A stretch of DNA of 64,000 nucleotides, taken from NCBI GenBank assembly GCA_001642945.1, contig LGRT01000010.1:1-64000 (forward strand), written 5' to 3'. The position numbers and the translations under genes were made by a program. Source of the stretch: Rhodobacteraceae bacterium SB2. GTDB lineage: Bacteria > Pseudomonadota > Alphaproteobacteria > Rhodobacterales > Rhodobacteraceae. Below the pieces are notes generated by a model. It had not been told where the DNA came from. It did no database searches and saw only the letters and a program-made list of their open reading frames with translations. Below, piece after piece: positions 1 to 64,000 of this stretch; the first letter of the stretch is position 1, and the number at the start of each line of letters is the position of its first letter.

Positions 1-13
1 AAATCCTCCTCAA

Positions 14-316
14 TCAAATCGTCAAATCTGTCCCAAAGGCGCTGACGTTAGACAGGTTACAGGTAATTTTCTTGGTTGTTGGGTTGTCGATGTACTCCTG
101 AAGCCAATTATCTCTCTCTAGGGCAGGGTGCTTAAGGTAAAATTCATAAGCATAATTAACCCTATCCCAGTATTCTAGGTTCTCACGGCGTTTGTATGGG
201 CTTTCAAAGGCATTCTGAGTGCATCTATTGAAGTAGACTCTGCATGTGTCGCTACAGAACTTCCTAGTGCTTCTACGGGCTTCATATGGCCTCTCACAGT
301 GAAGACAAATACCCAT
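14..316 (-). CDS. Small zinc-ribbon-like hypothetical protein
   Basis: A 100-residue protein of unknown function. Its N-terminus has four cysteines in a C-x2-C-x13-C-x3-C arrangement (C4, C7, C21, C25; the segment FCSDTCR is typical of small zinc ribbons), so it probably binds one zinc. The rest is polar and aromatic with no recognised domain. Its ATG overlaps the stop of the gene upstream by one base (TGATG), so the two are likely translationally coupled. The surroundings are AT-rich and phage-like, which suggests an accessory origin. The zinc site is seen; any nucleic-acid role would be inference. Confidence 0.6.
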   Translation of the reverse strand: MGICLHCERPYEARRSTRKFCSDTCRVYFNRCTQNAFESPYKRRENLEYWDRVNYAYEFYLKHPALERDNWLQEYIDNPTTKKITCNLSNVSAFGTDLTI

Positions 317-555
317 CAGCTATAATCCATAGCCACAGGTTCAGGTCGCTTACGGAATGGCCCCAGTTCTGTTTCTTGAAGATGGCTTAAGCATAGCGAC
401 CAGTAAATCTGACCATCGAGATAGACTGGACTTTGACACATTAGGCAGTTGGTTCGCCAAGGGATATGCCAAGGGTGCTTTCTCGTTCTTTTCTTGGGGC
501 TATTACCTATAGCAGCACCAACGCCCTTAAGACGTTTGTCATTTTGTTTATCCAT
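316..555 (-). CDS. Small putative zinc-binding hypothetical protein
   Basis: A 79-residue protein with a basic N-terminus (KKRTRKH around residues 21-27) and a C-x2-C-x14-C-x2-H cluster (C37, C40, C55, H58) that could hold zinc. An AGGAA lies about 10 bases before the ATG. It is translationally coupled to the zinc-ribbon gene downstream through a TGATG junction, so the two probably act together. No family recognised. Phage and plasmid replication regions often carry such small zinc proteins, but nothing here proves that role. Confidence 0.55.
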   Translation of the reverse strand: MDKQNDKRLKGVGAAIGNSPKKRTRKHPWHIPWRTNCLMCQSPVYLDGQIYWSLCLSHLQETELGPFRKRPEPVAMDYS

Positions 556-666
556 TTTGGGGAGTTCCTAGAGTTGCAAATGCTGCATAGCGGCAATTCA
601 GATTTCACTACGTCTAAAGCGAAAAAGGTGACCTATCTAAGAGTTGTTGAAGCAAAGGAGAAAAGA

Positions 667-888
667 ATGCTTAGACAACTATTTAAATCAATGGTCGTGG
701 CCCGTCAGGCTGCCGCTGCAATCGAAACTTTGAAGCACATGTCTGACCGTCAGTTAGAAGATATTGGTTTCACTCGTGCAACTTATGTTGACCAAATTAA
801 AACAAGTGTTTTGGCTGAATTGGACGCAGCAGATGAACAAAAAGTAGTGGTAGCGCCTGTAAATCCAAACTTGGTTGGTGCTGTTTAA
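667..888 (+). CDS. DUF1127 domain protein
   Basis: A 73-residue protein. The open frame extends further upstream, but the ATG at 667 is chosen because AAAGGAG sits just before it and DUF1127 proteins start close to their arginine-rich helix. The hallmark is the segment MSDRQLEDIGFTR near residues 28-40, matching the common 'LsDrqLaDIGltR' pattern. In alphaproteobacteria short DUF1127 proteins have been linked to RNA and phosphate-related regulation; this one has a longer acidic and valine-rich tail than the minimal 45-residue forms. It converges with a small minus-strand ORF, overlapping by four bases. Confidence 0.8.
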   Translation: MLRQLFKSMVVARQAAAAIETLKHMSDRQLEDIGFTRATYVDQIKTSVLAELDAADEQKVVVAPVNPNLVGAV

Positions 889-1076
889 TCTACTTTCGTT
901 GACTTCATACTGAAGAAGTTCATCAACTTTTTGCCTTGTTGCGTCAACTGCCCTTTGCTGTCCACAAACCCAGCGATGTGCGCTCTTTGAATAGTGCTGT
1001 CGTTGGTGTGGGGAGTAAAAAACTGTTGGCGTTCAGCATTACGTACCTGTTGGAATGCAATCAACCGACCTAGCAT
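885..1076 (-). CDS. Small hypothetical protein, possible winged-helix
   Basis: A 63-residue ORF with a plausible ribosome binding site (AAGGA about 9 bases before the ATG). The second half, with AGFVDSKGQLTQQGKKL, resembles the end of a small winged-helix domain, where a glycine turn separates two strands before a last helix. It is too short to assign. Its stop overlaps the end of the convergent DUF1127 gene by four bases. It may be a real small gene or a chance ORF. Confidence 0.4.
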   Translation of the reverse strand: MLGRLIAFQQVRNAERQQFFTPHTNDSTIQRAHIAGFVDSKGQLTQQGKKLMNFFSMKSTKVD

Positions 1077-1277
1077 AACTTCATCCTTAACTGCCCTAAA
1101 GCATTAGAATTGTCTTGCTGGCTACGACACAACCATACATGAAGTTTTGCCTTTTTGATATAATAAAGTTCACCCTCTGCAGGTAACCACCATCTTGAAG
1201 TCAGTAGTACTTATGTGGAATGCTTGCTTCTGAGATCTAAGTCACTTTTCAAGAGCAAATCACTTAAAGGGTAATAA

Positions 1278-1805
1278 ATGCTTAGGTTCCTACAAATAAT
1301 TATTGTGTCAATCGTTCTTGCAGGGTGTGCATTTAAGCCATCGATAGATGACGCTAAGTTATCGGATAAAACCTTCGAGCTAGAACAGTTTTTCGACGGT
1401 AAAGTTAAAGCATACGGTCAATTCCAAGATGTCTTAGGAAATGTGAGTAGACGTTTTGTTGTTGATATAGACGGATCATGGGACGGTGAAGCACTTACTT
1501 TAGTAGAAGACTTTACTTATTCGGACGACACCACAGAACAGCGAATTTGGACTTTAGCAAAGGGTGATGGCGATACTTGGACTGGAGATGCCAAAGGAGT
1601 AATCGGTGAAGCAAAAGGCCAGATCGAAGGTGATACGTTTTACTGGGCTTATAAAATAGATTTGCCACTTCCCGATGGAGAAATGAGAGTTTCGTTTGAT
1701 GATTACATGTGGCTGCTGGACGATGATAGAGTTCTCAATATCGCCTACATGTCGAAGTGGGGATTTCCTTTGGGGCAAGTCACCATCATGTTTGAAAAGC
1801 TATAG
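1278..1805 (+). CDS. DUF3833 family lipoprotein
   Basis: A 175-residue lipoprotein: a short basic start, a hydrophobic stretch and the lipobox LAGC with C17 as the lipidation site. The mature part reads like the DUF3833 family (FELEQFFDGKVKAYGQFQD, then a beta-rich body and the ending MSKWGFPLGQVTIMFEKL), a family of unknown function expected at the outer membrane. AAAGGG precedes the ATG. It stands alone between the small ORFs and a divergent-looking gap, with no operon partner. Family assignment is from memory of conserved motifs. Confidence 0.8.
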   Translation: MLRFLQIIIVSIVLAGCAFKPSIDDAKLSDKTFELEQFFDGKVKAYGQFQDVLGNVSRRFVVDIDGSWDGEALTLVEDFTYSDDTTEQRIWTLAKGDGDTWTGDAKGVIGEAKGQIEGDTFYWAYKIDLPLPDGEMRVSFDDYMWLLDDDRVLNIAYMSKWGFPLGQVTIMFEKL

Positions 1806-1906
1806 TTAGATTAGCTTAGCTCTCTCACAAATATAGTTGTCCTATGATAATGCCAGTTTATTATACATGATTAGACCAATACGCTTACTGGACTGGGGAA
1901 TGAACC

Positions 1907-2794
1907 ATGAGAATATTATTTACTGGTGGATCAGGTAAAGCAGGAAAGCACAGCGTGGCATACTTGTTAGAGCAAGGCCATTCAGTTCTTAACCTCGACC
2001 AGGTCAATTTTGACCATCCAAAGGTTTTAACTCGCCTTGCAGATATTACAGACGCTGGGCAAGTGTTTGATGTAATGGGTAGCTACGCAAATTATGATGA
2101 GTTGGCTCAAGGTGCGGGTGTCCCAAAGTTCGATGCTGTTGTCCATTTTGCAGCAGTCCCACGCTTGCTCATGACGAGTGATAACGAATGCTACAGGGTT
2201 AATACTCTTGGAACTTACAATGTCATAGATGCCGCTATCAAAATGGGTGTGCGAAAAGTGATATTCGCATCTTCAGAGACAACTTACGGAATTTGTTTTG
2301 CTGATGGTGAGGTGAAGCCAGATTACTTGCCCATTGATGAAGAGCATCCGACTATACCAGAAGACAGTTATGCAATGTCAAAAGTAGTGAACGAGGCGAC
2401 TGCTCAAAGTTTTCAACGCAGAACTGGTATCGATATTTATGGCTTGCGAATTAACAATGTCATTGAGCCGCACGAATATGTTGAAATCTTTCCTGCCTTT
2501 ATGAAGAATCCAGATTTAAGACGGCGAAATATCTTCTCCTACATCGATGCTCGTGATCTTGGGCAGATGGTTCAAAAGTGCTTACAAACGGATGGGCTAG
2601 GGTATCAAGTTTTCAATGTATCTAATGATGACCATTCAGTTGGTTTAACATCGGAGGAGTTGATCAAAACTTACTACCAACACGTTCCTCTGAAGACCAA
2701 CGATATTCCCAAGAGCTTTTATTCAAATGAAAAAGCCAAACGTTTGTTAGGCTTCAAGCCTGAGTATAGCTGGCGAGATTATATTAAACCCTAA
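1907..2794 (+). CDS. NAD(P)-dependent epimerase/dehydratase (extended SDR)
   Basis: A 295-residue extended short-chain dehydrogenase. The N-terminal Rossmann motif is GGSGKAG (residues 7-13). The active site shows serines at 122-123 and the YxxxK pair at Y155 and K159 (SYAMSKV). Length fits sugar-nucleotide epimerases and dehydratases, but the substrate cannot be told; the loop FADGEVKPDYLPIDEEHP resembles the NAD-dependent epimerase group found in many marine bacteria. No sugar-nucleotide or polysaccharide genes lie next to it, so it is an isolated accessory enzyme. Confidence 0.85.
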   Translation: MRILFTGGSGKAGKHSVAYLLEQGHSVLNLDQVNFDHPKVLTRLADITDAGQVFDVMGSYANYDELAQGAGVPKFDAVVHFAAVPRLLMTSDNECYRVNTLGTYNVIDAAIKMGVRKVIFASSETTYGICFADGEVKPDYLPIDEEHPTIPEDSYAMSKVVNEATAQSFQRRTGIDIYGLRINNVIEPHEYVEIFPAFMKNPDLRRRNIFSYIDARDLGQMVQKCLQTDGLGYQVFNVSNDDHSVGLTSEELIKTYYQHVPLKTNDIPKSFYSNEKAKRLLGFKPEYSWRDYIKP

Positions 2795-2896
2795 TTCTTT
2801 AGTGACCTCCACTACATTCCGCCAATTCCAGAAATACATGATACTTTCAAACAAAACTCCTAGCTCTACATTGCAAACCAATATTAGACTTGCCTT

Positions 2897-3430
2897 ATGA
2901 CGGAAAGCGTACAGCTAGATGAGCTAGACCAGTATTTGTCTTCTGATGAAAGTCCAGAGGATTGTATGATGCTTTCTGATCTTGATGGTCTGCTTCACGG
3001 TGTCATTTGCTCTCCCTCCCCGGTCTCATCTGATGTGTGGATGACGGCAGGGCTTGGTGCTGAACCAAAAGAATTACCTGATTGGGTCGTGAATACCCTC
3101 ACTGATCGCTATATGGAGATTGCCCAAGGTCTTGCTCATGATCCGATGGTTGTCGAGCCAATATTCTGGCAAGCCAAGGCAGGACATCTGATTGCAATGG
3201 ATTGGTGTGAGGGCTTCATGAAGGCTGTCAGCTTAAATCCAAAAGAGTGGCTTAGATTAAGTGAGAGTGGCTCAGACGGACATCTAATGACTCCTATCTT
3301 ACTTCATATGATTGATGAAGAAGGCAACTCGATGATGGGAATAACACAAGATCAACTGGACAAGGCCTTAGATCAGGCTTCTGAAGTTATCCCTGATACT
3401 GTTGCTAGAATTTACCTATACTGGCAGTAA
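2897..3430 (+). CDS. UPF0149 (YecA/YgfB-like) family protein
   Basis: A 177-residue acidic helical protein. Its start matches the UPF0149 pattern: 'LDQYLSSDESPEDCMMLSDL' followed by DGLLHGVICSPSPVSSDVWM, then a helical GFMKAV and a PILLH segment. It lacks the C-terminal SEC-C zinc tail carried by some YecA proteins. Function of the family is poorly known. No clear Shine-Dalgarno is visible ahead of the ATG. It stands alone. Confidence 0.75.
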   Translation: MTESVQLDELDQYLSSDESPEDCMMLSDLDGLLHGVICSPSPVSSDVWMTAGLGAEPKELPDWVVNTLTDRYMEIAQGLAHDPMVVEPIFWQAKAGHLIAMDWCEGFMKAVSLNPKEWLRLSESGSDGHLMTPILLHMIDEEGNSMMGITQDQLDKALDQASEVIPDTVARIYLYWQ

Positions 3431-3494
3431 CAAAAAAGGTTCCGTATATGGAATGAGGGATCCCGATTATCAGGTAGTAATATTATAATTCATA

Positions 3495-3923
3495 TTAACT
3501 TAAGTACTTCCCCTTAAGTTTATTAATATCATAACTATCAATCTTAAGTCCTTTGGGAGTATCTATACTTAAGGGGATTAAGACTTCTAAACCACTCATC
3601 TCTTTACAATACTGATAAATAATATCTCTAAAGACATGAACTGATCTGTCTAAGTCTAAGTGTCTTACTATCAAGCAGTCATGAACTGGATAAGCTGGTA
3701 TGTTCTCTTTCATTAGAGCTTCTAAAGTCAGCATCATTATTTCTGCTTCATGGTAGGATAAGAACCCAGCACCATTAATGTAGCCTTCAACTTTTCCATC
3801 AGCCCCATAACGAGGTTCAAGTTGTTTCAATGCTGGTACGGCTTTAATCAAGTCTTTCTTGAACCTTTTCCATCCTTCATCTGTAAGACCAGTTTCTTCA
3901 ACAAGACTGAGCGAGTTCAGCTT
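3495..3923 (-). pseudogene. C-terminal remnant of a phage/plasmid-type replicase (tentative)
   Basis: The frame is open from 3923 down to 3495 but has no ATG near its start; only CTG (3920) and TTG (3851) are available, so it looks like the 3' part of a longer gene. The product includes IPAYPVHDCLIVR, a 'PVHD' turn like that in C-terminal palm regions of some phage polymerases and replicases, followed by helices ending in KLKGKYLS. The first 26 bases overlap the 59-residue ORF upstream in a different frame, consistent with a frameshift that split one gene. The replicase assignment is weak; a translationally coupled separate gene with an unusual start is the alternative. Confidence 0.4.
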
Positions 3924-4077
3924 TTAGCATCCCCGTTGTATCATCCATAAAGTTGTTTCTGTCCTCTCTGGATTGAAAAGTCCAAATACAAACTGTGTCT
4001 TTCCCATGGTAAATCGCTTTTAACTCATCATCTATGTCACAAATGTTTTGTGGTATCTCGGCTTTGATACAGTACAT
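3898..4077 (-). CDS. Short hypothetical protein (59 aa), possibly the 5' part of a split gene
   Basis: A 59-residue ORF starting at an ATG at 4077, five bases after the stop of the gene upstream, beginning MYCIKAEIPQ. It has no recognised domain. It ends in a frame overlapping the start of the replicase-like remnant (3495-3923) by 26 bases. Tight spacing to the 106-residue gene suggests a real operon 4403 to 3495 on the minus strand. Whether it is a complete small gene or the front half of a frameshifted one cannot be settled from one sequence. Confidence 0.4.
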   Translation of the reverse strand: MYCIKAEIPQNICDIDDELKAIYHGKDTVCIWTFQSREDRNNFMDDTTGMLKAELAQSC

Positions 4078-4082
4078 TTAAG

Positions 4083-4403
4083 TTAATCTTTCTCAGTGTT
4101 ATTATTCAGTACTCCGTTGATAAACTCAACTAAGACTGGCCCACTCAAGGGCATAACTTCCCTGACACTAAAGTTCTCACTCTGATTTTCAATAAAGTTC
4201 ACCCTGTGCTGGTCAGCAACTGCTCTAGCTTCTTCATCAGGGTAAGTGTTGATGCCAATAGCTGAGGTATCTCCAGTCTGAACAAATAAGGAGATGATGT
4301 TATTGGGAAAGGGGCCTGACTTACTGTATTGTTGCGCCCAACCTTTAAGTTCCTCTGGCGTATCAAACTCAAACATTACAACATTTGCTACAGTCATCGT
4401 CAT
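4083..4403 (-). CDS. Hypothetical protein, 106 aa
   Basis: A 106-residue soluble protein preceded by AGAGGG close to the ATG. It has a small alpha-beta look: a strand (NVVMFEFDT), a helix (PEELKGWAQQY), then VQTGDTSAIGINTYPDEEAR, which resembles the strand-loop-helix of dimeric ferredoxin-like barrel proteins. No family recognised. First gene of a three-ORF minus-strand run that ends in the replicase-like remnant. Confidence 0.5.
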   Translation of the reverse strand: MTMTVANVVMFEFDTPEELKGWAQQYSKSGPFPNNIISLFVQTGDTSAIGINTYPDEEARAVADQHRVNFIENQSENFSVREVMPLSGPVLVEFINGVLNNNTEKD

Positions 4404-4454
4404 TAGCCCTCTTCATTCGCATAAACTCGAATGCAGCACTAATTATTCAGCGGG

Positions 4455-4664
4455 TCAACTGATTGATGATGGCAGTGGTGTTTTAATAAAGGACAGCATT
4501 GAATGGATTGCCATTTGCTCTAATTCTTCAAAGTAGCCAACGAACTGGTCACCAGTGGGGTACCTTGTAGGCCAGACACGATGTATGTACCCACGGTTGA
4601 TTGTCATTATACGTTTATTAATCTCGCTTAACTGGGCTACCAGCTTCCGGTACAAACCTGACAC
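4455..4664 (-). CDS. Doubtful small hypothetical protein
   Basis: A 69-residue ORF starting with GTG. The composition (KLVAQLSEINKRIMTINRGY, then EELEQMAIHSML) would fit a small helical protein, and it is co-directional with the genes that follow on the minus strand. No good ribosome binding site and no recognised family. It is listed because nothing else explains this stretch. Confidence 0.25.
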   Translation of the reverse strand: MSGLYRKLVAQLSEINKRIMTINRGYIHRVWPTRYPTGDQFVGYFEELEQMAIHSMLSFIKTPLPSSIS

Positions 4665-4757
4665 CCTAAAAATATAAAAATAAGAAATAAGTTTGACCTT
4701 TGGTTAATGTTCCGTAGTTTTAATATGTGGTCAAAAACTAAGGCGGTTAATTGAACT

Positions 4758-5687
4758 ATGAACCCTCAATGGGAATATACGAACACAAAGATTTCTCGGG
4801 AGTTTACTAAACAAAATTATTCTCGCCATCTTAATGATATGGGTTCTCAGGGCTGGGAATTGGTTACCGTAGATACCTATGCCGACCAAGGTTTTAATTT
4901 ACTTTATTGGAAAAGGCCCTTCGGGGCTAAAAGCGGCCTGGAAGTAGAAAGTAATTCAGTTGAGGAAAGTGAGAAGATTGATAACGATCTCAAGATGAAA
5001 AAAGACACCTTAATTGATGAAAGAGTTCAAACACCGCCTCCAGTTGGAACGTCCAAAGCGATTAAACCAATCTTCGCCTCTATAGTAAGATACGTCATAC
5101 AAGATGGCTTTATGGACAAAATGCTTGGAGAAATATGTGACGGTCCATCGCCTGAAGCCCTAGCTCAATACACACTTCAAATCTCAGCATCTGAAATAGT
5201 CAATGTAACTATGGTACCTGAGTTAGATGATATGATTAAAAAAGAAGAAACGGGGGTAAATTGGTTAGATACTGTCGAACATATGTTAGTTAAGTTCTCT
5301 AATGGCAGCAGGACCGATGCATGCTCCGGAGCAATATTGTTTGATTGGCACAACGATCATAATGAATGGCAGTTGCAAAATAAAACTAAGGTGCTGTCAG
5401 CTGTAAAGTATCGGGTTAAAGAGGGCTTTGTAGATGAGTTTCTAAACGCTGTTATGACCCCATCAGAAATCCCAATGAAAATACGTAAGACAATTATTCA
5501 AACTGATGAACAGGAGTTTTACGAGTTAGGTATCGCCGGTCTAGAAGAGAAAATTGAAACGGAAGACGAAGAAGTTAATTGGCTTGATACCGTAGAACAT
5601 TTACTTGAATTTTTTGGCGATAGCCGGACTGACGCTTGTTCTGGAGTGGTCAACATATGGAACAACCCGAAGTTTCTACAAGATTGA
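4758..5687 (+). CDS. DUF4177-like protein with a tandem-duplicated domain
   Basis: A 309-residue protein of unknown function. Residues 5-55 fit DUF4177: a W-E-Y start, then NDMGSQGWELVTV and a final YWKRPF. After an acidic linker come two copies of a roughly 90-residue unit (about 106-196 and 212-302). Each starts with a strand-helix (IVRYVIQDGFMDKML; AVKYRVKEGFVDEFL) and ends with the signature VNWLDTVEH...F...SRTDACSG. The repeat start resembles ferredoxin-like barrels of the antibiotic-monooxygenase type, but the ending is not known to me. Soluble, with no signal peptide; no operon partner. Confidence 0.6.
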   Translation: MNPQWEYTNTKISREFTKQNYSRHLNDMGSQGWELVTVDTYADQGFNLLYWKRPFGAKSGLEVESNSVEESEKIDNDLKMKKDTLIDERVQTPPPVGTSKAIKPIFASIVRYVIQDGFMDKMLGEICDGPSPEALAQYTLQISASEIVNVTMVPELDDMIKKEETGVNWLDTVEHMLVKFSNGSRTDACSGAILFDWHNDHNEWQLQNKTKVLSAVKYRVKEGFVDEFLNAVMTPSEIPMKIRKTIIQTDEQEFYELGIAGLEEKIETEDEEVNWLDTVEHLLEFFGDSRTDACSGVVNIWNNPKFLQD

Positions 5688-5990
5688 TTGTGGAGAGCAT
5701 CCTCAAAAAATGACCCCACCTATTAAACAAAGCCAAATTAATCCAAAGCCCATCTAGCTCCAGCCTCCAATCCACTATGCTGAATACTGCTGTTACAGAT
5801 ACTTTTTACCCTTATCTAGGGGATCAGAGGTCGTTTGGTTCAGTGACATTGATCGGATAGCCGCCAGCTGATGTCACTTACATAAGCGATAATAGGCACT
5901 AGCGTAGTGGGTTGGTGAGCTTGTTTTCTTTCGTTCTCAAAGCAATATCTAATTAAGTCTGAGCAGCGCGGATATTGTCTTCAATCTGAA
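5688..5990. other. Intergenic stretch, nothing recognised
   Basis: About 300 bases between the duplicated-domain gene and the YczE-type gene. No RNA gene, coding remnant or strong hairpin was seen. It probably holds the promoter of the downstream membrane protein. Confidence 0.4.
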
Positions 5991-6722
5991 ATGGCCGATA
6001 ATCTTAAAAATTATCGATCGACAAATCAAATAAGCGGTAATACGTGCCATTCTATGAAAGCGCTCATGAACCTCTTGTCTCTGAAGACGGTGCCCACCTT
6101 ATTTTGGACTGCGCCCAGTACATTCACAATTAGACCTCCTTTTGTTTCCGTGGTCTTTTTGCTTTTAGGTCTGGTAATTTTTGGGCTAGGTCATGCTATT
6201 CTATTTGCTTCCAATTTAGGCGTCAGCCCTTGGATGGTTCTAAGTCAGGGCATCACAGTTCAAACCGGCTGGAGCATTGGTTGGACGATAGTTGTTGTTA
6301 GCTTTCTTGTTTTGATGTTTTGGATACCACTTAAGCAAGTTCCAGGATTAGGCACCTTCATAAATTTCTTTGTTGTTGCTGCAGTGGTAGATGTGTCGAT
6401 TAAATTTTTGCCTTCATTTGATCATTTCTTAGCTCAAAGTCTTCAAGCCTTAATTGGGATATTTTTCATCGCGATCGGGACTGGGGTTTACCTAATCGCA
6501 AATCTAGGCCCCGGCCCAAGAGATGGTTTGATGACTGGCCTTCAAAGAGTGACCAATTTTCCCTTGGCATATGTAAGAAATGGGCTTGAACTTACTGTAG
6601 TGATTGTGGGGTGGTGTATTGGTGGAACCGCAGGGATTGCTACCCTAACGTTTGCTTTATTTATTGGACCAGCAACTGCTATAGCTATGCAATTTTTAAA
6701 TTATTCATTCCCTAAACCTTAA
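5991..6722 (+). CDS. YczE/YyaS/YitT-type integral membrane protein
   Basis: A 243-residue polytopic protein, or about 218-222 residues if translation begins at M22 or M26 (6054 or 6066), since the first 25 residues are polar and no start has a convincing ribosome binding site. About five membrane segments follow. Hallmarks of the YczE family are visible: a glycine-rich first helix (LGLVIFGLGHAILFASNLGVSPW), the loop NLGPGPRDGLMTGLQR and a final helix ending FIGPATAI. The family is widespread and of uncertain function, with transport suspected. No linked genes point to a substrate. Confidence 0.75.
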   Translation: MADNLKNYRSTNQISGNTCHSMKALMNLLSLKTVPTLFWTAPSTFTIRPPFVSVVFLLLGLVIFGLGHAILFASNLGVSPWMVLSQGITVQTGWSIGWTIVVVSFLVLMFWIPLKQVPGLGTFINFFVVAAVVDVSIKFLPSFDHFLAQSLQALIGIFFIAIGTGVYLIANLGPGPRDGLMTGLQRVTNFPLAYVRNGLELTVVIVGWCIGGTAGIATLTFALFIGPATAIAMQFLNYSFPKP

Positions 6723-6844
6723 TCAATAATTTGTGTCATAACCTAATTTTTTCGGAACCACATTGTTGATATTTCAACTAGCTAGCCCCATTCGTCTGCT
6801 AAGTGAAACTTTAAATTTTCTAGTCGTTGGTTTAAACTCAGACC

Positions 6845-7630
6845 TCATGTAAAAATAGCGATATGCTGGATACAATCCATTATTCGGTCTCCGTCATTAT
6901 TCCAGACCTGCATTTCCTGTGATGAATATCCATGTCGGATATATTTTGTGGCGGTGCGCAGCAGGAACCAACCATTTTCTGTTGTTGGGTTGTCACTCAG
7001 CATGTTGATATTCCAATTCATTGAACTCAGTGCGTTTAGCTGGGTTAGGGTAGTAAGTGCAGTCGGTGGTGCGTCGGTCAGGGCAATTAGCGCAGTGACA
7101 CCTTCATGTGAGTATGGATCAACATGGCGTGACCAGACGGTTATGTCTGGATTGTCAGAACCACTAAGAAGTTCTGGGCCGGTGGCATGAATTCGATCAA
7201 AATTGGTCAGAAAATTCGGCGCCGCATTATGCGGAATTAGTTTTTTGCCCATTTGCGGTTTTACTGATAGCGGATGCTTTGGATAATCTATTTCCTGGGT
7301 CATTTGCCGGCTGATCCCAAATGTAAAATAACCGTAAGTTCCGGGGCCGGCGTCGCTGTCGAGATGCGCTTCAAATGTCACATTGTTTTTGCCGCGTCTT
7401 AGCATTTTGTGGCTGATCTGTAATTTGCCGTCTGTCGGACCAACAAAATTGATTTGTACGGTGCGAAGTGGCGGCAAATCAGTGTAACTGTTGACGATAG
7501 CTTCATGCAGTAGTGATGCGGTCAATCCACCGTAGGCAGTACGGCCCTGTTTCCAATTTTCGTCAATTTCAATTTCATAATTGGGTGCTGATGCGCGAAA
7601 AGCCGTCAGCAGAGATGAGAAAGCTGTCAT
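6845..7630 (-). CDS. Acyl-CoA thioesterase-like double-hotdog protein
   Basis: A 261-residue protein of the TesB-like thioesterase group (two hotdog folds in one chain). The first half has WKQGRTAYGGLTASLLHEA, the position of the hotdog helix with its glycine pair, and LRTVQINFVGPTDGKL. The second has ALIALTDAPPTALTTL and a final WFLLRTATKYIRHGYSSQEMQVWN, as in PF13622-type proteins. It would hydrolyse acyl-CoA thioesters in the cytoplasm; the acyl chain is unknown. It appears monocistronic. Confidence 0.75.
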   Translation of the reverse strand: MTAFSSLLTAFRASAPNYEIEIDENWKQGRTAYGGLTASLLHEAIVNSYTDLPPLRTVQINFVGPTDGKLQISHKMLRRGKNNVTFEAHLDSDAGPGTYGYFTFGISRQMTQEIDYPKHPLSVKPQMGKKLIPHNAAPNFLTNFDRIHATGPELLSGSDNPDITVWSRHVDPYSHEGVTALIALTDAPPTALTTLTQLNALSSMNWNINMLSDNPTTENGWFLLRTATKYIRHGYSSQEMQVWNNDGDRIMDCIQHIAIFT

Positions 7631-8208
7631 GCGGTAATCATAAACAGCCCGGTTTCAACTCGCAAGCTGGCGATTTAATTAACGGGAATGACATTGTTAG
7701 ACCGAGTAAAAATTGATGAAAACTGTGAAATTAAATTATAAATAGTTGTATGCAAATTTCGCAACATTGTGATCTCTTTCCAAGCCTTTTCCAATTGGTG
7801 AGTTTTAATTAATCTGGATCCGCCTGCCTAAGAATGCGTTCTCTAAGCGAAATTTAAAGTCTCAATCCTGCAATTAAGCCTACTCCAATCAGGGTTTAGC
7901 GTCTTGAAAACAATGCCCAAATCACAAATTCAATTATCACCGCAAATGCGAGGTTACAGTACTCTATTGGTGCAAGAAAAGCGGCTTCTGCCATTTGTCT
8001 TAGCCCTCTAGAACTGTCCTAGTATTTAACTGCCACAGGAGGATGTCAGGATGGTGCTGAAGTGTTTTTCTTATGGAGATGTATTGTGAAGTTGTTGCGC
8101 GCGATTGATGTTCACTTTGTCGATGTTTAGGAAGTCGTGCGTACGTGTCGCAAAACTGGGATTTCAGAGATCCTATCCAACTTAAAGATGCGATGGGATG
8201 TTATACGA
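7631..8208. other. Gap with a short membrane-protein remnant
   Basis: No intact gene of normal size is seen. Within it, at 7896-7994 on the minus strand, a 32-residue reading (listed separately) looks like the end of a drug/metabolite transporter, so the gap is probably decayed coding DNA. Confidence 0.4.
7896..7994 (-). pseudogene. Possible C-terminal remnant of an EamA/DMT transporter
   Basis: The 32-residue reading MAEAAFLAPIEYCNLAF... matches the familiar last-helix pattern of EamA-type transporters ('A.A.flAPfeY..l.wA...'). No upstream transporter sequence remains in frame, so this is at most a remnant. The resemblance rests on about fifteen residues and could be chance. Confidence 0.3.
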
Positions 8209-8472
8209 CTATTGGCGCTGATGCGTGTCTTGTTGATCCATAAAGCTCGGCTTCTTTTTAACCTCAATTTCAAAAAGTGCTTGGTAACCGTCGAAGTCTT
8301 GCAACATCATCTCTGCAACATGTTGTCCCATTGATGTTATTTCGTTGCGCCAGTCTAAGAAACCATTACGTCGCGCTGTAATTACAGCCTCCTTAATGGT
8401 GTCTAAACCGTACGTTATTTGACAGTGCCAAATGATATGCTCAAGCAGACGTTCTTCGTTGATACTACGCAT
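8209..8472 (-). CDS. Hypothetical protein, 87 aa
   Basis: An 87-residue soluble, mostly helical protein (MRSINEERLLEHIIWHCQIT...), with a CGAGG a few bases ahead of the ATG. No family recognised. It lies just beyond the GGACA repeat cluster and the decayed replication genes, on the same strand, so it could have belonged to the same mobile element. Confidence 0.45.
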   Translation of the reverse strand: MRSINEERLLEHIIWHCQITYGLDTIKEAVITARRNGFLDWRNEITSMGQHVAEMMLQDFDGYQALFEIEVKKKPSFMDQQDTHQRQ

Positions 8473-8705
8473 AGAAACCTCGTTCTAAGTTAAACGGAGG
8501 CTCCCAACAGTTTGGCTACACGTTAAATAAAACTGCTCAATTACTAGATTTCAACAACATTTTTTTTGACGTTACGTCGGGTCGAGGCCGCACCGCAAAA
8601 AAGATTTATCAAAAACCGGCGTCAACGTCAAAAAGTCAATGCGCCGAACAAAAATTTGCATTAAAAACGATCAGGCAAGCATAGAAACTTATTTACTCTG
8701 ACAAA

Positions 8706-8820
8706 TTATGGACATGTTGGACATCTGGACACCCCTTAGGGGTGTGTCCATGTCTGTCCGCCTACAAATATCCTGCGGACAAGTCGGACATGTCCGCTAT
8801 TTGTCCTGTCTGTCCTAGTC
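8706..8820. repeat. Iteron-like cluster of GGACA/TGTCC motifs
   Basis: Ten copies of GGACA or its complement TGTCC fall within about 106 bases, at 8710, 8719, 8727, 8745, 8755, 8777, 8786, 8791, 8802 and 8811. Neighbours are often 8-11 bases apart, close to one helical turn. Within the array GGACACCCC and GGGGTGTGTCC form a hairpin around TTA. The last copy touches the stop codon of the broken helicase gene. Such arrays next to replication genes usually bind an initiator, so a former plasmid or phage origin is a reasonable inference. A transcription terminator is an alternative for the central hairpin. Confidence 0.6.
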
Positions 8821-9912
8821 ATGTACTAACCACACGTTATCATCATAGCTGCGTATGAAATCCTGCTCTTCAAGTTTTTTAACATGCCGACGAAAACCTC
8901 TCTTTATTGAACTTTCCTGAGCCGTACTGCCTACACGCATCAGCATGTAACTGTCCTGCCAACGATTAACATTCACAACATTTCTATTTTGAGGATAGTT
9001 TTCGGCATCATATATTTTGTGGCCATCCTTGAACAAGGCATCTTCAAGAGCTTGCAGCGCTATTTGCGCATCGCCTTTTGGCCGGCGTTTATCATGCGAG
9101 GAGTAGCTGGATAATTCTTCCGGCTTTACAACACAGCTCGTGATTGGATCACCATCTTCATCAAAACCAAGTTGAACTCCCATAAGACTGAAAGCCACTT
9201 TTTTGCCATTTTCCAGGTCTCGCTGTTTATGTGCTGTAGCGAAGCGCATCAGGCCGTCAGCTTTTACTTCAATTTCTGTATCCATTGCTGCCCTTAAGCT
9301 AGAATGCCCCCTTGCGCCTTTGCCTCGATCTTTGCCTGAGTGGTGAATAATCATAACATGGCAATTGAATATCGACTTAAGGAGCATGATGTTTTTAATG
9401 TATTGGCCCATATCTGCGCCATCATTTTCGCTTCCAGCGCCCATAGTCATTGCTAATGTATCTACCACGATGAGAGAGAAGTCTTGTTCCTGGATCAAGC
9501 TGATGACGGCGTTCACGTCATCTACCCCATGAAAATCAACCTGGACTGGCAGGAGCTGCAAGTTGTCAGCCATATTTTCATAAAGAATGTTATTTTCGAG
9601 TTTGATAGCGGCAATTCGCTTTGCAAACCCCTTGCCTCCTTCTGAGGCCAGGTAGAGCACTTTGCCCTGCTTGACCCGGTTTTTCATCCAATCAACGCCG
9701 GCCGCGATGTGACCCGCGATATCCAATGCCAAGAAAGATTTTCTACAATTACTATCGCCGTAAATTACTGAGATCGTTTCTCGAGCAAACCAATTTTTGA
9801 CAAGGTAATCACTGGATAAATCAAGGTTAAGATCGCGCGCTTAAAGAAGAGCCTCTCTTAATTCCTCGATGCGAAAATTAGTAATGGGCTCAGCATTATC
9901 GAGATCAACCAT
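8815..9912 (-). pseudogene. Broken RepA-like (AAA_25) replicative helicase/ATPase gene
   Basis: Read from the ATG at 9912, this frame gives a full-length RepA-like ATPase of about 365 codons, but codon 24 is a TAA stop (9841-9843). Past the stop the frame stays open and family-like: a Walker A region, LASEGGKGFAKRI, a Walker B strand (FSLIVVDTLAM), then VMIIHHSGKDRGKGARGHSS. The Walker A reads GDSNCRKS, with arginine (codon 9742-9744) where the invariant glycine should be, a change one transition can make. Two independent lesions point to a pseudogene. Its ATG overlaps the end of the Toprim gene, as in intact phage or plasmid replication modules. Confidence 0.75.
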
Positions 9913-10375
9913 TTTGCTTCTCTAACTCTTCAATAAGATAATCATTCCAGTCTCCTTTTCGAGGTGGAAATAATGTTGATGCTTTCCAGCCCAGTCCGGC
10001 AGCTCGTTCGCCTAGTTGCAAAGCGGACACTTTGCCTACTTCGTCACTATCAGGCATCAAGATCAGAGTGCCTGGTTTTCTTGGTAAAGCGAAATTTTTA
10101 AGCCCAGCTGCCGATAATGCTGACAAGAAAGTTGCGCGCTCCCAACCGAGCATTCTCAAAGCTGAAAGTGCGTTTTCTATTCCCTCACATAAGACTATGT
10201 TTTTGCCGGAGCCTCCCACATAGACTGAGGCTCCATTACAGGGTCCAAGCATTTTCTTACAAAGCCTACCACCATCGTTCTTCAGAAATGTTCTGTGAAT
10301 ACCAACTAGCTTCCAGTTACGGCGTACAGCACGTGGTACCGCCTCATTATTCCGTAAATTGGATGCTTCCGTCAC
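9905..10375 (-). pseudogene. N-terminally truncated Toprim primase of a phage/plasmid module
   Basis: A 156-residue reading with a Toprim fold: IVLCEGIENALSAL (E64), then LILMPDSDEVGK (D109, D111), and the late motif GDWNDYLIEE common in prophage primases. The zinc-finger and primase parts that normally precede Toprim are missing: a TGA stands eleven codons before the first usable start (GTG at 10375), and the upstream DNA encodes nothing similar. It ends overlapping the ATG of the helicase pseudogene (ATGGTTGA), preserving the original gene pair. A surviving free Toprim protein is possible but unlikely. Confidence 0.65.
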
Positions 10376-10452
10376 TTGTGATACTTGAGCCGTTCGGTTT
10401 CATGGCATTTTTTGCTATCGCTGGGTATGTTGATTGAAATCGAAGCATAAGG

Positions 10453-10800
10453 TCAGCTACGTTCATCACGAGCAGCGTCCGTTAACGTGTTTGAATTCTG
10501 CTTTTGAACGCGTTCATACTCTTCTAATCCCTGCTCCATCATTGCCTGATGCCCTTTAGCTTGCCGGATCAAAGCCAATCCTAAGATCCAACCGATCGCC
10601 AAAGAACCTATGCCAAAAAGTATCATATTGCGCACAATCCAAAAAGGCTGCCCATTGATGTGATCTGCATAGGCCCCAAAGAAAAATAGCGAAGAAGTTA
10701 GCGACAAACCAATTATAAGTAACACCCCATAACCAATCTTAAATTTTGGAAACATGGCGGCTAATGCAACTATCGATAGGCGAATTATTAGCTTAATCAT
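10453..10800 (-). CDS. Small integral membrane protein, unknown function
   Basis: A 115-residue protein with about three membrane segments: residues 2-17, 24-45 (GVLLIIGLSLTSSLFFFGAY) and 58-77 (LFGIGSLAIGWILGLALI), then a charged tail with RVQKQNSNTLTDAARDERS. No family recognised. It lies in the decaying mobile region but reads as intact, with AAGGAACG close before its start. Confidence 0.5.
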   Translation of the reverse strand: MIKLIIRLSIVALAAMFPKFKIGYGVLLIIGLSLTSSLFFFGAYADHINGQPFWIVRNMILFGIGSLAIGWILGLALIRQAKGHQAMMEQGLEEYERVQKQNSNTLTDAARDERS

Positions 10801-10890
10801 TATACGTTCCTTTAAGGGGTGGCATTATCCTGCTTCTTTGGGCGCAGGGTCGTTTATTTTTAATTGGTATTGTACTTATTTGGACTTTTC

Positions 10891-11082
10891 TTATTCAAAG
10901 GCCTCACCCTCGGCGATATAGTTTGGCGCAGGAATACATGCAAAATTTCCCGTAATTCCCACAGTTCCGACCTCTTCCATTTGAGCAGCTGCGTTTAAAC
11001 ATTCTTCTTTTGTATCCATTTCACCAACGGTAAGCAGGCCATTTATCGCTGTGAAAACTAATATCCAGGAATATTGAAACAA
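10891..11082 (-). CDS. Small secreted or membrane-anchored hypothetical protein
   Basis: A 63-residue protein with a short hydrophobic N-terminus (MFQYSWILVFTAINGLLTVGEM) and two cysteines further on (TKEECLNAAAQM; NFACIPA), a pattern seen in small periplasmic proteins of phage-derived regions where the cysteines form a disulfide. Preceded by AAGGAAAATT. No family recognised. Confidence 0.45.
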   Translation of the reverse strand: MFQYSWILVFTAINGLLTVGEMDTKEECLNAAAQMEEVGTVGITGNFACIPAPNYIAEGEAFE

Positions 11083-11439
11083 TCTAATTTTCCTTCTAAG
11101 GGGTCAACGTCCTGCCGCTTTTGGCAGTCCCGACTATTGATTAGGTACAACTATGTCTTGAACCTGCGAAACCTAAGCGCAGCCAACGAGGACAGGCATA
11201 TCCTACACAAACAAAGAACAATAAAAATGACAAATATATTTAATTAAATGTTGCATAGATAAACATTATTCTCCGACCGCCATATTGTGGTTATACGATA
11301 AAGCAGAGTCTCCCTGTATCAAACTGGTTCTGGTTCGGCGGTGGATCTCTTAGGTTCAACACCAGCGGCTCAAACGCTTAAGGGCCTTACCTGGAACTTT
11401 TGTTACCCTTTAAACACTCAACTTGTTCGGCCCAACATC
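11083..11439. other. Gap, nothing coding recognised
   Basis: About 350 bases between a small secreted-protein gene and the end of a decayed recombinase. It contains a weak hairpin (CTGCC-gctttt-GGCAG near 11113). No RNA gene seen. Confidence 0.35.
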
Positions 11440-11900
11440 TCCGGCTTTCTTATTAACGCCATCACCCCGTAAACCTTTGCATAACCAAGCGTATCTGAGC
11501 GGCGGTATAGCTAGGCTTTCTACCCTTGCAGCTTTCCGGTTTGTTAGCTTTAGCATGCGCAATACCTTCTAACGGGGCTTTCTTCATCGCTAACTCTTAT
11601 GGCTTTGCGATTGGTGACATAAAGGTAAGCATTGCATCGCGTGAGGTTGTGGCCAGCGCATCAGATGGCTTGGTCTCAAACGCTAGAAGGTTGAAGATCG
11701 CCTTAATGGTAACGCTATAATCCAAGAATAACCGGATATTCTTTTTGGTGTCATCGTCGCTACGACCAAACTGGTCTGCTTTTTCTGGTCATAAAAGCGT
11801 CTTCCTCTCGGGGCGAATAAGAGAGATGCCATCGGTTTGGGCGTTCAGCTTGGAAAGTGTAAAAAAAACTGACATTCGCGCATCTGCAATAACCTCTTTT
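11440..11900 (-). pseudogene. Decayed serine recombinase (resolvase/invertase), copy 1
   Basis: In one minus-strand frame the DNA reads as a resolvase-type recombinase interrupted by several stops. Recognisable parts are PEKADQFGRSDDDTKKNI (the DRxGR-T-x-D region), ATTSRDAMLTFMSPIAK (end of the catalytic domain) and GIAHAKANK...GRKPSYTAAQI, the linker and start of the C-terminal helix-turn-helix. The stops after ERKTLL and after IAK show it is dead. The catalytic serine region is not recognisable. Plus-strand ORFs here are shadows. Confidence 0.6.
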
Positions 11901-12119
11901 TTTATCAAACCTGACTGTTTTTATTGAGGTGGCTAATGCTTGATGGATTGCGTTGATATGCTGGCTCTCAGATATAAAAACGTCTAACTCATCTGTTAGA
12001 TCAAATTAATGAGTGGGGTGTCCTGTGCGTTTTGTAGCCTTTGGTGTCCAGTCAATCCCAATTCTAGGGGGTGTTCGTGAGTTGGCTTACCATAATCGGG
12101 TATAGCTTTTAGCCACAAA

Positions 12120-12320
12120 TTACTCGCATTCAGCGATGGCAGCAGCCATGCCCATGCCAGTTGCTACATTCACCAACGGCAAAGAAGCCGCTGCAGCCGT
12201 ACACTCAACTTCACCCCGTATGAGAGGTTTATCGTCTGGCGCTTTCAAGTTGTAATACGCCATAGAGCCGCCGAGCGCTGCTATGATCACGACCAGTGTT
12301 ATGATTTGGCTAGTGTTCAT
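12120..12320 (-). CDS. Small membrane-anchored hypothetical protein
   Basis: A 66-residue protein with one N-terminal membrane segment (IITLVVIIAALGGSMAYY) and a periplasmic tail with two cysteines (C40 and the C near the end, AAAIAECE). The spacing suggests a disulfide. It starts five bases after the stop of the 166-residue gene and has an A-rich leader. Function unknown. Confidence 0.45.
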   Translation of the reverse strand: MNTSQIITLVVIIAALGGSMAYYNLKAPDDKPLIRGEVECTAAAASLPLVNVATGMGMAAAIAECE

Positions 12321-12325
12321 TAAGT

Positions 12326-12826
12326 TTATTTTTTCTGCTGCTTTTTCTGCTCTTTGGGTTTTTTACGCTTAGAGTCCCGTAGTTTTTCTTTGGCTTCCGT
12401 ACTTAGCATAATGGCTACTGCCCGCAGATCTGTTTGCTCTAAGCGTTGCGTTTGCGTGTCACTATTCGTTCGAACTTGCTGTAGTGGATCGTTTCCTGAC
12501 TTCTGCTTCAGCATCAAGGCATCATTGAAGGCTTTTAGCATTTGGCCCGAGTTTTTATTCAGTTTGGCATCCATACAATAATGATAGCAGAAGAAGCCTG
12601 GTTGGTTAAGCAAAGCTTTCATTCGGGTCAGTTGACGCCTGCGCAAAAAAAACATTGATCTGATAGTCTCTGAAGGACGTATCTCTGTTATGATTAAAAA
12701 CAATAACCGCCCCGCTAAAACCCCGATCAGGGCAAAGGCCGCCAAATTTGCTTTTACGGTAAGCCAATCTGATCGATTGATGTTTGGCATAACGATATAC
12801 GCGGCTTTGGCGTTTTTACTGATCAC
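12326..12826 (-). CDS. Hypothetical membrane protein with a very basic tail
   Basis: A 166-residue protein, or 154 if translation starts at M13. Residues about 27-47 form one membrane helix (ANLAAFALIGVLAGRLLFLII). A helical polar region follows, and the tail is strongly basic (KLRDSKRKKPKEQKKQQKK). No family recognised. Followed after five bases by another small membrane gene, so the two may form an operon. Confidence 0.45.
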   Translation of the reverse strand: MISKNAKAAYIVMPNINRSDWLTVKANLAAFALIGVLAGRLLFLIITEIRPSETIRSMFFLRRRQLTRMKALLNQPGFFCYHYCMDAKLNKNSGQMLKAFNDALMLKQKSGNDPLQQVRTNSDTQTQRLEQTDLRAVAIMLSTEAKEKLRDSKRKKPKEQKKQQKK

Positions 12827-12872
12827 GCACAGCTGATTAAGTGTTTTCCTCGCTAATCAGCCAGAGCAAGCA

Positions 12873-13271
12873 ATGATTACAATGCCCCCTGAGCTAAAGA
12901 TACTCTTGATATATTGCTTGCTGGTAATGCTGATGCTGGTGGTACAATCAATCTTGGCGGTACACCAGCATGGGCTAAGGCCATTGGTTGGTTCAAGAGA
13001 TGGCATAGAATATACGGGCTTAGCTGACCGAGCCATACGAGCGTTAAACAACACGCTCATCTCGCTTGTATTGATTATTCCCCCGGTTTTCACACTTGCT
13101 CTGCTGTCTGTTTCTACCAATATAACCACAGCCGTTTTGCAGGCATTCGTTGTGGTGAGAGTAGGGCACTTTATTGTGTATCTACTTGGGATTTCTTGGA
13201 TAAGAAGCTGCCTGTGGTGGACGGGTCTTATATGCACCGTTTATTTGTATGTGATCTGTTTAGGTCTTTAG
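12873..13271 (+). CDS. MAPEG family membrane protein
   Basis: A 132-residue protein with four hydrophobic segments and the MAPEG layout: a first helix, the loop with LRPLVGSRDG, then GLADRAIRALNNTLISLVLI (in MAPEG proteins this arginine-asparagine helix binds glutathione or lipid), a third helix, and the RVGHFIVYLLGISWIRS segment. The usual N-x-x-E is NNTL here, so the glutamate is missing and catalytic activity is uncertain. MAPEG proteins act in the membrane on glutathione or eicosanoid-like substrates; the bacterial role is mostly unknown. Confidence 0.7.
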   Translation: MITMPPELKILLIYCLLVMLMLVVQSILAVHQHGLRPLVGSRDGIEYTGLADRAIRALNNTLISLVLIIPPVFTLALLSVSTNITTAVLQAFVVVRVGHFIVYLLGISWIRSCLWWTGLICTVYLYVICLGL

Positions 13272-13283
13272 CGAGACGTACGG

Positions 13284-13562
13284 TTATATCTTTTGCCATG
13301 GAAACGGCTTCTCTTCACTCGCGCCAAGCAGAAATGCGAAGGCCTTATCATACCAACTCCTAAAGTTTGAGGCCAGTTCGGTGATAAAGACGTTTTTCTC
13401 CTTCGAGATAACAATCCACAGAAATTGCACGAATGCCAAAAATCCTATGATTGTTATGCCAATGTTCATCATTATGCCGATGACAAGCATCTGAAAGCCC
13501 CTCATGACAATCTGTTTACGCTCTGATGTTACAAGTTGTGACACTCTGCCCTCCTTTACCAA
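13284..13562 (-). CDS. DUF4389 family membrane protein
   Basis: A 92-residue protein matching DUF4389: an arginine-led first helix (RGFQMLVIGIMMNIGITII), a second helix (FLAFVQFLWIVI), then the conserved FITELASNFRSWYDKAFAFLLGASEEKPFPW ending. Such proteins are inner-membrane and of unknown function; some have a lipase-like neighbour. It converges on the MAPEG gene with 12 bases between stops. Confidence 0.7.
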   Translation of the reverse strand: MVKEGRVSQLVTSERKQIVMRGFQMLVIGIMMNIGITIIGFLAFVQFLWIVISKEKNVFITELASNFRSWYDKAFAFLLGASEEKPFPWQKI

Positions 13563-13602
13563 GGGTGGATATAAGAAGACTATGCTGCGGCTTCAACACC
13601 AA

Positions 13603-13639
13603 GCATCCCCCCCCTTAGCGGGGGCCTGTGGGGGGATGC
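13603..13639. repeat. Long GC-rich inverted repeat
   Basis: GCATCCCCCC at 13603 is mirrored by GGGGGGATGC ending at 13639, with an inner CCCC-ttag-CGGGG stem. It lies just upstream of the DUF4389 start and lacks a T run, so it is not a typical terminator. A shorter hairpin with the same arms (GCATCCCC and GGGGATGC) lies after ftsZ at 40954. Confidence 0.6.
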
Positions 13640-14014
13640 TCAATAGTGGCGTTTTTGCGCTTAAATATGCGGGGGTGTAGGCATGCAGCCTATCGCGTTT
13701 AACTTTTGGTCGTGATCTTGATTAAGATTCGCACGCGCAGTGGCTTTTCTCCAAAATCAGCGTTGAACAGCCCATCCTTGAGCCCGGAACGCATAAGATA
13801 AAACTTTCTGCAGAGAATTCTGGTGCCTTCATCGCAGCCCGCAGTATTTACTATTCTATCTGTTCTTGGGCTACTCAGGTTGCGATCTAGTCGTTGTCCC
13901 GCCTATGCCCATTGTTGTATTTACGACATAAGCAGTTGAGGGGGTAGCAGAGCCATTGAATTTTTGGCGCACTTTTTGCTCTTTAGGAAGATAAAGCAAT
14001 AAAGGATCGAAAAA
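13640..14014. other. Gap, possible short remnant
   Basis: About 375 bases. On the minus strand near 13707-13860 a 50-residue open stretch (with CDEGTRILCRKFYL and a TTKS end) might be decayed coding sequence, with stops just upstream. Nothing else recognised. The promoter of the bactofilin gene should lie at the right end. Confidence 0.3.
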
Positions 14015-14332
14015 ATGTCAGGCTCCCTAATAAGTGCAGATTTAATTATTGAAGGTGACATAAAGAGTGATGGAAACTTGACTGTCGATGGAAGAGTGGT
14101 CGGGAATGTCAGCTGCATAAATGTGACGATAAATTCGGGTGGGTTTATTCAAGGAAACATAAAAGCACATCATCTTGTCAGCCTTGGAAGTATTTCAGGG
14201 GATATTCACGCCAAAAGCGTTGATCTGAAAGAAGGCTCGACAACTAAGACCAATTTGGAAAGCGATAATCTGCAAGTCAGCTCTGGGGCAGTTCTTCAAG
14301 GACAAGTAAATATCAGCGGAGCATCGACTTAA
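14015..14332 (+). CDS. Bactofilin family cytoskeletal protein
   Basis: A 105-residue bactofilin made almost wholly of the beta-helical domain: repeated six-residue rungs such as LISADLIIEGDIKSDGNLTV, DGRVVGNVSC, GGFIQGNIKAHHL, SISGDIHAKSV and AVLQGQVNISG. Bactofilins polymerise without nucleotide and often scaffold cell-wall enzymes at the membrane. No linked peptidase (such as an M23 enzyme) is present here, unlike many bactofilin loci, so its client is unknown. GGATCGAAAAA precedes the ATG. Confidence 0.85.
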   Translation: MSGSLISADLIIEGDIKSDGNLTVDGRVVGNVSCINVTINSGGFIQGNIKAHHLVSLGSISGDIHAKSVDLKEGSTTKTNLESDNLQVSSGAVLQGQVNISGAST

Positions 14333-14589
14333 CCCTGAAGGGCATAAAATAAAATTACACCTCAAGTCAAAGCGCATATCAGGCGTGGTTTCTATCACAG
14401 AGACACCGCTTGCAGATGGTTTGGTTGCCGGGGCGGGTTTGAATTTGGCCTGATGTTTTGTGGTCCGGATCTAGCGTTTGAGAGCAAATATTTTTTAAAG
14501 GAACCTTATGGTCCACTATTGGGGGCTAAGCTGCTTACCTCTGATAAACGCCACTGGCGCGAGATAGCGGCTCACGGACCTTTACCTGC
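14333..14589. other. Gap, nothing recognised
   Basis: About 260 bases between the bactofilin and the second recombinase remnant. No intact gene or RNA; probably part of the decayed element. Confidence 0.3.
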
Positions 14590-14900
14590 TATTATTGGTA
14601 TCTGTTCTTGATCAAGCGCCTTGGCTAATCTGCCCAACAACAAAGAGCCGTCAGAATAAAACCTTTCCAATATTGGGTTTTAAGAAGTCTGGCTATTTTA
14701 AGGTGAGCCTTCTCTATGCGCTTATCTATGCGTGTCTGATTTTTTTCACCTTCTACATAGCCGATGAAGCCGCCCAATTTCACGCCGTTAGAGTTTGCAG
14801 CAGCTAATGAAGCATTCGCTCTTGAACTAATTGCTTGGGCTTCTTTTGGGCTCTAAGGGCGTGTGGTTCCACGGGCATAATCAACCCCGGCACGATGAAG
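14590..14900 (-). pseudogene. Decayed serine recombinase, copy 2
   Basis: A minus-strand reading keeps the end of the catalytic domain and the linker of a resolvase-type recombinase: AISSRANASLAAANSNGVKL G, matching 'ISeRTkaALAAAKaRGvkLG'. After a frameshift comes LAKALDQEQIPIIAGKGP, the helix-turn-helix part usually read 'iA..LN..GIPTargg.W'. Stops and the shift show it is dead. It belongs to a different subgroup from copy 1 (no GRKPSY linker), so the two are not simple duplicates. Confidence 0.6.
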
Positions 14901-15027
14901 GATATATGAAACTTTTGGCGCCGGTAATCTGATCAAAACTCTTCTAAGCCTGATCTCGTGAGGGGCTATTTACAGTAACTTTATCAGTAGGTTATCTATC
15001 AGTAGGCTGCTTTAGTCTGGTGATATC

Positions 15028-15101
15028 TGGAGCGGGTAGCGGGAATCGAACCCGCACCTTAAGCTTGGAAGGCTCTTATGATACCATTTCACCATACCCG
15101 C
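15028..15101 (-). tRNA. tRNA-Gly (anticodon TCC)
   Basis: The reverse complement folds as a cloverleaf of 74 bases: acceptor GCGGGTA paired with TACCCGC, anticodon loop CTTCCAA giving TCC, T loop GTTCGATTC, and an encoded CCA end. Reads GGA and GGG glycine codons. Confidence 0.95.
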
Positions 15102-15349
15102 ACTCTGATAGCGCGTGATAGAACATGGTCCATGGGGCGTCAAGCGCGAAGATAGGCCTTTCGATGGCGAACATTACAATTCATGTGCACAGGTCTGAAA
15201 TCGCGGATCGAGAAGGCAGTTTAAAGCGCCATATTCCTCGCAAAAGCTGGCTTGGGCGGTGGTTTACCCTTTGCGCTGTACCGCACCCGGGTGTTTCAAC
15301 AAGCGGGCAACCTCTGGTCAATATGATCGCGCTCGGCTAGGAACCTTTT

Positions 15350-16105
15350 ATGTTAAACTGCCTAACCTATCCTTGCGCGCAGAACGCTGCCTCGCTGCTT
15401 ATCGTACATGGGTTATACGGGTCTGCGCGCAATTGGGGCGTGATCAGCAAGCGGCTTTCGGATCAATTTAATGTTTATGCCGTTGACCTGCGCAACCATG
15501 GCGATAGCCCCTGGTATGACAGCCAATCTTATCACGATATGGCGCAGGACTTGGCCCAGATCATTCAGCATATTGGCCACCCGATGCATGTTATTGGCCA
15601 TTCAATGGGCGGTAAAGCGGCGATGGTTTTGGGCCTAACGGAGCCTAATCTGGTTGAGAGATTGCTGATCGCCGATATCGCCCCCGTCGCCTATGGCCAT
15701 GACCAAAGCCAGTATATTGAAGCGATGCAGCGGCTGGATCTTTCGCAAATAAGCACCCGCGCCGAGGCGCTCCAAGCTTTGGCTGCCGATGTTCCCGATC
15801 TCGCTTTGCGAAATTTCTTCCTGAGATCACTGGATTTGAAAGAAAAGCGCTGGAAGCTGAACTTAAAAATTTTGCAGCAAGAGATGCCTCAAATTCTGGG
15901 CTTTCCCGAGCTTACCGAAATTTTTCAAAAGCCTTGTTTGATGTTGGCGGGCGCAGAAAGCACCTATGTTGCAAAAGAAATGCGCCCGCGCATCAAGGAT
16001 CTGTTTCCAAATGCAAAATTTGCCAAAATACCCAGAGCTGGCCATTGGCTGCACGCGGATCGCCCGCGCGCTTTTGAGGCAGCAGCGCGGTTGTTTTTTG
16101 CCTGA
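15350..16105 (+). CDS. Alpha/beta-hydrolase (YbfF-like esterase)
   Basis: A 251-residue alpha/beta hydrolase. The oxyanion region is LLIVHGLYGSARNW, the nucleophile elbow GHSMGGKAAM carries the catalytic serine, and GHWLHADRP supplies the histidine near the C-terminus. It is closest in feel to the YbfF esterase group (DLRNHGDSPW, FFLRSL), acting on short acyl esters or thioesters. AGGAA sits seven bases before the ATG. It is followed by lepA on the same strand; the 80-base gap leaves room for a lepA promoter. Confidence 0.85.
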   Translation: MLNCLTYPCAQNAASLLIVHGLYGSARNWGVISKRLSDQFNVYAVDLRNHGDSPWYDSQSYHDMAQDLAQIIQHIGHPMHVIGHSMGGKAAMVLGLTEPNLVERLLIADIAPVAYGHDQSQYIEAMQRLDLSQISTRAEALQALAADVPDLALRNFFLRSLDLKEKRWKLNLKILQQEMPQILGFPELTEIFQKPCLMLAGAESTYVAKEMRPRIKDLFPNAKFAKIPRAGHWLHADRPRAFEAAARLFFA

Positions 16106-16188
16106 CAGTCTGCCGTTGCTATCATTGAAGAAGTCCGCGGCGGTTTCACACCTTGACCAATCTTTCATTTCAACTCATATCCTCAGTC

Positions 16189-17988
16189 ATGACAGAGCTT
16201 AATAAAATTCGAAATTTTTCCATTGTTGCGCATATTGACCATGGAAAATCCACTTTGGCAGACCGGTTGATCCAAGAAACCGGAACCGTCAAAGACCGCG
16301 ATATGAAAGAGCAACTGCTTGACGCGATGGATATCGAACGCGAACGCGGCATCACCATCAAAGCCAATACGGTGCGCATTGATTATCAGGCAAATGATGG
16401 CGAAACTTATGTGCTTAATTTGATTGACACCCCCGGCCATGTTGATTTTGCCTATGAGGTCAGCCGGTCTATGCGCGCGGTTGAAGGATCCTTGTTGGTG
16501 GTTGACAGCACGCAAGGGGTTGAAGCGCAGACCCTAGCCAATGTGTATCAAGCGCTTGATGCAGATCACGAGATTGTGCCCGTTTTGAACAAAATAGACC
16601 TGCCGGCCAGCGATTGTGATCGGGTGGCCGATCAGATCGAAGACGTGATTGGGATTGACGCCTCCGAGGCGATCCAAGTCAGCGCCAAAACGGGTGTAGG
16701 AATTAAAGAGACATTAGAGGCAATCGTAAGCCATCTACCCGCGCCGACCGGTGAGCGGGAGGCCCCTTTAAAAGCGATGCTGGTCGACAGTTGGTATGAC
16801 AGCTATTTGGGCGTTGTTGTGCTTGTGCGCGTGATGGATGGCACGCTGAAAAAAGGCGAGCGGATTAAAATGTTATCCAACGGGTCAACGCATCATGTTG
16901 ATCGTATTGGGGTTTTTCGGCCTCAAATGGAGCAGATCGACGCGTTGGAGCCGGGTGAAATTGGCTTTATCACGGCATCGATCAAACAAGTGCGGGACAC
17001 GCGCGTGGGTGATACGATCACGCATGAGAAAAAAGGTACAGAAGACGCGTTACCCGGCTTTAAGCCCAGCCAACCCGTAGTGTTTTGCGGACTGTTTCCG
17101 GTCGATAGCGCAGAATTTGAAGATTTGCGCGACGCCATTGAAAAGCTTTCTTTGAATGATGCCTCTTTTAGCTCAGAAATGGAAACATCTGCGGCCTTGG
17201 GCTTCGGGTTTCGCTGCGGGTTTTTAGGCTTGCTACATCTGGAAGTAATCCGTGATCGGATCGAACGCGAATATAATATCGAGCTTATCACAACGGCACC
17301 TTCGGTGATTTATCACATATATATGCGCGATGAGACGATGGTTGAATTGCACAATCCGGCCGATATGCCCGATCTCAGCAAGGTTGATCATTTAGAAGAA
17401 CCCCGTATCAAAGCCACCATTTTGGTGCCGGATGAGTATCTGGGAGATGTGCTGAAACTCTGCCAAGATCGTCGTGGCATTCAAGAAGATCTTACCTATG
17501 CTGGAAGCCGCGCAATGGTGGTCTATGACCTGCCGCTGAATGAGGTGGTGTTTGATTTTTATGATAGGCTTAAATCTGTATCTAAGGGCTATGCGAGCTT
17601 TGATTATACGCTGACGGGCTACCGCGAAGACAGCTTGGTTAAAATGTCAATTTTGGTGAATGACGAGCCCGTCGATGCGCTGTCGATTATGGTGCATCGT
17701 GACCGCGCTGAAACCCGTGGGCGGGCCATGTGCGAGAAGCTGAAAGATCTTATCCCGCGCCATATGTTCAAAATACCGATACAAGCGGCAATTGGTGGCA
17801 AGGTGATCGCGCGTGAAACGCTTGCGGCACTGCGCAAAGACGTTACGGCCAAATGCTACGGCGGAGATGCCACGCGAAAGCGCAAACTTTTGGATAAACA
17901 AAAAGCGGGTAAGAAAAAGATGCGTCAGTTTGGAAGGGTTGATATCCCTCAAGAGGCCTTTATCTCAGCGCTCAAAATGGATGGTTAA
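16189..17988 (+). CDS. lepA: Elongation factor 4 (back-translocating GTPase LepA)
   Basis: A 599-residue translational GTPase. The chosen ATG at 16189 gives the standard start [19 protein letters not shown] and the normal family length; an in-frame start 36 bases earlier would add an atypical leader. G-box motifs are AHIDHGKST (G1), IDTPGHVDF (G3) and NKIDLP (G4). The C-terminal LepA domain is present ([16 protein letters not shown]; ending [20 protein letters not shown]). It binds stalled ribosomes and moves tRNAs backward in elongation or initiation-related steps. Complete and conserved. Confidence 0.97.
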
Positions 17989-18170
17989 ACCTGTTTAAGG
18001 CCGTCCAAATTTCACATTGAAAGCAACCTGAAATCGGGCAGATGGCTGCGCGGTGCCAAACAGCGTTTCGCAACCGAGAAAAGGTTGACACAAAATTCCA
18101 CTTGCGTCGGCCTGATCCGGGCGACACTCTGTAAATTGTATATAGTTTTGCGATAAACAGGTTGGCTTGC

Positions 18171-18650
18171 ATGGCGAAAAAATATCTTCCCGCTCAAATC
18201 CTGCTGCATTGGTTGGTTCTGGGCTTTGTGGCGCTGCAATATCTATTGCATGAGCCAATTTCAGAAAGCTTTGAGAAACGCCTCGAAGGCGCTGAGGGGG
18301 CAACTTCGGGCCTCGTAGCATTACATATTTTTGGAGGAACCTTGATTTTGGTGTTGATGATGGTGCGTTTACTGCTGCGCTTGTCAAACGAGTTGCCAGC
18401 TTATCCGAAAGAAAACGCGCCTCTTCAAAAGTTGCTATCCCAAATCGTCCATTGGTCATTTTACGGGCTTTTATTCTTATTGCCGCTGACCGGGGCCGTT
18501 GCTTGGTTTCGGCTGTCTGAGGCAGCGGGTGATCTGCACGAGGCGCTACGGGGGGGGCTTTTGCTTGTGATTGCGCTGCATGTTGGGGCCGCGCTGTTCC
18601 ATGAATACCTTCAGAAGACACCGATATTACAACGCATGTGGTGGGGTTAG
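18171..18650 (+). CDS. Cytochrome b561 family protein
   Basis: A 159-residue membrane protein with four helices. Heme-ligand histidines are visible: in helix 1 (ILLHWLVLGFV), helix 2 (LVALHIFGGTLIL), the third (IVHWSFYGLLFLLPLTG) and helix 4 (IALHVGAALFHEY). This is the bacterial b561 layout, which moves electrons through the inner membrane with two b-type hemes. The ATG at 18171 is preferred over the TTG at 18162 because it starts right before the first helix. It is a single gene, close to tRNA-His. Confidence 0.85.
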   Translation: MAKKYLPAQILLHWLVLGFVALQYLLHEPISESFEKRLEGAEGATSGLVALHIFGGTLILVLMMVRLLLRLSNELPAYPKENAPLQKLLSQIVHWSFYGLLFLLPLTGAVAWFRLSEAAGDLHEALRGGLLLVIALHVGAALFHEYLQKTPILQRMWWG

Positions 18651-18721
18651 CAGGGCAGGCTTGCAGCTTATAGCCGGGTGCCGCCTGAGCGCCTGTGCTT
18701 AAAGCAAGGATCTGGATTGTA

Positions 18722-18798
18722 TGGTACCGTCTCCCCGGTTTGAACGGGGGACCTCTGGATCCACAATCCAGCGCTCTAACCAACTGAGCTAAGACGGC
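18722..18798 (-). tRNA. tRNA-His (anticodon GTG)
   Basis: The reverse complement folds as a 77-base cloverleaf: acceptor GCCGTCT with AGACGGT (first pair G-U), D loop AGTTGGTTA, anticodon loop TTGTGGA (GTG) and T loop TTCAAAC, with A at position 73 and an encoded CCA. The base before G1 is T, so no G-1 is encoded. Alphaproteobacteria of one clade have such histidine tRNAs and a histidyl-tRNA synthetase that does not need G-1. Confidence 0.95.
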
Positions 18799-18945
18799 AC
18801 GTGCAGGCGATGTAACTTTGCTGATACGCGAATGCAAGCTTTAATCCGATCTCGAAGCGGCAAAAGTCAAAAATTCCAATCGCGATCGGCTTGCATAAAA
18901 TAAGGAGCGCAGGTAAAAAATGATCCGCATATAAGGAGAGGCCAC

Positions 18946-19143
18946 ATGGGCATCAATAAGCAATCCGATCTCGAAGCCAATTTGCAGATCGGGCCCACGG
19001 ATCGCGGTATGGTTCGCATTTATGTTGTTGGCGACGGCATCGAGATGCCTATGGATTTTGACCCGAGCGATGCGGAAGAAATCGCTGAGGAAATTATGGT
19101 GGCGGCAAAGGCCGCGCGCGGGCTTTCTGGTTCATCAAACTGA
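18946..19143 (+). CDS. Conserved small acidic protein of Rhodobacteraceae (DUF6324-like)
   Basis: A 65-residue soluble protein with a good ribosome binding site (AAGGAGAGG). The sequence EANLQIGPTDRGMVRIYV, then MPMDFDPSDAEEIAEEIM, matches what I remember as a short conserved roseobacter family (DUF6324). Function unknown. It converges on mmcB, four bases between stops. Confidence 0.7.
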   Translation: MGINKQSDLEANLQIGPTDRGMVRIYVVGDGIEMPMDFDPSDAEEIAEEIMVAAKAARGLSGSSN

Positions 19144-19147
19144 CATC

Positions 19148-19597
19148 TTAATATTGCGCCGCAGGATCGCGAAGAAGTGCCAGGCGCCGCGCTGCGCGCC
19201 GCGCAAACCGGTGAATGATAGATTTTCTACGCGCCGGGCTTAAGGTGCTTATGGGCGCGTCGCGCATCAGTTCAGCATCATAGCCATCTGCCCAAAACAC
19301 GCCTGTCTGCTCAGGCAAAATATCCACCGGAAAATCTGTTGGAACCGCCCAAAAATATTGGTCACACCAGGGCAAGTAATTCTGCCATTTCCCGTCAGAC
19401 ATAAAATCTTCTCGGCTCGATTTACACTCAATAATCCAAATTTCGCTTTTGGTGCCCAAAGCCAGAAGATCCACGCGCAAGCCCTTTATTGGGGGGAATT
19501 CTTCAAGGCTTACAAAGCCGAGCCCGGTTAAATGCCGCGCCATTCCCCTTGCCAGCAATTGACCCGTTTTTAATGTTTTCGCAGGTTGTAAATCCAT
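19148..19597 (-). CDS. mmcB: MmcB family DNA repair protein
   Basis: A 149-residue protein of the MmcB family, related to PD-(D/E)xK nucleases. The core is GLRVDLLALGTKSEIWIIEC KS, where the D, E and K positions of a restriction-like active site can be seen (RVDLLAL; IIECKSS), followed by DQYFWAVPTDFP. In Caulobacter mmcB is SOS-linked and tied to lesion processing. No obvious LexA box was found by eye upstream. Start ATG at 19597; the usual family length is about 150. Confidence 0.85.
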   Translation of the reverse strand: MDLQPAKTLKTGQLLARGMARHLTGLGFVSLEEFPPIKGLRVDLLALGTKSEIWIIECKSSREDFMSDGKWQNYLPWCDQYFWAVPTDFPVDILPEQTGVFWADGYDAELMRDAPISTLSPARRKSIIHRFARRAARRLALLRDPAAQY

Positions 19598-19707
19598 CTT
19601 GTGAAAGTGCGGTATCGGGTTTGACTAAGCAAGGTTTGATTGGTTTTATGGGCGAAATATTCACCAAATTATCGGGAAGCCTTGCCATTTTAAAGCGCAA
19701 GCACTAC

Positions 19708-19890
19708 GTGACAGTGAGGCGGGTTCTGTTCTTCGCGTCTACGGTTGCATTCCGGTGGCCTTAAGCAATTCCGAGGGAACTGGCTCTGTTTGAACCCTGG
19801 TTCATTTATCTGGTGCCCACCTGTACATACAGGTCCTCGGGAATGAGAGAACCCCACGGTTGCTACGGGCCCGCCACTTACTTTCTGTGT
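19708..19890 (+). ncRNA. ssrS: Probable 6S RNA
   Basis: No protein gene fits here, but the sequence forms a long irregular hairpin of 6S type. The closing arms are GTGAGGCGGG (19714-19723) with CCCGCCACTTAC (19870-19881). An inner arm pairs ATTCCGAGGGA (about 19769) with TCCTCGGGAAT (about 19833). Between them lies a large bubble and a terminal hairpin CACCTGTACATACAGG. The 3' part (GGTTGCTACGGGCCCGCC) resembles the end of known 6S RNAs. 6S RNA binds RNA polymerase with its main sigma factor and mimics an open promoter. Identified by eye; ends approximate. Confidence 0.6.
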
Positions 19891-20416
19891 TGCAGCGTAA
19901 ATCTGAAACCGCATCACGTCAAATAAGCACTGTCGTTATAGAGCCTTTTACAGCTTCAAACTGAGCCCGCGCGGAAAAGTAAGATGTTTGGGCGACGGCT
20001 CAAAAATGCCTGGGTTAGCTGTCCAACTAGGCCCTTATCGCAATCTGCATCTCTGGCTTAGCGTGAGCTCAAGCGCCATTAATCCAGGGCTAAAGTCAGC
20101 GTTGAGCAGATAACTGATAAAAACGCTCCATTAGGCGCTTAACCTTATGGGGTATTTAGAGTTCGGACGCGCGTTCCCTCTGATCTTTTGAGCGGTTATT
20201 ACTGGCCTAATAGTTTTCAGAATCCTAAATCATGCTTTGGATAGATTGTTAAGTTTTATAAGTGGCGCTGAGCAGATTATGCGCTCTATCTTTTGCATAT
20301 GTCTCAATTCCTTAAAAGGAATGCGCGCTTGCGGTTCCGGCAGTAGAGAAATGAAAAACGTAGATATTTCTGCTTCACATTCGCGAAAGACTTGTCTATT
20401 GCACGTGCGTATAAGT
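19891..20416. other. Gap upstream of tRNA-Leu, nothing recognised
   Basis: About 525 bases between the probable 6S RNA and tRNA-Leu. No gene-like frame, no further RNA. It presumably carries the tRNA promoter. Confidence 0.35.
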
Positions 20417-20503
20417 GCGGTCGTGGCGGAATTGGTAGACGCGCAGCGTTGAGGTCGCTGTTCTTTAACCGGAGTGGAAGTTCGAGTCTTCTCGACCGCA
20501 CCA
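20417..20503 (+). tRNA. tRNA-Leu (anticodon GAG)
   Basis: An 87-base class II tRNA: acceptor GCGGTCG with CGACCGC, anticodon stem CAGCG/CGCTG with loop TTGAGGT (GAG), a long variable arm (TTCTTTAACCGGA), T loop TTCGAGT and an encoded CCA. Reads CUC and CUU. It is followed after 57 bases by an integrase gene, the usual arrangement for a genomic island inserted at a tRNA 3' end. Confidence 0.95.
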
Positions 20504-20560
20504 TATTTTCAGTATAACTTATTGTAATTCCTTCGAGTTTAATCATCGAGGGAGACCGTC

Positions 20561-21100
20561 GTGTTGCACATTCCGTACACAATATGCCGATCAGGCACCT
20601 ATTATTATAACCGCCATGTACCTAAGCACGCAGTGGGCGCCTATGGTTCATTCATCAGGCAAGCCTTATCCAAATGCCCTGAAGAAGCTGAGGCTTATGT
20701 AAAACGTTTGGGTAATGTATTGGAGGGTTCTTGGAGTAATACGACCTCAATACAGCCTGTCGATATTCCAACCATTCTATCCAACTTCAAACCAAGATCC
20801 TTCGTTCTGTCAGAGATAGCTGAAGAATATTTGTCATTGCGAGCTATCGATGAGAAGCCACCTCGAGTGGCTCTGTCAGGCTTTATCTCCCTTGCTGGTG
20901 ATAGAGATGTAAGCCAGCACACACGACAGGATGCCAAGCTGTTTGTCCGTCATCTGGAAATCAAAGGGAACAAGACCGCCACGATTAGAAAACGTATCAA
21001 CAGTCTGTCTGCTATTCTGAACTATGCCTATGCAGAGCTGGACTTGGATAAGCGCAATCCATTCTCAAGGCTCTTTATCAAAGAAGCAGCCAGAGAATGA
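20561..21100 (+). pseudogene. Truncated tyrosine recombinase (integrase) N-terminal half
   Basis: A 179-residue reading from a GTG start preceded by GGGAG. It begins with the DUF6538-like strand pattern (ICRSGTYYYNRHVP) and continues through a core-binding domain (ETARQ-like helix QHTRQDAKLFVRHLEIKG; ATIRKRINSLSAILNYAYAEL). It stops at AARE just where the catalytic domain with its R-H-R-Y residues should begin; integrases of this type have about 350-420 residues. So it binds DNA at most and is catalytically dead. It sits next to tRNA-Leu, its probable target. Confidence 0.75.
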
Positions 21101-21150
21101 AAAGAATGTGAACGAAGGTAACGATAGGAGCGTCTTCTTCTAGAGGGGCC

Positions 21151-21171
21151 ACCCTACACACCCGACACCGA
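21151..21171. repeat. Direct repeat R1, first copy
   Basis: ACACACCCGACACCGA (21156-21171) recurs exactly at 24155-24170; with the flanking ACC the match is 19 of 21 bases. The two copies bracket the cyclase-cupin-methyltransferase segment, about 3 kb apart. Confidence 0.7.
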
Positions 21172-21194
21172 GGTTGCTTGCCGCACAAATGTTG

Positions 21195-22529
21195 TTAGTT
21201 TTTGGCCACCCAAATGTTACCTTCGTAATCTATTGCATTAAACGTATTGAGCGGTACCTGCTTCATCGACTTCATCATCTGAACGTTCTCTGGAGGCATA
21301 TCCTCTGGAAGCCCATCACACCATTTTTGAACACCACCGTCCTTGGTGCAATATGAAGTGCCATGGAACGGGCAGGTTATGTGGCCATTTTCGTCTATTT
21401 CCCCACCAGATAGGGGTAAATTCATATGAGTACAGGTATTTTGAACGGCCCTTACATCACCGTTGAATCTAAACAACAATACGTCATCACCGTCCAATTC
21501 GAATTCAATTTTATTTTCTTTTGACAGATCTTTGCTGGCACCTGCACGTGTCCATTTTATTCCATCCTTCACCAGTGCATCATGCTTTTTAGCGACTAGG
21601 CTTTCGCCTTTTACCGACTTAATTTCATACAAAGTAATTCTCTCACTAGTACCTTTAAGTTTCGTTCTAATGAAATCTTCCACCTCAACTCTATCTTGGA
21701 TTTGGTTATAGGCGTTTTCTGTAATAAGCATTGTCGTATCTGCTTCTTTGTTGGCACTTTCTGCTCTAGCAGCCATATTCACGGTATCACCAATGACGCT
21801 TAATCTTTCCGTGCCCCTGCAACCTAGCATTCCGATTATGGCTTCTCCAAAATGAATTCCAATTCGAATTTTGAATTCTTCATCAAAGTTTTCTTCGACG
21901 GTACTGGCAAAGTTTTTCAGGTCTGACTGCAATTCTAATCCAGCTTTTACAGCCCGAAATGTTTCATCGCCTTCACCATCAAGCCCAAATATTGCCAGAA
22001 ATGCATCACCAATATAATTATTAATTTCACCGCCATTTTTCATGACGATATTACCCGAAAAATCAAAATACTTGTTTAATAGATACATCACGTCAAACGA
22101 CGCTAGTCTCTCACTTAGTGGCGTAAAGTCCTCAATATCCGCAAATAAAATCGCAACTTGTTTGTTAGATCCAATTGAGCCAGATGATTGCATTGCTGCC
22201 TGTGCAAACTTTATATCTGCTTGGTTCTTAAATAACTTCCGTATTTTTGCGTCCCCACTTAATAGCGTTTGGCAAGCCAGGCGTACATCATCTGGGAAAT
22301 CAAGCTTGTCAGCTATAAGCTGTTCTTTCTGAGACCGCTCGGAACAATTTTCTAAGCCATTCAGGATTTGTACTCGACAGGTAGAGCATCGTCCGAGACC
22401 GCCGCAGACATGCAAGTGTTCAACTTGGTTTTCATTTGAAATTTCAAGAATGCTTTGGGCCTCTGAAAATTCAACTTCACGTTTTTCATCGGCATAAGTT
22501 AACTTTGGCATATTTTTCAAAGGCTCCAT
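21195..22529 (-). CDS. Ferredoxin - class III nucleotide cyclase - Rieske fusion protein
   Basis: A 444-residue soluble protein of three domains. Residues about 8-100 are a [2Fe-2S] ferredoxin with adrenodoxin-like spacing C42-x5-C48-x2-C51-x34-C86. Residues about 122-305 are a class III adenylate/guanylate cyclase: metal aspartates D131 (FADIEDFTPL) and D175 (NYIGDAFLAIFG), then IGDTVNMAAR with the transition-state N251 and R255. The usual adenine-reading lysine before IGD is asparagine here, so substrate choice is open. Residues about 325-440 are a Rieske domain with both ligand pairs, C366-T-H368 and C386-PF-H389. All cluster ligands are present. The likely job is to make cAMP or cGMP under redox control. 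Start may be M1 or M7. Confidence 0.88.
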   Translation of the reverse strand: MEPLKNMPKLTYADEKREVEFSEAQSILEISNENQVEHLHVCGGLGRCSTCRVQILNGLENCSERSQKEQLIADKLDFPDDVRLACQTLLSGDAKIRKLFKNQADIKFAQAAMQSSGSIGSNKQVAILFADIEDFTPLSERLASFDVMYLLNKYFDFSGNIVMKNGGEINNYIGDAFLAIFGLDGEGDETFRAVKAGLELQSDLKNFASTVEENFDEEFKIRIGIHFGEAIIGMLGCRGTERLSVIGDTVNMAARAESANKEADTTMLITENAYNQIQDRVEVEDFIRTKLKGTSERITLYEIKSVKGESLVAKKHDALVKDGIKWTRAGASKDLSKENKIEFELDGDDVLLFRFNGDVRAVQNTCTHMNLPLSGGEIDENGHITCPFHGTSYCTKDGGVQKWCDGLPEDMPPENVQMMKSMKQVPLNTFNAIDYEGNIWVAKN

Positions 22530-22701
22530 TTTTTATTATTATGGAACGCTCAGAAAGCATCGTAAAGACAAACTAACGTTTAACCTGTGCTCAACTCCGC
22601 CGAATGCTTACCGGAAATTTAATATTTTCATTAATTCTTACGATTTTCAAAAACTCATGTTAATCTTTCTGAGTTGTTAACCAGAAATAGGAGAGAGTAA
22701 C

Positions 22702-23070
22702 ATGTCGTCAATTGAGACAAAAGCATGGTCAAACCCTGATGAAGCGATGACACCCGACAAAACACATGCTGCAACTATTAAATTTGGACCAGTTAATATC
22801 ACGAAAGCAAATATGCAGCCGGGATGGAAATGGTCTGAGTGCATTAAACCTCATGTTGGAACTGACTCCTGTCAGGCCGGCCATATCGGCGTGCTTATGC
22901 AGGGGAAAATTCACGTAGTTTGCGACGATGGTTCCGAAGAGACAATCTCTGCGGGTAGCGCTTATAGAATTGCACCAGGTCATGATGCATGGGTTATAGG
23001 CGATGAGCCTGCTCTCGGCATTGAATTTTCAACTACAGAAAAAGAGTTTGCAGCTTGGACAAAGGGCTGA
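22702..23070 (+). CDS. Cupin domain protein
   Basis: A 122-residue single cupin. Cupin motif 1 is seen around GHIGVLMQGKIHVVCDDG and motif 2 around GSAYRIAPGHDAWVIGDEP. Metal ligands include the histidine in QAGHIGVLMQG and the one in PGHDAW. The N-terminal half (ANMQPGWKWSECIKP) resembles cupins that sit near regulators or small-molecule enzymes. AGGAGAG precedes the ATG. It is divergent from the cyclase fusion and followed by a methyltransferase after about 95 bases, so the pair may be co-transcribed. Confidence 0.8.
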   Translation: MSSIETKAWSNPDEAMTPDKTHAATIKFGPVNITKANMQPGWKWSECIKPHVGTDSCQAGHIGVLMQGKIHVVCDDGSEETISAGSAYRIAPGHDAWVIGDEPALGIEFSTTEKEFAAWTKG

Positions 23071-23164
23071 AGCAGTAAGATGCTATTTAATCAAGTGATG
23101 CTCAGCGCTTACAAATGCTGAGCGTTACTAAAATTCTATCAAAAACAAAAGGAGGGAAAATACG

Positions 23165-23965
23165 ATGAATGATTTTGCCGAATTGAAAGAGAAAGCAAAA
23201 AAAACATGGTCTGATTTTGCCTCTATGGAGAATTTCACCGGTGTCGCTGCACCGAAGCTCGTGCGGTTTGCAGGAGTTTTATCAGATAGCCGAGTTCTAG
23301 ATGTTGCCTGCGGTACCGGAGTAGCGGCTCTAACCGCAGCAAGGTCAGGCGCAAAAGTGACGGGAGCTGACTTAACGCCTGACTTGATAGCCCGAGCAAA
23401 TGAAAACAACAAAATCCTAGGGCTAGATATAGATTTTCATGAGGCAGACGTAGAAGACTTACCATTCCAAAATGAAAGCTTCGATATTGTTCTTAGTCAG
23501 TTTGGGCATATGTTTGCGCCTCGACCCAATGTCGCAATAAAAGAAATGTTACGAGTGCTGAGGCCTGGCGGAACAATAGCATTTTCAAGCTGGCCTCCAG
23601 AGTTGTTCATGGGGCAATTCTTTCAGATTAATGCTAAATATGGACCGCCGTTACCCGATGGCGCTGCAGCGCCAGTACAATGGGGGTCTGTCGAAACAAT
23701 CAAAGAGAGACTTCAAAATTTGGTTCATGATTTAACATTTGATCGTGATAAGCTTGAGATGCCGGGACTAAGCGTTGCACATATTCGTGCTAATTTTGAA
23801 AAGGGCGCAGGTCCTCTTAAGAGAATGGTAGAAGCTTTTGCTGAGGAACCAGAGAAGCTTTCAAGTCTACGAAATGAGATTGATGAGGCCATTTCTGAAT
23901 ATTTTGAAGATAACCTTTTACGCATGGACTTTCTAATGGCGAAGGGCAAAAAATTTAACCAGTAA
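23165..23965 (+). CDS. Class I SAM-dependent methyltransferase
   Basis: A 266-residue methyltransferase. Motif I is VLDVACGTGVAALTAA, the acidic turn after strand 2 is GADLTPDLI, and motif IV is FDIVLSQFGHMFAP, like the UbiE/Methyltransf_11 group. The middle part, with QFGHMFAPRPNVAIKEMLRVLRPGG, is typical of enzymes on small molecules, lipids or quinones. GGAGGGAAAATACG precedes the ATG. Substrate unknown; its neighbours (cupin, redox-linked cyclase) do not decide it. Confidence 0.85.
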   Translation: MNDFAELKEKAKKTWSDFASMENFTGVAAPKLVRFAGVLSDSRVLDVACGTGVAALTAARSGAKVTGADLTPDLIARANENNKILGLDIDFHEADVEDLPFQNESFDIVLSQFGHMFAPRPNVAIKEMLRVLRPGGTIAFSSWPPELFMGQFFQINAKYGPPLPDGAAAPVQWGSVETIKERLQNLVHDLTFDRDKLEMPGLSVAHIRANFEKGAGPLKRMVEAFAEEPEKLSSLRNEIDEAISEYFEDNLLRMDFLMAKGKKFNQ

Positions 23966-23988
23966 ATATTTGACGAAGAACAAATCTG

Positions 23989-24038
23989 GTTGACACACAC
24001 AGCTCCCCTCACTGTCAAAGTTTAAGTATATATAATGG
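23989..24038. repeat. Repeat A (about 50 bases), downstream of the methyltransferase
   Basis: GGTTGACACACAC..CAGCTCCCCTCACTGTC..AAG..ATATATAATGG recurs as repeat B at 26264-26315 with only a few differences and a two-base gap. It is followed by GC-rich inverted sequence (GCATGGGCCATGC at 24047). Each copy lies just 3' of a gene. Confidence 0.65.
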
Positions 24039-24150
24039 CCACAAGGGCATGGGCCATGCGGCGCCAACTACTGTTGACCAGTGAGGGCGTCACCTGCGTA
24101 GCCTGAAAACAAAGTTTTTATAAATTTTTTTGTAAAAACGTTTGGTTTTA

Positions 24151-24170
24151 CCTGACACACCCGACACCGA
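24151..24170. repeat. Direct repeat R1, second copy
   Basis: The 16-base sequence ACACACCCGACACCGA at 24155-24170 is identical to 21156-21171. It lies 26 bases beyond the 3' end of the sugar dehydrogenase gene. Confidence 0.7.
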
Positions 24171-24195
24171 TTACCCAACTTCTTATATGATTCAT

Positions 24196-25326
24196 TTACT
24201 CTTGTGCTTTGATAAACTTTATCAAGCGACCTGACCTGCCATCCTCCAAGGCCCAGATGGCACCATCGCTTCCAAGCTCCACGTCACGTACTCGTTGCGA
24301 CCAACTGAATCGCTCCGCTTCAACTGGTAGATCATTTTTGAACTCTATCCTTACGAGTGCTCTGCCCTTTAATCCTCCAAGGAAAGCATCCCCGTTCCAA
24401 TCCGGGAATTCATCCCCTTGATAAAAAAATAGGCCAGAAGGAGCTACTGTGGGAACCCAAAATAATTTTGGCTTTTGAAATTCTGGTCGAGTATCGTGCG
24501 TTGGGATAACTGCACCACTATAGTGGTTACCTTCCGACACTATCGGCCACCCATAGTTTGCTCCAGGAAGGATTAGATTCAGCTCATCGCCATGCTTCGG
24601 CCCCATTTCATGAGCCCAAAGTTCATTCTTATGATTAAATGCAATTCCTAGCGAGTTTCTGTGACCAATCGACCAAAATGTTTTTGCTAATTCTCCCTTG
24701 TCTTGGAAAGGATTATCGCCGGGTACGGATCCATCATCATTTAAACGAATAATCTTTCCTAATGCTTTATCCCAGTGTTGAGCGGGCGTTTGCTCTTGCC
24801 TATCGCCGGAAGTTATGAAGATTTTGCCTTCATGTTTACTTCCCTGTTGTCCCAAGGTGATTTTATGTGAGAAGTGACCTTTTCCAGATCTCGCCGGGGT
24901 TTGGTTCCAAACTGTTGTAATGTTTTCTAACTTTGGTGAATGTTTTATATTTAATTCTGCCCTAACCACAGTGGCGTATCGTGTATCGCCTGCGGTATCT
25001 GAGGAAATATAAGATATATAAATAAATTTATTTTGTTTGAAATTTGGGTGAGGAACAACGTCGCCTAAACCGCCTTGACCACCATACAAGACTTTGGGAA
25101 CGCTGGCGACTAAAGACTTTTCACCATTTGTATTAACCAGCCAAAGATCACCAGATTTTGTCGTAACTAGTAGTCGGTCAGGCGAAATAAAGGACATGGC
25201 CCAGGGGTTTTGAAACCGTTCAACTACACTCCCCTTTATTTTTGAGCCCTGATTTCCTTCAATAATGTTATTCGCCAGCGCATGTGTGGCTAAGCCCATC
25301 AAAGCAACATAAATTAGCAGCCGCAT
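24196..25326 (-). CDS. PQQ-dependent sugar dehydrogenase (aldose dehydrogenase, YliI-like)
   Basis: A 376-residue periplasmic protein with a clear signal peptide (MRLLIYVALMGLATHALA, cleaved near residue 18). It has the six-bladed propeller features of soluble PQQ sugar dehydrogenases: NPWAMSFI, GGQGGLGDVVPHPNF, RSGKGHFSHKI, GSVPGDNPF, the conserved WSIGHRNSLGIAF, HEMGPKHGDELNLI and PGANYGWPIVSEG. It oxidises aldoses in the periplasm with PQQ as cofactor. Length is normal for the family. No PQQ synthesis genes are in this window. Start at 25326 is supported by the signal peptide. Confidence 0.9.
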   Translation of the reverse strand: MRLLIYVALMGLATHALANNIIEGNQGSKIKGSVVERFQNPWAMSFISPDRLLVTTKSGDLWLVNTNGEKSLVASVPKVLYGGQGGLGDVVPHPNFKQNKFIYISYISSDTAGDTRYATVVRAELNIKHSPKLENITTVWNQTPARSGKGHFSHKITLGQQGSKHEGKIFITSGDRQEQTPAQHWDKALGKIIRLNDDGSVPGDNPFQDKGELAKTFWSIGHRNSLGIAFNHKNELWAHEMGPKHGDELNLILPGANYGWPIVSEGNHYSGAVIPTHDTRPEFQKPKLFWVPTVAPSGLFFYQGDEFPDWNGDAFLGGLKGRALVRIEFKNDLPVEAERFSWSQRVRDVELGSDGAIWALEDGRSGRLIKFIKAQE

Positions 25327-25600
25327 TTGTACTCCAATTTCAATATATCTACTTTAATTTGAAACTTAGATGCTTTTATGATCAACCCTAAATCCAAAAA
25401 GAATTAATATGAAACTCAAATGAAAATCCCTATTGATTAATATTTTTATTATGTTTCGCCTAAAAAAGGCGATTTGAAGAGTTTTGTCGGTCTCATTTAT
25501 TTAACTTTGATGAAATGACTTTGAGGTCTAGCCTAGTGATGTAGAATTTTGTGACCCAAAGTGTCACAAAGTGACCATACACAAAAAGGGAGGAAACGTT

Positions 25601-26230
25601 ATGGGTGAACCGAATTTTATTGTGATAACCGGAGCGACAAGCGACACCAACGATAGAGCAGGCTTAATGGGTGCAATGGGTGATTTCGCCCAAGAATGCA
25701 AAGACAATGGCGCCATGCGTATTACATACGGCAGCGTTCTAAGTGGCAAGCATCCAAACGCCTTAATATTTATTCAATTCTTTGAAAGCCTAGCAGGGTT
25801 TGAGAATGTGATGAAGGCCATTCCAAACTCAAAACCGTATGAGAGCATGATTAAGGATCATGCAACAAAACCTTTTGTTCGCAATGTTATGCAGAGCAAA
25901 GCAATACCCTTTGAACCTACGCTATCACCCATGCCGAACTATTTAGTTCTTACTCGAGCAAGGCCAAAGACTTTAAATGAGGCCGAAGTGATTAACTTAT
26001 TATCGTCCACCACTTCAACGTTTAAAGATCATGGGGCTCAAACATTAAGGTTTGGCCATACCGTGACAGGAAACGATATTGGGACTTATCTACTGGGCGT
26101 CACATATCCCTCAATGGCTGCAATTGAAGCAACATACACTGAGCTTGCAACCAATCAGGCCTTTGCCAAACTTTCTGCAGGTATTGATATTGATATGAGA
26201 TCGATAGTGAAAATTGCAGGTATACTTTAA
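25601..26230 (+). CDS. Two-repeat DUF6854-like protein
   Basis: A 209-residue soluble protein starting at the ATG at 25601, where GGGAGGAAACGTT provides a strong ribosome binding site (an upstream ATG at 25571 lacks one). It is built of two related halves: about 1-100 and 110-209, each starting with a strand (PNFIVITGATS; PNYLVLTRARP) and carrying YGSVLSGKHPNALIFIQFF or FGHTVTGNDIGTYLLGVTY. The design resembles dimeric ferredoxin-like barrels fused in tandem, as in the DUF6854 family I recall from marine proteobacteria. Function unknown; cytosolic. Confidence 0.65.
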   Translation: MGEPNFIVITGATSDTNDRAGLMGAMGDFAQECKDNGAMRITYGSVLSGKHPNALIFIQFFESLAGFENVMKAIPNSKPYESMIKDHATKPFVRNVMQSKAIPFEPTLSPMPNYLVLTRARPKTLNEAEVINLLSSTTSTFKDHGAQTLRFGHTVTGNDIGTYLLGVTYPSMAAIEATYTELATNQAFAKLSAGIDIDMRSIVKIAGIL

Positions 26231-26263
26231 AAAGTTTCCAGGTTACGCGCTGACCATACAAAT

Positions 26264-26315
26264 GGTTAACACACCCCCAGCTCACCTCACTGTCAAAGCT
26301 CAAGGATATATAACG
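26264..26315. repeat. Repeat B (about 50 bases), downstream of the two-repeat protein
   Basis: Near-copy of repeat A at 23989. It shares CAGCTC, CCTCACTGTCAAAG and ATATATAA, and is followed by the inverted arms AGGGGGT and ACCCCCT (26321-26348). Both copies lie a few tens of bases after a stop codon. Confidence 0.65.
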
Positions 26316-27377
26316 GGCATAGAGGGGGTGTGGCGTATGCGTACCCCCTTTGTGGTAACCACTTATTGTAGCGAAACAGGCTGCTTACCATTTGGAGTGA
26401 GTTTTACGAAATCGCGACATTGAAGGGTCTTCTATCGTCCCACCTCTTGAACATTTTTTGTCACACATTTGGTCCACATTGGCACGTCATTATGGATGGA
26501 TCATGTGTTGACAGGATGTCCTCACCGTGTGACTCCATATGCAGGAATTGATTTAGGTATCTGAAATTAAATAAGTACTTCTTTAGCGTTTTTTATTGCG
26601 GCCGGTTTTTATATCTCGGCATTTGTGAAAACCTACAGACGAAATCGGCCTCCTCTTCACGAATGCCCAAAAGCTTCCAGGCTCCAGTTATCTTTTACTG
26701 CAAAAATTACGGACGACATTTCTGTAAATAACGCGGCCATAGCAATTTCCTTAACAGGCTGTTGAACAGATCAGTGACCAAAATTTGCTAAAAGGGTAAA
26801 CCGGGCAGGAGATTACTCATTCTCAGCGCGCGCCGCCGCCGATCTTTTGAACCATTATTATAATTTTGTGTTGTTCGAAGGCTTAGGTGAGGTCTACGCA
26901 GATTACTAAGATGACGCGGGTTTGATGCCATTTTAGAGCGGGTCAAGCTGATCTTTTTGGCCACAATGTGTTTGCATTGAGCACCAGCCAAAGCTCACAG
27001 AGGCTGAACCTCTGTACGCCTCACATATGCGATTTATTTTCATAGATGCGTCTTAGTAAAATGCATTTTTGATAGTGGCGCTTACAAGTTTAAGAAGTTT
27101 AGGGCTGCGACTAAGACGGCCTGCTTATGATTAAAATACATATCCTTTCACCTCGAGCTTAACCGCTGAAAAATCACAAACCGGGCCCTTTTAACAGTAA
27201 ACCACATTTTGTTCTAAGGCGCGCAATGCGCCTTAACGGCATAATTTACGCTCTGGATTGAGACATGCGAAATTTTGCAAAGTTCTGACGGTTTTCGATA
27301 GGTCAGATGAAATACCTAGGCTCGCTTACTCCCGTTAAGGGCAATATGCGTTCTAAAATTGCTCTATTTTTTGAATT
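26316..27377. other. Long gap at the right edge of the island
   Basis: About 1060 bases with no convincing gene. The left part has GC-rich inverted arms that belong with repeat B. A clean hairpin TAAGGCGC-gcaat-GCGCCTTA occurs at 27215-27235. Several short ORFs (for example 26788-26991) have no ribosome binding site or recognisable sequence. It is probably where the island meets the core. Confidence 0.4.
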
Positions 27378-27454
27378 TGGTCGGGCTAGCAGGACTTGAA
27401 CCTGCGACCTTCCGTCCCCCAGACGGACGCGCTACCAGACTGCGCCATAGCCCG
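27378..27454 (-). tRNA. tRNA-Pro (anticodon GGG)
   Basis: A 77-base cloverleaf on the minus strand: acceptor CGGGCTA with TAGCCCG, D loop with AGTCTGGTA, anticodon loop TGGGGGA (GGG), T loop TTCAAGT, A73 and an encoded CCA. Reads CCC and CCU. Confidence 0.95.
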
Positions 27455-27510
27455 CCAATACCGTTCTTCTTAGTGATTTTCTTCGGCAGGGCAAGCGAAA
27501 AAGACGAGAT

Positions 27511-28272
27511 TTAAGGGGTGTTGTGCCTTTTACTATAGCTGCCCCATATCGCCGCCATGCGCTGCATCAATGGCGCTAAATCTGTTTTTTGCGTTTTGCT
27601 TAAAGGGGGCATCTGCCGGATGTGATGTTTTATAGCGCCAAAATTGGGTGCGATATTAAACGGCGCTGTCACTGGCTCAGATCTCGGTGGATTGTCAGCT
27701 TCTGTATCCGCCCAAAAGTTTGAGCTTGGTTCATAATCATCGAAAAGCGAAGCCTGTCTCGCATCGCCGCTGGGGAAGGGGGGCGTTTTGCGCCCCACAG
27801 ATTTCTTTTGCGGTGGGGATAGCGGCGAAGGCTCGATTTCTGGCGAGGGCTCAGTTTTTGGCAAGGGCAATGGGATCACTTTTGTGCTGGTATCGATCAA
27901 ACGTTCGGCAGAGACGTTCACATCTTCAATCGCGGCAATATTGGGCGCGTCATCACTTGGACGGGCAGCCGCCTGATCGTTTCGATCTTTCATAAAACTA
28001 GGGGTCTCAGATAATGCGGCAACATATTTCACCCCGCGTTTGTTCAGAATTTTTTTTGCTGCTTTGATGCTTTCGCCATCTTCATGTAGTAGTTTTTTTA
28101 TGCCGCCGATCAGCAGCATATCTTTGGGGCGATAATACCGGCGCCCGCCTGCGCGTTTCACGGGTTTGATTTGACTGAACTGGCTTTCCCAAAACCGCAA
28201 TACATGCGTGGGTATTTCAAGCCAATCCGCAACTTCGCTAATCGTCCTGAACGCTTCGGCGGTTTTTTCCAT
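27511..28272 (-). CDS. MerR family transcriptional regulator
   Basis: A 253-residue regulator. Residues about 9-75 form the MerR DNA-binding domain: [20 protein letters not shown], then [18 protein letters not shown] and a helix ([21 protein letters not shown]). The long C-terminal part is low-complexity and proline-rich with no ligand motif. It is the usual last gene of the alphaproteobacterial yceD-rpmF-plsX-fabH-ihfA-merR run, 14 bases after ihfA. Its targets are unknown; in relatives it is a core gene. Confidence 0.85.
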
Positions 28273-28286
28273 TGCCCAGCGCCGCC

Positions 28287-28589
28287 TTAACTTTTATTTC
28301 CCAATGCGACTTTTTCTTTCATCAGATGCGACGGACGGAACGTGAGCACGCGCCTTGGTGTTATCGGAACTTCCTCCCCGGTTTTCGGGTTGCGCCCAAC
28401 CCGCGCGGTTTTATCGCGCACGCTGAACGTTCCAAAAGATGAGATTTTGACCTGTTCGCCTTTTGTCAAAGCGTCGGACATGTGGTTGAGCAAGCTTTCT
28501 ACAAGCTCAGCGCTTTCATTTCTGGACAGGCCCACTTCTTTAAAAACAGCTTCGCTCAGATCCATTCTGGTCAATGTTTTATCGCTCAT
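28287..28589 (-). CDS. ihfA: Integration host factor alpha subunit
   Basis: A 100-residue HU/IHF protein. The ATG at 28589 ([15 protein letters not shown]) matches the usual alphaproteobacterial start; the frame is open 57 bases further upstream but that leader is atypical. Family landmarks are [30 protein letters not shown], where the beta-arm prolines and the GRNP bend bend DNA, and [11 protein letters not shown] near the end. With the beta subunit it makes the heterodimer that sharply bends DNA in replication, recombination and promoters. Confidence 0.95.
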
Positions 28590-28707
28590 TGTCGCTCCCA
28601 GTTTTACGTGAGTGTAAAGGCGAGTGAATTTGCGAGTCAATATCACAGCTTCAGCAGATCACCGATTTACGTGGTTTTTTAACGTTTTGGGGCTCGGATG
28701 CTCAACT

Positions 28708-29679
28708 CTACCACCTTAAGACGACCGCACCCCAAGCCAGTCCACCTCCGATGGCTTCGGTGACGATCACGTCATTCTTTTTGATTTGACCGCGTTCTTT
28801 GGCAACCGAGAGCGCCAGGGGAATCGATGCTGCAGAAGTATTGCCATGGTCTTGAACGGTTGTCACAACGCGCTCGGGGTCGATCCCCATTTTCTTAGCA
28901 GTCCCTTGGATAATGCGAATGTTGGCCTGATGTGGAACAACCCAGTCGATCTCATCGGCAATAAGCTGGGCTTTTTTCATTGCCGCTTCGGCGGTTTGGG
29001 CCAGCTTTTCCACAGCGTGTCGGAACACTTCTTTGCCATGCATTCTCAAATGTCCGGTCGTTTGATGCGAAACACCGCCATCAACGTACAGAATATCGCG
29101 GTAAGCGCCATCAGAGTTCAAATCAACAGCAAGCACTCCGCGATCGCCTTTATCGCCCTTGCCGTCTTCGGCCTCAAGAACCAACGCGCCTGCGCCATCG
29201 CCAAATAAGACGCATGTGCCGCGATCCGTCCAATCCATCAATTTGCTGAAACTTTCGGCGCCAATCACCAAGATGCGTTTGGCCTGCCCGGCGATGATTT
29301 GCGCATTGGCATTTGCCAATGCATAGATAAATCCGGCGCATACCGCCTGCACATCATAGGCAAAGCCGGTTTTCATTCCGAGACCTGCTTGCACCATGGT
29401 TGCCACGGAAGGAAAGGTAAGGTCTGCGGTTGAAGTTGCCACGATTACCGCGTCGATATCATTGCTTTGCAAATCGCTGTCTTTAAGGGCGGCTTTGGCG
29501 GCTTCAATCGCCATATCAGATGTGGTTTGTCCATCTGCCACGAAATGCCGCTGTTTGATCCCAGAGCGCGCTTGTATCCAGGCGTCGCTGGTGTCCAATT
29601 GTGCTTCAAATTCTGAGTTCGGCACCACTCTTTCGGGCAGGTAATGGCCAACGCCCCGCACAACGGCTCTTACTGTCAT
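28708..29679 (-). CDS. fabH: 3-oxoacyl-[ACP] synthase III
   Basis: A 323-residue condensing enzyme, the usual size. The active site is seen as DVQAVCAGFIYAL (catalytic Cys), VVPHQANIRI (His) and QDHGNTSAASIPLAL (Asn). It joins acetyl-CoA (or another primer) to malonyl-ACP in the first step of fatty acid synthesis. It starts two bases after the plsX stop (ATG at 29679; plsX ends at 29682), so they are co-transcribed and probably coupled. Confidence 0.97.
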   Translation of the reverse strand: MTVRAVVRGVGHYLPERVVPNSEFEAQLDTSDAWIQARSGIKQRHFVADGQTTSDMAIEAAKAALKDSDLQSNDIDAVIVATSTADLTFPSVATMVQAGLGMKTGFAYDVQAVCAGFIYALANANAQIIAGQAKRILVIGAESFSKLMDWTDRGTCVLFGDGAGALVLEAEDGKGDKGDRGVLAVDLNSDGAYRDILYVDGGVSHQTTGHLRMHGKEVFRHAVEKLAQTAEAAMKKAQLIADEIDWVVPHQANIRIIQGTAKKMGIDPERVVTTVQDHGNTSAASIPLALSVAKERGQIKKNDVIVTEAIGGGLAWGAVVLRW

Positions 29680-29681
29680 TC

Positions 29682-30779
29682 TTATTCCGTTTCTTGCTCT
29701 GTGGTTGGGACATCGTGGGGTATTGTGTCAACAGATGCAAGCCGCGCGGCCAGATTTTGAGAAAACTGCGATTGCGCGAGATCTACAGCCAGTTTCACAG
29801 CGGCAGATATCCCCAGCGCATCTGCGGATCCATGCGATTTTACAACCGTGCCGTTCAGACCAAGAAACACGCCGCCATTTACCTGTCTTGGATCAATGCG
29901 TTTTCGCAGCCGTTGCAGAGAGGTGATGGCCAATATTTGGGCCAACCGAGATAGGGGCGAAAACTTAAACGCCTCGCGCAGCAGTAAACCGATCAGGCTG
30001 GCCGTGCCTTCGCCGGTTTTTAAGGCGACATTGCCGGTGAACCCGTCTGTTATAATCACATCCGCTTTGATGCCAGGAATATCACCGCCTTCGACAAAAC
30101 CCACGAAGCTAAAATCGTGATCCTCGGCATTTCGGCTGATCAGCGCATGCGCTTCGCGCAGCTCTGGGCGGCCTTTATTATCTTCGGTACCAACGTTTAA
30201 AAGGCCAACGCGCGGGCGCGCAAGAGCCAAACCGGTGCGGGCGTAAGAGGCGCCCATAAGCGCGTATTGCAAAAGATCCCGAGCATCGGCCCGGATATCG
30301 GCGCCAACATCCAGCATAACGTTAAATCCTTGCGGGTTGTTGGACGGCCATAGGATCGCGATCGCGGGGCGGTTCACGCCTGGCAACTTGCGCAAACGGA
30401 TCACGCTGAGCGCCATTAACGCACCGGTATTGCCACAGGAAACGCAGACCTCTGCTTCGCCGTTGCGCACCGAATCGATGGCAGACCACATCGAGGTATT
30501 TTTTCCCGATCTTAATACCTGGCTAGGTTTATCATCCATTGAAACAACATCGCTGGTGTCGCGTATGTCAACGCGGCCCCACAGAGCCCGGCGCTTGGCT
30601 ACTTGCAGGTCCAGCACCGATTTCTTGCCGTGAATGATGAAATGCAGATGCGCATTCTGTTTTGCGGCTCGGGCAACGCCTGCCACAACCGCGGCAGGGC
30701 CTCGATCGCCCCCCATCGCATCAATGCTGAGTACAATTTTATCGGCCGCCCCCTTCGTATTTTCAATCGAAGTGGTCAT
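29682..30779 (-). CDS. plsX: Phosphate acyltransferase PlsX
   Basis: A 365-residue enzyme that makes acyl-phosphate from acyl-ACP for phospholipid synthesis. Landmarks are IVLSIDAMGGDRGPAAVVAG at the N-terminus, then VSCGNTGALMALSVIRL and MLDVGADIRADARDLLQYA, and the C-terminal GLNGTVVKSHGSAD. Length is normal. It sits between rpmF and fabH in the classic order, so lipid flow is linked to ribosome supply through shared transcription. Confidence 0.96.
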   Translation of the reverse strand: MTTSIENTKGAADKIVLSIDAMGGDRGPAAVVAGVARAAKQNAHLHFIIHGKKSVLDLQVAKRRALWGRVDIRDTSDVVSMDDKPSQVLRSGKNTSMWSAIDSVRNGEAEVCVSCGNTGALMALSVIRLRKLPGVNRPAIAILWPSNNPQGFNVMLDVGADIRADARDLLQYALMGASYARTGLALARPRVGLLNVGTEDNKGRPELREAHALISRNAEDHDFSFVGFVEGGDIPGIKADVIITDGFTGNVALKTGEGTASLIGLLLREAFKFSPLSRLAQILAITSLQRLRKRIDPRQVNGGVFLGLNGTVVKSHGSADALGISAAVKLAVDLAQSQFSQNLAARLASVDTIPHDVPTTEQETE

Positions 30780-30799
30780 TTGCGCCCGCCTTCGGCCGT

Positions 30800-31006
30800 T
30801 TAGGCCGCGTCTTCGTCCAGATCGATCTCATCTACCAGAGCAATGACTTCACGCTCTGCGTAATGCCCGCATGATGCGCAGACGTGATGCGGCCGCTTGA
30901 GTTCGCCGCAATTTGGGCACTCATTTGGATTGGCCGCAGAAAGGGCGTCATGGGCGCGACGATTGTTCCGGCGCGATTTGGATACTTTATTCTGTTGGAC
31001 GGCCAT
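30800..31006 (-). CDS. rpmF: Ribosomal protein bL32
   Basis: A 68-residue protein beginning [20 protein letters not shown], the standard bL32 start, so the ATG at 31006 is used although the frame is open to 31186. The zinc ribbon has four cysteines ([17 protein letters not shown]). The tail, [18 protein letters not shown], is a little longer and more acidic than in E. coli, as usual for Rhodobacterales. A component of the large ribosomal subunit near the exit-tunnel side. Confidence 0.96.
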
Positions 31007-31160
31007 GCCTGAACCTCGTTTGCTCGGAACCCAGTCCCGCGTTAGTGTAAAATTATCTGCCGCGCATACATCTAATTGTGGGTGCGTTACAACCTTCTTT
31101 TTGCAACTATCGACAAAAAACCCGGCTATTTCGCAGTTTATCCGGCTTGGATATCCATAA

Positions 31161-31724
31161 TTATTGCTCTTTGTCCATTTTCGCACGCAGGGCAGCCAGC
31201 CCCGCGAAAGGTTTAGGAGGGTCTTCTGGAAAGGCTGTTGTGCCGGCCGGAGCAGCTTTCACGCTGCCTAATTCAGCGCCCGCAGCGCGTGGGTATTCCG
31301 GAACCTCTAAAGCCAAAGCTTCTTGCAATATCTCCATCAGCTCAAAGCTTTCTGGCAGCGGCTCAAGCGAATCGTCAGGATTCGAGATCAGTTCGGCCTC
31401 TTCGCTCTCTTCCAAGGGTATAAGTTGATCTTGTGGAACAAAATGGCGCAAAACTTTTGTATCGATACGGGTCACCACAGGGGCAAGCGTCACGACACAT
31501 TCCTGCTGTATGGTTGCCCCTAGAGCGCCCTGAAGCACCCATTCAAGCGCTCCGGTTGCGCTGAGCGTGCCCGTTAGCCGTAGTTTTTTGAGGCCTTTAA
31601 CCGATAAGGTCGCAGCCATGAGCGCGCAATCCGTTTCATTCGGGCGTAGATCGAAAGCCTGCGGTTTTTGACCATTCAGCTCGCTTCGGCGGATTATTGC
31701 GTCTGGTGTAGTGAATTCGGGCAT
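31161..31724 (-). CDS. yceD: YceD family (DUF177) protein
   Basis: A 187-residue protein of the YceD/DUF177 family. The core is [31 protein letters not shown], followed by [19 protein letters not shown] and a final [11 protein letters not shown]. In bacteria yceD lies before rpmF and helps control 23S rRNA or L32-linked processes; in this window it is likewise first in the run on the minus strand. It starts back-to-back with bamE, so the two share a promoter region. Confidence 0.85.
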
Positions 31725-31819
31725 GTTTATAACAACATCCTTTAGAGAAACATTTACTTGCGCTAGGGTTTGGGCATAAAGATCAAATCACAGCGAAACA
31801 AGAGGCGAGATATCATTCG

Positions 31820-32269
31820 ATGCGTAGGGCAGGGTTTCAGATCATATCCGCACTGGTTTTGGTGACGTTGAGCGCCTGCGCCGGACAAATCCGCAATCAC
31901 GGTTACATGCCGGCACCCGATCAAGTGGCCGATGTTTTGGTCGGCGTCGATACGCGCGCCAGCGTAGAAGAGCAATTGGGGCTGCCCACCACAGAAGGTT
32001 TGATCGAACAAGACGCATATTTTTATGTGCGCAGTCGATTGCAAAATAAAGGCTTACGGGGCGCTGAAGAAATTGAACGGAATATTTTGGTGGTCAGCTT
32101 TGACAAAAATGATGTGGTGAAAAACATCCAACGATTCAGCTTGTCGGATGGTCAAATCGTGGCGTTGCAACCGCGCGTCACGCTTCCTCCAAGGGAAGAG
32201 AAGGGGATGTTCAGCCGTATCCTTTTATCGATAGGATCCCCGGATGCCGCTTCGGTCATCAACGAATAA
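31820..32269 (+). CDS. bamE: Outer membrane assembly lipoprotein BamE (SmpA/OmlA)
   Basis: A 149-residue lipoprotein with a lipobox near the start (LVTLSACAG, cysteine about residue 20). The mature part has the BamE fold: GADQVADVLVGVDTRASVEEQLGLP T and a strand YFYVRSRLQNKGLRGAEE. It joins the BAM complex that inserts outer membrane barrels. It is divergent from yceD. BamD of the same complex is encoded 10 kb downstream. Confidence 0.88.
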   Translation: MRRAGFQIISALVLVTLSACAGQIRNHGYMPAPDQVADVLVGVDTRASVEEQLGLPTTEGLIEQDAYFYVRSRLQNKGLRGAEEIERNILVVSFDKNDVVKNIQRFSLSDGQIVALQPRVTLPPREEKGMFSRILLSIGSPDAASVINE

Positions 32270-32377
32270 ACCCGATTGCAAGGAAAAGGCCAGCACTGTG
32301 GCAGAGATCGAGCGGTTTTTGCTGTGCTGCGCGCGCGCGAATGATCCACGATTTGTCAGGGATGTGGCTGGGCTATC

Positions 32378-33106
32378 ATGTTGAAAAAAGCTAAATATGC
32401 CGCCAGACTTGCTGAAAACCTTCAAGATGTTCACTCTGCACAAGCGTTGCGGTGTTTAGCGTTTAATTTGCGATCTGAAACTGGTCTTGATCAAGACCGG
32501 TTCGATGATATTTGCGCGCATATGCTGATCGAAGAGGTTGCAACAGGTGCGCTTGTATGTTGTTTCAGGCTGCTCCATCTAAATGGCGGCAGCGATATCG
32601 AAAAAAGCTATTCTGCGCAGTTTTATGAGCTATCAGCTTTGCAAAGCTTTGACGGAAAACTGGTTGAAATGGGGCGTTTTTGCATCCATCCGCAAAATCA
32701 AGACCCCGATATCCTGCGGGTGGCTTGGGGTGCGTTAACCCAGTTTGTTGATGCGCAAAAAGTAGATTTTCTGTTTGGATGCACGTCGTTTCGCGGCACT
32801 GACACGAAAGCCTATCTGGATGCGTTTGCGATGCTGCGCGACAAGCATCTGGCGCCAAAGCGGTGGTTGCCGCGGGTGAAGGCGCCCAATGTGTTTGAAT
32901 TTGCGGCGCGCTTGCGGCGAAAGCCTGATGTTCGGTTGGCGATGCGTCATATGCCGCCTTTGCTGCGCAGCTATTTGTTAATGGGCGGTTGGGTCAGCGA
33001 TCATGCTGTTGTAGATAAACATATGAACACGCTCCATGTATTTACCGGGGTTGAGGTCGGCCGAATCCCGCCAGCGCGCAAACGGCTTTTGCGGGCGCTC
33101 TCTTGA
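32378..33106 (+). CDS. olsB: Ornithine lipid N-acyltransferase-like GNAT (OlsB)
   Basis: A 242-residue GNAT-type acyltransferase of the OlsB group. Conserved pieces are QALRCLAFNLRSETGLDQDRFDDI, VEMGRFCIHP (the SRFCVHP-like motif of this group) and FLFGCTSFRGTDTKAY, a coenzyme-binding core. OlsB puts the first, 3-hydroxy, acyl chain on ornithine to form lyso-ornithine lipid. No olsA is beside it; an acyltransferase of the OlsA kind may be elsewhere. Related enzymes in hemolysin-type names are the main alternative. Confidence 0.8.
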   Translation: MLKKAKYAARLAENLQDVHSAQALRCLAFNLRSETGLDQDRFDDICAHMLIEEVATGALVCCFRLLHLNGGSDIEKSYSAQFYELSALQSFDGKLVEMGRFCIHPQNQDPDILRVAWGALTQFVDAQKVDFLFGCTSFRGTDTKAYLDAFAMLRDKHLAPKRWLPRVKAPNVFEFAARLRRKPDVRLAMRHMPPLLRSYLLMGGWVSDHAVVDKHMNTLHVFTGVEVGRIPPARKRLLRALS

Positions 33107-33138
33107 CCTTTTAGAGTAAGCCGCATAGCTGGCGGGCT

Positions 33139-34950
33139 ATGGCACGTACTCCGCTTTTGCAGTTAAAAGATATTTCCCTGACCTTTGGGGGCAATCCGAT
33201 TTTTGACGGGATGGATCTGATCGTTCAACCGGGCGACCGTGTGGCGCTTGTGGGGCGCAATGGATCTGGAAAATCGACCTTGATGAAAGTGATGAGCGGT
33301 CTGGTCGATGCCGATCGAGGCAACCGTGTTTTGGCGCCGGCAAGCTCGGTGGGCTATATGGAACAAGATCCGCAAATGACTGGGTTTGACACTTTGGGCG
33401 ATTTTGCGATGAGCGGTTTGGAACCGGGTGATTATTATCGCGTGGAGCGCGCCGCAGAGGGGCTTAAGTTTCAACCGGACCGCCCGGTAGCGACGGCGTC
33501 AGGTGGCGAGCGTCGACGCGCAGCGCTGGCCAAGCTGATGGCAGAAGCGCCCGAATTGATGCTGCTCGATGAACCGACCAACCATTTGGATATTGAGGCG
33601 ATCTCATGGCTTGAAGAAGAGCTGCGCAGCACCCGCGCGGCGTTTGTTCTGATCAGCCATGACCGGCGGTTTCTCGAACGTCTGACGCGGGCAATCCTAT
33701 GGATTGACCGTGGCGCGGTGCGCCGCAATGAAGTTGGCTTTTCTGGGTTTGAGGCCTGGCGCGATAAATTGTGGGAAGAAGAAGACATCCAGCGCCATAA
33801 ATTAGATCGGAAGATTAAATCGGAAGCGCGCTGGGCTGTTGAGGGCATCAGCGCGCGGCGTAAGCGCAACCAGGGCAGGGTGCGCGCCCTACAAGATTTG
33901 CGCAGCGAGCGATCGTCAATGATCAAACGGCAGGATCGCGCGGCGATGGCACTGGAGGCGGGGCGCAAATCGGGCCGCAAAGTGATCGAAGCAGAAGCAA
34001 TCGGCAAGCGTTTCGGGGATCAAGAGCTGTTCAAAGATTTTTCCATCAAAATTCAACGGGGTGATCGTGTTGCTTTTGTTGGCCCTAATGGGGTGGGGAA
34101 AACAACGCTTCTGAAAATTTTATTGGGTGAATTACCCGCCGATAAAGGCAGCGTCGTCTTGGGAACCAATCTGCTGGTCTCTGTGTTTGATCAAACCCGC
34201 GCGCAGTTAGACCCTGAGATGAGCCTTTGGGACAGTCTGACCGGCGATCCAGAGATGCGCGTCTCAGGAAAAGCCGACCAAATTCTGGTACGCGGTCAAC
34301 CCAAACATGTGGTGGGATATCTCAAAGAGTTTTTATTTGATGAAGCGCGCGCGCGCGCGCCCGTGAAATCGCTTTCTGGGGGCGAAAAAGCCCGCTTGCT
34401 CTTGGCCAAAATCATGGCGCGGCAAAGCAATCTTTTGGTGTTGGATGAACCAACCAATGATTTGGACGTGGAAACGTTGGATTTGCTACAGGAGCTCTTG
34501 GCGGATTATGACGGGACCGTCTTGCTGGTCAGTCACGATCGCGATTTTTTGGATCGCACGGTCAATATGACGGTTGCGCTGGAAGGGGATGGCCAGGCCA
34601 CGCTTTATGCAGGGGGCTGGTCGGATTATCAATCACAGCGCAAGCCGCAAACCGAGCCTCTCGAGATCGCTGAAAAAAGAAAGATGAAAGATACAGCGCA
34701 AGACGTTGATAAAAGTCATGAAAATTCTTTATCGTTTACCGAGAAACACCGCTTAAAAAGTCTTCCAGACTTGATCGCCCGCCTTGAGGCCGAGATTGTA
34801 AAGCTTGAAACGTATCTATCAGAGCCTGATCTGTACTCGGCTGCGCCGTTAAAGTTTGAAAAGGCAACGCAAGCATTGCTCGAGCGTCAAAACGCCCTTT
34901 CTGAGGCTGAAGAAGACTGGCTAATGCTCGAAGAGCGCTCACAGGGGTGA
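33139..34950 (+). CDS. ABC-F ATPase (Uup-like)
   Basis: A 603-residue cytosolic protein with two ABC cassettes and no membrane part. Cassette 1: GRNGSGKST, SGGERRRAAL, LMLLDEPTNHLD. Cassette 2: GPNGVGKTT, LSGGEKARLLL, LVLDEPTNDLD. Between them lies the ABC-F linker, and the C-terminus has a coiled-coil extension (LIARLEAEIVKLETYL) as in Uup. ABC-F proteins act on the ribosome; Uup also links to branched DNA. The 'uup' name is plausible, but not certain. Confidence 0.9.
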   Translation: MARTPLLQLKDISLTFGGNPIFDGMDLIVQPGDRVALVGRNGSGKSTLMKVMSGLVDADRGNRVLAPASSVGYMEQDPQMTGFDTLGDFAMSGLEPGDYYRVERAAEGLKFQPDRPVATASGGERRRAALAKLMAEAPELMLLDEPTNHLDIEAISWLEEELRSTRAAFVLISHDRRFLERLTRAILWIDRGAVRRNEVGFSGFEAWRDKLWEEEDIQRHKLDRKIKSEARWAVEGISARRKRNQGRVRALQDLRSERSSMIKRQDRAAMALEAGRKSGRKVIEAEAIGKRFGDQELFKDFSIKIQRGDRVAFVGPNGVGKTTLLKILLGELPADKGSVVLGTNLLVSVFDQTRAQLDPEMSLWDSLTGDPEMRVSGKADQILVRGQPKHVVGYLKEFLFDEARARAPVKSLSGGEKARLLLAKIMARQSNLLVLDEPTNDLDVETLDLLQELLADYDGTVLLVSHDRDFLDRTVNMTVALEGDGQATLYAGGWSDYQSQRKPQTEPLEIAEKRKMKDTAQDVDKSHENSLSFTEKHRLKSLPDLIARLEAEIVKLETYLSEPDLYSAAPLKFEKATQALLERQNALSEAEEDWLMLEERSQG

Positions 34951-35094
34951 CTTGCCGCGTTTGCGTTCATCTTAGAAGGCGCGCGGCGCCCAATAAGCGC
35001 GTTTGAGCTTGACCTTTATTGCTTTGCCGCTGCAGAACAAACCATCCATGCGCGGATATCACGGATGATGCGAAGAAATTGCAAGGAGCCTGCA

Positions 35095-36021
35095 ATGGTG
35101 AATATGCCCGCCCCCAAAGGTCAGTTGACGGCCAATCGCCCTTTGGCCGATTTAACTTGGATGCGCGTTGGTGGCCCCGCTGATTACTTTTTTCTTCCAG
35201 AAAGCAAAGAAGATTTATCGCATTTTATCAAATATTTATGCAGCCATATTGATGTTTTTCCGATGGGGGTTGGAAGCAATGTGATTGTGCGTGATGGTGG
35301 GGTGCGCGCTGTTGTCATACGGTTGGGGCGCGCGTTTAATCACATTGAAATTTCGGGCAATCAAATCAGGGTTGGCGCGGCCGTTCTGGATGCGCATCTT
35401 GCCAAACAGGCGGCACAAGCTGGGCTAGATCTGACGTTCTTGCGCACCATACCCGGTGCGGTTGGCGGCGCTGTGAAAATGAATGCGGGCTGTTATGGCA
35501 CCTATGTGGCCGATGTTTTGGAAACCGTTGAGGTGGTGTTGCGCTCTGGTGCGTCCAAAACCTTACCCGCTAAAGATCTTAATTTGCGGTATCGCGCTAG
35601 CGATCTTCCCGCGGGTTGTGTTATTACGGCCGCCACGTTTCGCGCCAAGGCAGGTCATCCAAAGGATTTGGCCGCGCGCATGCAAGATCAGCTGCTCAGG
35701 CGGGATCAATCGCAACCGACAAAGCTGCGCAGCGCGGGCAGCACGTTTCGCAATCCGGCCGGGTTCTCCAGCACGGGGCAGCCTGATGATGATCACAGCT
35801 TAAAGGCATGGAAAGTGATTGATGAGGCGGGCTTGCGCGGCGCGCGCATCGGCGGCGCGCAAATCAGCCCGCAGCACGCAAATTTTATGATCAATACCGG
35901 AGATGCCAGCGCCAAAGATTTAGAAGATTTGGGCGAAATGGTGCGAAAAAAGGTTTTCCAATCCAGCGGAATACAGCTAGAGTGGGAGATTATGCGGGTT
36001 GGTGATCATCAACCGGAATGA
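35095..36021 (+). CDS. murB: UDP-N-acetylenolpyruvoylglucosamine reductase
   Basis: A 308-residue flavoenzyme reducing enolpyruvyl-UDP-GlcNAc to UDP-MurNAc with NADPH. The ATG at 35095 is chosen because AAGGAG lies nine bases before it; the frame is open 30 bases further. FAD-binding parts are [25 protein letters not shown] and [17 protein letters not shown]; the catalytic end has [10 protein letters not shown] and the acidic part IQLEWEI. First gene of the murB-ddl-ftsQ-ftsA-ftsZ group. Confidence 0.95.
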
Positions 36022-36079
36022 CGCCTGAAAACAGGCGCGAATAAATCGGCTCACAGGGCCGGGTAAAGGCGAAGCGGGT

Positions 36080-36994
36080 ATGTCGAGCAGGGCAACCCAA
36101 AAAGTGGCAATGTTAATGGGGGGGCTTTCCGCCGAGCGCGGAGTCTCTCTTGTCAGCGGGCGCGAATGCGCTGCCGCTTTGCGGGGCGAAGGATTTGAGG
36201 TAATTGAGCTGGACGCTGGCGCAGATCTTGCCCAGCGGCTTGAGGATCTGCGCCCCGATGTTGCGTTCAATGCGCTGCATGGTCGCTGGGGTGAGGATGG
36301 CGCGGTTCAAGGCCTTCTTGAATGGTTGAAAATCCCCTACACGCATTCGGGTGTTTTGGCCTCTGCTTTGGGAATGGATAAGCAGCGCTCAAAAAAAGCG
36401 TTTGTTGAGGCGGGGCTGCCCGTGGTCGACAGTAAAATCGTAGCAAAATCAGATGCCGCCAGCCAGTTTTTGCTGCCCGCTCCTTACGTGATCAAGCCCA
36501 ATAATGAAGGCTCGTCTGTTGGGATATATTTCGTTCAAGACGGGGCTAACGTTTTGCCGGATCTTGGCGATGACTTGCCCGATCTAGTTATGATAGAGCG
36601 GTTCGTGCCGGGGCGTGAATTAACCACCACCGTGCTAGATGATCAAGCCTTGGCTGTCACGGATATTATCACCGAAAAATGGTATGATTATGCCGCCAAA
36701 TATCATCCGGGGGGGTCCCGCCATGTGGTGCCAGCGGATGTGCCGGCTGAGATCACTGCCGCCTGTTTGGAGTATGCGCTGCGCGCGCATCAAGCGTTGG
36801 GGTGCCGCGGTTTGAGCCGAACTGATTTTCGCTGGGATGAAACGAAAGGGCTAGAAGGGTTGATCTTGCTCGAAACAAATACGCAACCGGGCATGACCCC
36901 CACCTCGCTAAGCCCCGAACAAGCTGCCAGCGTTGGCATTGGCTTTGGGGCGCTGTGTCGGCGTATCGTGGAGGATGCTGGATGCGATCGCTGA
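36080..36994 (+). CDS. ddl: D-alanine--D-alanine ligase
   Basis: A 304-residue ATP-grasp enzyme that joins two D-alanines for the peptidoglycan stem. Motifs seen are VAMLMGGLSAERGVSL (substrate side), PYVIKPNNEGSSVGIYF, and EITTE-like HPGGSRHVVPADV; the metal-binding end is LILLETNTQPGMTPTSL. Length is normal. Its stop overlaps the ftsQ start by 13 bases, so they are co-transcribed. Confidence 0.95.
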   Translation: MSSRATQKVAMLMGGLSAERGVSLVSGRECAAALRGEGFEVIELDAGADLAQRLEDLRPDVAFNALHGRWGEDGAVQGLLEWLKIPYTHSGVLASALGMDKQRSKKAFVEAGLPVVDSKIVAKSDAASQFLLPAPYVIKPNNEGSSVGIYFVQDGANVLPDLGDDLPDLVMIERFVPGRELTTTVLDDQALAVTDIITEKWYDYAAKYHPGGSRHVVPADVPAEITAACLEYALRAHQALGCRGLSRTDFRWDETKGLEGLILLETNTQPGMTPTSLSPEQAASVGIGFGALCRRIVEDAGCDR

Positions 36995-37860
36995 TTGGCA
37001 GGCCGAAGCGGCAAGAGGATCCTGCACCCTCGCGGCTGGCCTATCGTCTGCACAGGATTATGCTGCGGCCGGTCTTAAGATTTGCAGTGATTTACGGGCT
37101 GCCCGTCGGTCTAATGCTGGCCGCGCTTGGGGTTTATTTTGGCGATCAGCAGCGCCGGGATGCGGTGCGTTTGATTTACAATCAGGCGGCTACGCTGTTT
37201 GTCGAGCGACCCGAATTCATGATTGATTTAATGTCGATCAGCGGCGCCAGCGATGATGTGGCGCAAGATATTCGCGAGGTTTTGAATATTGATTTTCCGA
37301 TCAGTTCTTTTGATTTGGACTCTGCGCAGATGCGCGAAACGATCTTGGGGCTCGATCCTGTAAAAGAAGCACGGGTGAATGTACACTGGGGCGAGATGGT
37401 CCAGATCGAGATAGAAGAGCGGCGTCCGGCTATTATTTGGCGCCGCCGCGAGGCGCTTGAATTGCTGGATGAAACTGGCGCCTACGTTCGCACTGCGTCC
37501 TCGCGGCTGGATTACCCGCAGCTGAATTTGATCGCGGGCGCCGGGGCGGATCAACATGTGGCCCAAGCCTTGGCACTTTACGCTGCGGCGCGCCCCTTAG
37601 CAGAGCGGTTGCGGGGTATGGTTTACGTGGGGCAGAGACGCTGGGATGTTGCCTTGGATCGCGATCAACGCTTGATGTTGCCCGAACGCGATCCTGTGCA
37701 AGCCTTAGAGCGCATCATTGGCTTGGATCAGGCGCAAGATCTTTTGGCCCGCGATATTGAAGTGGTGGATATGCGCCTTGAAAAACGAATGACCTTGCGC
37801 CTTGGAGAAGAGGCGCTTTTGGGATCTCAGGACGTGATACAGATGAAGACTGGAGACTAA
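36982..37860 (+). CDS. ftsQ: Cell division protein FtsQ
   Basis: A 292-residue bitopic membrane protein. The ATG at 36982 (GGAGG precedes it) starts MRSLIGRPKRQEDPAP; the membrane helix is VLRFAVIYGLPVGLMLAALGVYFG. The periplasmic POTRA domain has VKEARVNVHWGEMVQIEIEERRPA and WRRREALELLDETG. FtsQ connects early and late division proteins at the septum. The first 13 bases overlap ddl. Confidence 0.92.
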   Translation: MRSLIGRPKRQEDPAPSRLAYRLHRIMLRPVLRFAVIYGLPVGLMLAALGVYFGDQQRRDAVRLIYNQAATLFVERPEFMIDLMSISGASDDVAQDIREVLNIDFPISSFDLDSAQMRETILGLDPVKEARVNVHWGEMVQIEIEERRPAIIWRRREALELLDETGAYVRTASSRLDYPQLNLIAGAGADQHVAQALALYAAARPLAERLRGMVYVGQRRWDVALDRDQRLMLPERDPVQALERIIGLDQAQDLLARDIEVVDMRLEKRMTLRLGEEALLGSQDVIQMKTGD

Positions 37861-37862
37861 AG

Positions 37863-39197
37863 ATGGCAGGGCTTTATGAATCTCAACGTGCTATGCGGGC
37901 GATGCGCAAAGCAGCATTGCAGCGTGGAGTGATCGCTGTTTTGGATATGGGCACTGCGAAAATTGGATGTTTTATCCTGCGCTTTGAAGGCAGCGGGGCC
38001 TCTGAGGGCTTTGATGGGGTCGGCTCGTTGGCGGGGCAATCCGAGTTTCGCGTGGTGGGCGCGGCAACCACCCAGTCTCGCGGTGTGGAATTTGGCGAGA
38101 TTATATCGATGCCTCAAGCCGAGCGCGCCATTCGTACGGTTTTACAATCCGCGCAGAAAATGGCGCGGTTGCATGTGGATCACGTGATTGCCTGCTTTTC
38201 AGGCGGCGCCCCGCGGTCTTATGGCGTGACGGGCGAGGTCAACGTGGAAAGTCAAATCGTTCAAGATCAAGATGTGGCCCGCGTTTTAGCAGCGTGTGAT
38301 ATCCCTGAATTTGGAGAGGGTCGCGAGGTTTTGCACGCGCAGCCGGTTAATTTCGTTTTGGATCAACGCAGCGGCCTGTCAGATCCGCGCGATCAAATTG
38401 GCAACGTGTTGGGCGCGGATATGCATATGCTGACCGTTTCTGAAAAAGCCATTCATGATCTGGCCTATTGCGTGAAGCGCTGCGACCTTGAATTGGCGGG
38501 CGTCGCTTCTTCTGCTTATGTGTCTGGGGTTTCGTCTTTGGTCGAAGATGAGCAAGAGCTTGGCGGGGCCTGTATTGATATCGGCGGCGGGACGTCAAGC
38601 GTATCGATTTTTATGAAAAAGCACATGATTTACGCCGATACGGTCAGGCTAGGCGGTGACCATATTACGCGGGATATCTCGATGGGCTTGCAAGTTCCTA
38701 TGGCGCTGGCAGAGCGGATTAAAACCATGCATGGAGGGCTGATTGCCACCGGTATGGATGACCGGGATATGATCGAAATGGGCGGCGATACCGGCGATTG
38801 GGAACGGGATCGACGGATGGTCAGCCGCGCCGAGTTGATCGGTATTATACGGCCAAGAATGGAAGAAATTTTTGAAGATATAAGAGCCTGCTTGGATGCT
38901 GCCGGGTTTGATCATCTGCCCGCGCAGCAAATCGTGCTGACGGGCGGTGGCAGCCAGATCCCGGGTATAGATGATTTAGCCAGCCGGTTGTTGGGCCAAC
39001 AAGTGCGCTTGGGCAGACCGTTGCGCATTCACGGATTGCCGCCAGCATACGCGGGCGCCAATTGCGCCGGTTTGGTCGGTTTAAGTCTTTTTGCCGCCCA
39101 TCCGCAAGATGAATGGTGGGATTTTGAGATGACAACCGCGCGCTATCCGACTCGCTCTTTGAAACGAGCAATGCGCTGGTTTAAAGATAATTGGTAG
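37863..39197 (+). CDS. ftsA: Cell division protein FtsA
   Basis: A 444-residue actin-like protein that anchors FtsZ to the membrane. The phosphate loop is IAVLDMGTAKIGCF; the second has ACIDIGGGTSSVSIF and the adenosine part is IVLTGGGSQIPGIDDLA. The C-terminus ends SLKRAMRWFKDNW, an amphipathic helix for membrane binding. It begins two bases after ftsQ. Confidence 0.95.
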   Translation: MAGLYESQRAMRAMRKAALQRGVIAVLDMGTAKIGCFILRFEGSGASEGFDGVGSLAGQSEFRVVGAATTQSRGVEFGEIISMPQAERAIRTVLQSAQKMARLHVDHVIACFSGGAPRSYGVTGEVNVESQIVQDQDVARVLAACDIPEFGEGREVLHAQPVNFVLDQRSGLSDPRDQIGNVLGADMHMLTVSEKAIHDLAYCVKRCDLELAGVASSAYVSGVSSLVEDEQELGGACIDIGGGTSSVSIFMKKHMIYADTVRLGGDHITRDISMGLQVPMALAERIKTMHGGLIATGMDDRDMIEMGGDTGDWERDRRMVSRAELIGIIRPRMEEIFEDIRACLDAAGFDHLPAQQIVLTGGGSQIPGIDDLASRLLGQQVRLGRPLRIHGLPPAYAGANCAGLVGLSLFAAHPQDEWWDFEMTTARYPTRSLKRAMRWFKDNW

Positions 39198-39362
39198 AGC
39201 TTAGCGGAAGGCTGGCGCCTAGATCGGGTGTTATGGGCACAAAATCGCCCATATTTAGCGGGTAGATCGTAATTTTGCGTGACCTTTTGAATTTATTTAG
39301 CTACCATTCACGTAATAATTAAAAATGTTCCCAAAATGGGACAAATCACAGGCGGATTAACC

Positions 39363-40931
39363 ATGACATTGAAACTTTCAGTGCCCCAATATGATGAACT
39401 AAAACCCAGAATTACCGTTTTTGGCGTTGGTGGCGCTGGCGGTAATGCGGTCAATAACATGATCAGCAAAGAGCTGGATGGCGTTGAATTTGTCGTTGCG
39501 AACACCGATGCACAGGCGCTGCAGCAAAGCCAATCAAGCACGCGTATCCAGTTGGGTGTGAAAGTGACCGAGGGTTTGGGCGCGGGCGCACGGGCGTCGG
39601 TTGGATCTGCCGCTGCTGAAGAAAGCATCGAACAAATCGTCGATAATTTGGCGGGATCGCATATGTGTTTTATCACGGCAGGAATGGGGGGCGGAACGGG
39701 CACGGGCGCGGCACCGATCATCGCGCAAGCCGCGCGCGAACTTGGGGTGCTTACAGTTGGGGTTGTTACCAAGCCGTTTCAGTTTGAAGGTGCCAAGCGG
39801 ATGCGTCAGGCTGAAGAGGGCGTCGAGGCACTGCAAAAGATGGTTGATACGCTGATCATCATCCCGAACCAGAATTTATTCCGTCTGGCGAATGAAAAAA
39901 CCACCTTTACAGATGCGTTCAGCATGGCGGATGACGTCTTGTATCAGGGCGTCAAAGGCGTCACCGATCTGATGGTACGCCCCGGCTTGATCAATTTGGA
40001 CTTTGCCGATGTCCGCGCCGTAATGGATGAAATGGGCAAGGCGATGATGGGCACAGGCGAAGCGGAGGGCGAAGACCGCGCTATTCAGGCGGCTGAAAAA
40101 GCAATTGCCAATCCACTGCTCGATGAAATCAGTCTGAACGGCGCACGCGGCGTTTTGATCAACATCACCGGTGGCCAAGATTTAACCTTGTTTGAGTTGG
40201 ATGAGGCGGCCAATCGGGTGCGCGAGGAAGTGGATGCGGATGCCAATATCATCGTCGGTTCAACGTTGGACACGGAGATGGCGGGTAAAATGCGGGTTTC
40301 AGTCGTTGCCACTGGCATTGACGTGAGCGAAAGCAGCAATGAAATTCCCCAACCACGCCGGAGAATGGCTGAGCCCTTGGTCGCTGCTGAGCAGGCTGCC
40401 GAGCTTACTTTGGCGCAGGAGCGCGAGCCAGAGCTGACGGTGCCCGCTGCGCCCGAGGCGGATTTATTCGCGGATGCCGGAAGCGCACATGATGTGGATG
40501 AGGCGCTTGCGCCGCATGACGAGAGATTGGGGGGACAGGATGACAGCCTGCCGCCTCCTGCCTATCAAGGGCAACCGGCCGCGCCGCTTCAATTGGGCGA
40601 AGATACGGCGGTGCGCGTCTCTGCGGCCGGTGTGCCAACCGATGAAGCGATGGCGCGCCTTCGGGCTGCGGTGAAAACCACCCCCGCCTCGGCGCAACCT
40701 CAAAGTCAGGTTGAAGAAGAACCTGCGGCTTCCGAGCGTCCGCGGTTTGGAATTGGATCTCTTATCAACCGCATGTCGGGTGCAGAAAGTGATCGTTCGA
40801 GCGTGGCCACAGCCCCTGCAGCGCCGCAAGAAACACCCGTTTCGCGCGCTCCAACAGCAGAAGCGGCAGAGCCGCCTTTAGAACAAGAGCGGATCGAAGT
40901 GCCCGCCTTTTTGCGCCGTCAGGCGAACTAA
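39363..40931 (+). CDS. ftsZ: Cell division protein FtsZ
   Basis: A 522-residue tubulin homologue; the ATG at 39363 ([20 protein letters not shown]) matches the alphaproteobacterial start. GTP binding: [14 protein letters not shown]7 region: [15 protein letters not shown]. Residues about 320-505 are a long acidic, proline-rich linker, as in other Rhodobacteraceae, and the C-terminal peptide is [11 protein letters not shown], which binds FtsA. It makes the Z-ring. A 165-base gap after ftsA may hold its promoter; a hairpin follows the stop. Confidence 0.97.
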
Positions 40932-40953
40932 ATCCATCGATATGTCAAGCATT

Positions 40954-40978
40954 GCATCCCCTCTTTTGATGGGGATGC
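40954..40978. terminator. Hairpin downstream of ftsZ
   Basis: GCATCCCC at 40954-40961 pairs with GGGGATGC at 40971-40978 around a nine-base loop, 23 bases after the ftsZ stop. There is no T run, so it may stabilise or end the mRNA only weakly. Arms match those of the larger repeat at 13603-13639. Confidence 0.5.
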
Positions 40979-41116
40979 GCTCGCGCAATAAATAATTGGG
41001 CAAATTCGTGCTGGTTTTGAGCGACCATGTTTCAGTGCGTAACAAAGTTTGAATTGTGATTGTTGGCCCATTTAAGGTAAAAGCGTTGCAAATCATAAAA
41101 GAGTTTTGGGGTTAAA

Positions 41117-42037
41117 TTGCAAACCACTGTTTCTAAGGTTCTGGTCTTTCGCGGCATTGGGTTGCATTCCGGTGAGGAGGTCGAGCTTAAACTTTGCCCG
41201 GCCCCCGCGAATTTCGGCCTCTGTTTTTTCCGCAGCGATGTAGAAATTGGGGATTGCGCTATTCCGGCCCGCTGGGACAGGGTTGAGCAATCTCCATTAT
41301 GCACAAAGCTGGTGAATGAAGCGGGTATATCTGTTTCAACCGTAGAGCATCTGCTCTCGGCGCTGGCGGGCTGCGGTGTGCATAACGCACGGATTGAAAT
41401 TAACGGCCCTGAAGTGCCCATTCTTGATGGCAGCGCGGTTCCGTTTGTGCGCCAGATATTGGCAGACCCGCTGACGCAATTGGATCAGCCTGTCGAGGCG
41501 ATCCGGATTTTGAAAGACATTGAATTTAAAACCGATCAGGGTTGGGCGCGTTTGGTTCCCAGTGATGTTCCCAAGATGAGCTTTCATATCGATTTTAAAG
41601 ACGCTGCGATCGGCGTGCAAAGCAAATCGATTAATATGTCAAACGGTTCTTTTGTGCGCGAGTTATGCGACAGCCGTACCTTTTGCCGCAGCGTGGATGT
41701 TGAGACGATGCGCGCGAATGGGTTGGCGCGGGGTGGCAGTTTGGAAAATGCCGTGGTGGTTGACGGCGCAAAAGTGCTAAGCCCCGGTGGTTTACGGCAC
41801 GCCGATGAAGCCGTGCGGCATAAAATGCTTGATGCTTTGGGTGATTTAACCTTAAGTGGTGCTCCGATCATTGGGCATTATATCGGGCATCGTGCCGGGC
41901 ATGCGATCACCAATAACCTCTTATGCGTTTTGTTCGCCACGCCTGGAAGTTTTGAGCGCGTGTCTTGCAGCGATGATGTGTTGCAAATATTGCCCGGTAT
42001 CGGGGCTTGTTTAGAAGAATATCGCGCAGCGTCTTAA
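41117..42037 (+). CDS. lpxC: UDP-3-O-acyl-N-acetylglucosamine deacetylase
   Basis: A 306-residue zinc enzyme for the committed step of lipid A synthesis. The start is TTG at 41117: the protein then begins MQTTVSKVLVFRGIGLHSG, which is where LpxC should start, and no ATG is near. Zinc and catalytic residues lie in STVEHLLSAL and HADEAVRHKMLDALGDLTL. The rare start codon may hold its level low, as LpxC is normally tightly controlled. It lies between ftsZ and bamD as usual. Confidence 0.95.
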   Translation: MQTTVSKVLVFRGIGLHSGEEVELKLCPAPANFGLCFFRSDVEIGDCAIPARWDRVEQSPLCTKLVNEAGISVSTVEHLLSALAGCGVHNARIEINGPEVPILDGSAVPFVRQILADPLTQLDQPVEAIRILKDIEFKTDQGWARLVPSDVPKMSFHIDFKDAAIGVQSKSINMSNGSFVRELCDSRTFCRSVDVETMRANGLARGGSLENAVVVDGAKVLSPGGLRHADEAVRHKMLDALGDLTLSGAPIIGHYIGHRAGHAITNNLLCVLFATPGSFERVSCSDDVLQILPGIGACLEEYRAAS

Positions 42038-42135
42038 AGATCGCTCTTTTTGATCCCCTTGTTTTTATGTTACAACAACGCCATGAGGCCAAGTAGGATG
42101 CGGCTTTGTGATTTGTACAAAAGGGATGTTCGCGA

Positions 42136-42981
42136 ATGAAGGCATATGGGTTTCGCCACGGGATCGCCGCAGCGCTGTTGGGCGTTTTTTTATTGGCCGG
42201 ATGTGAGGATGCTTTTAAAAGCCAAGAGCCTGAAAATCTTGAAAATTTCAGCCCTGAAGAGATTTTTAAGAAGGCTGAAATAGAGCTGAACAAGAAACGC
42301 TATGATCAAGGCGCGCAATATTTCAGTGAAATAGAGCGGCTCTATCCCTATTCTGAATGGGCCAAACGCGGCTTGATCATGCAAGCATTCGTTTATCATC
42401 AAGGCAAGAAATATGATGAAAGCCGCGCCGCAGCCCAGCGATATGTCGATTTTTTCCCAGCAGATGAAGATGCCGCTTATGCGCAATATCTTTTGGCGTT
42501 AAGCTATTACGATCAAATTTCGGATATTGGCCGCGATCAGGGGCTGACATTGCAGGCGCTTGAAGCGTTCCGCGTTGTGATTGAGCAATATCCCGAAAGC
42601 GATTATGCTGAACCCTCAAAATTGAAATTTGATCTGGCGTTTAGCCATTTGGCCGCCAGGGAAATGGAAGTTGGGCGCTATTATTTGAAATCTGGGCATT
42701 ATGGCGCGGCGGTGAATAGGTTTAGAGTGGTCGTTGAAGATTTTCAAACCACATCGCAAACCCCCGAGGCTTTGCATCGATTGGTGGAGGCCTATCTCTC
42801 GCTTGGTTTGGTGGATGAGGCCCAATCTGCGGCGGCGATTTTAGGGCATAATTATCAGTCAAGCGAATGGTATCGCGCCAGTTTCGCGCTGCTTAAATCG
42901 AAGGGCTATTCTCCAAAAGTATCGGGTACGGGATGGCTGAGCAAAGTCTACCGACAAGTTGTAAAAGGCGAATGGCTGTGA
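42136..42981 (+). CDS. bamD: Outer membrane assembly lipoprotein BamD
   Basis: A 281-residue lipoprotein with lipobox LAGC near residue 22 and five tetratricopeptide-like helical repeats (the first around IFKKAEIELNKKRYDQGAQYF, then LIMQAFVYHQGKKYDESRAA). BamD is essential in the BAM complex with BamA. The gene is followed 21 bases later by recN, as in other alphaproteobacteria. Confidence 0.93.
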   Translation: MKAYGFRHGIAAALLGVFLLAGCEDAFKSQEPENLENFSPEEIFKKAEIELNKKRYDQGAQYFSEIERLYPYSEWAKRGLIMQAFVYHQGKKYDESRAAAQRYVDFFPADEDAAYAQYLLALSYYDQISDIGRDQGLTLQALEAFRVVIEQYPESDYAEPSKLKFDLAFSHLAAREMEVGRYYLKSGHYGAAVNRFRVVVEDFQTTSQTPEALHRLVEAYLSLGLVDEAQSAAAILGHNYQSSEWYRASFALLKSKGYSPKVSGTGWLSKVYRQVVKGEWL

Positions 42982-43002
42982 TGAAGCAGACGGGCTAAGG
43001 CG

Positions 43003-44655
43003 ATGCTCAAAGGATTAGATATTCGCGATATTTTGATTATTGATCATCTTGAGCTTTCGTTGAGGGCTGGCTTGAACGTGCTGACTGGAGAAACCGGGGC
43101 GGGAAAGTCTATTTTGCTTGATAGTTTGGGCTTCGTACTTGGCTGGCGCGGACCATCTGATTTGGTGCGCCAAGGGGCCGAGCAAGGTGAAGTAAGCGCG
43201 TGGTTTGATTTGCCCGATGACCACCCGGTTTTGGATTTACTCGAGCAGCATGGATTGCCTGTTTCGCAAGAGTTGATATTGCGGCGTATCAACGGGCGAG
43301 AGGGGCGTAAAACCGCCTGGATCAATGACCGCCGGGTGTCAGGTGAATTGCTGCGCAAACTGTCCGAGCATTTGGTTGAACTACATGGCCAGCATGATGA
43401 TCGGGGCTTGTTAAACGCCAAAGGGCACCGCAATTTATTAGACGAATATGGCCAATATGGCGCTTTGAAAGCGGCGGTCGCCAAAGCTTGGGGCGAAAAA
43501 GAGCGCGCTCGCAAAGCGGTTGAACTGGAAAGCGAAGCGGTCACAGAGTTGCGCCGCGAAGAAGAGTTTCTGCGCCATGCGGTGGCTGAATTAAGCGCGC
43601 TGGATCCAAAACCTGGCGAGGCGGATGCGTTGGATGCGAAGCGGCGGTTGATGCAGGCCTCGACGCGGGTGCGCGCAGATGTGTCTAAAGCCCATCACGC
43701 GCTGGGGCGCGAGGGCGCCGAAGCTTTGCTGGATGATGCCCAGCGCTGGCTGCAAGAGGCTGCTGCACAGTTAAACGATGAATTAGACGCGCCGCTCGAC
43801 AGTTTGTCGCGCGTGATGAATGACTTGCAAGATACGCTGAATGAGGTTGAAGCCTGTTTAGACGCAATCGGGTTTAACCCACATGAGCTTGAAACGCTTG
43901 AAGAGCGCTTGTTTGCGATGCGCGGCTTGGCGCGTAAGCATGATGTCCATGCCGATGCATTGGCTGACTTAGCCGGCGATTTAGAAGCGCGTTTGCTGCG
44001 TTTGGACGCCGGCGCAGACAATTTGAACGCCCTGCGGGCAGCGCAAGCTGAAGCCGAAAACGTCTATGCTGCGCGGGCAGCAGAGTTGCAGCTTGCGCGC
44101 AGCGCTGCCGCCGAAAAGCTGGATCAAGCGATGGCCTTAGAATTGGCACCTCTGAAAATGGAGCGGGCAGTGTTTGAAACCAGACTGACCGCGGCCGCCG
44201 CAGGCCCTGAGGGGATTGATCAAATCGATTTTTGCGTGGCCACCAATCCAGGCGCGCCGGCGGGGCCTTTGGGGAAAATTGCCTCTGGTGGTGAATTAAG
44301 CCGATTTTTATTGGCGCTGAAAGTGTGCCTCAATGCGGGTAATTCGCACGCAACTTTGATTTTTGATGAGATTGACCGCGGGGTCGGGGGGGCCACTGCC
44401 GATGCGGTGGGCCGACGTTTGGCAGAGCTGGCGCAATCCGGGCAAGTGCTGGTGGTCACGCATTCTGCACAGGTTGCCGCATTAGGTGATGCACAATTCC
44501 AAGTCAGCAAACATCAAACAGATAGCCATACTGTCTCGCGGATCAAACAGCTTGATCGCGAAGAGCGCGTGGATGAGATTGCGCGTATGATTTCAGGAAC
44601 GCAGGTTACGGATGCCGCGCGTGTGGCGGCTCAGACTCTGATCGCAGGGCGTTGA
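43003..44655 (+). CDS. recN: DNA repair protein RecN
   Basis: A 550-residue SMC-like ATPase. Walker A is GETGAGKSILL near residue 30, the ABC signature SGGELSRFLLALK near residue 425, and Walker B LIFDEIDRGVGG. Between them are coiled-coil stretches. It takes part in double-strand break repair. RecN is often SOS-regulated; here it sits 21 bases behind bamD, so no separate LexA site would fit in that gap, and expression is likely tied to bamD. Confidence 0.95.
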   Translation: MLKGLDIRDILIIDHLELSLRAGLNVLTGETGAGKSILLDSLGFVLGWRGPSDLVRQGAEQGEVSAWFDLPDDHPVLDLLEQHGLPVSQELILRRINGREGRKTAWINDRRVSGELLRKLSEHLVELHGQHDDRGLLNAKGHRNLLDEYGQYGALKAAVAKAWGEKERARKAVELESEAVTELRREEEFLRHAVAELSALDPKPGEADALDAKRRLMQASTRVRADVSKAHHALGREGAEALLDDAQRWLQEAAAQLNDELDAPLDSLSRVMNDLQDTLNEVEACLDAIGFNPHELETLEERLFAMRGLARKHDVHADALADLAGDLEARLLRLDAGADNLNALRAAQAEAENVYAARAAELQLARSAAAEKLDQAMALELAPLKMERAVFETRLTAAAAGPEGIDQIDFCVATNPGAPAGPLGKIASGGELSRFLLALKVCLNAGNSHATLIFDEIDRGVGGATADAVGRRLAELAQSGQVLVVTHSAQVAALGDAQFQVSKHQTDSHTVSRIKQLDREERVDEIARMISGTQVTDAARVAAQTLIAGR

Positions 44656-44676
44656 TCTGCACTGCGATCCGGCGCC

Positions 44677-46050
44677 TTAATTCTGCCTTAACAATTTACC
44701 TGGATTTAAGATGTTCAAGGGATCCATTTGGCGTTTCAAGCCGCGCATAACCTCCCAGGCTAGACCATGCTCTTGCTCCATAAATTTCAGCTTGCCCATG
44801 CCAATCCCATGCTCGCCGGTACAGGTGCCGCCCAAGGCCAGTGCGCGTTCGGCCATACGGTCGGAAATCTGCATTGCAGCTCTGTATTCGGATGCATTGT
44901 CAGGATCGATCAGCAGAATCGCGTGGAAATTTCCATCCCCCATATGCCCTAAAATAGGCCCGCTGATCGCGCTTCGGGCAATATCTGCATGGGTTTCTTC
45001 TACCGCGTGCGCCAGAGCAGAGATTGGCACACAAATATCAGTTACGATTGCACGCGGGCCAGGGCGGCTTGCAAGAACGGCGTAATAGCCATTATGGCGC
45101 ATCGTCCAAAGCGCGGTTCTTTCTTCGGGCAGCGCGGACCATTGGAACCCGGCACCGCCATATTCTTGACAGATATCACAAAATAATTCGGCATTTTCAG
45201 CAACGCTGGCATCGCTGCCATGCAGCTCAAACAACAGATGTGGTTGAATGCGCATTTCAGCGCCAGCATATTCGTTAAAGGCTTGAGCGGTTGCGCCATC
45301 AACGAATTCTATACGCGCCATGGGCAAGCCCATTTGTATTGTTGCGATCACGGCCTTTACCGCTTGCTGCATGCTGTCAAAAGCTACGATGCCGGCGCTT
45401 ATAGCTTCTGGCTGTGGATGCAGCTGCAAGGTAAGCTTTGTGATCAGCCCCAGCGTGCCTTCGGATCCCACCAAAAGCGACGTGAGATCATAGCCGGCAG
45501 AAGATTTACGCGCCCGGTTGCCCGTCTGTATCACTTGGCCATCCGCAAGAACAACTTCTAATGCTTTTACATTTTCCCGCATGCCACCATAGCGCACCGT
45601 GGTTGTACCGCTGGCGCGCGTTGCGGCCATGCCGCCCAATGAGGCATTGGCCCCTGGGTCAACGGGGAAGAACAGCCCGCTGGCCCGCAATTCGATATTC
45701 AGCGCTTCGCGGGTGAGCCCGGGCTGCACAAGAACATCCATATCTTCAGCATTAAGTTGTAATAGTTTGTTCATCCGCGAAAAATCGACGCTGATCCCAC
45801 CACGTGGAGCCGAGGTATGCCCCTCGAGCGATGTGCCGGTGCCCCATCCAATCACGGGGCATTCAAATTGCGAACAAATCTTGAGCAGGTTTTGAACCTC
45901 TTGCGTGGTTTCCACATAGGCCACAGCGTCCGGCGGCATGAGATCAAAATAACTTTCTGAGCGGCCATGAAGGTTGCGATCCGACTTTGATGTGCTAAGG
46001 CGGCCGGGCAAAAGCTGCGACAGGGCTTCTAGGGTTTTGGCATGGGGCAT
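44677..46050 (-). CDS. FAD-binding oxidoreductase, D-lactate dehydrogenase/GlcD-like
   Basis: A 457-residue enzyme of the PCMH-FAD group. The FAD part shows PVIGWGTGTSLEGHTSAPRGG, PGANASLGGMAATRASGTT and the helix-loop LLVGSEGTLGLITKLTL; the C-terminal half has metal-ligand histidines (LGHMGDGNFHAILLID) and CTGEHGIGMGKLKFM. This layout fits D-lactate dehydrogenase (cytochrome) or glycolate oxidase subunit D; no glcE or glcF is next to it, so the former is more likely. It converges with recN. Confidence 0.85.
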   Translation of the reverse strand: MPHAKTLEALSQLLPGRLSTSKSDRNLHGRSESYFDLMPPDAVAYVETTQEVQNLLKICSQFECPVIGWGTGTSLEGHTSAPRGGISVDFSRMNKLLQLNAEDMDVLVQPGLTREALNIELRASGLFFPVDPGANASLGGMAATRASGTTTVRYGGMRENVKALEVVLADGQVIQTGNRARKSSAGYDLTSLLVGSEGTLGLITKLTLQLHPQPEAISAGIVAFDSMQQAVKAVIATIQMGLPMARIEFVDGATAQAFNEYAGAEMRIQPHLLFELHGSDASVAENAELFCDICQEYGGAGFQWSALPEERTALWTMRHNGYYAVLASRPGPRAIVTDICVPISALAHAVEETHADIARSAISGPILGHMGDGNFHAILLIDPDNASEYRAAMQISDRMAERALALGGTCTGEHGIGMGKLKFMEQEHGLAWEVMRGLKRQMDPLNILNPGKLLRQN

Positions 46051-46173
46051 AGCGCTGCCTCCTTACTGGGTTCGCCTTAGCTTAGCCCAAAGTTCCATTC
46101 TCCGAAAAGACTGCCAGCGATCAAAGTTAACAAAATTTCAGAACACTGTGGTTCAGCCCCATAGCCTGCGGTT

Positions 46174-47328
46174 TTAGAAAAACATATTTATGGTGAGGGA
46201 AATCACATCATCATCGGCAATGCCCGAGAAAGCCAAACCGCTTTTTTTGGCGTCATAGAATTGGCTGCGCAGTTCCAAACTGGACCAATCGTTCAGCCGC
46301 CGCGATGCTTCAAAAGCAATCAAAGATTGCTCTTGCTTTTGGTCCTGTGACATCAATGCCAAGAAGCTTGTATCTTTGGCATCATTCAAAACAAGGCGTA
46401 AGCCTGCACTGTAAAAGCGTTCGGCCGCTGCTTGTGGACGGGTGTCATATTGGCCCTCAGCGATAAGTCCAAGATCCCAGACCTGCCCGAAGGCGCCATA
46501 AAGCGTATATTCCAAACCGGCAACCGCGGTGTCGAAGCCTGCCCCCGATTGTGTTCCATGCAGGCTTTCCCATTTCAAAAGCGTTGGATCGCCGGTAAAT
46601 TGCGCTTCAAACCCGATTGTTTCCTGCAGTATGTAGGTCGCGTTCAGCGCGCTACTGTCTTGGGTTGGTGTTATAAGTGGCTCGCGGGCTGTGCCTTGGA
46701 AACCGCTAACTGCAAAATCCCAATCGCCCGAAAAGGTAGAAAACCGCGCCGCAATATCATCTGCCTCTTTGCCTTCAGAGCGTTCATAGAGGCTTGTGGT
46801 AACATTTAAGCCACTGCTTGGATGGCCGTTGCCGTCGTTGAATGTGCGCTCACGAAAACGCGAAATATACCATAATTGCAGATCACCGAAATCGAAATAG
46901 CCATCAAGCGACAGCGATGGGGCGCCTAATTTTGCCTCGCTCCCCTGATTTGCAGCCGCGTCGCTTTGGTTGATAACATCAACAACGTTTCTGCTTTCTG
47001 CTTTGCCCCAAAAGGTTTGGCGCTGCCCGATATAAAGATCAAAATTGCTAAAGGACCGGCGCAGATAGGCTTGGCGCGCCTCAACCAATCTACGACCCTT
47101 ATCATCGACATCTGCGCGCGCGATCAATTCAAGCTCTGCGCGATAGGCGTCAAAATCATGATACGCGTCGAGCTTTAATTCAACCGATTTACCATATTCA
47201 ATCGTTCCTTCAGCATGGCTTGGGAAATAGCTGACTTGGGGGGATATGGTCAGGTTGACTTCACCCGAGACGGCGGGCCCACAGGTCAGTAATATGGCTG
47301 TGGGCCAAGATAAACTAAGCGGCTTCAT
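46174..47328 (-). CDS. Outer membrane beta-barrel protein, unknown family
   Basis: A 384-residue secreted protein with an N-terminal signal (MKPLSLSWPTAILLTCGPAVSG) and alternating strands that end in ...VISLTINMFF, an aromatic C-terminus typical of outer membrane barrels. It has RQTFWGKAESRNVVDVINQSD, a plug-like motif seen in DUF1302-like barrels. It is tightly linked to a LolA-like gene (overlap of four bases) and an RND pump, so it is probably the outer-membrane part of that transport module. Confidence 0.7.
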   Translation of the reverse strand: MKPLSLSWPTAILLTCGPAVSGEVNLTISPQVSYFPSHAEGTIEYGKSVELKLDAYHDFDAYRAELELIARADVDDKGRRLVEARQAYLRRSFSNFDLYIGQRQTFWGKAESRNVVDVINQSDAAANQGSEAKLGAPSLSLDGYFDFGDLQLWYISRFRERTFNDGNGHPSSGLNVTTSLYERSEGKEADDIAARFSTFSGDWDFAVSGFQGTAREPLITPTQDSSALNATYILQETIGFEAQFTGDPTLLKWESLHGTQSGAGFDTAVAGLEYTLYGAFGQVWDLGLIAEGQYDTRPQAAAERFYSAGLRLVLNDAKDTSFLALMSQDQKQEQSLIAFEASRRLNDWSSLELRSQFYDAKKSGLAFSGIADDDVISLTINMFF

Positions 47329-48110
47329 TTGATACGTTTAAGCGCGTTTTTCTGAAAATCTTTTTCGGTCATGCCGGTTTGAAAGGCCCAGTCCGAAAAT
47401 TGTAATTGGGTTTTTTTGCCCGTCTGATGATTTTCCATACTCAGGGTATCTGCCCGCCAATATTTTCCGAGAAACTTATTATAATCTGCGTAGGAGAGTG
47501 TTTTTAATAGGCTGTTTTTCCGATCGTAAAATTCGATCTTTTGCAGCCGGTATTCTTTTTTATCGATCCATACCAATTGGCGGGAATAGCCGCTTTTCCG
47601 GTCAACCGGATCATATTCCACCAAAAAGCAATCGAGCCCATTTACCTTTTCATCGCGCAGATAATTATAGGTGTATTTCTCGATTTCTTGGCTCGAAATA
47701 TCCTCATAGGCAAATTCGCTGCCCATGAAAGGCCCAGCTTTGTTCGATGAGGCAATGCGTTTCACCCGCTTTAACGCAGGCAAAAACAGCCATTGATCAT
47801 CCGAGCCTGCCTTTTTTGTATGTGATAAAAAGGCGGTTCCGCGCACGTCCCCGGGCGAGTCAAATATAACCAGCGATAAATCGCCCTCGCTGGACCCTTC
47901 TAAAGTTCGGTTTCTGATCGCGCGTTGGGTGGATTGGCCATGTTGGTCAGATAGAACCATAACCATTGTAGAGGTTGAATCTTTGAAACCCGTGTCACGT
48001 TTGTCAAGTTCTGTGGCAATCTCCAATCCCTTTTCAGGAGAGGCGGCCGCGGTTGAGGGAAGGCTAAGGCCTGTTAGGCCTGCAATCAAGATCAGGGGTA
48101 AAAATTTCAT
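47325..48110 (-). CDS. LolA-like outer membrane lipoprotein-sorting family protein
   Basis: A 261-residue periplasmic protein. The ATG at 48110, behind AAGGAGAAAGAG, gives a normal signal peptide (MKFLPLILIAGLTGLSLPSTAAA). The mature part resembles the LolA-like fold used in lipid carriage: DSTSTMVMVLSDQHG, WLFLPALKRVKRIASSNK, GSEFAYEDISS and RQLVWIDKKEYRLQKIEFYD. It overlaps the barrel gene downstream by four bases and follows the RND pump by ten. Confidence 0.8.
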   Translation of the reverse strand: MKFLPLILIAGLTGLSLPSTAAASPEKGLEIATELDKRDTGFKDSTSTMVMVLSDQHGQSTQRAIRNRTLEGSSEGDLSLVIFDSPGDVRGTAFLSHTKKAGSDDQWLFLPALKRVKRIASSNKAGPFMGSEFAYEDISSQEIEKYTYNYLRDEKVNGLDCFLVEYDPVDRKSGYSRQLVWIDKKEYRLQKIEFYDRKNSLLKTLSYADYNKFLGKYWRADTLSMENHQTGKKTQLQFSDWAFQTGMTEKDFQKNALKRIK

Positions 48111-48120
48111 CTCTTTCTCC

Positions 48121-50469
48121 TTAAGATGTTGGCTGCATTGCCGGTGTTTCTGGGCCATCATTGGCTGCGTGCTCTGCAGCTTCTGAAGGTGTGTCTTTAT
48201 CTAAAGCAATCAACAGCGCCGGCAGTAAAGTCAAGTCTGCGATCAGCGCCATGATCAACGCGATGGCGGTGAGACTGGCCATATAGCTGTTTAAGCCAAA
48301 GCTGGATTGCGCCAGAATAAAAAAGCCCGCCGCTAAAATGATGGTCGTAACCAAAAGCGCGGTTCCAACCCCCGTAAACGCAAAGATAACCGCGTCTTTA
48401 GGTGAAAGCTTTTCATCGCGCCGCGCAATTTGATATTTGCTTAAAAAATGCACGCTATCATCGACCACAACGCCCAAAGCCATTCCCGCAACCACGGCAA
48501 CAGCCATGTTGACCTGCCCGACAAGTAAGCCCCAAAGGCCGAATGCAAGGCCCGCTGGTAAGAGATTTGGCACGAGGCTGATGACGCCGAGGCGCACGTT
48601 TTTAAGCGCAATCAAAATCACACCGCTGATCAGCAATACCGCAAAGAAAGTACCCGATAGCATGCTTTTGATATTGCGCTCGGCGATATAGGCAAACATC
48701 ACCGTGGGACCGACTGCATAGGTGTTGATGCCCAGATCATTGGCGAGGAAATCTTCAGCGCGTTGCAACCAGGCCCTGACTTCATTCGTGGTCATATCTT
48801 CAATTGTAATCACAATCTGCGTTGACGATTTATTGATGTCCAATTGGTTGTTCAAATCCAGCCCATAGGGCAGGGACAGTTCATATAGCAGCAAATATTG
48901 CGCGGCCAATTCGCGGCTTTCGGGTATTTTGTAAAAAGCCGGATCGCCGCCGTTTAGATCACGGTTCAAACGTTTGAACGTGTCAGAGATCGATTGCACG
49001 TGGGTAACGGGTTCTTCATTCATCGCCCAATCGGTAAAGGCTGCGATTTTCTTGATGAAATCGGGCGAGCTGATCCCGTTTGGTTCACCGGAACTTAGAT
49101 CAAACTGAATTTGATTGATGCCAGTTAAATTCTGTCCAATCCATTCCGAATCTTCTCGGAACTGGATTGATTCATCGAAATATTTCAAGAAGTCATCATT
49201 GATTTCATTCAAAGGGATCAAGGCTAATAATCCAAGTGACGCCGCGATGCTGAGCGTCATCACGGTTTTGTAGCGATCGGCAATGAATACGCCCAATTTG
49301 CCCATAACACCGTCGAGCTTCTCGATCGTGGCTTTGGGCTTTATTGTAACAAAACTGATCAAAATTGGCAGCAAGGTGACCGCGTAGATCCAAGCGGCAA
49401 TCACGCCAACCGCTGTGATATTTCCCAAATCGTGGAAGGGGGGCGAGTCTGAAAAGTTAAGAGACAGGAACCCTAAAGCAGTGGTTACACTGGTCAGGAA
49501 AATGGGTTTTCCGTTTACTTTCAAACTGTAGATGATGCTATCGCGTTGGTTATGGCCGGCGCGCATTCGGTTCATTAATGTAACCAAAAAGTGGATCGAA
49601 TCTGCCACCGCCAAGGTGGTGATGATGGTCGGCGCGCTTGCTGAGGGCGGCGTTAATCCAACCCCCATCCAGCCACCAATACCCATCGCAACCAGAATAC
49701 TTGGGACGATGATCACCAAAACCATTGCCGTGGCATAGAGCGAGCGGAGCAATATGTAAGACACCGCTAGAATGACCAAATACATCGCCGGGATCAGCGA
49801 GGCCATATCGTTCATCGAGGCTTCTAGAAACGCATTATTGAAGAAAATAATGCCCCCGGTACGGATTTTAACATCATGCTTTGCTTCGATTTCGGCAACT
49901 ATTTCACGCGCAACAACGGCAACTTCTGCCACTTCATCGGCGTTTTTGCCGGGCAATTGGATCGTAACGTTTACGGATGTGCTGCGATGCTGTGCATCGT
50001 GAATTTTACCCGCCAGCGTTGGCTCGGTTGAACTGATTTGATCAACGAGTTTCTGTTCATCAGCGCTCATATTCGCGGCGTCAAAATACAAATCTCTCAC
50101 GATCAGATCATCGCCCTCAACTTCGGTGTGCTGATAGTTCGAAAGGCTGTCAACGCGAATGGAATAGGGAATTTGCCATGACATATCCGTCAGCTCTTCA
50201 ATGGCGGCCAACACTTTGGGAGAGTTCGCTTTCCCCGATTGAGGATCAATCGCGAATTGAACGTTGTCAATTTTTGTATAGGTGCGTTGGAGTTTTTCAA
50301 AGGCTTCCAATTGGGGATTGGTTTCACCAAAAAAACTGCGGTAATCATTGTCAAAATACAGGTTTTTCGCCCCAAAAGTGCCAGCAAGCGTGAGGGTCAA
50401 CAAGGCAACCAGAACGATAAGCCGATTGTTTAGGAGGAACTCTCCATAGGATGTTTTTTGGGGTGCCAT
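48121..50469 (-). CDS. RND/MMPL family transporter
   Basis: A 782-residue inner membrane protein, starting at the ATG at 50469 (MAPQKTSYGEFLLNN) with AAGGTATATTC before it; the frame is open further upstream but that leader is atypical. Twelve helices in two halves with two large periplasmic loops. First half: LIPAMYLVILAVSYILL and PTIITTLAVADSIHFLVTLM; second: AVVAGMALGVVVDDSVHFL, matching MMPL proteins. It likely moves hydrophobic molecules such as lipids; not a tripartite drug pump, since no MFP is present. Confidence 0.85.
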   Translation of the reverse strand: MAPQKTSYGEFLLNNRLIVLVALLTLTLAGTFGAKNLYFDNDYRSFFGETNPQLEAFEKLQRTYTKIDNVQFAIDPQSGKANSPKVLAAIEELTDMSWQIPYSIRVDSLSNYQHTEVEGDDLIVRDLYFDAANMSADEQKLVDQISSTEPTLAGKIHDAQHRSTSVNVTIQLPGKNADEVAEVAVVAREIVAEIEAKHDVKIRTGGIIFFNNAFLEASMNDMASLIPAMYLVILAVSYILLRSLYATAMVLVIIVPSILVAMGIGGWMGVGLTPPSASAPTIITTLAVADSIHFLVTLMNRMRAGHNQRDSIIYSLKVNGKPIFLTSVTTALGFLSLNFSDSPPFHDLGNITAVGVIAAWIYAVTLLPILISFVTIKPKATIEKLDGVMGKLGVFIADRYKTVMTLSIAASLGLLALIPLNEINDDFLKYFDESIQFREDSEWIGQNLTGINQIQFDLSSGEPNGISSPDFIKKIAAFTDWAMNEEPVTHVQSISDTFKRLNRDLNGGDPAFYKIPESRELAAQYLLLYELSLPYGLDLNNQLDINKSSTQIVITIEDMTTNEVRAWLQRAEDFLANDLGINTYAVGPTVMFAYIAERNIKSMLSGTFFAVLLISGVILIALKNVRLGVISLVPNLLPAGLAFGLWGLLVGQVNMAVAVVAGMALGVVVDDSVHFLSKYQIARRDEKLSPKDAVIFAFTGVGTALLVTTIILAAGFFILAQSSFGLNSYMASLTAIALIMALIADLTLLPALLIALDKDTPSEAAEHAANDGPETPAMQPTS

Positions 50470-50654
50470 TTTGAATATACCTTTGAAATCGCAAGCAAGA
50501 TCACTGCAGGGTTTAATGTCATATCTATTGATGCAAGCACCATTTAAACCACTTGCAAAATGCAAGCTATCTGATTATAAAACGACCTGCAATGCTTTTA
50601 ATCTCATTGTCATACAATTTTACGAAAACGTAAGTTTTCAAGCGTGTTAAGGCC

Positions 50655-50999
50655 ATGAAGCGAAAAAACTGTTGTCCAATTGCACAAGCATTAGGCGTTT
50701 TAGGGGATAAATGGTCCTTAATCGTGTTGCGGGATGTAATCTTTGGCAAAAAGCGGCATTTTAATGACCTGCTCGCCTCTCCAGAAAAAATTTCGACCAA
50801 TATATTGTCAAATCGGTTGAAAACCCTGCAACAGGAAAGCCTGCTCTGTTGTTCTGTGGATTTAGAGAATAGACGGTCAAAAATTTATACACCTACAGAA
50901 AAAGCTCAAGATTTAGTGCCGGTTCTGGTCGAATTGTATAAATGGGGCGAAAAATACAATGATAGGGCCGATACGGCAGAAAATCCGCTGCAGGAATAG
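50655..50999 (+). CDS. HxlR family transcriptional regulator
   Basis: A 114-residue winged-helix regulator. HxlR landmarks: NCCPIAQALGVLGDKWSLIVLRDVIFG (the cysteine and GDKWS), FNDLLASPEKISTNILSNRLKTL and a wing with DLENRRSKIYTPTEKAQDL. It is divergent from the RND-LolA-barrel module; the about 185 bases between the starts probably contain a shared operator. The ligand or redox signal may be sensed by its cysteines (C6, C7). It also could serve the nitroreductase downstream. Confidence 0.88.
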   Translation: MKRKNCCPIAQALGVLGDKWSLIVLRDVIFGKKRHFNDLLASPEKISTNILSNRLKTLQQESLLCCSVDLENRRSKIYTPTEKAQDLVPVLVELYKWGEKYNDRADTAENPLQE

Positions 51000-51090
51000 C
51001 CTTTTTAAGCGTTCTGGCTGGGCTTTGGGCTTGGCAAAGACTGATATCGCGGCAACACTGATGCGGTGAAATTGCAAAAAAGATGACATT

Positions 51091-51762
51091 ATGACCTACC
51101 GCCCAATCCCGCTTCCAGACCGAAGCCTTTTGACGGCGCAAGAAGCCGAAGAGGCGTCGGCTACATATTTAGCGCAGATGCGCCGGCGGCATTCTGTACG
51201 GCATTTTGACACCGCCCCTATCTCAGACGTTTTACTGTCTAACGCGATTTCTGTTGCCGCATCTGCGCCCTCTGGTGCCAATCAACAACCTTGGCATTTC
51301 GTGATTGTCAAAAACCCGGCCATGAAAATGAAAATCCGCTTGGCCGCCGAAGCAGAAGAACAAAAATTCTATGCTGGAATGGCAGGAGATGCTTGGATTT
51401 CTGCCTTAGAACCGATTGGCACGCATTCTGTAAAAGCTCATTTATCCGAGGCCCCTGCGCTGATTGTTGTGTTCGCGCAGCGCTATGGGCTAACCGAAGA
51501 TGGCGCGCGTTTTAAGCATTATTATGTGACTGAGAGCGTTGGTATCGCAATTGGGTTTTTAATTTCAGCGCTGCACCAAAGTGGGTTGGTTTGTTTGGAG
51601 CATACTCCTAATCCAATGGCCTTTTTAAATCAGCTCTGTAATCGCCCGGCGAATGAAAAACCAATGATGATCTTACCGGTCGGCTATGCTGCAAAAAACG
51701 CTGAAATCCCTGCTGCCGCCAAGGTTAAAAAGCCCCTTGGTGAGGTGTTATCAGTTTTTTAA
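51091..51762 (+). CDS. Nitroreductase family flavoprotein
   Basis: A 223-residue FMN enzyme of the nitroreductase family. Features: RRRHSVRHFDTAPISDVLLSNAISVAASAPSGANQQPWHF (FMN-binding), then GIAIGFLISALHQSGLVCLEHTPN and LPVGYAAKNAEIP. It could reduce nitro compounds or quinones with NAD(P)H. It begins about 90 bases after the HxlR gene in the same direction and may share regulation. Confidence 0.88.
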   Translation: MTYRPIPLPDRSLLTAQEAEEASATYLAQMRRRHSVRHFDTAPISDVLLSNAISVAASAPSGANQQPWHFVIVKNPAMKMKIRLAAEAEEQKFYAGMAGDAWISALEPIGTHSVKAHLSEAPALIVVFAQRYGLTEDGARFKHYYVTESVGIAIGFLISALHQSGLVCLEHTPNPMAFLNQLCNRPANEKPMMILPVGYAAKNAEIPAAAKVKKPLGEVLSVF

Positions 51763-52428
51763 AATCGCAAACGCGAAATTTTACGTTAGGGCATTTTTAG
51801 CAGTGGCCAGTGCGCTCGGGCGCAGCGCCCCTTATGCTGACATTTGATTTTATTATCACGGATGGATGCTGTTTTAGGTGTTAGTCAATAAGTGCTGTCT
51901 TCGTACAGCCAGCGCAGCTTGTGCCGATTGTCTTCAAGCCTTGCGCTTAAAGGCCCCTTTTTACCAGCGCCGCTTCCTTAAACAAATTGCCAAATGCGCC
52001 GTATTCATTTGTGAAGCGATCAGTGAGCGGAGGGTTAGAATGCAGGTTACTCATCCATCTTCCACCTTTCAATGGGCGGCTTATCAAGCCGCTATTGCAC
52101 GACCAGCACCGCTTAAAACGCGCCGCATTTCAAAACAAAGCCGCGATGCGCAGAAAAAAACACCCGCTCGGATGGGAAATACGGATTGCCAACGCTCGGG
52201 CAAAAATTTTTCGATATCCTTAAATCAAAAGCTAACCAGCGAAACCTTCTAAGTTTTATAAAGCCAGATTGGGTGGCATGGCGCTGGAAAATTAGGGCGA
52301 ATTGCTACTGCATCCTTATGCTAAGTTTGAGACTTAAGCGCGTGATTTCGCTGGGTGAAGCTGGATTTTTGGTGGCTGGCATTCGGCGCTTTGGCTGATA
52401 TGCTGGCACTGGAGAAAGCACCCGGCGT
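51763..52428. other. Gap of about 665 bases, nothing convincing
   Basis: ORFs here (for example 51878-52252) have no family-like features and odd composition. A weak inverted sequence AAAATCGC-aaac-GCGAAATTTT stands just past the nitroreductase stop and could end its mRNA. No RNA gene or repeats recognised. Confidence 0.4.
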
Positions 52429-53067
52429 ATGAACTCAACCTTTGAAAACACACTCAGTCAGATCTATTGGAAGCGTTTTCAACAATTTGGGTCCACGCCA
52501 CAAGGCAGCTTTTGGGCGACAGAGGCGCGGCAAGCCCTTCGGTTTGAAATCATTCTGTGCGAAATTGACAAGCTGTCGGGGGCAGAGGGGTTTAGCTTGG
52601 CGGATATTGGCTGCGGCTATGGCGCCTTGGTTGATCATCTTCTCAAACGGCCTGCTAGCTTTGTTACATCGTATATTGGCTATGATATTTCAGATCAATT
52701 GATTGCGGCCTGTAAGCGCAGATTTGAACAAAGGTGGGCGAGCTTCATATGCAGCCCCGCGCCGCGTCAAGAACAAGACTTCTCCGTCATGTCCGGACCT
52801 TTTAATTTGGCCGCTACCCGCGATGTCGTGCTCTGGCAAAACTATGTGTTCGATGCTTTACAGGCCTGTTGGTCGCACACCCGGGTGGCAATGATTTTCA
52901 ATCTTCAAGTGGCCCCGAGCGCGCGAATTTCGCCGCAGAGCCATATTTATTATGCAAATTCAGATCAGGTTTTAGAGCATTGCGTGGCGCGGTTTGGCCC
53001 GACGAAAAGGCTTGTTCACCCTGATCTGCCGCAGGATGCAACTTTCGTGGTTTTAAAGCCGCTCTGA
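52429..53067 (+). CDS. Class I SAM-dependent methyltransferase
   Basis: A 212-residue methyltransferase with motif I LADIGCGYGALVDHLL and the following acidic YIGYDISDQLIAAC. The rest is not specific (GPFNLAATRDVVLWQNYVFDAL). Substrate unknown. It stands alone, with no obvious link to the genes on either side. Confidence 0.75.
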   Translation: MNSTFENTLSQIYWKRFQQFGSTPQGSFWATEARQALRFEIILCEIDKLSGAEGFSLADIGCGYGALVDHLLKRPASFVTSYIGYDISDQLIAACKRRFEQRWASFICSPAPRQEQDFSVMSGPFNLAATRDVVLWQNYVFDALQACWSHTRVAMIFNLQVAPSARISPQSHIYYANSDQVLEHCVARFGPTKRLVHPDLPQDATFVVLKPL

Positions 53068-53272
53068 TCCGAAATCTACCGCCAGTGCTTTGGGGCTGCG
53101 CGGCCATGATGCAGAGCAAATACCTGTCTTTTATACAGCGCTACGCAAATATTTACTGGCCGGTTTGCTTTTTGTTTTCGGGGCTGGGTTGGCTAAAGCG
53201 TGAAGAGATCAGCCGCAGGGTTTGTCTGATCACATTTTGCGGTAGGTTGCTGGAGACACCGCAGGGGGGGGG

Positions 53273-53575
53273 TTAGGCTTGACTGTGCTGGGCAAGGATT
53301 GCCCCCGAATAGGCGCGGCAGACATTTTCCTCATCATATCGCAGGCAGAGATGTTCAATCAATTCGATCATATTATGCGGCCCATTCACGTAATCCATAA
53401 ACGCATCCAACGAGGCCCATTGATTTACAATAACCAACTCGTCGTCTCGGGTGTGGACAATGCTATAGACGTCTAAACCGGCGACGCCGTCCTTGCGACT
53501 TTCTGTGATCAGCGCTGCAATTTCATCTATGGCGTCTTCTTTGGGTGTCACCGCGACGATGCTCATCATTTTCAT
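53273..53575 (-). CDS. Antibiotic biosynthesis monooxygenase (ABM) family protein
   Basis: A 100-residue small alpha-beta barrel protein. Typical features: MSIVAVTPKEDAIDEIAALI, DVYSIVHTRDDELVIVNQWASLDAFMDYV (ABM core with the W and a YSI strand). Family members include heme-degrading, quinol and unknown-function proteins; there is no heme-binding signature here. Likely a small stand-alone enzyme or a stress protein. Confidence 0.75.
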   Translation of the reverse strand: MKMMSIVAVTPKEDAIDEIAALITESRKDGVAGLDVYSIVHTRDDELVIVNQWASLDAFMDYVNGPHNMIELIEHLCLRYDEENVCRAYSGAILAQHSQA

Positions 53576-53888
53576 TTTATTGGTCCTTTGGGCTTTGTTC
53601 TGGGGTTGAATAAAGGCCTAATTTTTCCAGAAAAGACAATCAAGTTAAATTTCACGCTGGTGTGATTTGGGTCTATGAAGAATTATCGAGGGCTAGTGCT
53701 TTGCGCAAGCTGCGCAGTGTTTGCGCGGTAAGATAGAGCCTGCCAGGTTTATTGCGTTACCCTTGGCCTTGGTGATGAGGCCGGTTTTTGGTTGCAATTG
53801 CATGCAAACTGGAAGATGCAACATTCATTACCCTATGCTGCATCTGCCCTGTTAGATGCTGGAAGCACGGCCACTGAGTGAGAGCATC
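53576..53888. other. Gap, nothing recognised
   Basis: About 310 bases between divergent genes. No RNA, tRNA or coding remnant. It should hold promoters for the ABM gene and the CoA-binding protein. Confidence 0.35.
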
Positions 53889-54380
53889 ATGAACAGCAAA
53901 CACGCCTATTCTGATTCATTTCTGCGCAAGATTTTGGCGCGCAACAAGGTCATCGTTTCGGTAGGCGTCAGTCTTAACGCCATTCGCCCTAGCTATTTCG
54001 TGGCCCGTTATTTAAGCCGGCGTGGTTACACGATTATCCCGGTCAATCCTGGATATGAGGGCGAGCTGCTGTTTGGGCAACGGGTGTATGCGCGCATGGA
54101 TCAAATTGAGCAACCGATCGATATGGTACAGGTTTTTCGAAAATCGGATGCGGTGCCTGCCATTTATGAAGATGCGTTGGCCTGCTGGCCCGCGTTCAAA
54201 ACCATTTGGATGCAAATTGGCGTGGAACATGAAGCAACTGCTTGCAAAGCGCAGGCAAGCGGCATTGACGTGGTTCAGGATCTCTGCCCAAAAATGGAGC
54301 ACCAAAGGTTAAGCGGCGAATTGGGCAAATATGGCGTGAATACAGGGCTGGTGCGCGCGCGCTTGGCGGATGTGATCTAA
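53889..54380 (+). CDS. CoA-binding domain protein (YccU-like)
   Basis: A 163-residue protein of the CoA-binding (succinyl-CoA-synthetase-like) Rossmann family. It has NKVIVSVGVSLNAIRPSYFVARYLSRRGY and IPVNPGYEGELLFG; later MQIGVEHEATACKAQASGIDVVQDLCPKMEH. The ATG at 53889 is used rather than the longer open frame. Family function is poorly known; it binds CoA or a similar nucleotide. Confidence 0.85.
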   Translation: MNSKHAYSDSFLRKILARNKVIVSVGVSLNAIRPSYFVARYLSRRGYTIIPVNPGYEGELLFGQRVYARMDQIEQPIDMVQVFRKSDAVPAIYEDALACWPAFKTIWMQIGVEHEATACKAQASGIDVVQDLCPKMEHQRLSGELGKYGVNTGLVRARLADVI

Positions 54381-54590
54381 GCCTCAAAAGAACGGATGAG
54401 CGTCGTTTAGAAAGCGATGGCACGGTTAGAATGAGAAAACCGGGCTGCGCCTATTGCAGTGCGGCATTGGCCGCTCTGATCCGCCTGCGCAGGGCGCCGG
54501 CCGAGCGGAAGTGAAAAGGCGCAACTGGGGCTTGCTCTGGTTTTGGAACAATCGCAATATAGCATTGAAACAATTGCGGTAGCTGTGATG

Positions 54591-55991
54591 CCTTTACATG
54601 ATCCCAATATTCTGCTTCCCGCTGATCCTACGCGTCGCGCCATTGCCCGCGCGCTTTATGATGGCGTGCGTGATCTGCCGATCATTAGCCCGCACGGCCA
54701 TGTTGATCCCGCCTGGTTTGCAAAGAATGAACCTTTTAAAAATCCAACTGATCTTTTTGTAAGCCCGGATCATTATGTGCTGCGGATGCTGGTCTCGCAA
54801 GGTACTTCGCTGGCGGAGTTGGGGCTTGTCGATCAGGACGGGCATCAACACGCGGATAAGCGGGCGATTTGGCGCCGGTTTTGCGCCGGCTATCACTTGT
54901 TTCGCGCGACGCCAAGCCGCGTATGGTTAGAATATGCATTCGAAAAACTGTTCGACCTGACCGAACGCCCATCGGCTGAAAATGCCGATGCGCTTTATGA
55001 TGCAATTTCTCAGAAGCTGGCTGAGCCGGCGTTTTTGCCGCGGGCGTTGTTTGATCGCTTTAATATTGAGGTTTTGGCCACCACAGAGGATCCGCTGGAT
55101 GATCTGTCGTATCATCAGAGCATTCATAGCAGCGGTTGGACGGGCCGCGTTATCACCACCTACCGCCCCGATAATGTGATTGATCCAGAACATAAGGGAT
55201 TTGTCCAAAATGTAGAGCGTCTGGGCATTTTAACCGAATGTGACACCCGGAATTGGCAGGGATATTTGCAAGCCCATCGCCTGCGCCGCGCTTATTTCCG
55301 CGGTTTTGGGGCAACGGCAACCGATCATGGGCATCCGTCCGCGCGCACCGAAAATCTTTCTTGCCAGGATGCTGCAGATTTGTTTGATAAAGTTGTGCGG
55401 GGCCAGGCTTCATCGCAAGAGGCCGAGCGCTTCCGTGGGCAAATGCTGACGGAGATGGCGCGGATGAGCCTAGAAGATGGTATGGTGATGCAGTTGCACC
55501 CGGGATCATGGCGCAACCATTCTCCGACTGTTTTCAGCGCTTACGGGCGTGATAAAGGGTTTGATATTCCCAAACCAGCCGATTTTGTGGGGGGGCTAAA
55601 GCCTTTGCTGGATCGCTTTGGCCATGAAAAAAACTTCACGCTTATCCTTTTCACCTTGGATGAAACCACGCTGTCGCGCGAACTGGCGCCTTTGGCTGGG
55701 GCCTATCCATGCTTAAAATTGGGGCCGGCTTGGTGGTTTTATGACAGCCCGGAAGGAATGCGGCGCTATCGCGAATTGGTTACGGAAACGGCGGGGTTTT
55801 ACAACACGGTTGGATTTAACGATGATACCCGGGCTTTATGCACGATCCCGGCGCGCCATGATATGGCACGTCGGATCGATTGCGGTTTCCTAGCCGGCCT
55901 GGTTGCCACGCATATGCTGGAGGAAGACGAAGCGCATCAGGTGGCCTATGACCTGGCGTATTCTTTGGCCCAGAAAGCCTATCGTTTATGA
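54591..55991 (+). CDS. uxaC: Glucuronate isomerase
   Basis: A 466-residue enzyme of the UxaC family, which converts D-glucuronate or D-galacturonate to D-fructuronate or D-tagaturonate. It belongs to the amidohydrolase-like fold: early ISPHGHVDPAWF, then DPLDDLSYHQSI, MQLHPGSWRNHS and ending VGFNDDTRALCTIPARHDMARRIDCGFLAGLVATHML. The ATG at 54591 gives the usual length; the open frame starts 48 bases before. It overlaps the next gene by four bases (ATGA), so they form one operon. Confidence 0.94.
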   Translation, partial: PLHDPNILLPADPTRRAIARALYDGVRDLPIISPHGHVDPAWFAKNEPFKNPTDLFVSPDHYVLRMLVSQGTSLAELGLVDQDGHQHADKRAIWRRFCAGYHLFRATPSRVWLEYAFEKLFDLTERPSAENADALYDAISQKLAEPAFLPRALFDRFNIEVLATTEDPLDDLSYHQSIHSSGWTGRVITTYRPDNVIDPEHKGFVQNVERLGILTECDTRNWQGYLQAHRLRRAYFRGFGATATDHGHPSARTENLSCQDAADLFDKVVRGQASSQEAERFRGQMLTEMARMSLEDGMVMQLHPGSWRNHSPTVFSAYGRDKGFDIPKPADFVGGLKPLLDRFGHEKNFTLILFTLDETTLSRELAPLAGAYPCLKLGPAWWFYDSPEGMRRYRELVTETAGFYNTVGFNDDTRALCTIPARHDMARRIDCGFLAGLVATHMLEEDEAHQVAYDLAYSLAQKAYRL

Positions 55992-57433
55992 GTGATCTTA
56001 CCAAGGATTTTGATCGCGTTGGCGTCGTTCATCTTGGGCTGGGCGCGTTTTTTCGCGCTTTTGGGCTGCCGCAACTGCAAAGGATGCAGGCGCAACTTCG
56101 CGCAGATCACGCGATTGGTTGGGATGTGATTGGTATCAGTTTGCGCAGCGCAGGGGTGCGCGATCTCTTGGCGCAAAACGGGTTTCGATATCACGCGGTT
56201 GAGATGGATGCAGCGCGCCGTGTGGTTGAAGAAATCACCATTTTAAAAGCTGTCTATTTTCTTGAAGATGAACGCCGCGAGGTGTTGAACGCGCTGCTGC
56301 TGCCGCATTTGAATATGGTGACGCTGACGATTACGGAAAAAGGATATTGTTATTCACCGGCGCTAAGCGGGCTTGACTGGGAGCACCCTCAAATTCGGCA
56401 GGATCTAATCACGCCTGAAACGCCGTCTTCCGTTCCTGGTTTGTTGGTTCAGGCATTGCGACACAGGCGCGCATTAGGTCTAAACGCCTTTACCTGCCTG
56501 AGCTGCGATAATCTGTCTGAAAACGGGCGCGTTTTGCAAACAGTTGTGCTGGAATTTGCACAAAAAATTGACCCGGATCTTGCGCAATGGATCAAAGAAA
56601 ACGTACGATTTCCTGCCACCATGGTGGATCGTATCGTTCCGGCCGTGACGGCGCAGGATGTTGAAGATATTGCGGCATTGACTTGCTGGCCCGATCCCGC
56701 ACCGGTCTTGCATGAGCCGTTTTGGCAATGGGTGATTGAAGAGGATTTTGCCGACCTGCCGCGCCCGCCCCTTGAACTGGTTGGGGTAGAGTTTACCAGT
56801 TCGGTTCGCTCTTTTGAAGAAATGAAGCTGCGTTTGCTAAATGCAACCCATTCTTCCATTGCGTATCTTGGTGTTTTGACAGGGCATGAAACCGTTTTTG
56901 ATGCGATGCAAAACACGGCATTGGCGGCGTTTATTAAGCGCTTATGGGAGCATGAATTGCGGCCCAGTTTTACGCCGCCCCCGGGCCAAGATTTAAAAGC
57001 CTATACGCAGGCGCTCGAGCGACGGTATCGTAATTCAGCCATCGCGCATGCGACTTTACAAATTGCCATGGATGGATCCCAAAAGCTGCCGCAGCGCGTG
57101 CTGGCGCCGCTGCGCGCTAATTTAGCTGCCAACCGGCGGATTGACGGGCTTTGTTTGGTTGTTGCGGCTTGGATATTGTTTTTGAACGGGCAGAGCGAGG
57201 CAGGCGTGCATTATGTGATAAACGATCCTTTGCAGCCCCGCCTGAGCAGCGCCTGCGCGCAAAAGCAGGATCCTGTCGGGGCGGTTCTTTCAATTGCTGA
57301 AATATTTGGCTCTGATTTGAAGCAAGATGCCCGATTTGAACAGGGGGTGCGTCAGGCCTATGCCCGGCTTCGCATTTCTGGTGTGCTGGCAAGCGTTGAG
57401 CTGGCCTGCCAGCACGCGGGCAAAGCCAATTGA
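55988..57433 (+). CDS. uxuB: Fructuronate reductase / mannitol dehydrogenase family protein
   Basis: A 481-residue enzyme of the mannitol dehydrogenase family. Rossmann start: VGVVHLGLGAFFRAFGL; then LTITEKGYC, CDNLSENGRVLQTVV, FPATMVDRIVPAV and MKLRLLNATHSSIAYLG. By its tie to uxaC it is probably D-fructuronate (mannonate) reductase. UxuA (mannonate dehydratase) is not within this window. It overlaps uxaC by four bases. Confidence 0.85.
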   Translation: MSDLTKDFDRVGVVHLGLGAFFRAFGLPQLQRMQAQLRADHAIGWDVIGISLRSAGVRDLLAQNGFRYHAVEMDAARRVVEEITILKAVYFLEDERREVLNALLLPHLNMVTLTITEKGYCYSPALSGLDWEHPQIRQDLITPETPSSVPGLLVQALRHRRALGLNAFTCLSCDNLSENGRVLQTVVLEFAQKIDPDLAQWIKENVRFPATMVDRIVPAVTAQDVEDIAALTCWPDPAPVLHEPFWQWVIEEDFADLPRPPLELVGVEFTSSVRSFEEMKLRLLNATHSSIAYLGVLTGHETVFDAMQNTALAAFIKRLWEHELRPSFTPPPGQDLKAYTQALERRYRNSAIAHATLQIAMDGSQKLPQRVLAPLRANLAANRRIDGLCLVVAAWILFLNGQSEAGVHYVINDPLQPRLSSACAQKQDPVGAVLSIAEIFGSDLKQDARFEQGVRQAYARLRISGVLASVELACQHAGKAN

Positions 57434-57557
57434 GAGGGGCAGAGGAAGCACAAAAATACGCCGGCGCGCTCGGTGAAAACGATATTAAACGCACTCAAGA
57501 AAGGCAGACGCGCCTTCTGCACTGGGCTTTTATCCCCCTAAAAACGCGCTGTGCGAT

Positions 57558-58754
57558 ATGATGGCGCGGCCTTTGAAATATTACATGCCGGTTTGCGGCT
57601 TGGGCCTCACCCAGATTATGGGTTATGGCACGTTGCTTTATTCTTATGCCGTGCTCTTGCCCATAATGGCGGATGAGCTTGGCCTTGGCCTGTCGGATGT
57701 GTTCGGGCTGCTCTCGTTTGGCTTTTTTTTTGGTGGCCTGAGCGCGATACTGGCCGGGTTTGCGGTGGATCGCATCGGCGGGCGTTGGGTGATGAGCCTT
57801 GGCTCGGTAGCCTCGGCTGGCGGGCTTTGGGGGTTAAGCCAAGTGACAGGGCCGATTGGATTAACCGTTGCGATATTGCTCACCCAAATGGCGGCAATGT
57901 TTGTGCTTTACGATGTGGCTTTTGCATCAATTGCAAAACTTCGCCCCGGGCCGGCGGCGCAATCGGCAATTTCGGGGATCACGCTGTTTGGAGGTGTGGC
58001 ATCAACTATTTACTGGCCAATGACTCTGGCGCTTTCAAATCTTTATGGGTGGCAAGTGACATGGCAAATCCATGCTGCCAGCGTATTGCTTATTTGCGTG
58101 CCGGCGCATTGGTTCAGCCTAAGAACGGAAAATGGAACCTGCGCGCCCCCAGAGAAGCGCAAAGAAGGGTCAGAGACTTGGCCGCCATTACAAGGCCCGG
58201 CCCGCCGTCAGGCAATGATTTGGATGGTGCTGTCTTTTACCTTTTCGGGATATATTATGGGGGCTTTGATGTCGCTTTGGGTGAGCAATGTGGAAGCATT
58301 GGGGCACAGCGCTGCCGTCGCCGTGAGCGCGGGCGCGTTGATTGGGCCAGCCAAAACGGCGGGGCGGTTTTTTGAATTGATCTTTGGCCGCGCGCTGCAT
58401 CCTTTGATTACAAGTTTTATTTCTTTGGGTTTGATGATGATCGGATTTTCTATCTTATTGGGCTTTGGCGCGACCTTTGCCGGCTTGATGGTTTTTGCTG
58501 TGCTTTACGGGATGGGCGATGGGATTAAGACGATCACCATGGGAACTTTGCCTTTAGCATTGTTTGGTCCAGAAGGGTTTGGGGCAAGATTGGGATGGAT
58601 CGCGTTCATCCGCATGTCCGTGAATTCCTCAAGCCCTTTTCTATTCGCCTGGATCACCGAGGCCTATGGCGGTTGGACATCATTTTCTGCCATGGCGCTG
58701 TTTATATTCATGGGGCTTGGTGCCCTGTTTTTTGTAAAGCGGCAACCTCAGTAA
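57558..58754 (+). CDS. Major facilitator superfamily transporter
   Basis: A 398-residue protein with 12 hydrophobic helices. The loop between helices 2 and 3 reads GFAVDRIGGRWVMSLG, the MFS motif A. It starts about 125 bases after uxuB in the same direction and might import a hexuronate or another acid, but sequence does not fix a substrate and it could be an unrelated MFS of the oxalate/formate or monocarboxylate group. Confidence 0.8.
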   Translation: MMARPLKYYMPVCGLGLTQIMGYGTLLYSYAVLLPIMADELGLGLSDVFGLLSFGFFFGGLSAILAGFAVDRIGGRWVMSLGSVASAGGLWGLSQVTGPIGLTVAILLTQMAAMFVLYDVAFASIAKLRPGPAAQSAISGITLFGGVASTIYWPMTLALSNLYGWQVTWQIHAASVLLICVPAHWFSLRTENGTCAPPEKRKEGSETWPPLQGPARRQAMIWMVLSFTFSGYIMGALMSLWVSNVEALGHSAAVAVSAGALIGPAKTAGRFFELIFGRALHPLITSFISLGLMMIGFSILLGFGATFAGLMVFAVLYGMGDGIKTITMGTLPLALFGPEGFGARLGWIAFIRMSVNSSSPFLFAWITEAYGGWTSFSAMALFIFMGLGALFFVKRQPQ

Positions 58755-58895
58755 AGTTCTTTGCGCCATCCGATTATCAGAACTTTAAGATTATAATTTT
58801 AAATCACTTCGATATTTTCAAGAGGGTATTAGGTTTGCCCGTGCTCCTAGCTTTTTAGAAAAGTATTAACGTCAAGCAAAAATGCTATTTGATTG

Positions 58896-58911
58896 TGGCA
58901 TATAATTTGCT
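58896..58911 (+). promoter_or_regulatory. Sigma-54 type promoter upstream of the flagellin operon
   Basis: TGGCAT at 58896-58901, five bases, then TTGCT at 58907-58911. This fits the sigma-54 -24/-12 consensus (TGGCAC-N5-TTGCW) with one mismatch and the exact spacing. It is 38 bases upstream of the ATG at 58950. Flagellar genes often have sigma-54 promoters, so the position supports the assignment. Confidence 0.65.
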
Positions 58912-58949
58912 GTGTACCCTTTAATACTAAGATATTTGCGAGGAAAATT

Positions 58950-59615
58950 ATGAAGCAAGACGTCGAAATTGTACGACCCAAAGAGTGGTTGGAAGAGGCT
59001 TTAATTACACTTGAGAAAATCAAAGCAGGCGCAAAATCTTCGCAAGAAGCCATAACCTTCAATAAGTTTGTGTTCACACATTATGTTGTTGAGGCGTTTG
59101 AGGCTATTTCGGCTGCAAAAGCAATCACGACCGAGCAGGCTGAATTGGTCCATAAAGTTGTGACGGAGTATTTAAGTGATGAATTGCTTTCCGCCCTGAG
59201 CAATTATGATCAAGAAGTCATTCAAAATCTCCTTGTGCCGTTTTCTCAAACTGAGGCTGCGCCTCAGGAAGATCCGACAGAAGCTGTTACATTGGTCAAT
59301 CCTGTTGAATGGATGCACGAAGCGATTGAAACGCTTTACCGTGTAGAACGCAGTTGTAAAGATAATTTGAAAGCCGCAAAATTGAAACATTTCACCTTTT
59401 CTACTTATGTTGCGGAAGCATTTTTGGCGATTGTTTATCGCAAAGCGATTTTTGAATCTGAAGTCGTTTTGGTTAATGAGATTATGAGCAAATATTTTGA
59501 TCAAAACGTTTATGATCTAATGTCCGAGCAAGAGAAACTGATTTTAGAACATCTGATGATGCCGTTTGCAACGGAGCACGGTGTAGACGAGACATTCTAT
59601 AAGCTCGTCGCTTAA
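58950..59615 (+). CDS. Duplicated-domain protein co-located with flagellin, unknown function
   Basis: A 221-residue soluble protein whose start (ATG at 58950) follows GAGGAAAATT. It has two copies of a helical unit of about 90 residues: 10-99 (PKEWLEEALITLEKIK... HYVVEAFEAI... LLVPF) and 123-209 (PVEWMHEAIETLYRVE... TYVAEAFLAI... LMMPF). The shared marks are P-x-E-W-x-x-E-A at the start and the L-x-x-P-F close. No cysteines for metal, no signal peptide. It does not resemble FlaF, FlbT or FliS. Eleven bases separate it from flagellin, so it is likely a flagellin chaperone, export helper or regulator. Confidence 0.7.
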   Translation: MKQDVEIVRPKEWLEEALITLEKIKAGAKSSQEAITFNKFVFTHYVVEAFEAISAAKAITTEQAELVHKVVTEYLSDELLSALSNYDQEVIQNLLVPFSQTEAAPQEDPTEAVTLVNPVEWMHEAIETLYRVERSCKDNLKAAKLKHFTFSTYVAEAFLAIVYRKAIFESEVVLVNEIMSKYFDQNVYDLMSEQEKLILEHLMMPFATEHGVDETFYKLVA

Positions 59616-59626
59616 GGGAGGCCGAG

Positions 59627-61567
59627 ATGGCATTAAATATCGCAACTGATACAGCTTTTCTACTGGCTTCTAAAAGCTCCGATAGAAATACGATTACGCT
59701 CAATCAATCTATGGAACGTTTGACCTCTGGATTACGCATCAATTCAGCCTCGGATGATGCGGCTGGTGTCGCCGTGGCAACAAGAATTAATTCTGACGTT
59801 CAAGGTATGCGTATGGCCATACGTAACGCCACGGATGGGCAGTCGATGATCAATACGGCTGAGGGGGCCATGGTCGAAATTACCAATATCCTTCAGCGCA
59901 TGCGCGAATTGGCCATTCAAGCGGCAAATGGCACCAATAGTCCAACTGATAGAGATATGATTCAGTTGGAAATTGATCAATTGACGATGGAAGTCGACCG
60001 GATTGCCCAAAGTACACAATGGGCAGGGCAAAGCATTTTCAACGGCGCTCGGGGTGCCAATGAATTGGCAACATCGCATACAGAGGCGTATACAACTAAC
60101 TTTCAGATTGGTTCGACGCCAAATGATGGTGATAACATCACAGTTAATTTTTACGCCATTACCTCGGAAGCTTTGGATATCGAGGGCACTGGAACGGTAC
60201 CAACAATCGCAACCACATTTGCCACAGCGGACAGTGGCGCAGTTGCGATAAATCCAACTGATGGAAAAGTAACTTTAAGCGGTGCTTTTGCCGCGGATGA
60301 TAAAATTACGATGACTGTTAATGGCCAAGCGATTCAGACAACGCTTACGAATACCGATATTATTGATACGGGGGCAATTGCAGTCAATGGCACATCTGCG
60401 GTAAGCGCGGGCGAATATTATATCACGTCGATGGGCACGACTGATTTTACAACCTCAAATTCTGGTATTAGCGCGTCGGTTACGTCTCCGATCGCGGATT
60501 CTAACGATGGGGCCAATGGCCTTGGCTCGATAATCACGGTTGCGGCGAACACAACATCTTTAACAGGCACGGGACGCGTGAAGGCGATCAAAACCGATGC
60601 GGATATTAATGTGGCTGCGGATGGTAAGCAATTTAAGGTGGTCAATGACTCATCTGTTTTTTACGATGCTAGCCTTAGCTCCACTTCAGTCGCTGGTGGA
60701 TCTACGACTGCTATTACAAATGCCAAAACCTATCTCGTCACTGAGGGCGCATTTGTATACGGAAGCGATACATTTACAGCGGGCCAGTCATTTTTGGCGG
60801 CGTCTACAACTACCGTTACAGCTTCTGGTTCTAGTGCTCTGGTAGAGATTACTGCAGTTGATAATACGGATGGCACTGCTCCTACCGATAGTAGTATCAA
60901 TAATATTGCAAACACTGAGTCTTTTGACGTTACCGCAGGAAAATCATACTTGATTACAAAAGGTTCAATCACCTATAACAGTCAAACTTTCGCTGCTGGA
61001 TCAACATTTGTTGGAGTAACTGGGCAAGCCTCTGCGACAGCTGGATCGGCGAGTTCTGTGTTAAGTACAGCTACAGATTTTGAAGCAGGTGCGGTAATTG
61101 AGAAAGCAAGTGGCTTGTATATCGGACCAAGTGCTAAGCTTGTTAACTATGACTCGCCGGCTGCAGCTGCTCAACAAATTGTAGCCAAGCTACAAGCAGA
61201 AGGTATAACAGGATTGAACCTTACGGATAATATTGATGGTACTTTCAATATTGTTTTGGGTGGTAATTTAAGCGTTGCCTCTGCAACAGATTCCCATAAA
61301 GCCATTAATTCAATTGACTTGGCGCTTCAAAATATCAGTGCTGATCGCGCGATGTTCGGCGCCTTAAGCAATCGATTTGATATGTCGATTTCGAACCTAT
61401 CAAATGTGGCGGCTAATTCAGAAATGAGTCTTGGGCGCTTACAGGATGCTGATTTTGCAGCGGAAACGTCAAGAATGACCACAAGCAGAATTTTGGAACA
61501 AGCTTCGATCGCGATGATGGCGCAGGCCAATGCGGCGAAACAAAACGTGCTGCAATTGCTCGGTTAA
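59627..61567 (+). CDS. Flagellin with a large central insert
   Basis: A 646-residue flagellin. The conserved N-terminus (about 1-140: MALNIATDTAFLLASKSSDR..., RLTSGLRINSASDDAAGVAV, MRELAIQAANGTNSPTDRD) and C-terminus (about 560-646: DFAAETSRMTTSRILEQASIAMMAQANAAKQNVLQLLG) are complete. Between them is about 420 residues of threonine-, serine- and alanine-rich surface sequence, much longer than in many roseobacter flagellins. It contains three copies of a short beta motif around residues 258, 363 and 434 (for instance AGEYYITSMGTTDFT and AGKSYLITKGSITY). It is not in a flagellar gene cluster. GGGAGG precedes the ATG. Confidence 0.92.
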   Translation: MALNIATDTAFLLASKSSDRNTITLNQSMERLTSGLRINSASDDAAGVAVATRINSDVQGMRMAIRNATDGQSMINTAEGAMVEITNILQRMRELAIQAANGTNSPTDRDMIQLEIDQLTMEVDRIAQSTQWAGQSIFNGARGANELATSHTEAYTTNFQIGSTPNDGDNITVNFYAITSEALDIEGTGTVPTIATTFATADSGAVAINPTDGKVTLSGAFAADDKITMTVNGQAIQTTLTNTDIIDTGAIAVNGTSAVSAGEYYITSMGTTDFTTSNSGISASVTSPIADSNDGANGLGSIITVAANTTSLTGTGRVKAIKTDADINVAADGKQFKVVNDSSVFYDASLSSTSVAGGSTTAITNAKTYLVTEGAFVYGSDTFTAGQSFLAASTTTVTASGSSALVEITAVDNTDGTAPTDSSINNIANTESFDVTAGKSYLITKGSITYNSQTFAAGSTFVGVTGQASATAGSASSVLSTATDFEAGAVIEKASGLYIGPSAKLVNYDSPAAAAQQIVAKLQAEGITGLNLTDNIDGTFNIVLGGNLSVASATDSHKAINSIDLALQNISADRAMFGALSNRFDMSISNLSNVAANSEMSLGRLQDADFAAETSRMTTSRILEQASIAMMAQANAAKQNVLQLLG

Positions 61568-61585
61568 CACCACGTCATCAAACCC

Positions 61586-61626
61586 AAAAAAGCGCGCCGG
61601 CGGGTAAACCCGGCGCACTTTTTTTA
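61586..61626. terminator. Rho-independent terminator after flagellin
   Basis: An A run, then a GC-rich stem with arms GCGCCGG... and CCGGCGC around GGGTAAACCC, then seven Ts. It has A and T tracts on both sides, so it can end transcription from flagellin and from the FKBP-rhodanese gene that converges on it. Confidence 0.85.
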
Positions 61627-61652
61627 ATTAAAAAACCGATTTTCGCCGGTTT

Positions 61653-62429
61653 TTATTGCGAAGCCTTATAAGATTGCACCGGCTTTTGGGCTTTCTGCCA
61701 GCCTGTGATGCCTTTTGACAGATGGCTGACATTGGCAAAGCCCAATTGATCCACCAAAGCCTTGCCCAAATTCGTGGTCCGGTTGCCGGTGCGGCAATAG
61801 AGCATGATCGGGGTATCGCGATCGGTGATCACCGACGTGAATTTCTGTTGAAACTCTGGGTGAAGCTGACCCGATTTTGTAAATGCTGTGATCAATTCGG
61901 CCCCTTCGATAATACCCGTTTTCGCCCATTCCTCGGGGCGGCGAATATCGATGATCAGCGTACCGTTTTTCTGAGCCTCTTGCATATCTTGATTGCTGGC
62001 TTGCTGTAATTTTGGCGGCCAAGCTGTTTTCAACAGTTCCACTTCAAAGCGTAACGTGGCGTTTGGCGGAATTTTTGCGCCAGCACCGCGCGCGCCATAT
62101 CCCAATTGTGGCGGAATGGTTAATATTCGGCGCTCGCCTTCCTTCATTCCCAAAATACCCTGCTCCCACCCTTGGATGACTTGTCCGGCGCCAAGCACAA
62201 AGCGAAAAGCCTGGCCGCGCGGACGCGAGGCGTCAAACACGGTGCCATCGCTCAGGCGGCCTTCATAATGCACGCTGACTTGCATACCGTTTTGCGCGGT
62301 TGCTCCACTGCCTTTCTGCGTGATGTCTATGCCCAGTTCGGCCGCAGACAGCGGCGCGCTTACACCGAGAGCCAGAAAAAGATAAAAAAACCTGCGCATA
62401 CCTGCGATGATACGGGTGATTTGGGGCAT
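61653..62429 (-). CDS. FKBP-type peptidyl-prolyl isomerase fused to a rhodanese domain
   Basis: A 258-residue secreted protein. A signal peptide covers MRRFFYLFLALGVSAPLSAAE; the ATG at 62429 has AAGGA before it, while M11 at 62399 gives a tidier signal. Residues about 35-140 are an FKBP domain: VSVHYEGRLSDGTVFDAS, GQVIQGWEQGILGMKEGE and LTIPPQLGYGARGAG. Residues about 150-250 are a rhodanese domain with the loop LYCRTGNRT and its active cysteine. In the periplasm it could fold proline-rich proteins and handle sulfane sulfur. Fusion of the two is uncommon. Confidence 0.88.
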   Translation of the reverse strand: MPQITRIIAGMRRFFYLFLALGVSAPLSAAELGIDITQKGSGATAQNGMQVSVHYEGRLSDGTVFDASRPRGQAFRFVLGAGQVIQGWEQGILGMKEGERRILTIPPQLGYGARGAGAKIPPNATLRFEVELLKTAWPPKLQQASNQDMQEAQKNGTLIIDIRRPEEWAKTGIIEGAELITAFTKSGQLHPEFQQKFTSVITDRDTPIMLYCRTGNRTTNLGKALVDQLGFANVSHLSKGITGWQKAQKPVQSYKASQ

Positions 62430-62626
62430 AATGATCCTTTCTGTGACAAACAGGTGTAAGCCTAGAGCGGTTTTTGGATTTGTCTATTGCCAAGCGCCAG
62501 ATATCACAGCGTGTTGACCTGCGCGGTGTAGACAGGATTTTGTAATTTTCTAACGATTGGCGCTTTTCAGCTGGGCGTGATTTGATAAGCTGTGGTCAAA
62601 CGCACAATTAGAAAAGGATGCTCAAG

Positions 62627-62917
62627 ATGGCAAAGGTTTTACAGGTGGTTATTTACACCGCGATTTCAGATGACGCGAAATTGGCGGCTTATGCCAAGCT
62701 TGCCGGGCCTGCGATGCAAGCCGCCGGTGGGGTATTTTTGGCGCGGGGCGTGCCGGTTGCGGTGGCCGAAGACGGTCAGATGACGCGGACAGTGGTGGTT
62801 GAATGGGCAAGCCTTGAAGCGGCGCAAGCCGGCTATAACAGCCCCGCCTATCAAGAGGCGCTTGCCGCGTTGGGCGATGGGGCAACGCGCGAATTTAGAT
62901 ATGTTGAGGCGGTGTAG
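62627..62917 (+). CDS. DUF1330 family protein
   Basis: A 96-residue small protein starting at the ATG at 62627 (AAAGGA nine bases before). It fits DUF1330: VVIYTAISDDAKLAAYAKLAGPAMQAAGGVFLARG, then VVVEWASLEAAQAGYNSPAYQEAL. These are ferredoxin-like alpha-beta barrels of unknown enzyme role. It stands alone, divergent from the FKBP-rhodanese gene. Confidence 0.85.
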   Translation: MAKVLQVVIYTAISDDAKLAAYAKLAGPAMQAAGGVFLARGVPVAVAEDGQMTRTVVVEWASLEAAQAGYNSPAYQEALAALGDGATREFRYVEAV

Positions 62918-63078
62918 CGCGCATTTATTGTACAAGGTGTGAAGGGTAAGTGGCCGGAGCGTTTGCGCCCAGAAAGGCGCATAACTTGCCTTTGCTTTCA
63001 GCGAATGCGTGCCTTAGAGCAAACTTTTTATGCACCGCTCTCAGCGCTGTAAGGCAGGGCGTAAATCAGGCGTGATCT

Positions 63079-63207
63079 TTATTTGGATAAAACGCGTCTG
63101 GCGCTTTCATCAAAGCGGTCATTGCGGGGCTTAAAGATCATCGAATAGCCCAGTAACCCCACCAAGAAAACGAAGATAATTGCCGGAACAATAATGTTTT
63201 TACCCAA
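63079..63207 (-). CDS. Small single-span membrane protein, 42 aa
   Basis: A 42-residue ORF starting with TTG (63205-63207) behind GCGAGGTCATTACA. It has one membrane helix (NIIVPAIIFVFLVGLLGYSMIF), then a basic tail with RNDRFDESARRVLSK. The clean topology and positive-inside tail suggest a real small protein; it could be an accessory of a membrane complex. It is too short for usual gene finding. Confidence 0.5.
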   Translation of the reverse strand: MGKNIIVPAIIFVFLVGLLGYSMIFKPRNDRFDESARRVLSK

Positions 63208-63394
63208 TGTAATGACCTCGCTTTGTTGCGGGCCATTTGCTTTGCATGACCCAAATGCGCTGCTCAGATGTTACAGCCATTTGCCATATCTGACAAGTTT
63301 GGTTGTGAGGTGCAAATTTCACGCCGCGCCCCTTAAGATTTGAGGGGGGGTATCGCCGTTTTAGCGGCCTTAACGTGAGCTTTGGCGACGCATG

Positions 63395-64000
63395 TTAGAG
63401 CGATTTTGTGGCTTGGCCGAGCCATTGCGCGGCGCTGCTGCTCAGCTGATCCTGATGCAGATCCCAACATTCTTTGTGATAGGCGTTTATCCAAGCTTTT
63501 TCAGTTGGGTCCAGCCAATCAGAGATGACCATGCGAAGATCAATCGGCACATAGGTAAGCGTTTCAAATTCCAAAAGTCGTGTTAAATTGGCAGCTTCGG
63601 GCAGATCTGCCTCGCCAACGCTGAGCAAGTTTTCAATCCGAATTCCAAACGCAGCTTCTTTGTAAAAGCCGGGCTCGTTCGATAGGATCATGCCTGGTTC
63701 CAACACCACTGTAGAGGCACGCGATAATCGCTGCGGGCCTTCATGCACGTTTAAAAAATGCCCAACGCCATGGCCCGTGCCATGATTGAAATCCTGCCCC
63801 GAAGCCCAAAGTGGCGCGCGGGCAAACGCGTCCAGATCGCGCCCGGAAATGCCATAAGGAAATTTCAGGCGAGAAATCGCAATCATCCCTTGCAAAACCC
63901 GCGTGAAGGCGGCGCAAACCTCGTGCGGTTGCGCGCCAATTGCGATGGTTCGCGTAATATCGGTGGTACCATCCAGATATTGGCCACCGCTATCCACCAG
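63395..64000 (-). CDS. M24 family Xaa-Pro aminopeptidase, C-terminal part
   Basis: The gene runs off the right edge of the window; about 200 C-terminal residues are present. Metal-site motifs of the creatinase/aminopeptidase fold are seen: DSGGQYLDGTTDITRT, then GTGHGVGHFLNVHEGP, the catalytic helix FEPGMILSNEPGFY-like LEPGMILSNEPGFYKE and FGIRIENLL. It cleaves a residue before proline from peptides. The C-terminus ends ...QATKSL. Confidence 0.93.
   Translation of the reverse strand: MVDSGGQYLDGTTDITRTIAIGAQPHEVCAAFTRVLQGMIAISRLKFPYGISGRDLDAFARAPLWASGQDFNHGTGHGVGHFLNVHEGPQRLSRASTVVLEPGMILSNEPGFYKEAAFGIRIENLLSVGEADLPEAANLTRLLEFETLTYVPIDLRMVISDWLDPTEKAWINAYHKECWDLHQDQLSSSAAQWLGQATKSL

Follow-up and report, generated by a model that had tools for sequence, protein, structure and literature searches.

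This locus raises the question of what controls a nucleotide cyclase that carries iron-sulfur domains on both sides of its catalytic core. The window (the whole stretch of 64,000 nucleotides that was analyzed) contains a single unbroken ORF on the minus strand, the 444-residue product of which matches the Pfam families Fer2 (E 1.6e-9), Guanylate_cyc (E 3.1e-25), and Rieske (E 9.5e-18), all above their gathering scores (Table 1). A sequence-only reading had described these three domains and named their key residues, and both descriptions were correct: C42, C48, C51, and C86 in the Fer2 domain, the metal aspartates D131 and D175 and the transition-state pair N251/R255 in the class III cyclase domain, and C366, H368, C386, and H389 in the Rieske domain.

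Table 1. Features of the cyclase locus and of its encoded protein, in window coordinates
Feature	Position	Strand	Evidence
tRNA-Leu(gag)	20417..20503	+	Synteny comparison with sister genomes
Truncated phage-type integrase, N-terminal part only	20561..21100	+	DUF6538 and SAM-like domain, both weak
Fer2-class III cyclase-Rieske protein, 444 aa	21195..22529	-	ORF; Pfam; orthologues; dN/dS 0.04
C-terminal Rieske domain, residues 325-403; C366-X-H368, C386-X2-H389	21321..21557	-	Pfam; BphF 1fqt, NdoA 2qpz
Class III nucleotide cyclase domain, residues 122-302	21624..22166	-	Pfam; CyaC, Cya2, CyaB folds
Helix 103-113, then low-confidence stretch 111-118, between Fer2 and cyclase	22191..22223	-	AF2 model
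N-terminal [2Fe-2S] Fer2 domain, residues 13-90	22260..22493	-	Pfam Fer2
Small cupin-like protein between cyclase and methyltransferase	22702..23070	+	Conserved in G002
Class I SAM methyltransferase, divergent neighbor of the cyclase	23165..23965	+	Homologues at relatives' loci
GSDH-family (PQQ-type) sugar dehydrogenase	24196..25326	-	Pfam; in block common to G002

The gene has a 99% identical orthologue in the sister genome G002 and a 93% identical one in the cultured Roseobacter strain HIMB11 (L062; genome described in PMC4148974), while G001 retains a 97% identical fragment at a contig end. Comparison with HIMB11 yielded a dN/dS of 0.041 overall (Fer2 0.046, cyclase 0.022, Rieske 0.041), with the cyclase domain as the slowest-evolving part. 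Purifying selection on the gene is thus strong, the Rieske part included, and together with the two orthologues this excludes a chance ORF. Alignment of 31 sequences showed no substitution of any of the four Fer2 cysteines or of the two metal aspartates, and the Rieske ligands were found in every row with an uncut, present Rieske domain, apart from one H389 that corresponds to an unread base. Ligands and catalytic residues were invariant in relatives down to 33-43% identity. The architecture, its intact ligands and catalytic residues, its long-term purifying selection, and its recurrence are therefore plain observations.

In the AF2 model of the protein (mean pLDDT 81, pTM 0.52), three domains are ordered, and the linkers between them, at about residues 111-118 and 310-316, have low confidence; at this pTM the contacts between domains are undefined. 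The segment at 103-118 lies where class IIIa/b cyclases have their transducer, and D105 and G120 at the junction of Fer2 and cyclase were invariant in the alignment. A transducer-like role for this segment may be proposed from its position.

The spacing of the Fer2 ligands (C42-X5-C48-X2-C51-X34-C86) is that of adrenodoxin and ISC-type ferredoxins; the TIGR02007 equivalog match was below cutoff and the nearest solved structures were 3ah7 and 9i2a. The Rieske domain has the CxH...CxxH ligands of its class and was most similar to ring-hydroxylating dioxygenase ferredoxins, all NCBIfam equivalog scores being far below cutoff. It shares fold and ligand pattern with BphF (1fqt), NdoA (2qpz), and HcaC; however, those proteins are ferredoxins, whereas this Rieske domain is the C-terminal domain of a cyclase. 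Its ligand boxes (CTHMNL and CPFHGT) are devoid of the second, disulfide-forming cysteine of the bc1/b6f type. This rules out quinone sensing by a quinol-oxidizing, bc1-type Rieske; of the signals suggested earlier, neither a quinone nor oxygen in particular was favored by any other observation. Binding of a [2Fe-2S] cluster by each type of domain would follow from the known families, as would cyclization by a class III dimer and control by way of the stretch that precedes the catalytic core. For the window protein, we infer cluster loading, dimerization, catalysis, product, and cluster control.

Next we analyzed how widespread this architecture is. At E 1e-46, full-length relatives were found in one of 385 genomes of the class besides the window's own (G294, locus L024) and in none of the 391 genomes sampled from the order. 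A scan of 84,980 species genomes retrieved, among the matches listed, at least about 28 full-length relatives with 38-43% identity, plus HIMB11 at 93%; this count is a lower bound, as the scan used a degenerate pattern of two short motifs. By their record titles, the carriers were SAR116, SAR324, MED-G08 and other Rhodobacteraceae, MarineAlpha2, HIMB11, and marine single cells. A tblastn search of plasmids added two megaplasmids, R. gallicum pRgalR602c and R. etli 8C-3 pRsp8C3c (33-34% identical), and the phylum sample added one alphaproteobacterium (L139, 37% identical). No relative was found among the viral contigs. The Rieske fusion had been expected to be rare, which holds for genomes at large, but numerous planktonic marine bacteria have it, as do plasmids of Rhizobium. 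A MED-G08-like copy (L071:7734-8801) has a frameshift or an assembly error in the cyclase domain, with the Rieske part in another frame.

Every marine relative with its 5' end on the contig, HIMB11 excepted, has at its N terminus CDGSH motifs that read CxCx2(S/T)x3PxCDxSH. Most have two copies, seven have four (L043, L048, L051, L057, L064, L065, and L073), L050 has three and a degenerate one, and L067 has one. This module matched the tandem type 6 CISD structure 3tbn (E 1e-23), and it resembles type 6 and type 5 CDGSH proteins, including human CISD3 (6avj). The motif CxCx2(S/T)x3PxCD(G)(S/T/A)H was absent from the proteins of the window, HIMB11, Rhizobium, and L139. Among 24 aligned members, Pfam detected Fer2 and cyclase in all, Rieske in 20, and zf-CDGSH in 19. 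One type of cyclase has thus been fused to three separate types of [2Fe-2S] domain, and the four-CDGSH chains are predicted to hold six [2Fe-2S] sites each. The only CDGSH protein of the window's genome (L123:91-1632, G000:C7) joins a tandem CDGSH to a glutamate synthase domain, a type 5 CISD in the classification of PMC3174974, and a CDGSH partner acting in trans is unsupported there. The fusion partners given in that classification include glutamate synthase in type 5 and DUF1271 in type 7; a cyclase, Rieske, or CDGSH-cyclase fusion is not mentioned.

Fer2-cyclases as such are common, in line with the sequence-only reading, which called such fusions known, and the window protein belongs among them. 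Soluble ones of about 300-330 residues (L140 and L141 of family f188, Hymenobacter WP_245126431.1, and L068 from Desulfobacca) were 36-41% identical to residues 8-308 of the window protein and had all of its ligands and catalytic residues, without Rieske or CDGSH domains. Membrane forms of 555-670 residues, frequent in Alphaproteobacteria, likewise have Fer2 followed by cyclase; however, they have about 250 hydrophobic N-terminal residues where the marine relatives have CDGSH, and no Rieske domain. What appears new here is the addition of Rieske and CDGSH. The CDGSH-Fer2-cyclase-Rieske family, or any Rieske-cyclase or CDGSH-cyclase fusion, was named in no paper of the open-access literature searched, and an earlier mention elsewhere is possible. 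A search for the same domain order had been proposed; the genomes searched showed that the order is not unique. A protein from Candidatus Eremiobacterota (L069:2086-4764) has a Fer2-cyclase with a long C-terminal region that includes a protein kinase domain.

In a tree built on the Fer2-cyclase core, all Fer2-cyclase-Rieske proteins and the Rieske-less L025 formed one clade (98/97), in which the window protein, with Fer2 directly N-terminal to the cyclase, was placed with HIMB11 as sister to the CDGSH clade (97/94). The CDGSH clade (99/97) was nested among the triple fusions, and the membrane-bound Fer2-cyclases were separate (100/100). The simplest reading of this topology would be a single gain of Rieske, a loss in L025, and a subsequent gain of CDGSH, although two separate gains of Rieske are possible. 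L025 is followed by a tyrosine recombinase gene. Copies from SAR324 and from Alphaproteobacteria were 58-66% identical, which suggests a possible transfer of the cyclase gene between phyla.

Mobility is also apparent around the gene in the window. Synteny with G001 and G002 ends at the 3' end of the tRNA-Leu gene (20503), and the region 18900-21100 holds this integration site and the truncated integrase; the sister genomes keep the site, and the block does not adjoin it there. The block (21179-25403) comprises the cyclase, the cupin-like, methyltransferase, and GSDH genes, and is 97/91% identical in G002, where it lies about 1.2 Mb from the tRNA-Leu site. HIMB11 has only the cyclase gene of the block. 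The adjoining tRNA-Leu and integrase remnant, the other location in G002, and the lone gene in HIMB11 therefore indicate that the cyclase is mobile, alone or with its neighbors. The sequence-only reading had placed the gene in an island with a cupin, a divergent methyltransferase, and a PQQ dehydrogenase, and this setting was borne out, the cupin assignment being a weak NCBIfam match only. A constant gene neighborhood was ruled out, as neighbors other than the methyltransferase recur only within close clades. A protein of 219 residues with two copies of DUF6854 (25571-26230) adjoins the block.

We infer that control by redox or cluster state is the best reading of this protein. On balance, we lean towards a soluble class III cyclase whose output would be set by the redox state or the integrity of its own [2Fe-2S] clusters. 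Such a protein would probably be a homodimer. The Fer2 domain just upstream of the catalytic domain would be the conserved input, because no relative, whether soluble or membrane-bound, lacks it, and its state would pass through the short helix and linker to the cyclase core, which is the entry point of input in other class III cyclases. Later additions would be the Rieske domain at the C terminus and, among the marine relatives, the tandem CDGSH at the N terminus; they may widen the range of sensing, or move electrons to and from the Fer2 domain. The cyclic nucleotide (most likely cAMP, possibly cGMP or another) would act through ordinary effectors of the cell. As the window's genome encodes 12 class III cyclases, this protein would be one input among many. 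No electron donor, phosphodiesterase, or effector is named by the genes of the cyclase neighborhood. Oxygen, a partner ferredoxin reductase, NO, and iron are all candidate signals. The idea that one chain, with as many as six [2Fe-2S] clusters in three unrelated folds, constitutes a multi-potential electron-relay sensor, writing redox state into a cyclic nucleotide, is more speculative, and we put it forward only tentatively.

Alternatively, the clusters could report iron-sulfur supply or damage (apo versus holo forms; NO, superoxide, or iron limitation) instead of a reversible potential, so that loss of a labile cluster would switch the cyclase. Predicted cluster numbers within the family range from two to six, a variation that is no harder to reconcile with a labile-cluster sensor than with an electron chain. 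Clusters of the CDGSH type are labile, and the carriers are mostly bacteria of the surface ocean, where iron is scarce. However, no isc/suf, iron-uptake, or NO genes were recurrently linked to the cyclase in the neighborhoods of its relatives. The Rhizobium copy does adjoin an ABC operon, but its NCBIfam matches were all sub-cutoff and the best were to 2-aminoethylphosphonate transporters, so that a link to iron transport was dropped. We regard a sensor of supply or damage as rather unlikely.

The catalytic domain has the Guanylate_cyc fold with the complete metal and transition-state residues and in the AF2 model matched CyaC (1wc0-1wc6), Cya2 (2w01), and CyaB (3r5g). The catalytic fold, the Asp pair, and the Asn/Arg pair are common to these class IIIb adenylyl and guanylyl cyclases, but their regulatory domains are different and the window protein has Asn (N171) at the Lys position that specifies the purine. 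Its partner, the Asp/Thr position, is S244, and the ATP-specific adenylyl cyclase signature (Lys with Asp/Thr) is thus absent; Ser or Thr at this position is as in class IIIb, and relatives combine Asn with Thr. Asn occupies the Lys position in the window protein, in all CDGSH members, and in three Rieske-less relatives, Leu, Ala, or Asp do so in others, and the membrane forms keep Lys. Replacement of the lysine is thus old and tolerated. With Asn, Leu, Ala, or Asp at this position, activity, substrate, and product are not readable from the sequence, and the assignment is kept at nucleotide cyclase with the product left open, in agreement with the earlier reading.

A product other than cAMP, namely cGMP or a pyrimidine cyclic nucleotide such as a Pycsar-like defense messenger, would be consistent with the Asn and Ser/Thr pair, with the location in a mobile block, and with the matches of PADLOC Pycsar cyclase models to the domain. 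Those matches reflect only the shared class III fold, however, and no Pycsar effector model matched the neighboring genes tested. In addition, Rv1900c of Mycobacterium is an adenylyl cyclase despite missing the canonical Lys, and a product of this kind seems improbable. The lost substrate-specifying lysine and the presence of at least two electron-transfer domains per chain would fit a protein that is chiefly an electron carrier or scaffold, with a weak or inactive, vestigial cyclase. This is still harder to credit, since neither the metal aspartates nor the Asn/Arg pair vary and no part of the chain evolves more slowly than the cyclase domain.

Several marine lineages, from two phyla by name, thus have in common a cyclase with more iron-sulfur sites than any other signaling enzyme known to us. 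Abundant oligotrophic marine bacteria are often credited with little signaling. If the clusters control the cyclase, as we favor, redox or iron-sulfur status would be tied directly to a second messenger in ocean bacteria. The domain order also occurs in organisms that can be grown, namely HIMB11 and, on plasmids, Rhizobium, and is therefore accessible to experiments now.

Finally, the methyltransferase recurs beside distant relatives of the cyclase. At L044, L047, and L058, a 58-62% identical methyltransferase is encoded divergently, about 1-2 kb or less from cyclases that are just 38-41% identical to that of the window. At E 1e-60 it was found in 7 of the 27 cyclase-carrying genomes (all at 1e-88 or better) versus 0 of 239 other genomes of the class. 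The carriers are partly inter-related, and the link is therefore suggestive and should not be read as a rate. It may extend beyond the Fer2-cyclase-Rieske family. Two other cyclase carriers have a homologue of the methyltransferase close to another, unrelated class III cyclase, the two genes being separated by one for a small EthD-like protein (L132:1486-3658 and L133:8-2292).
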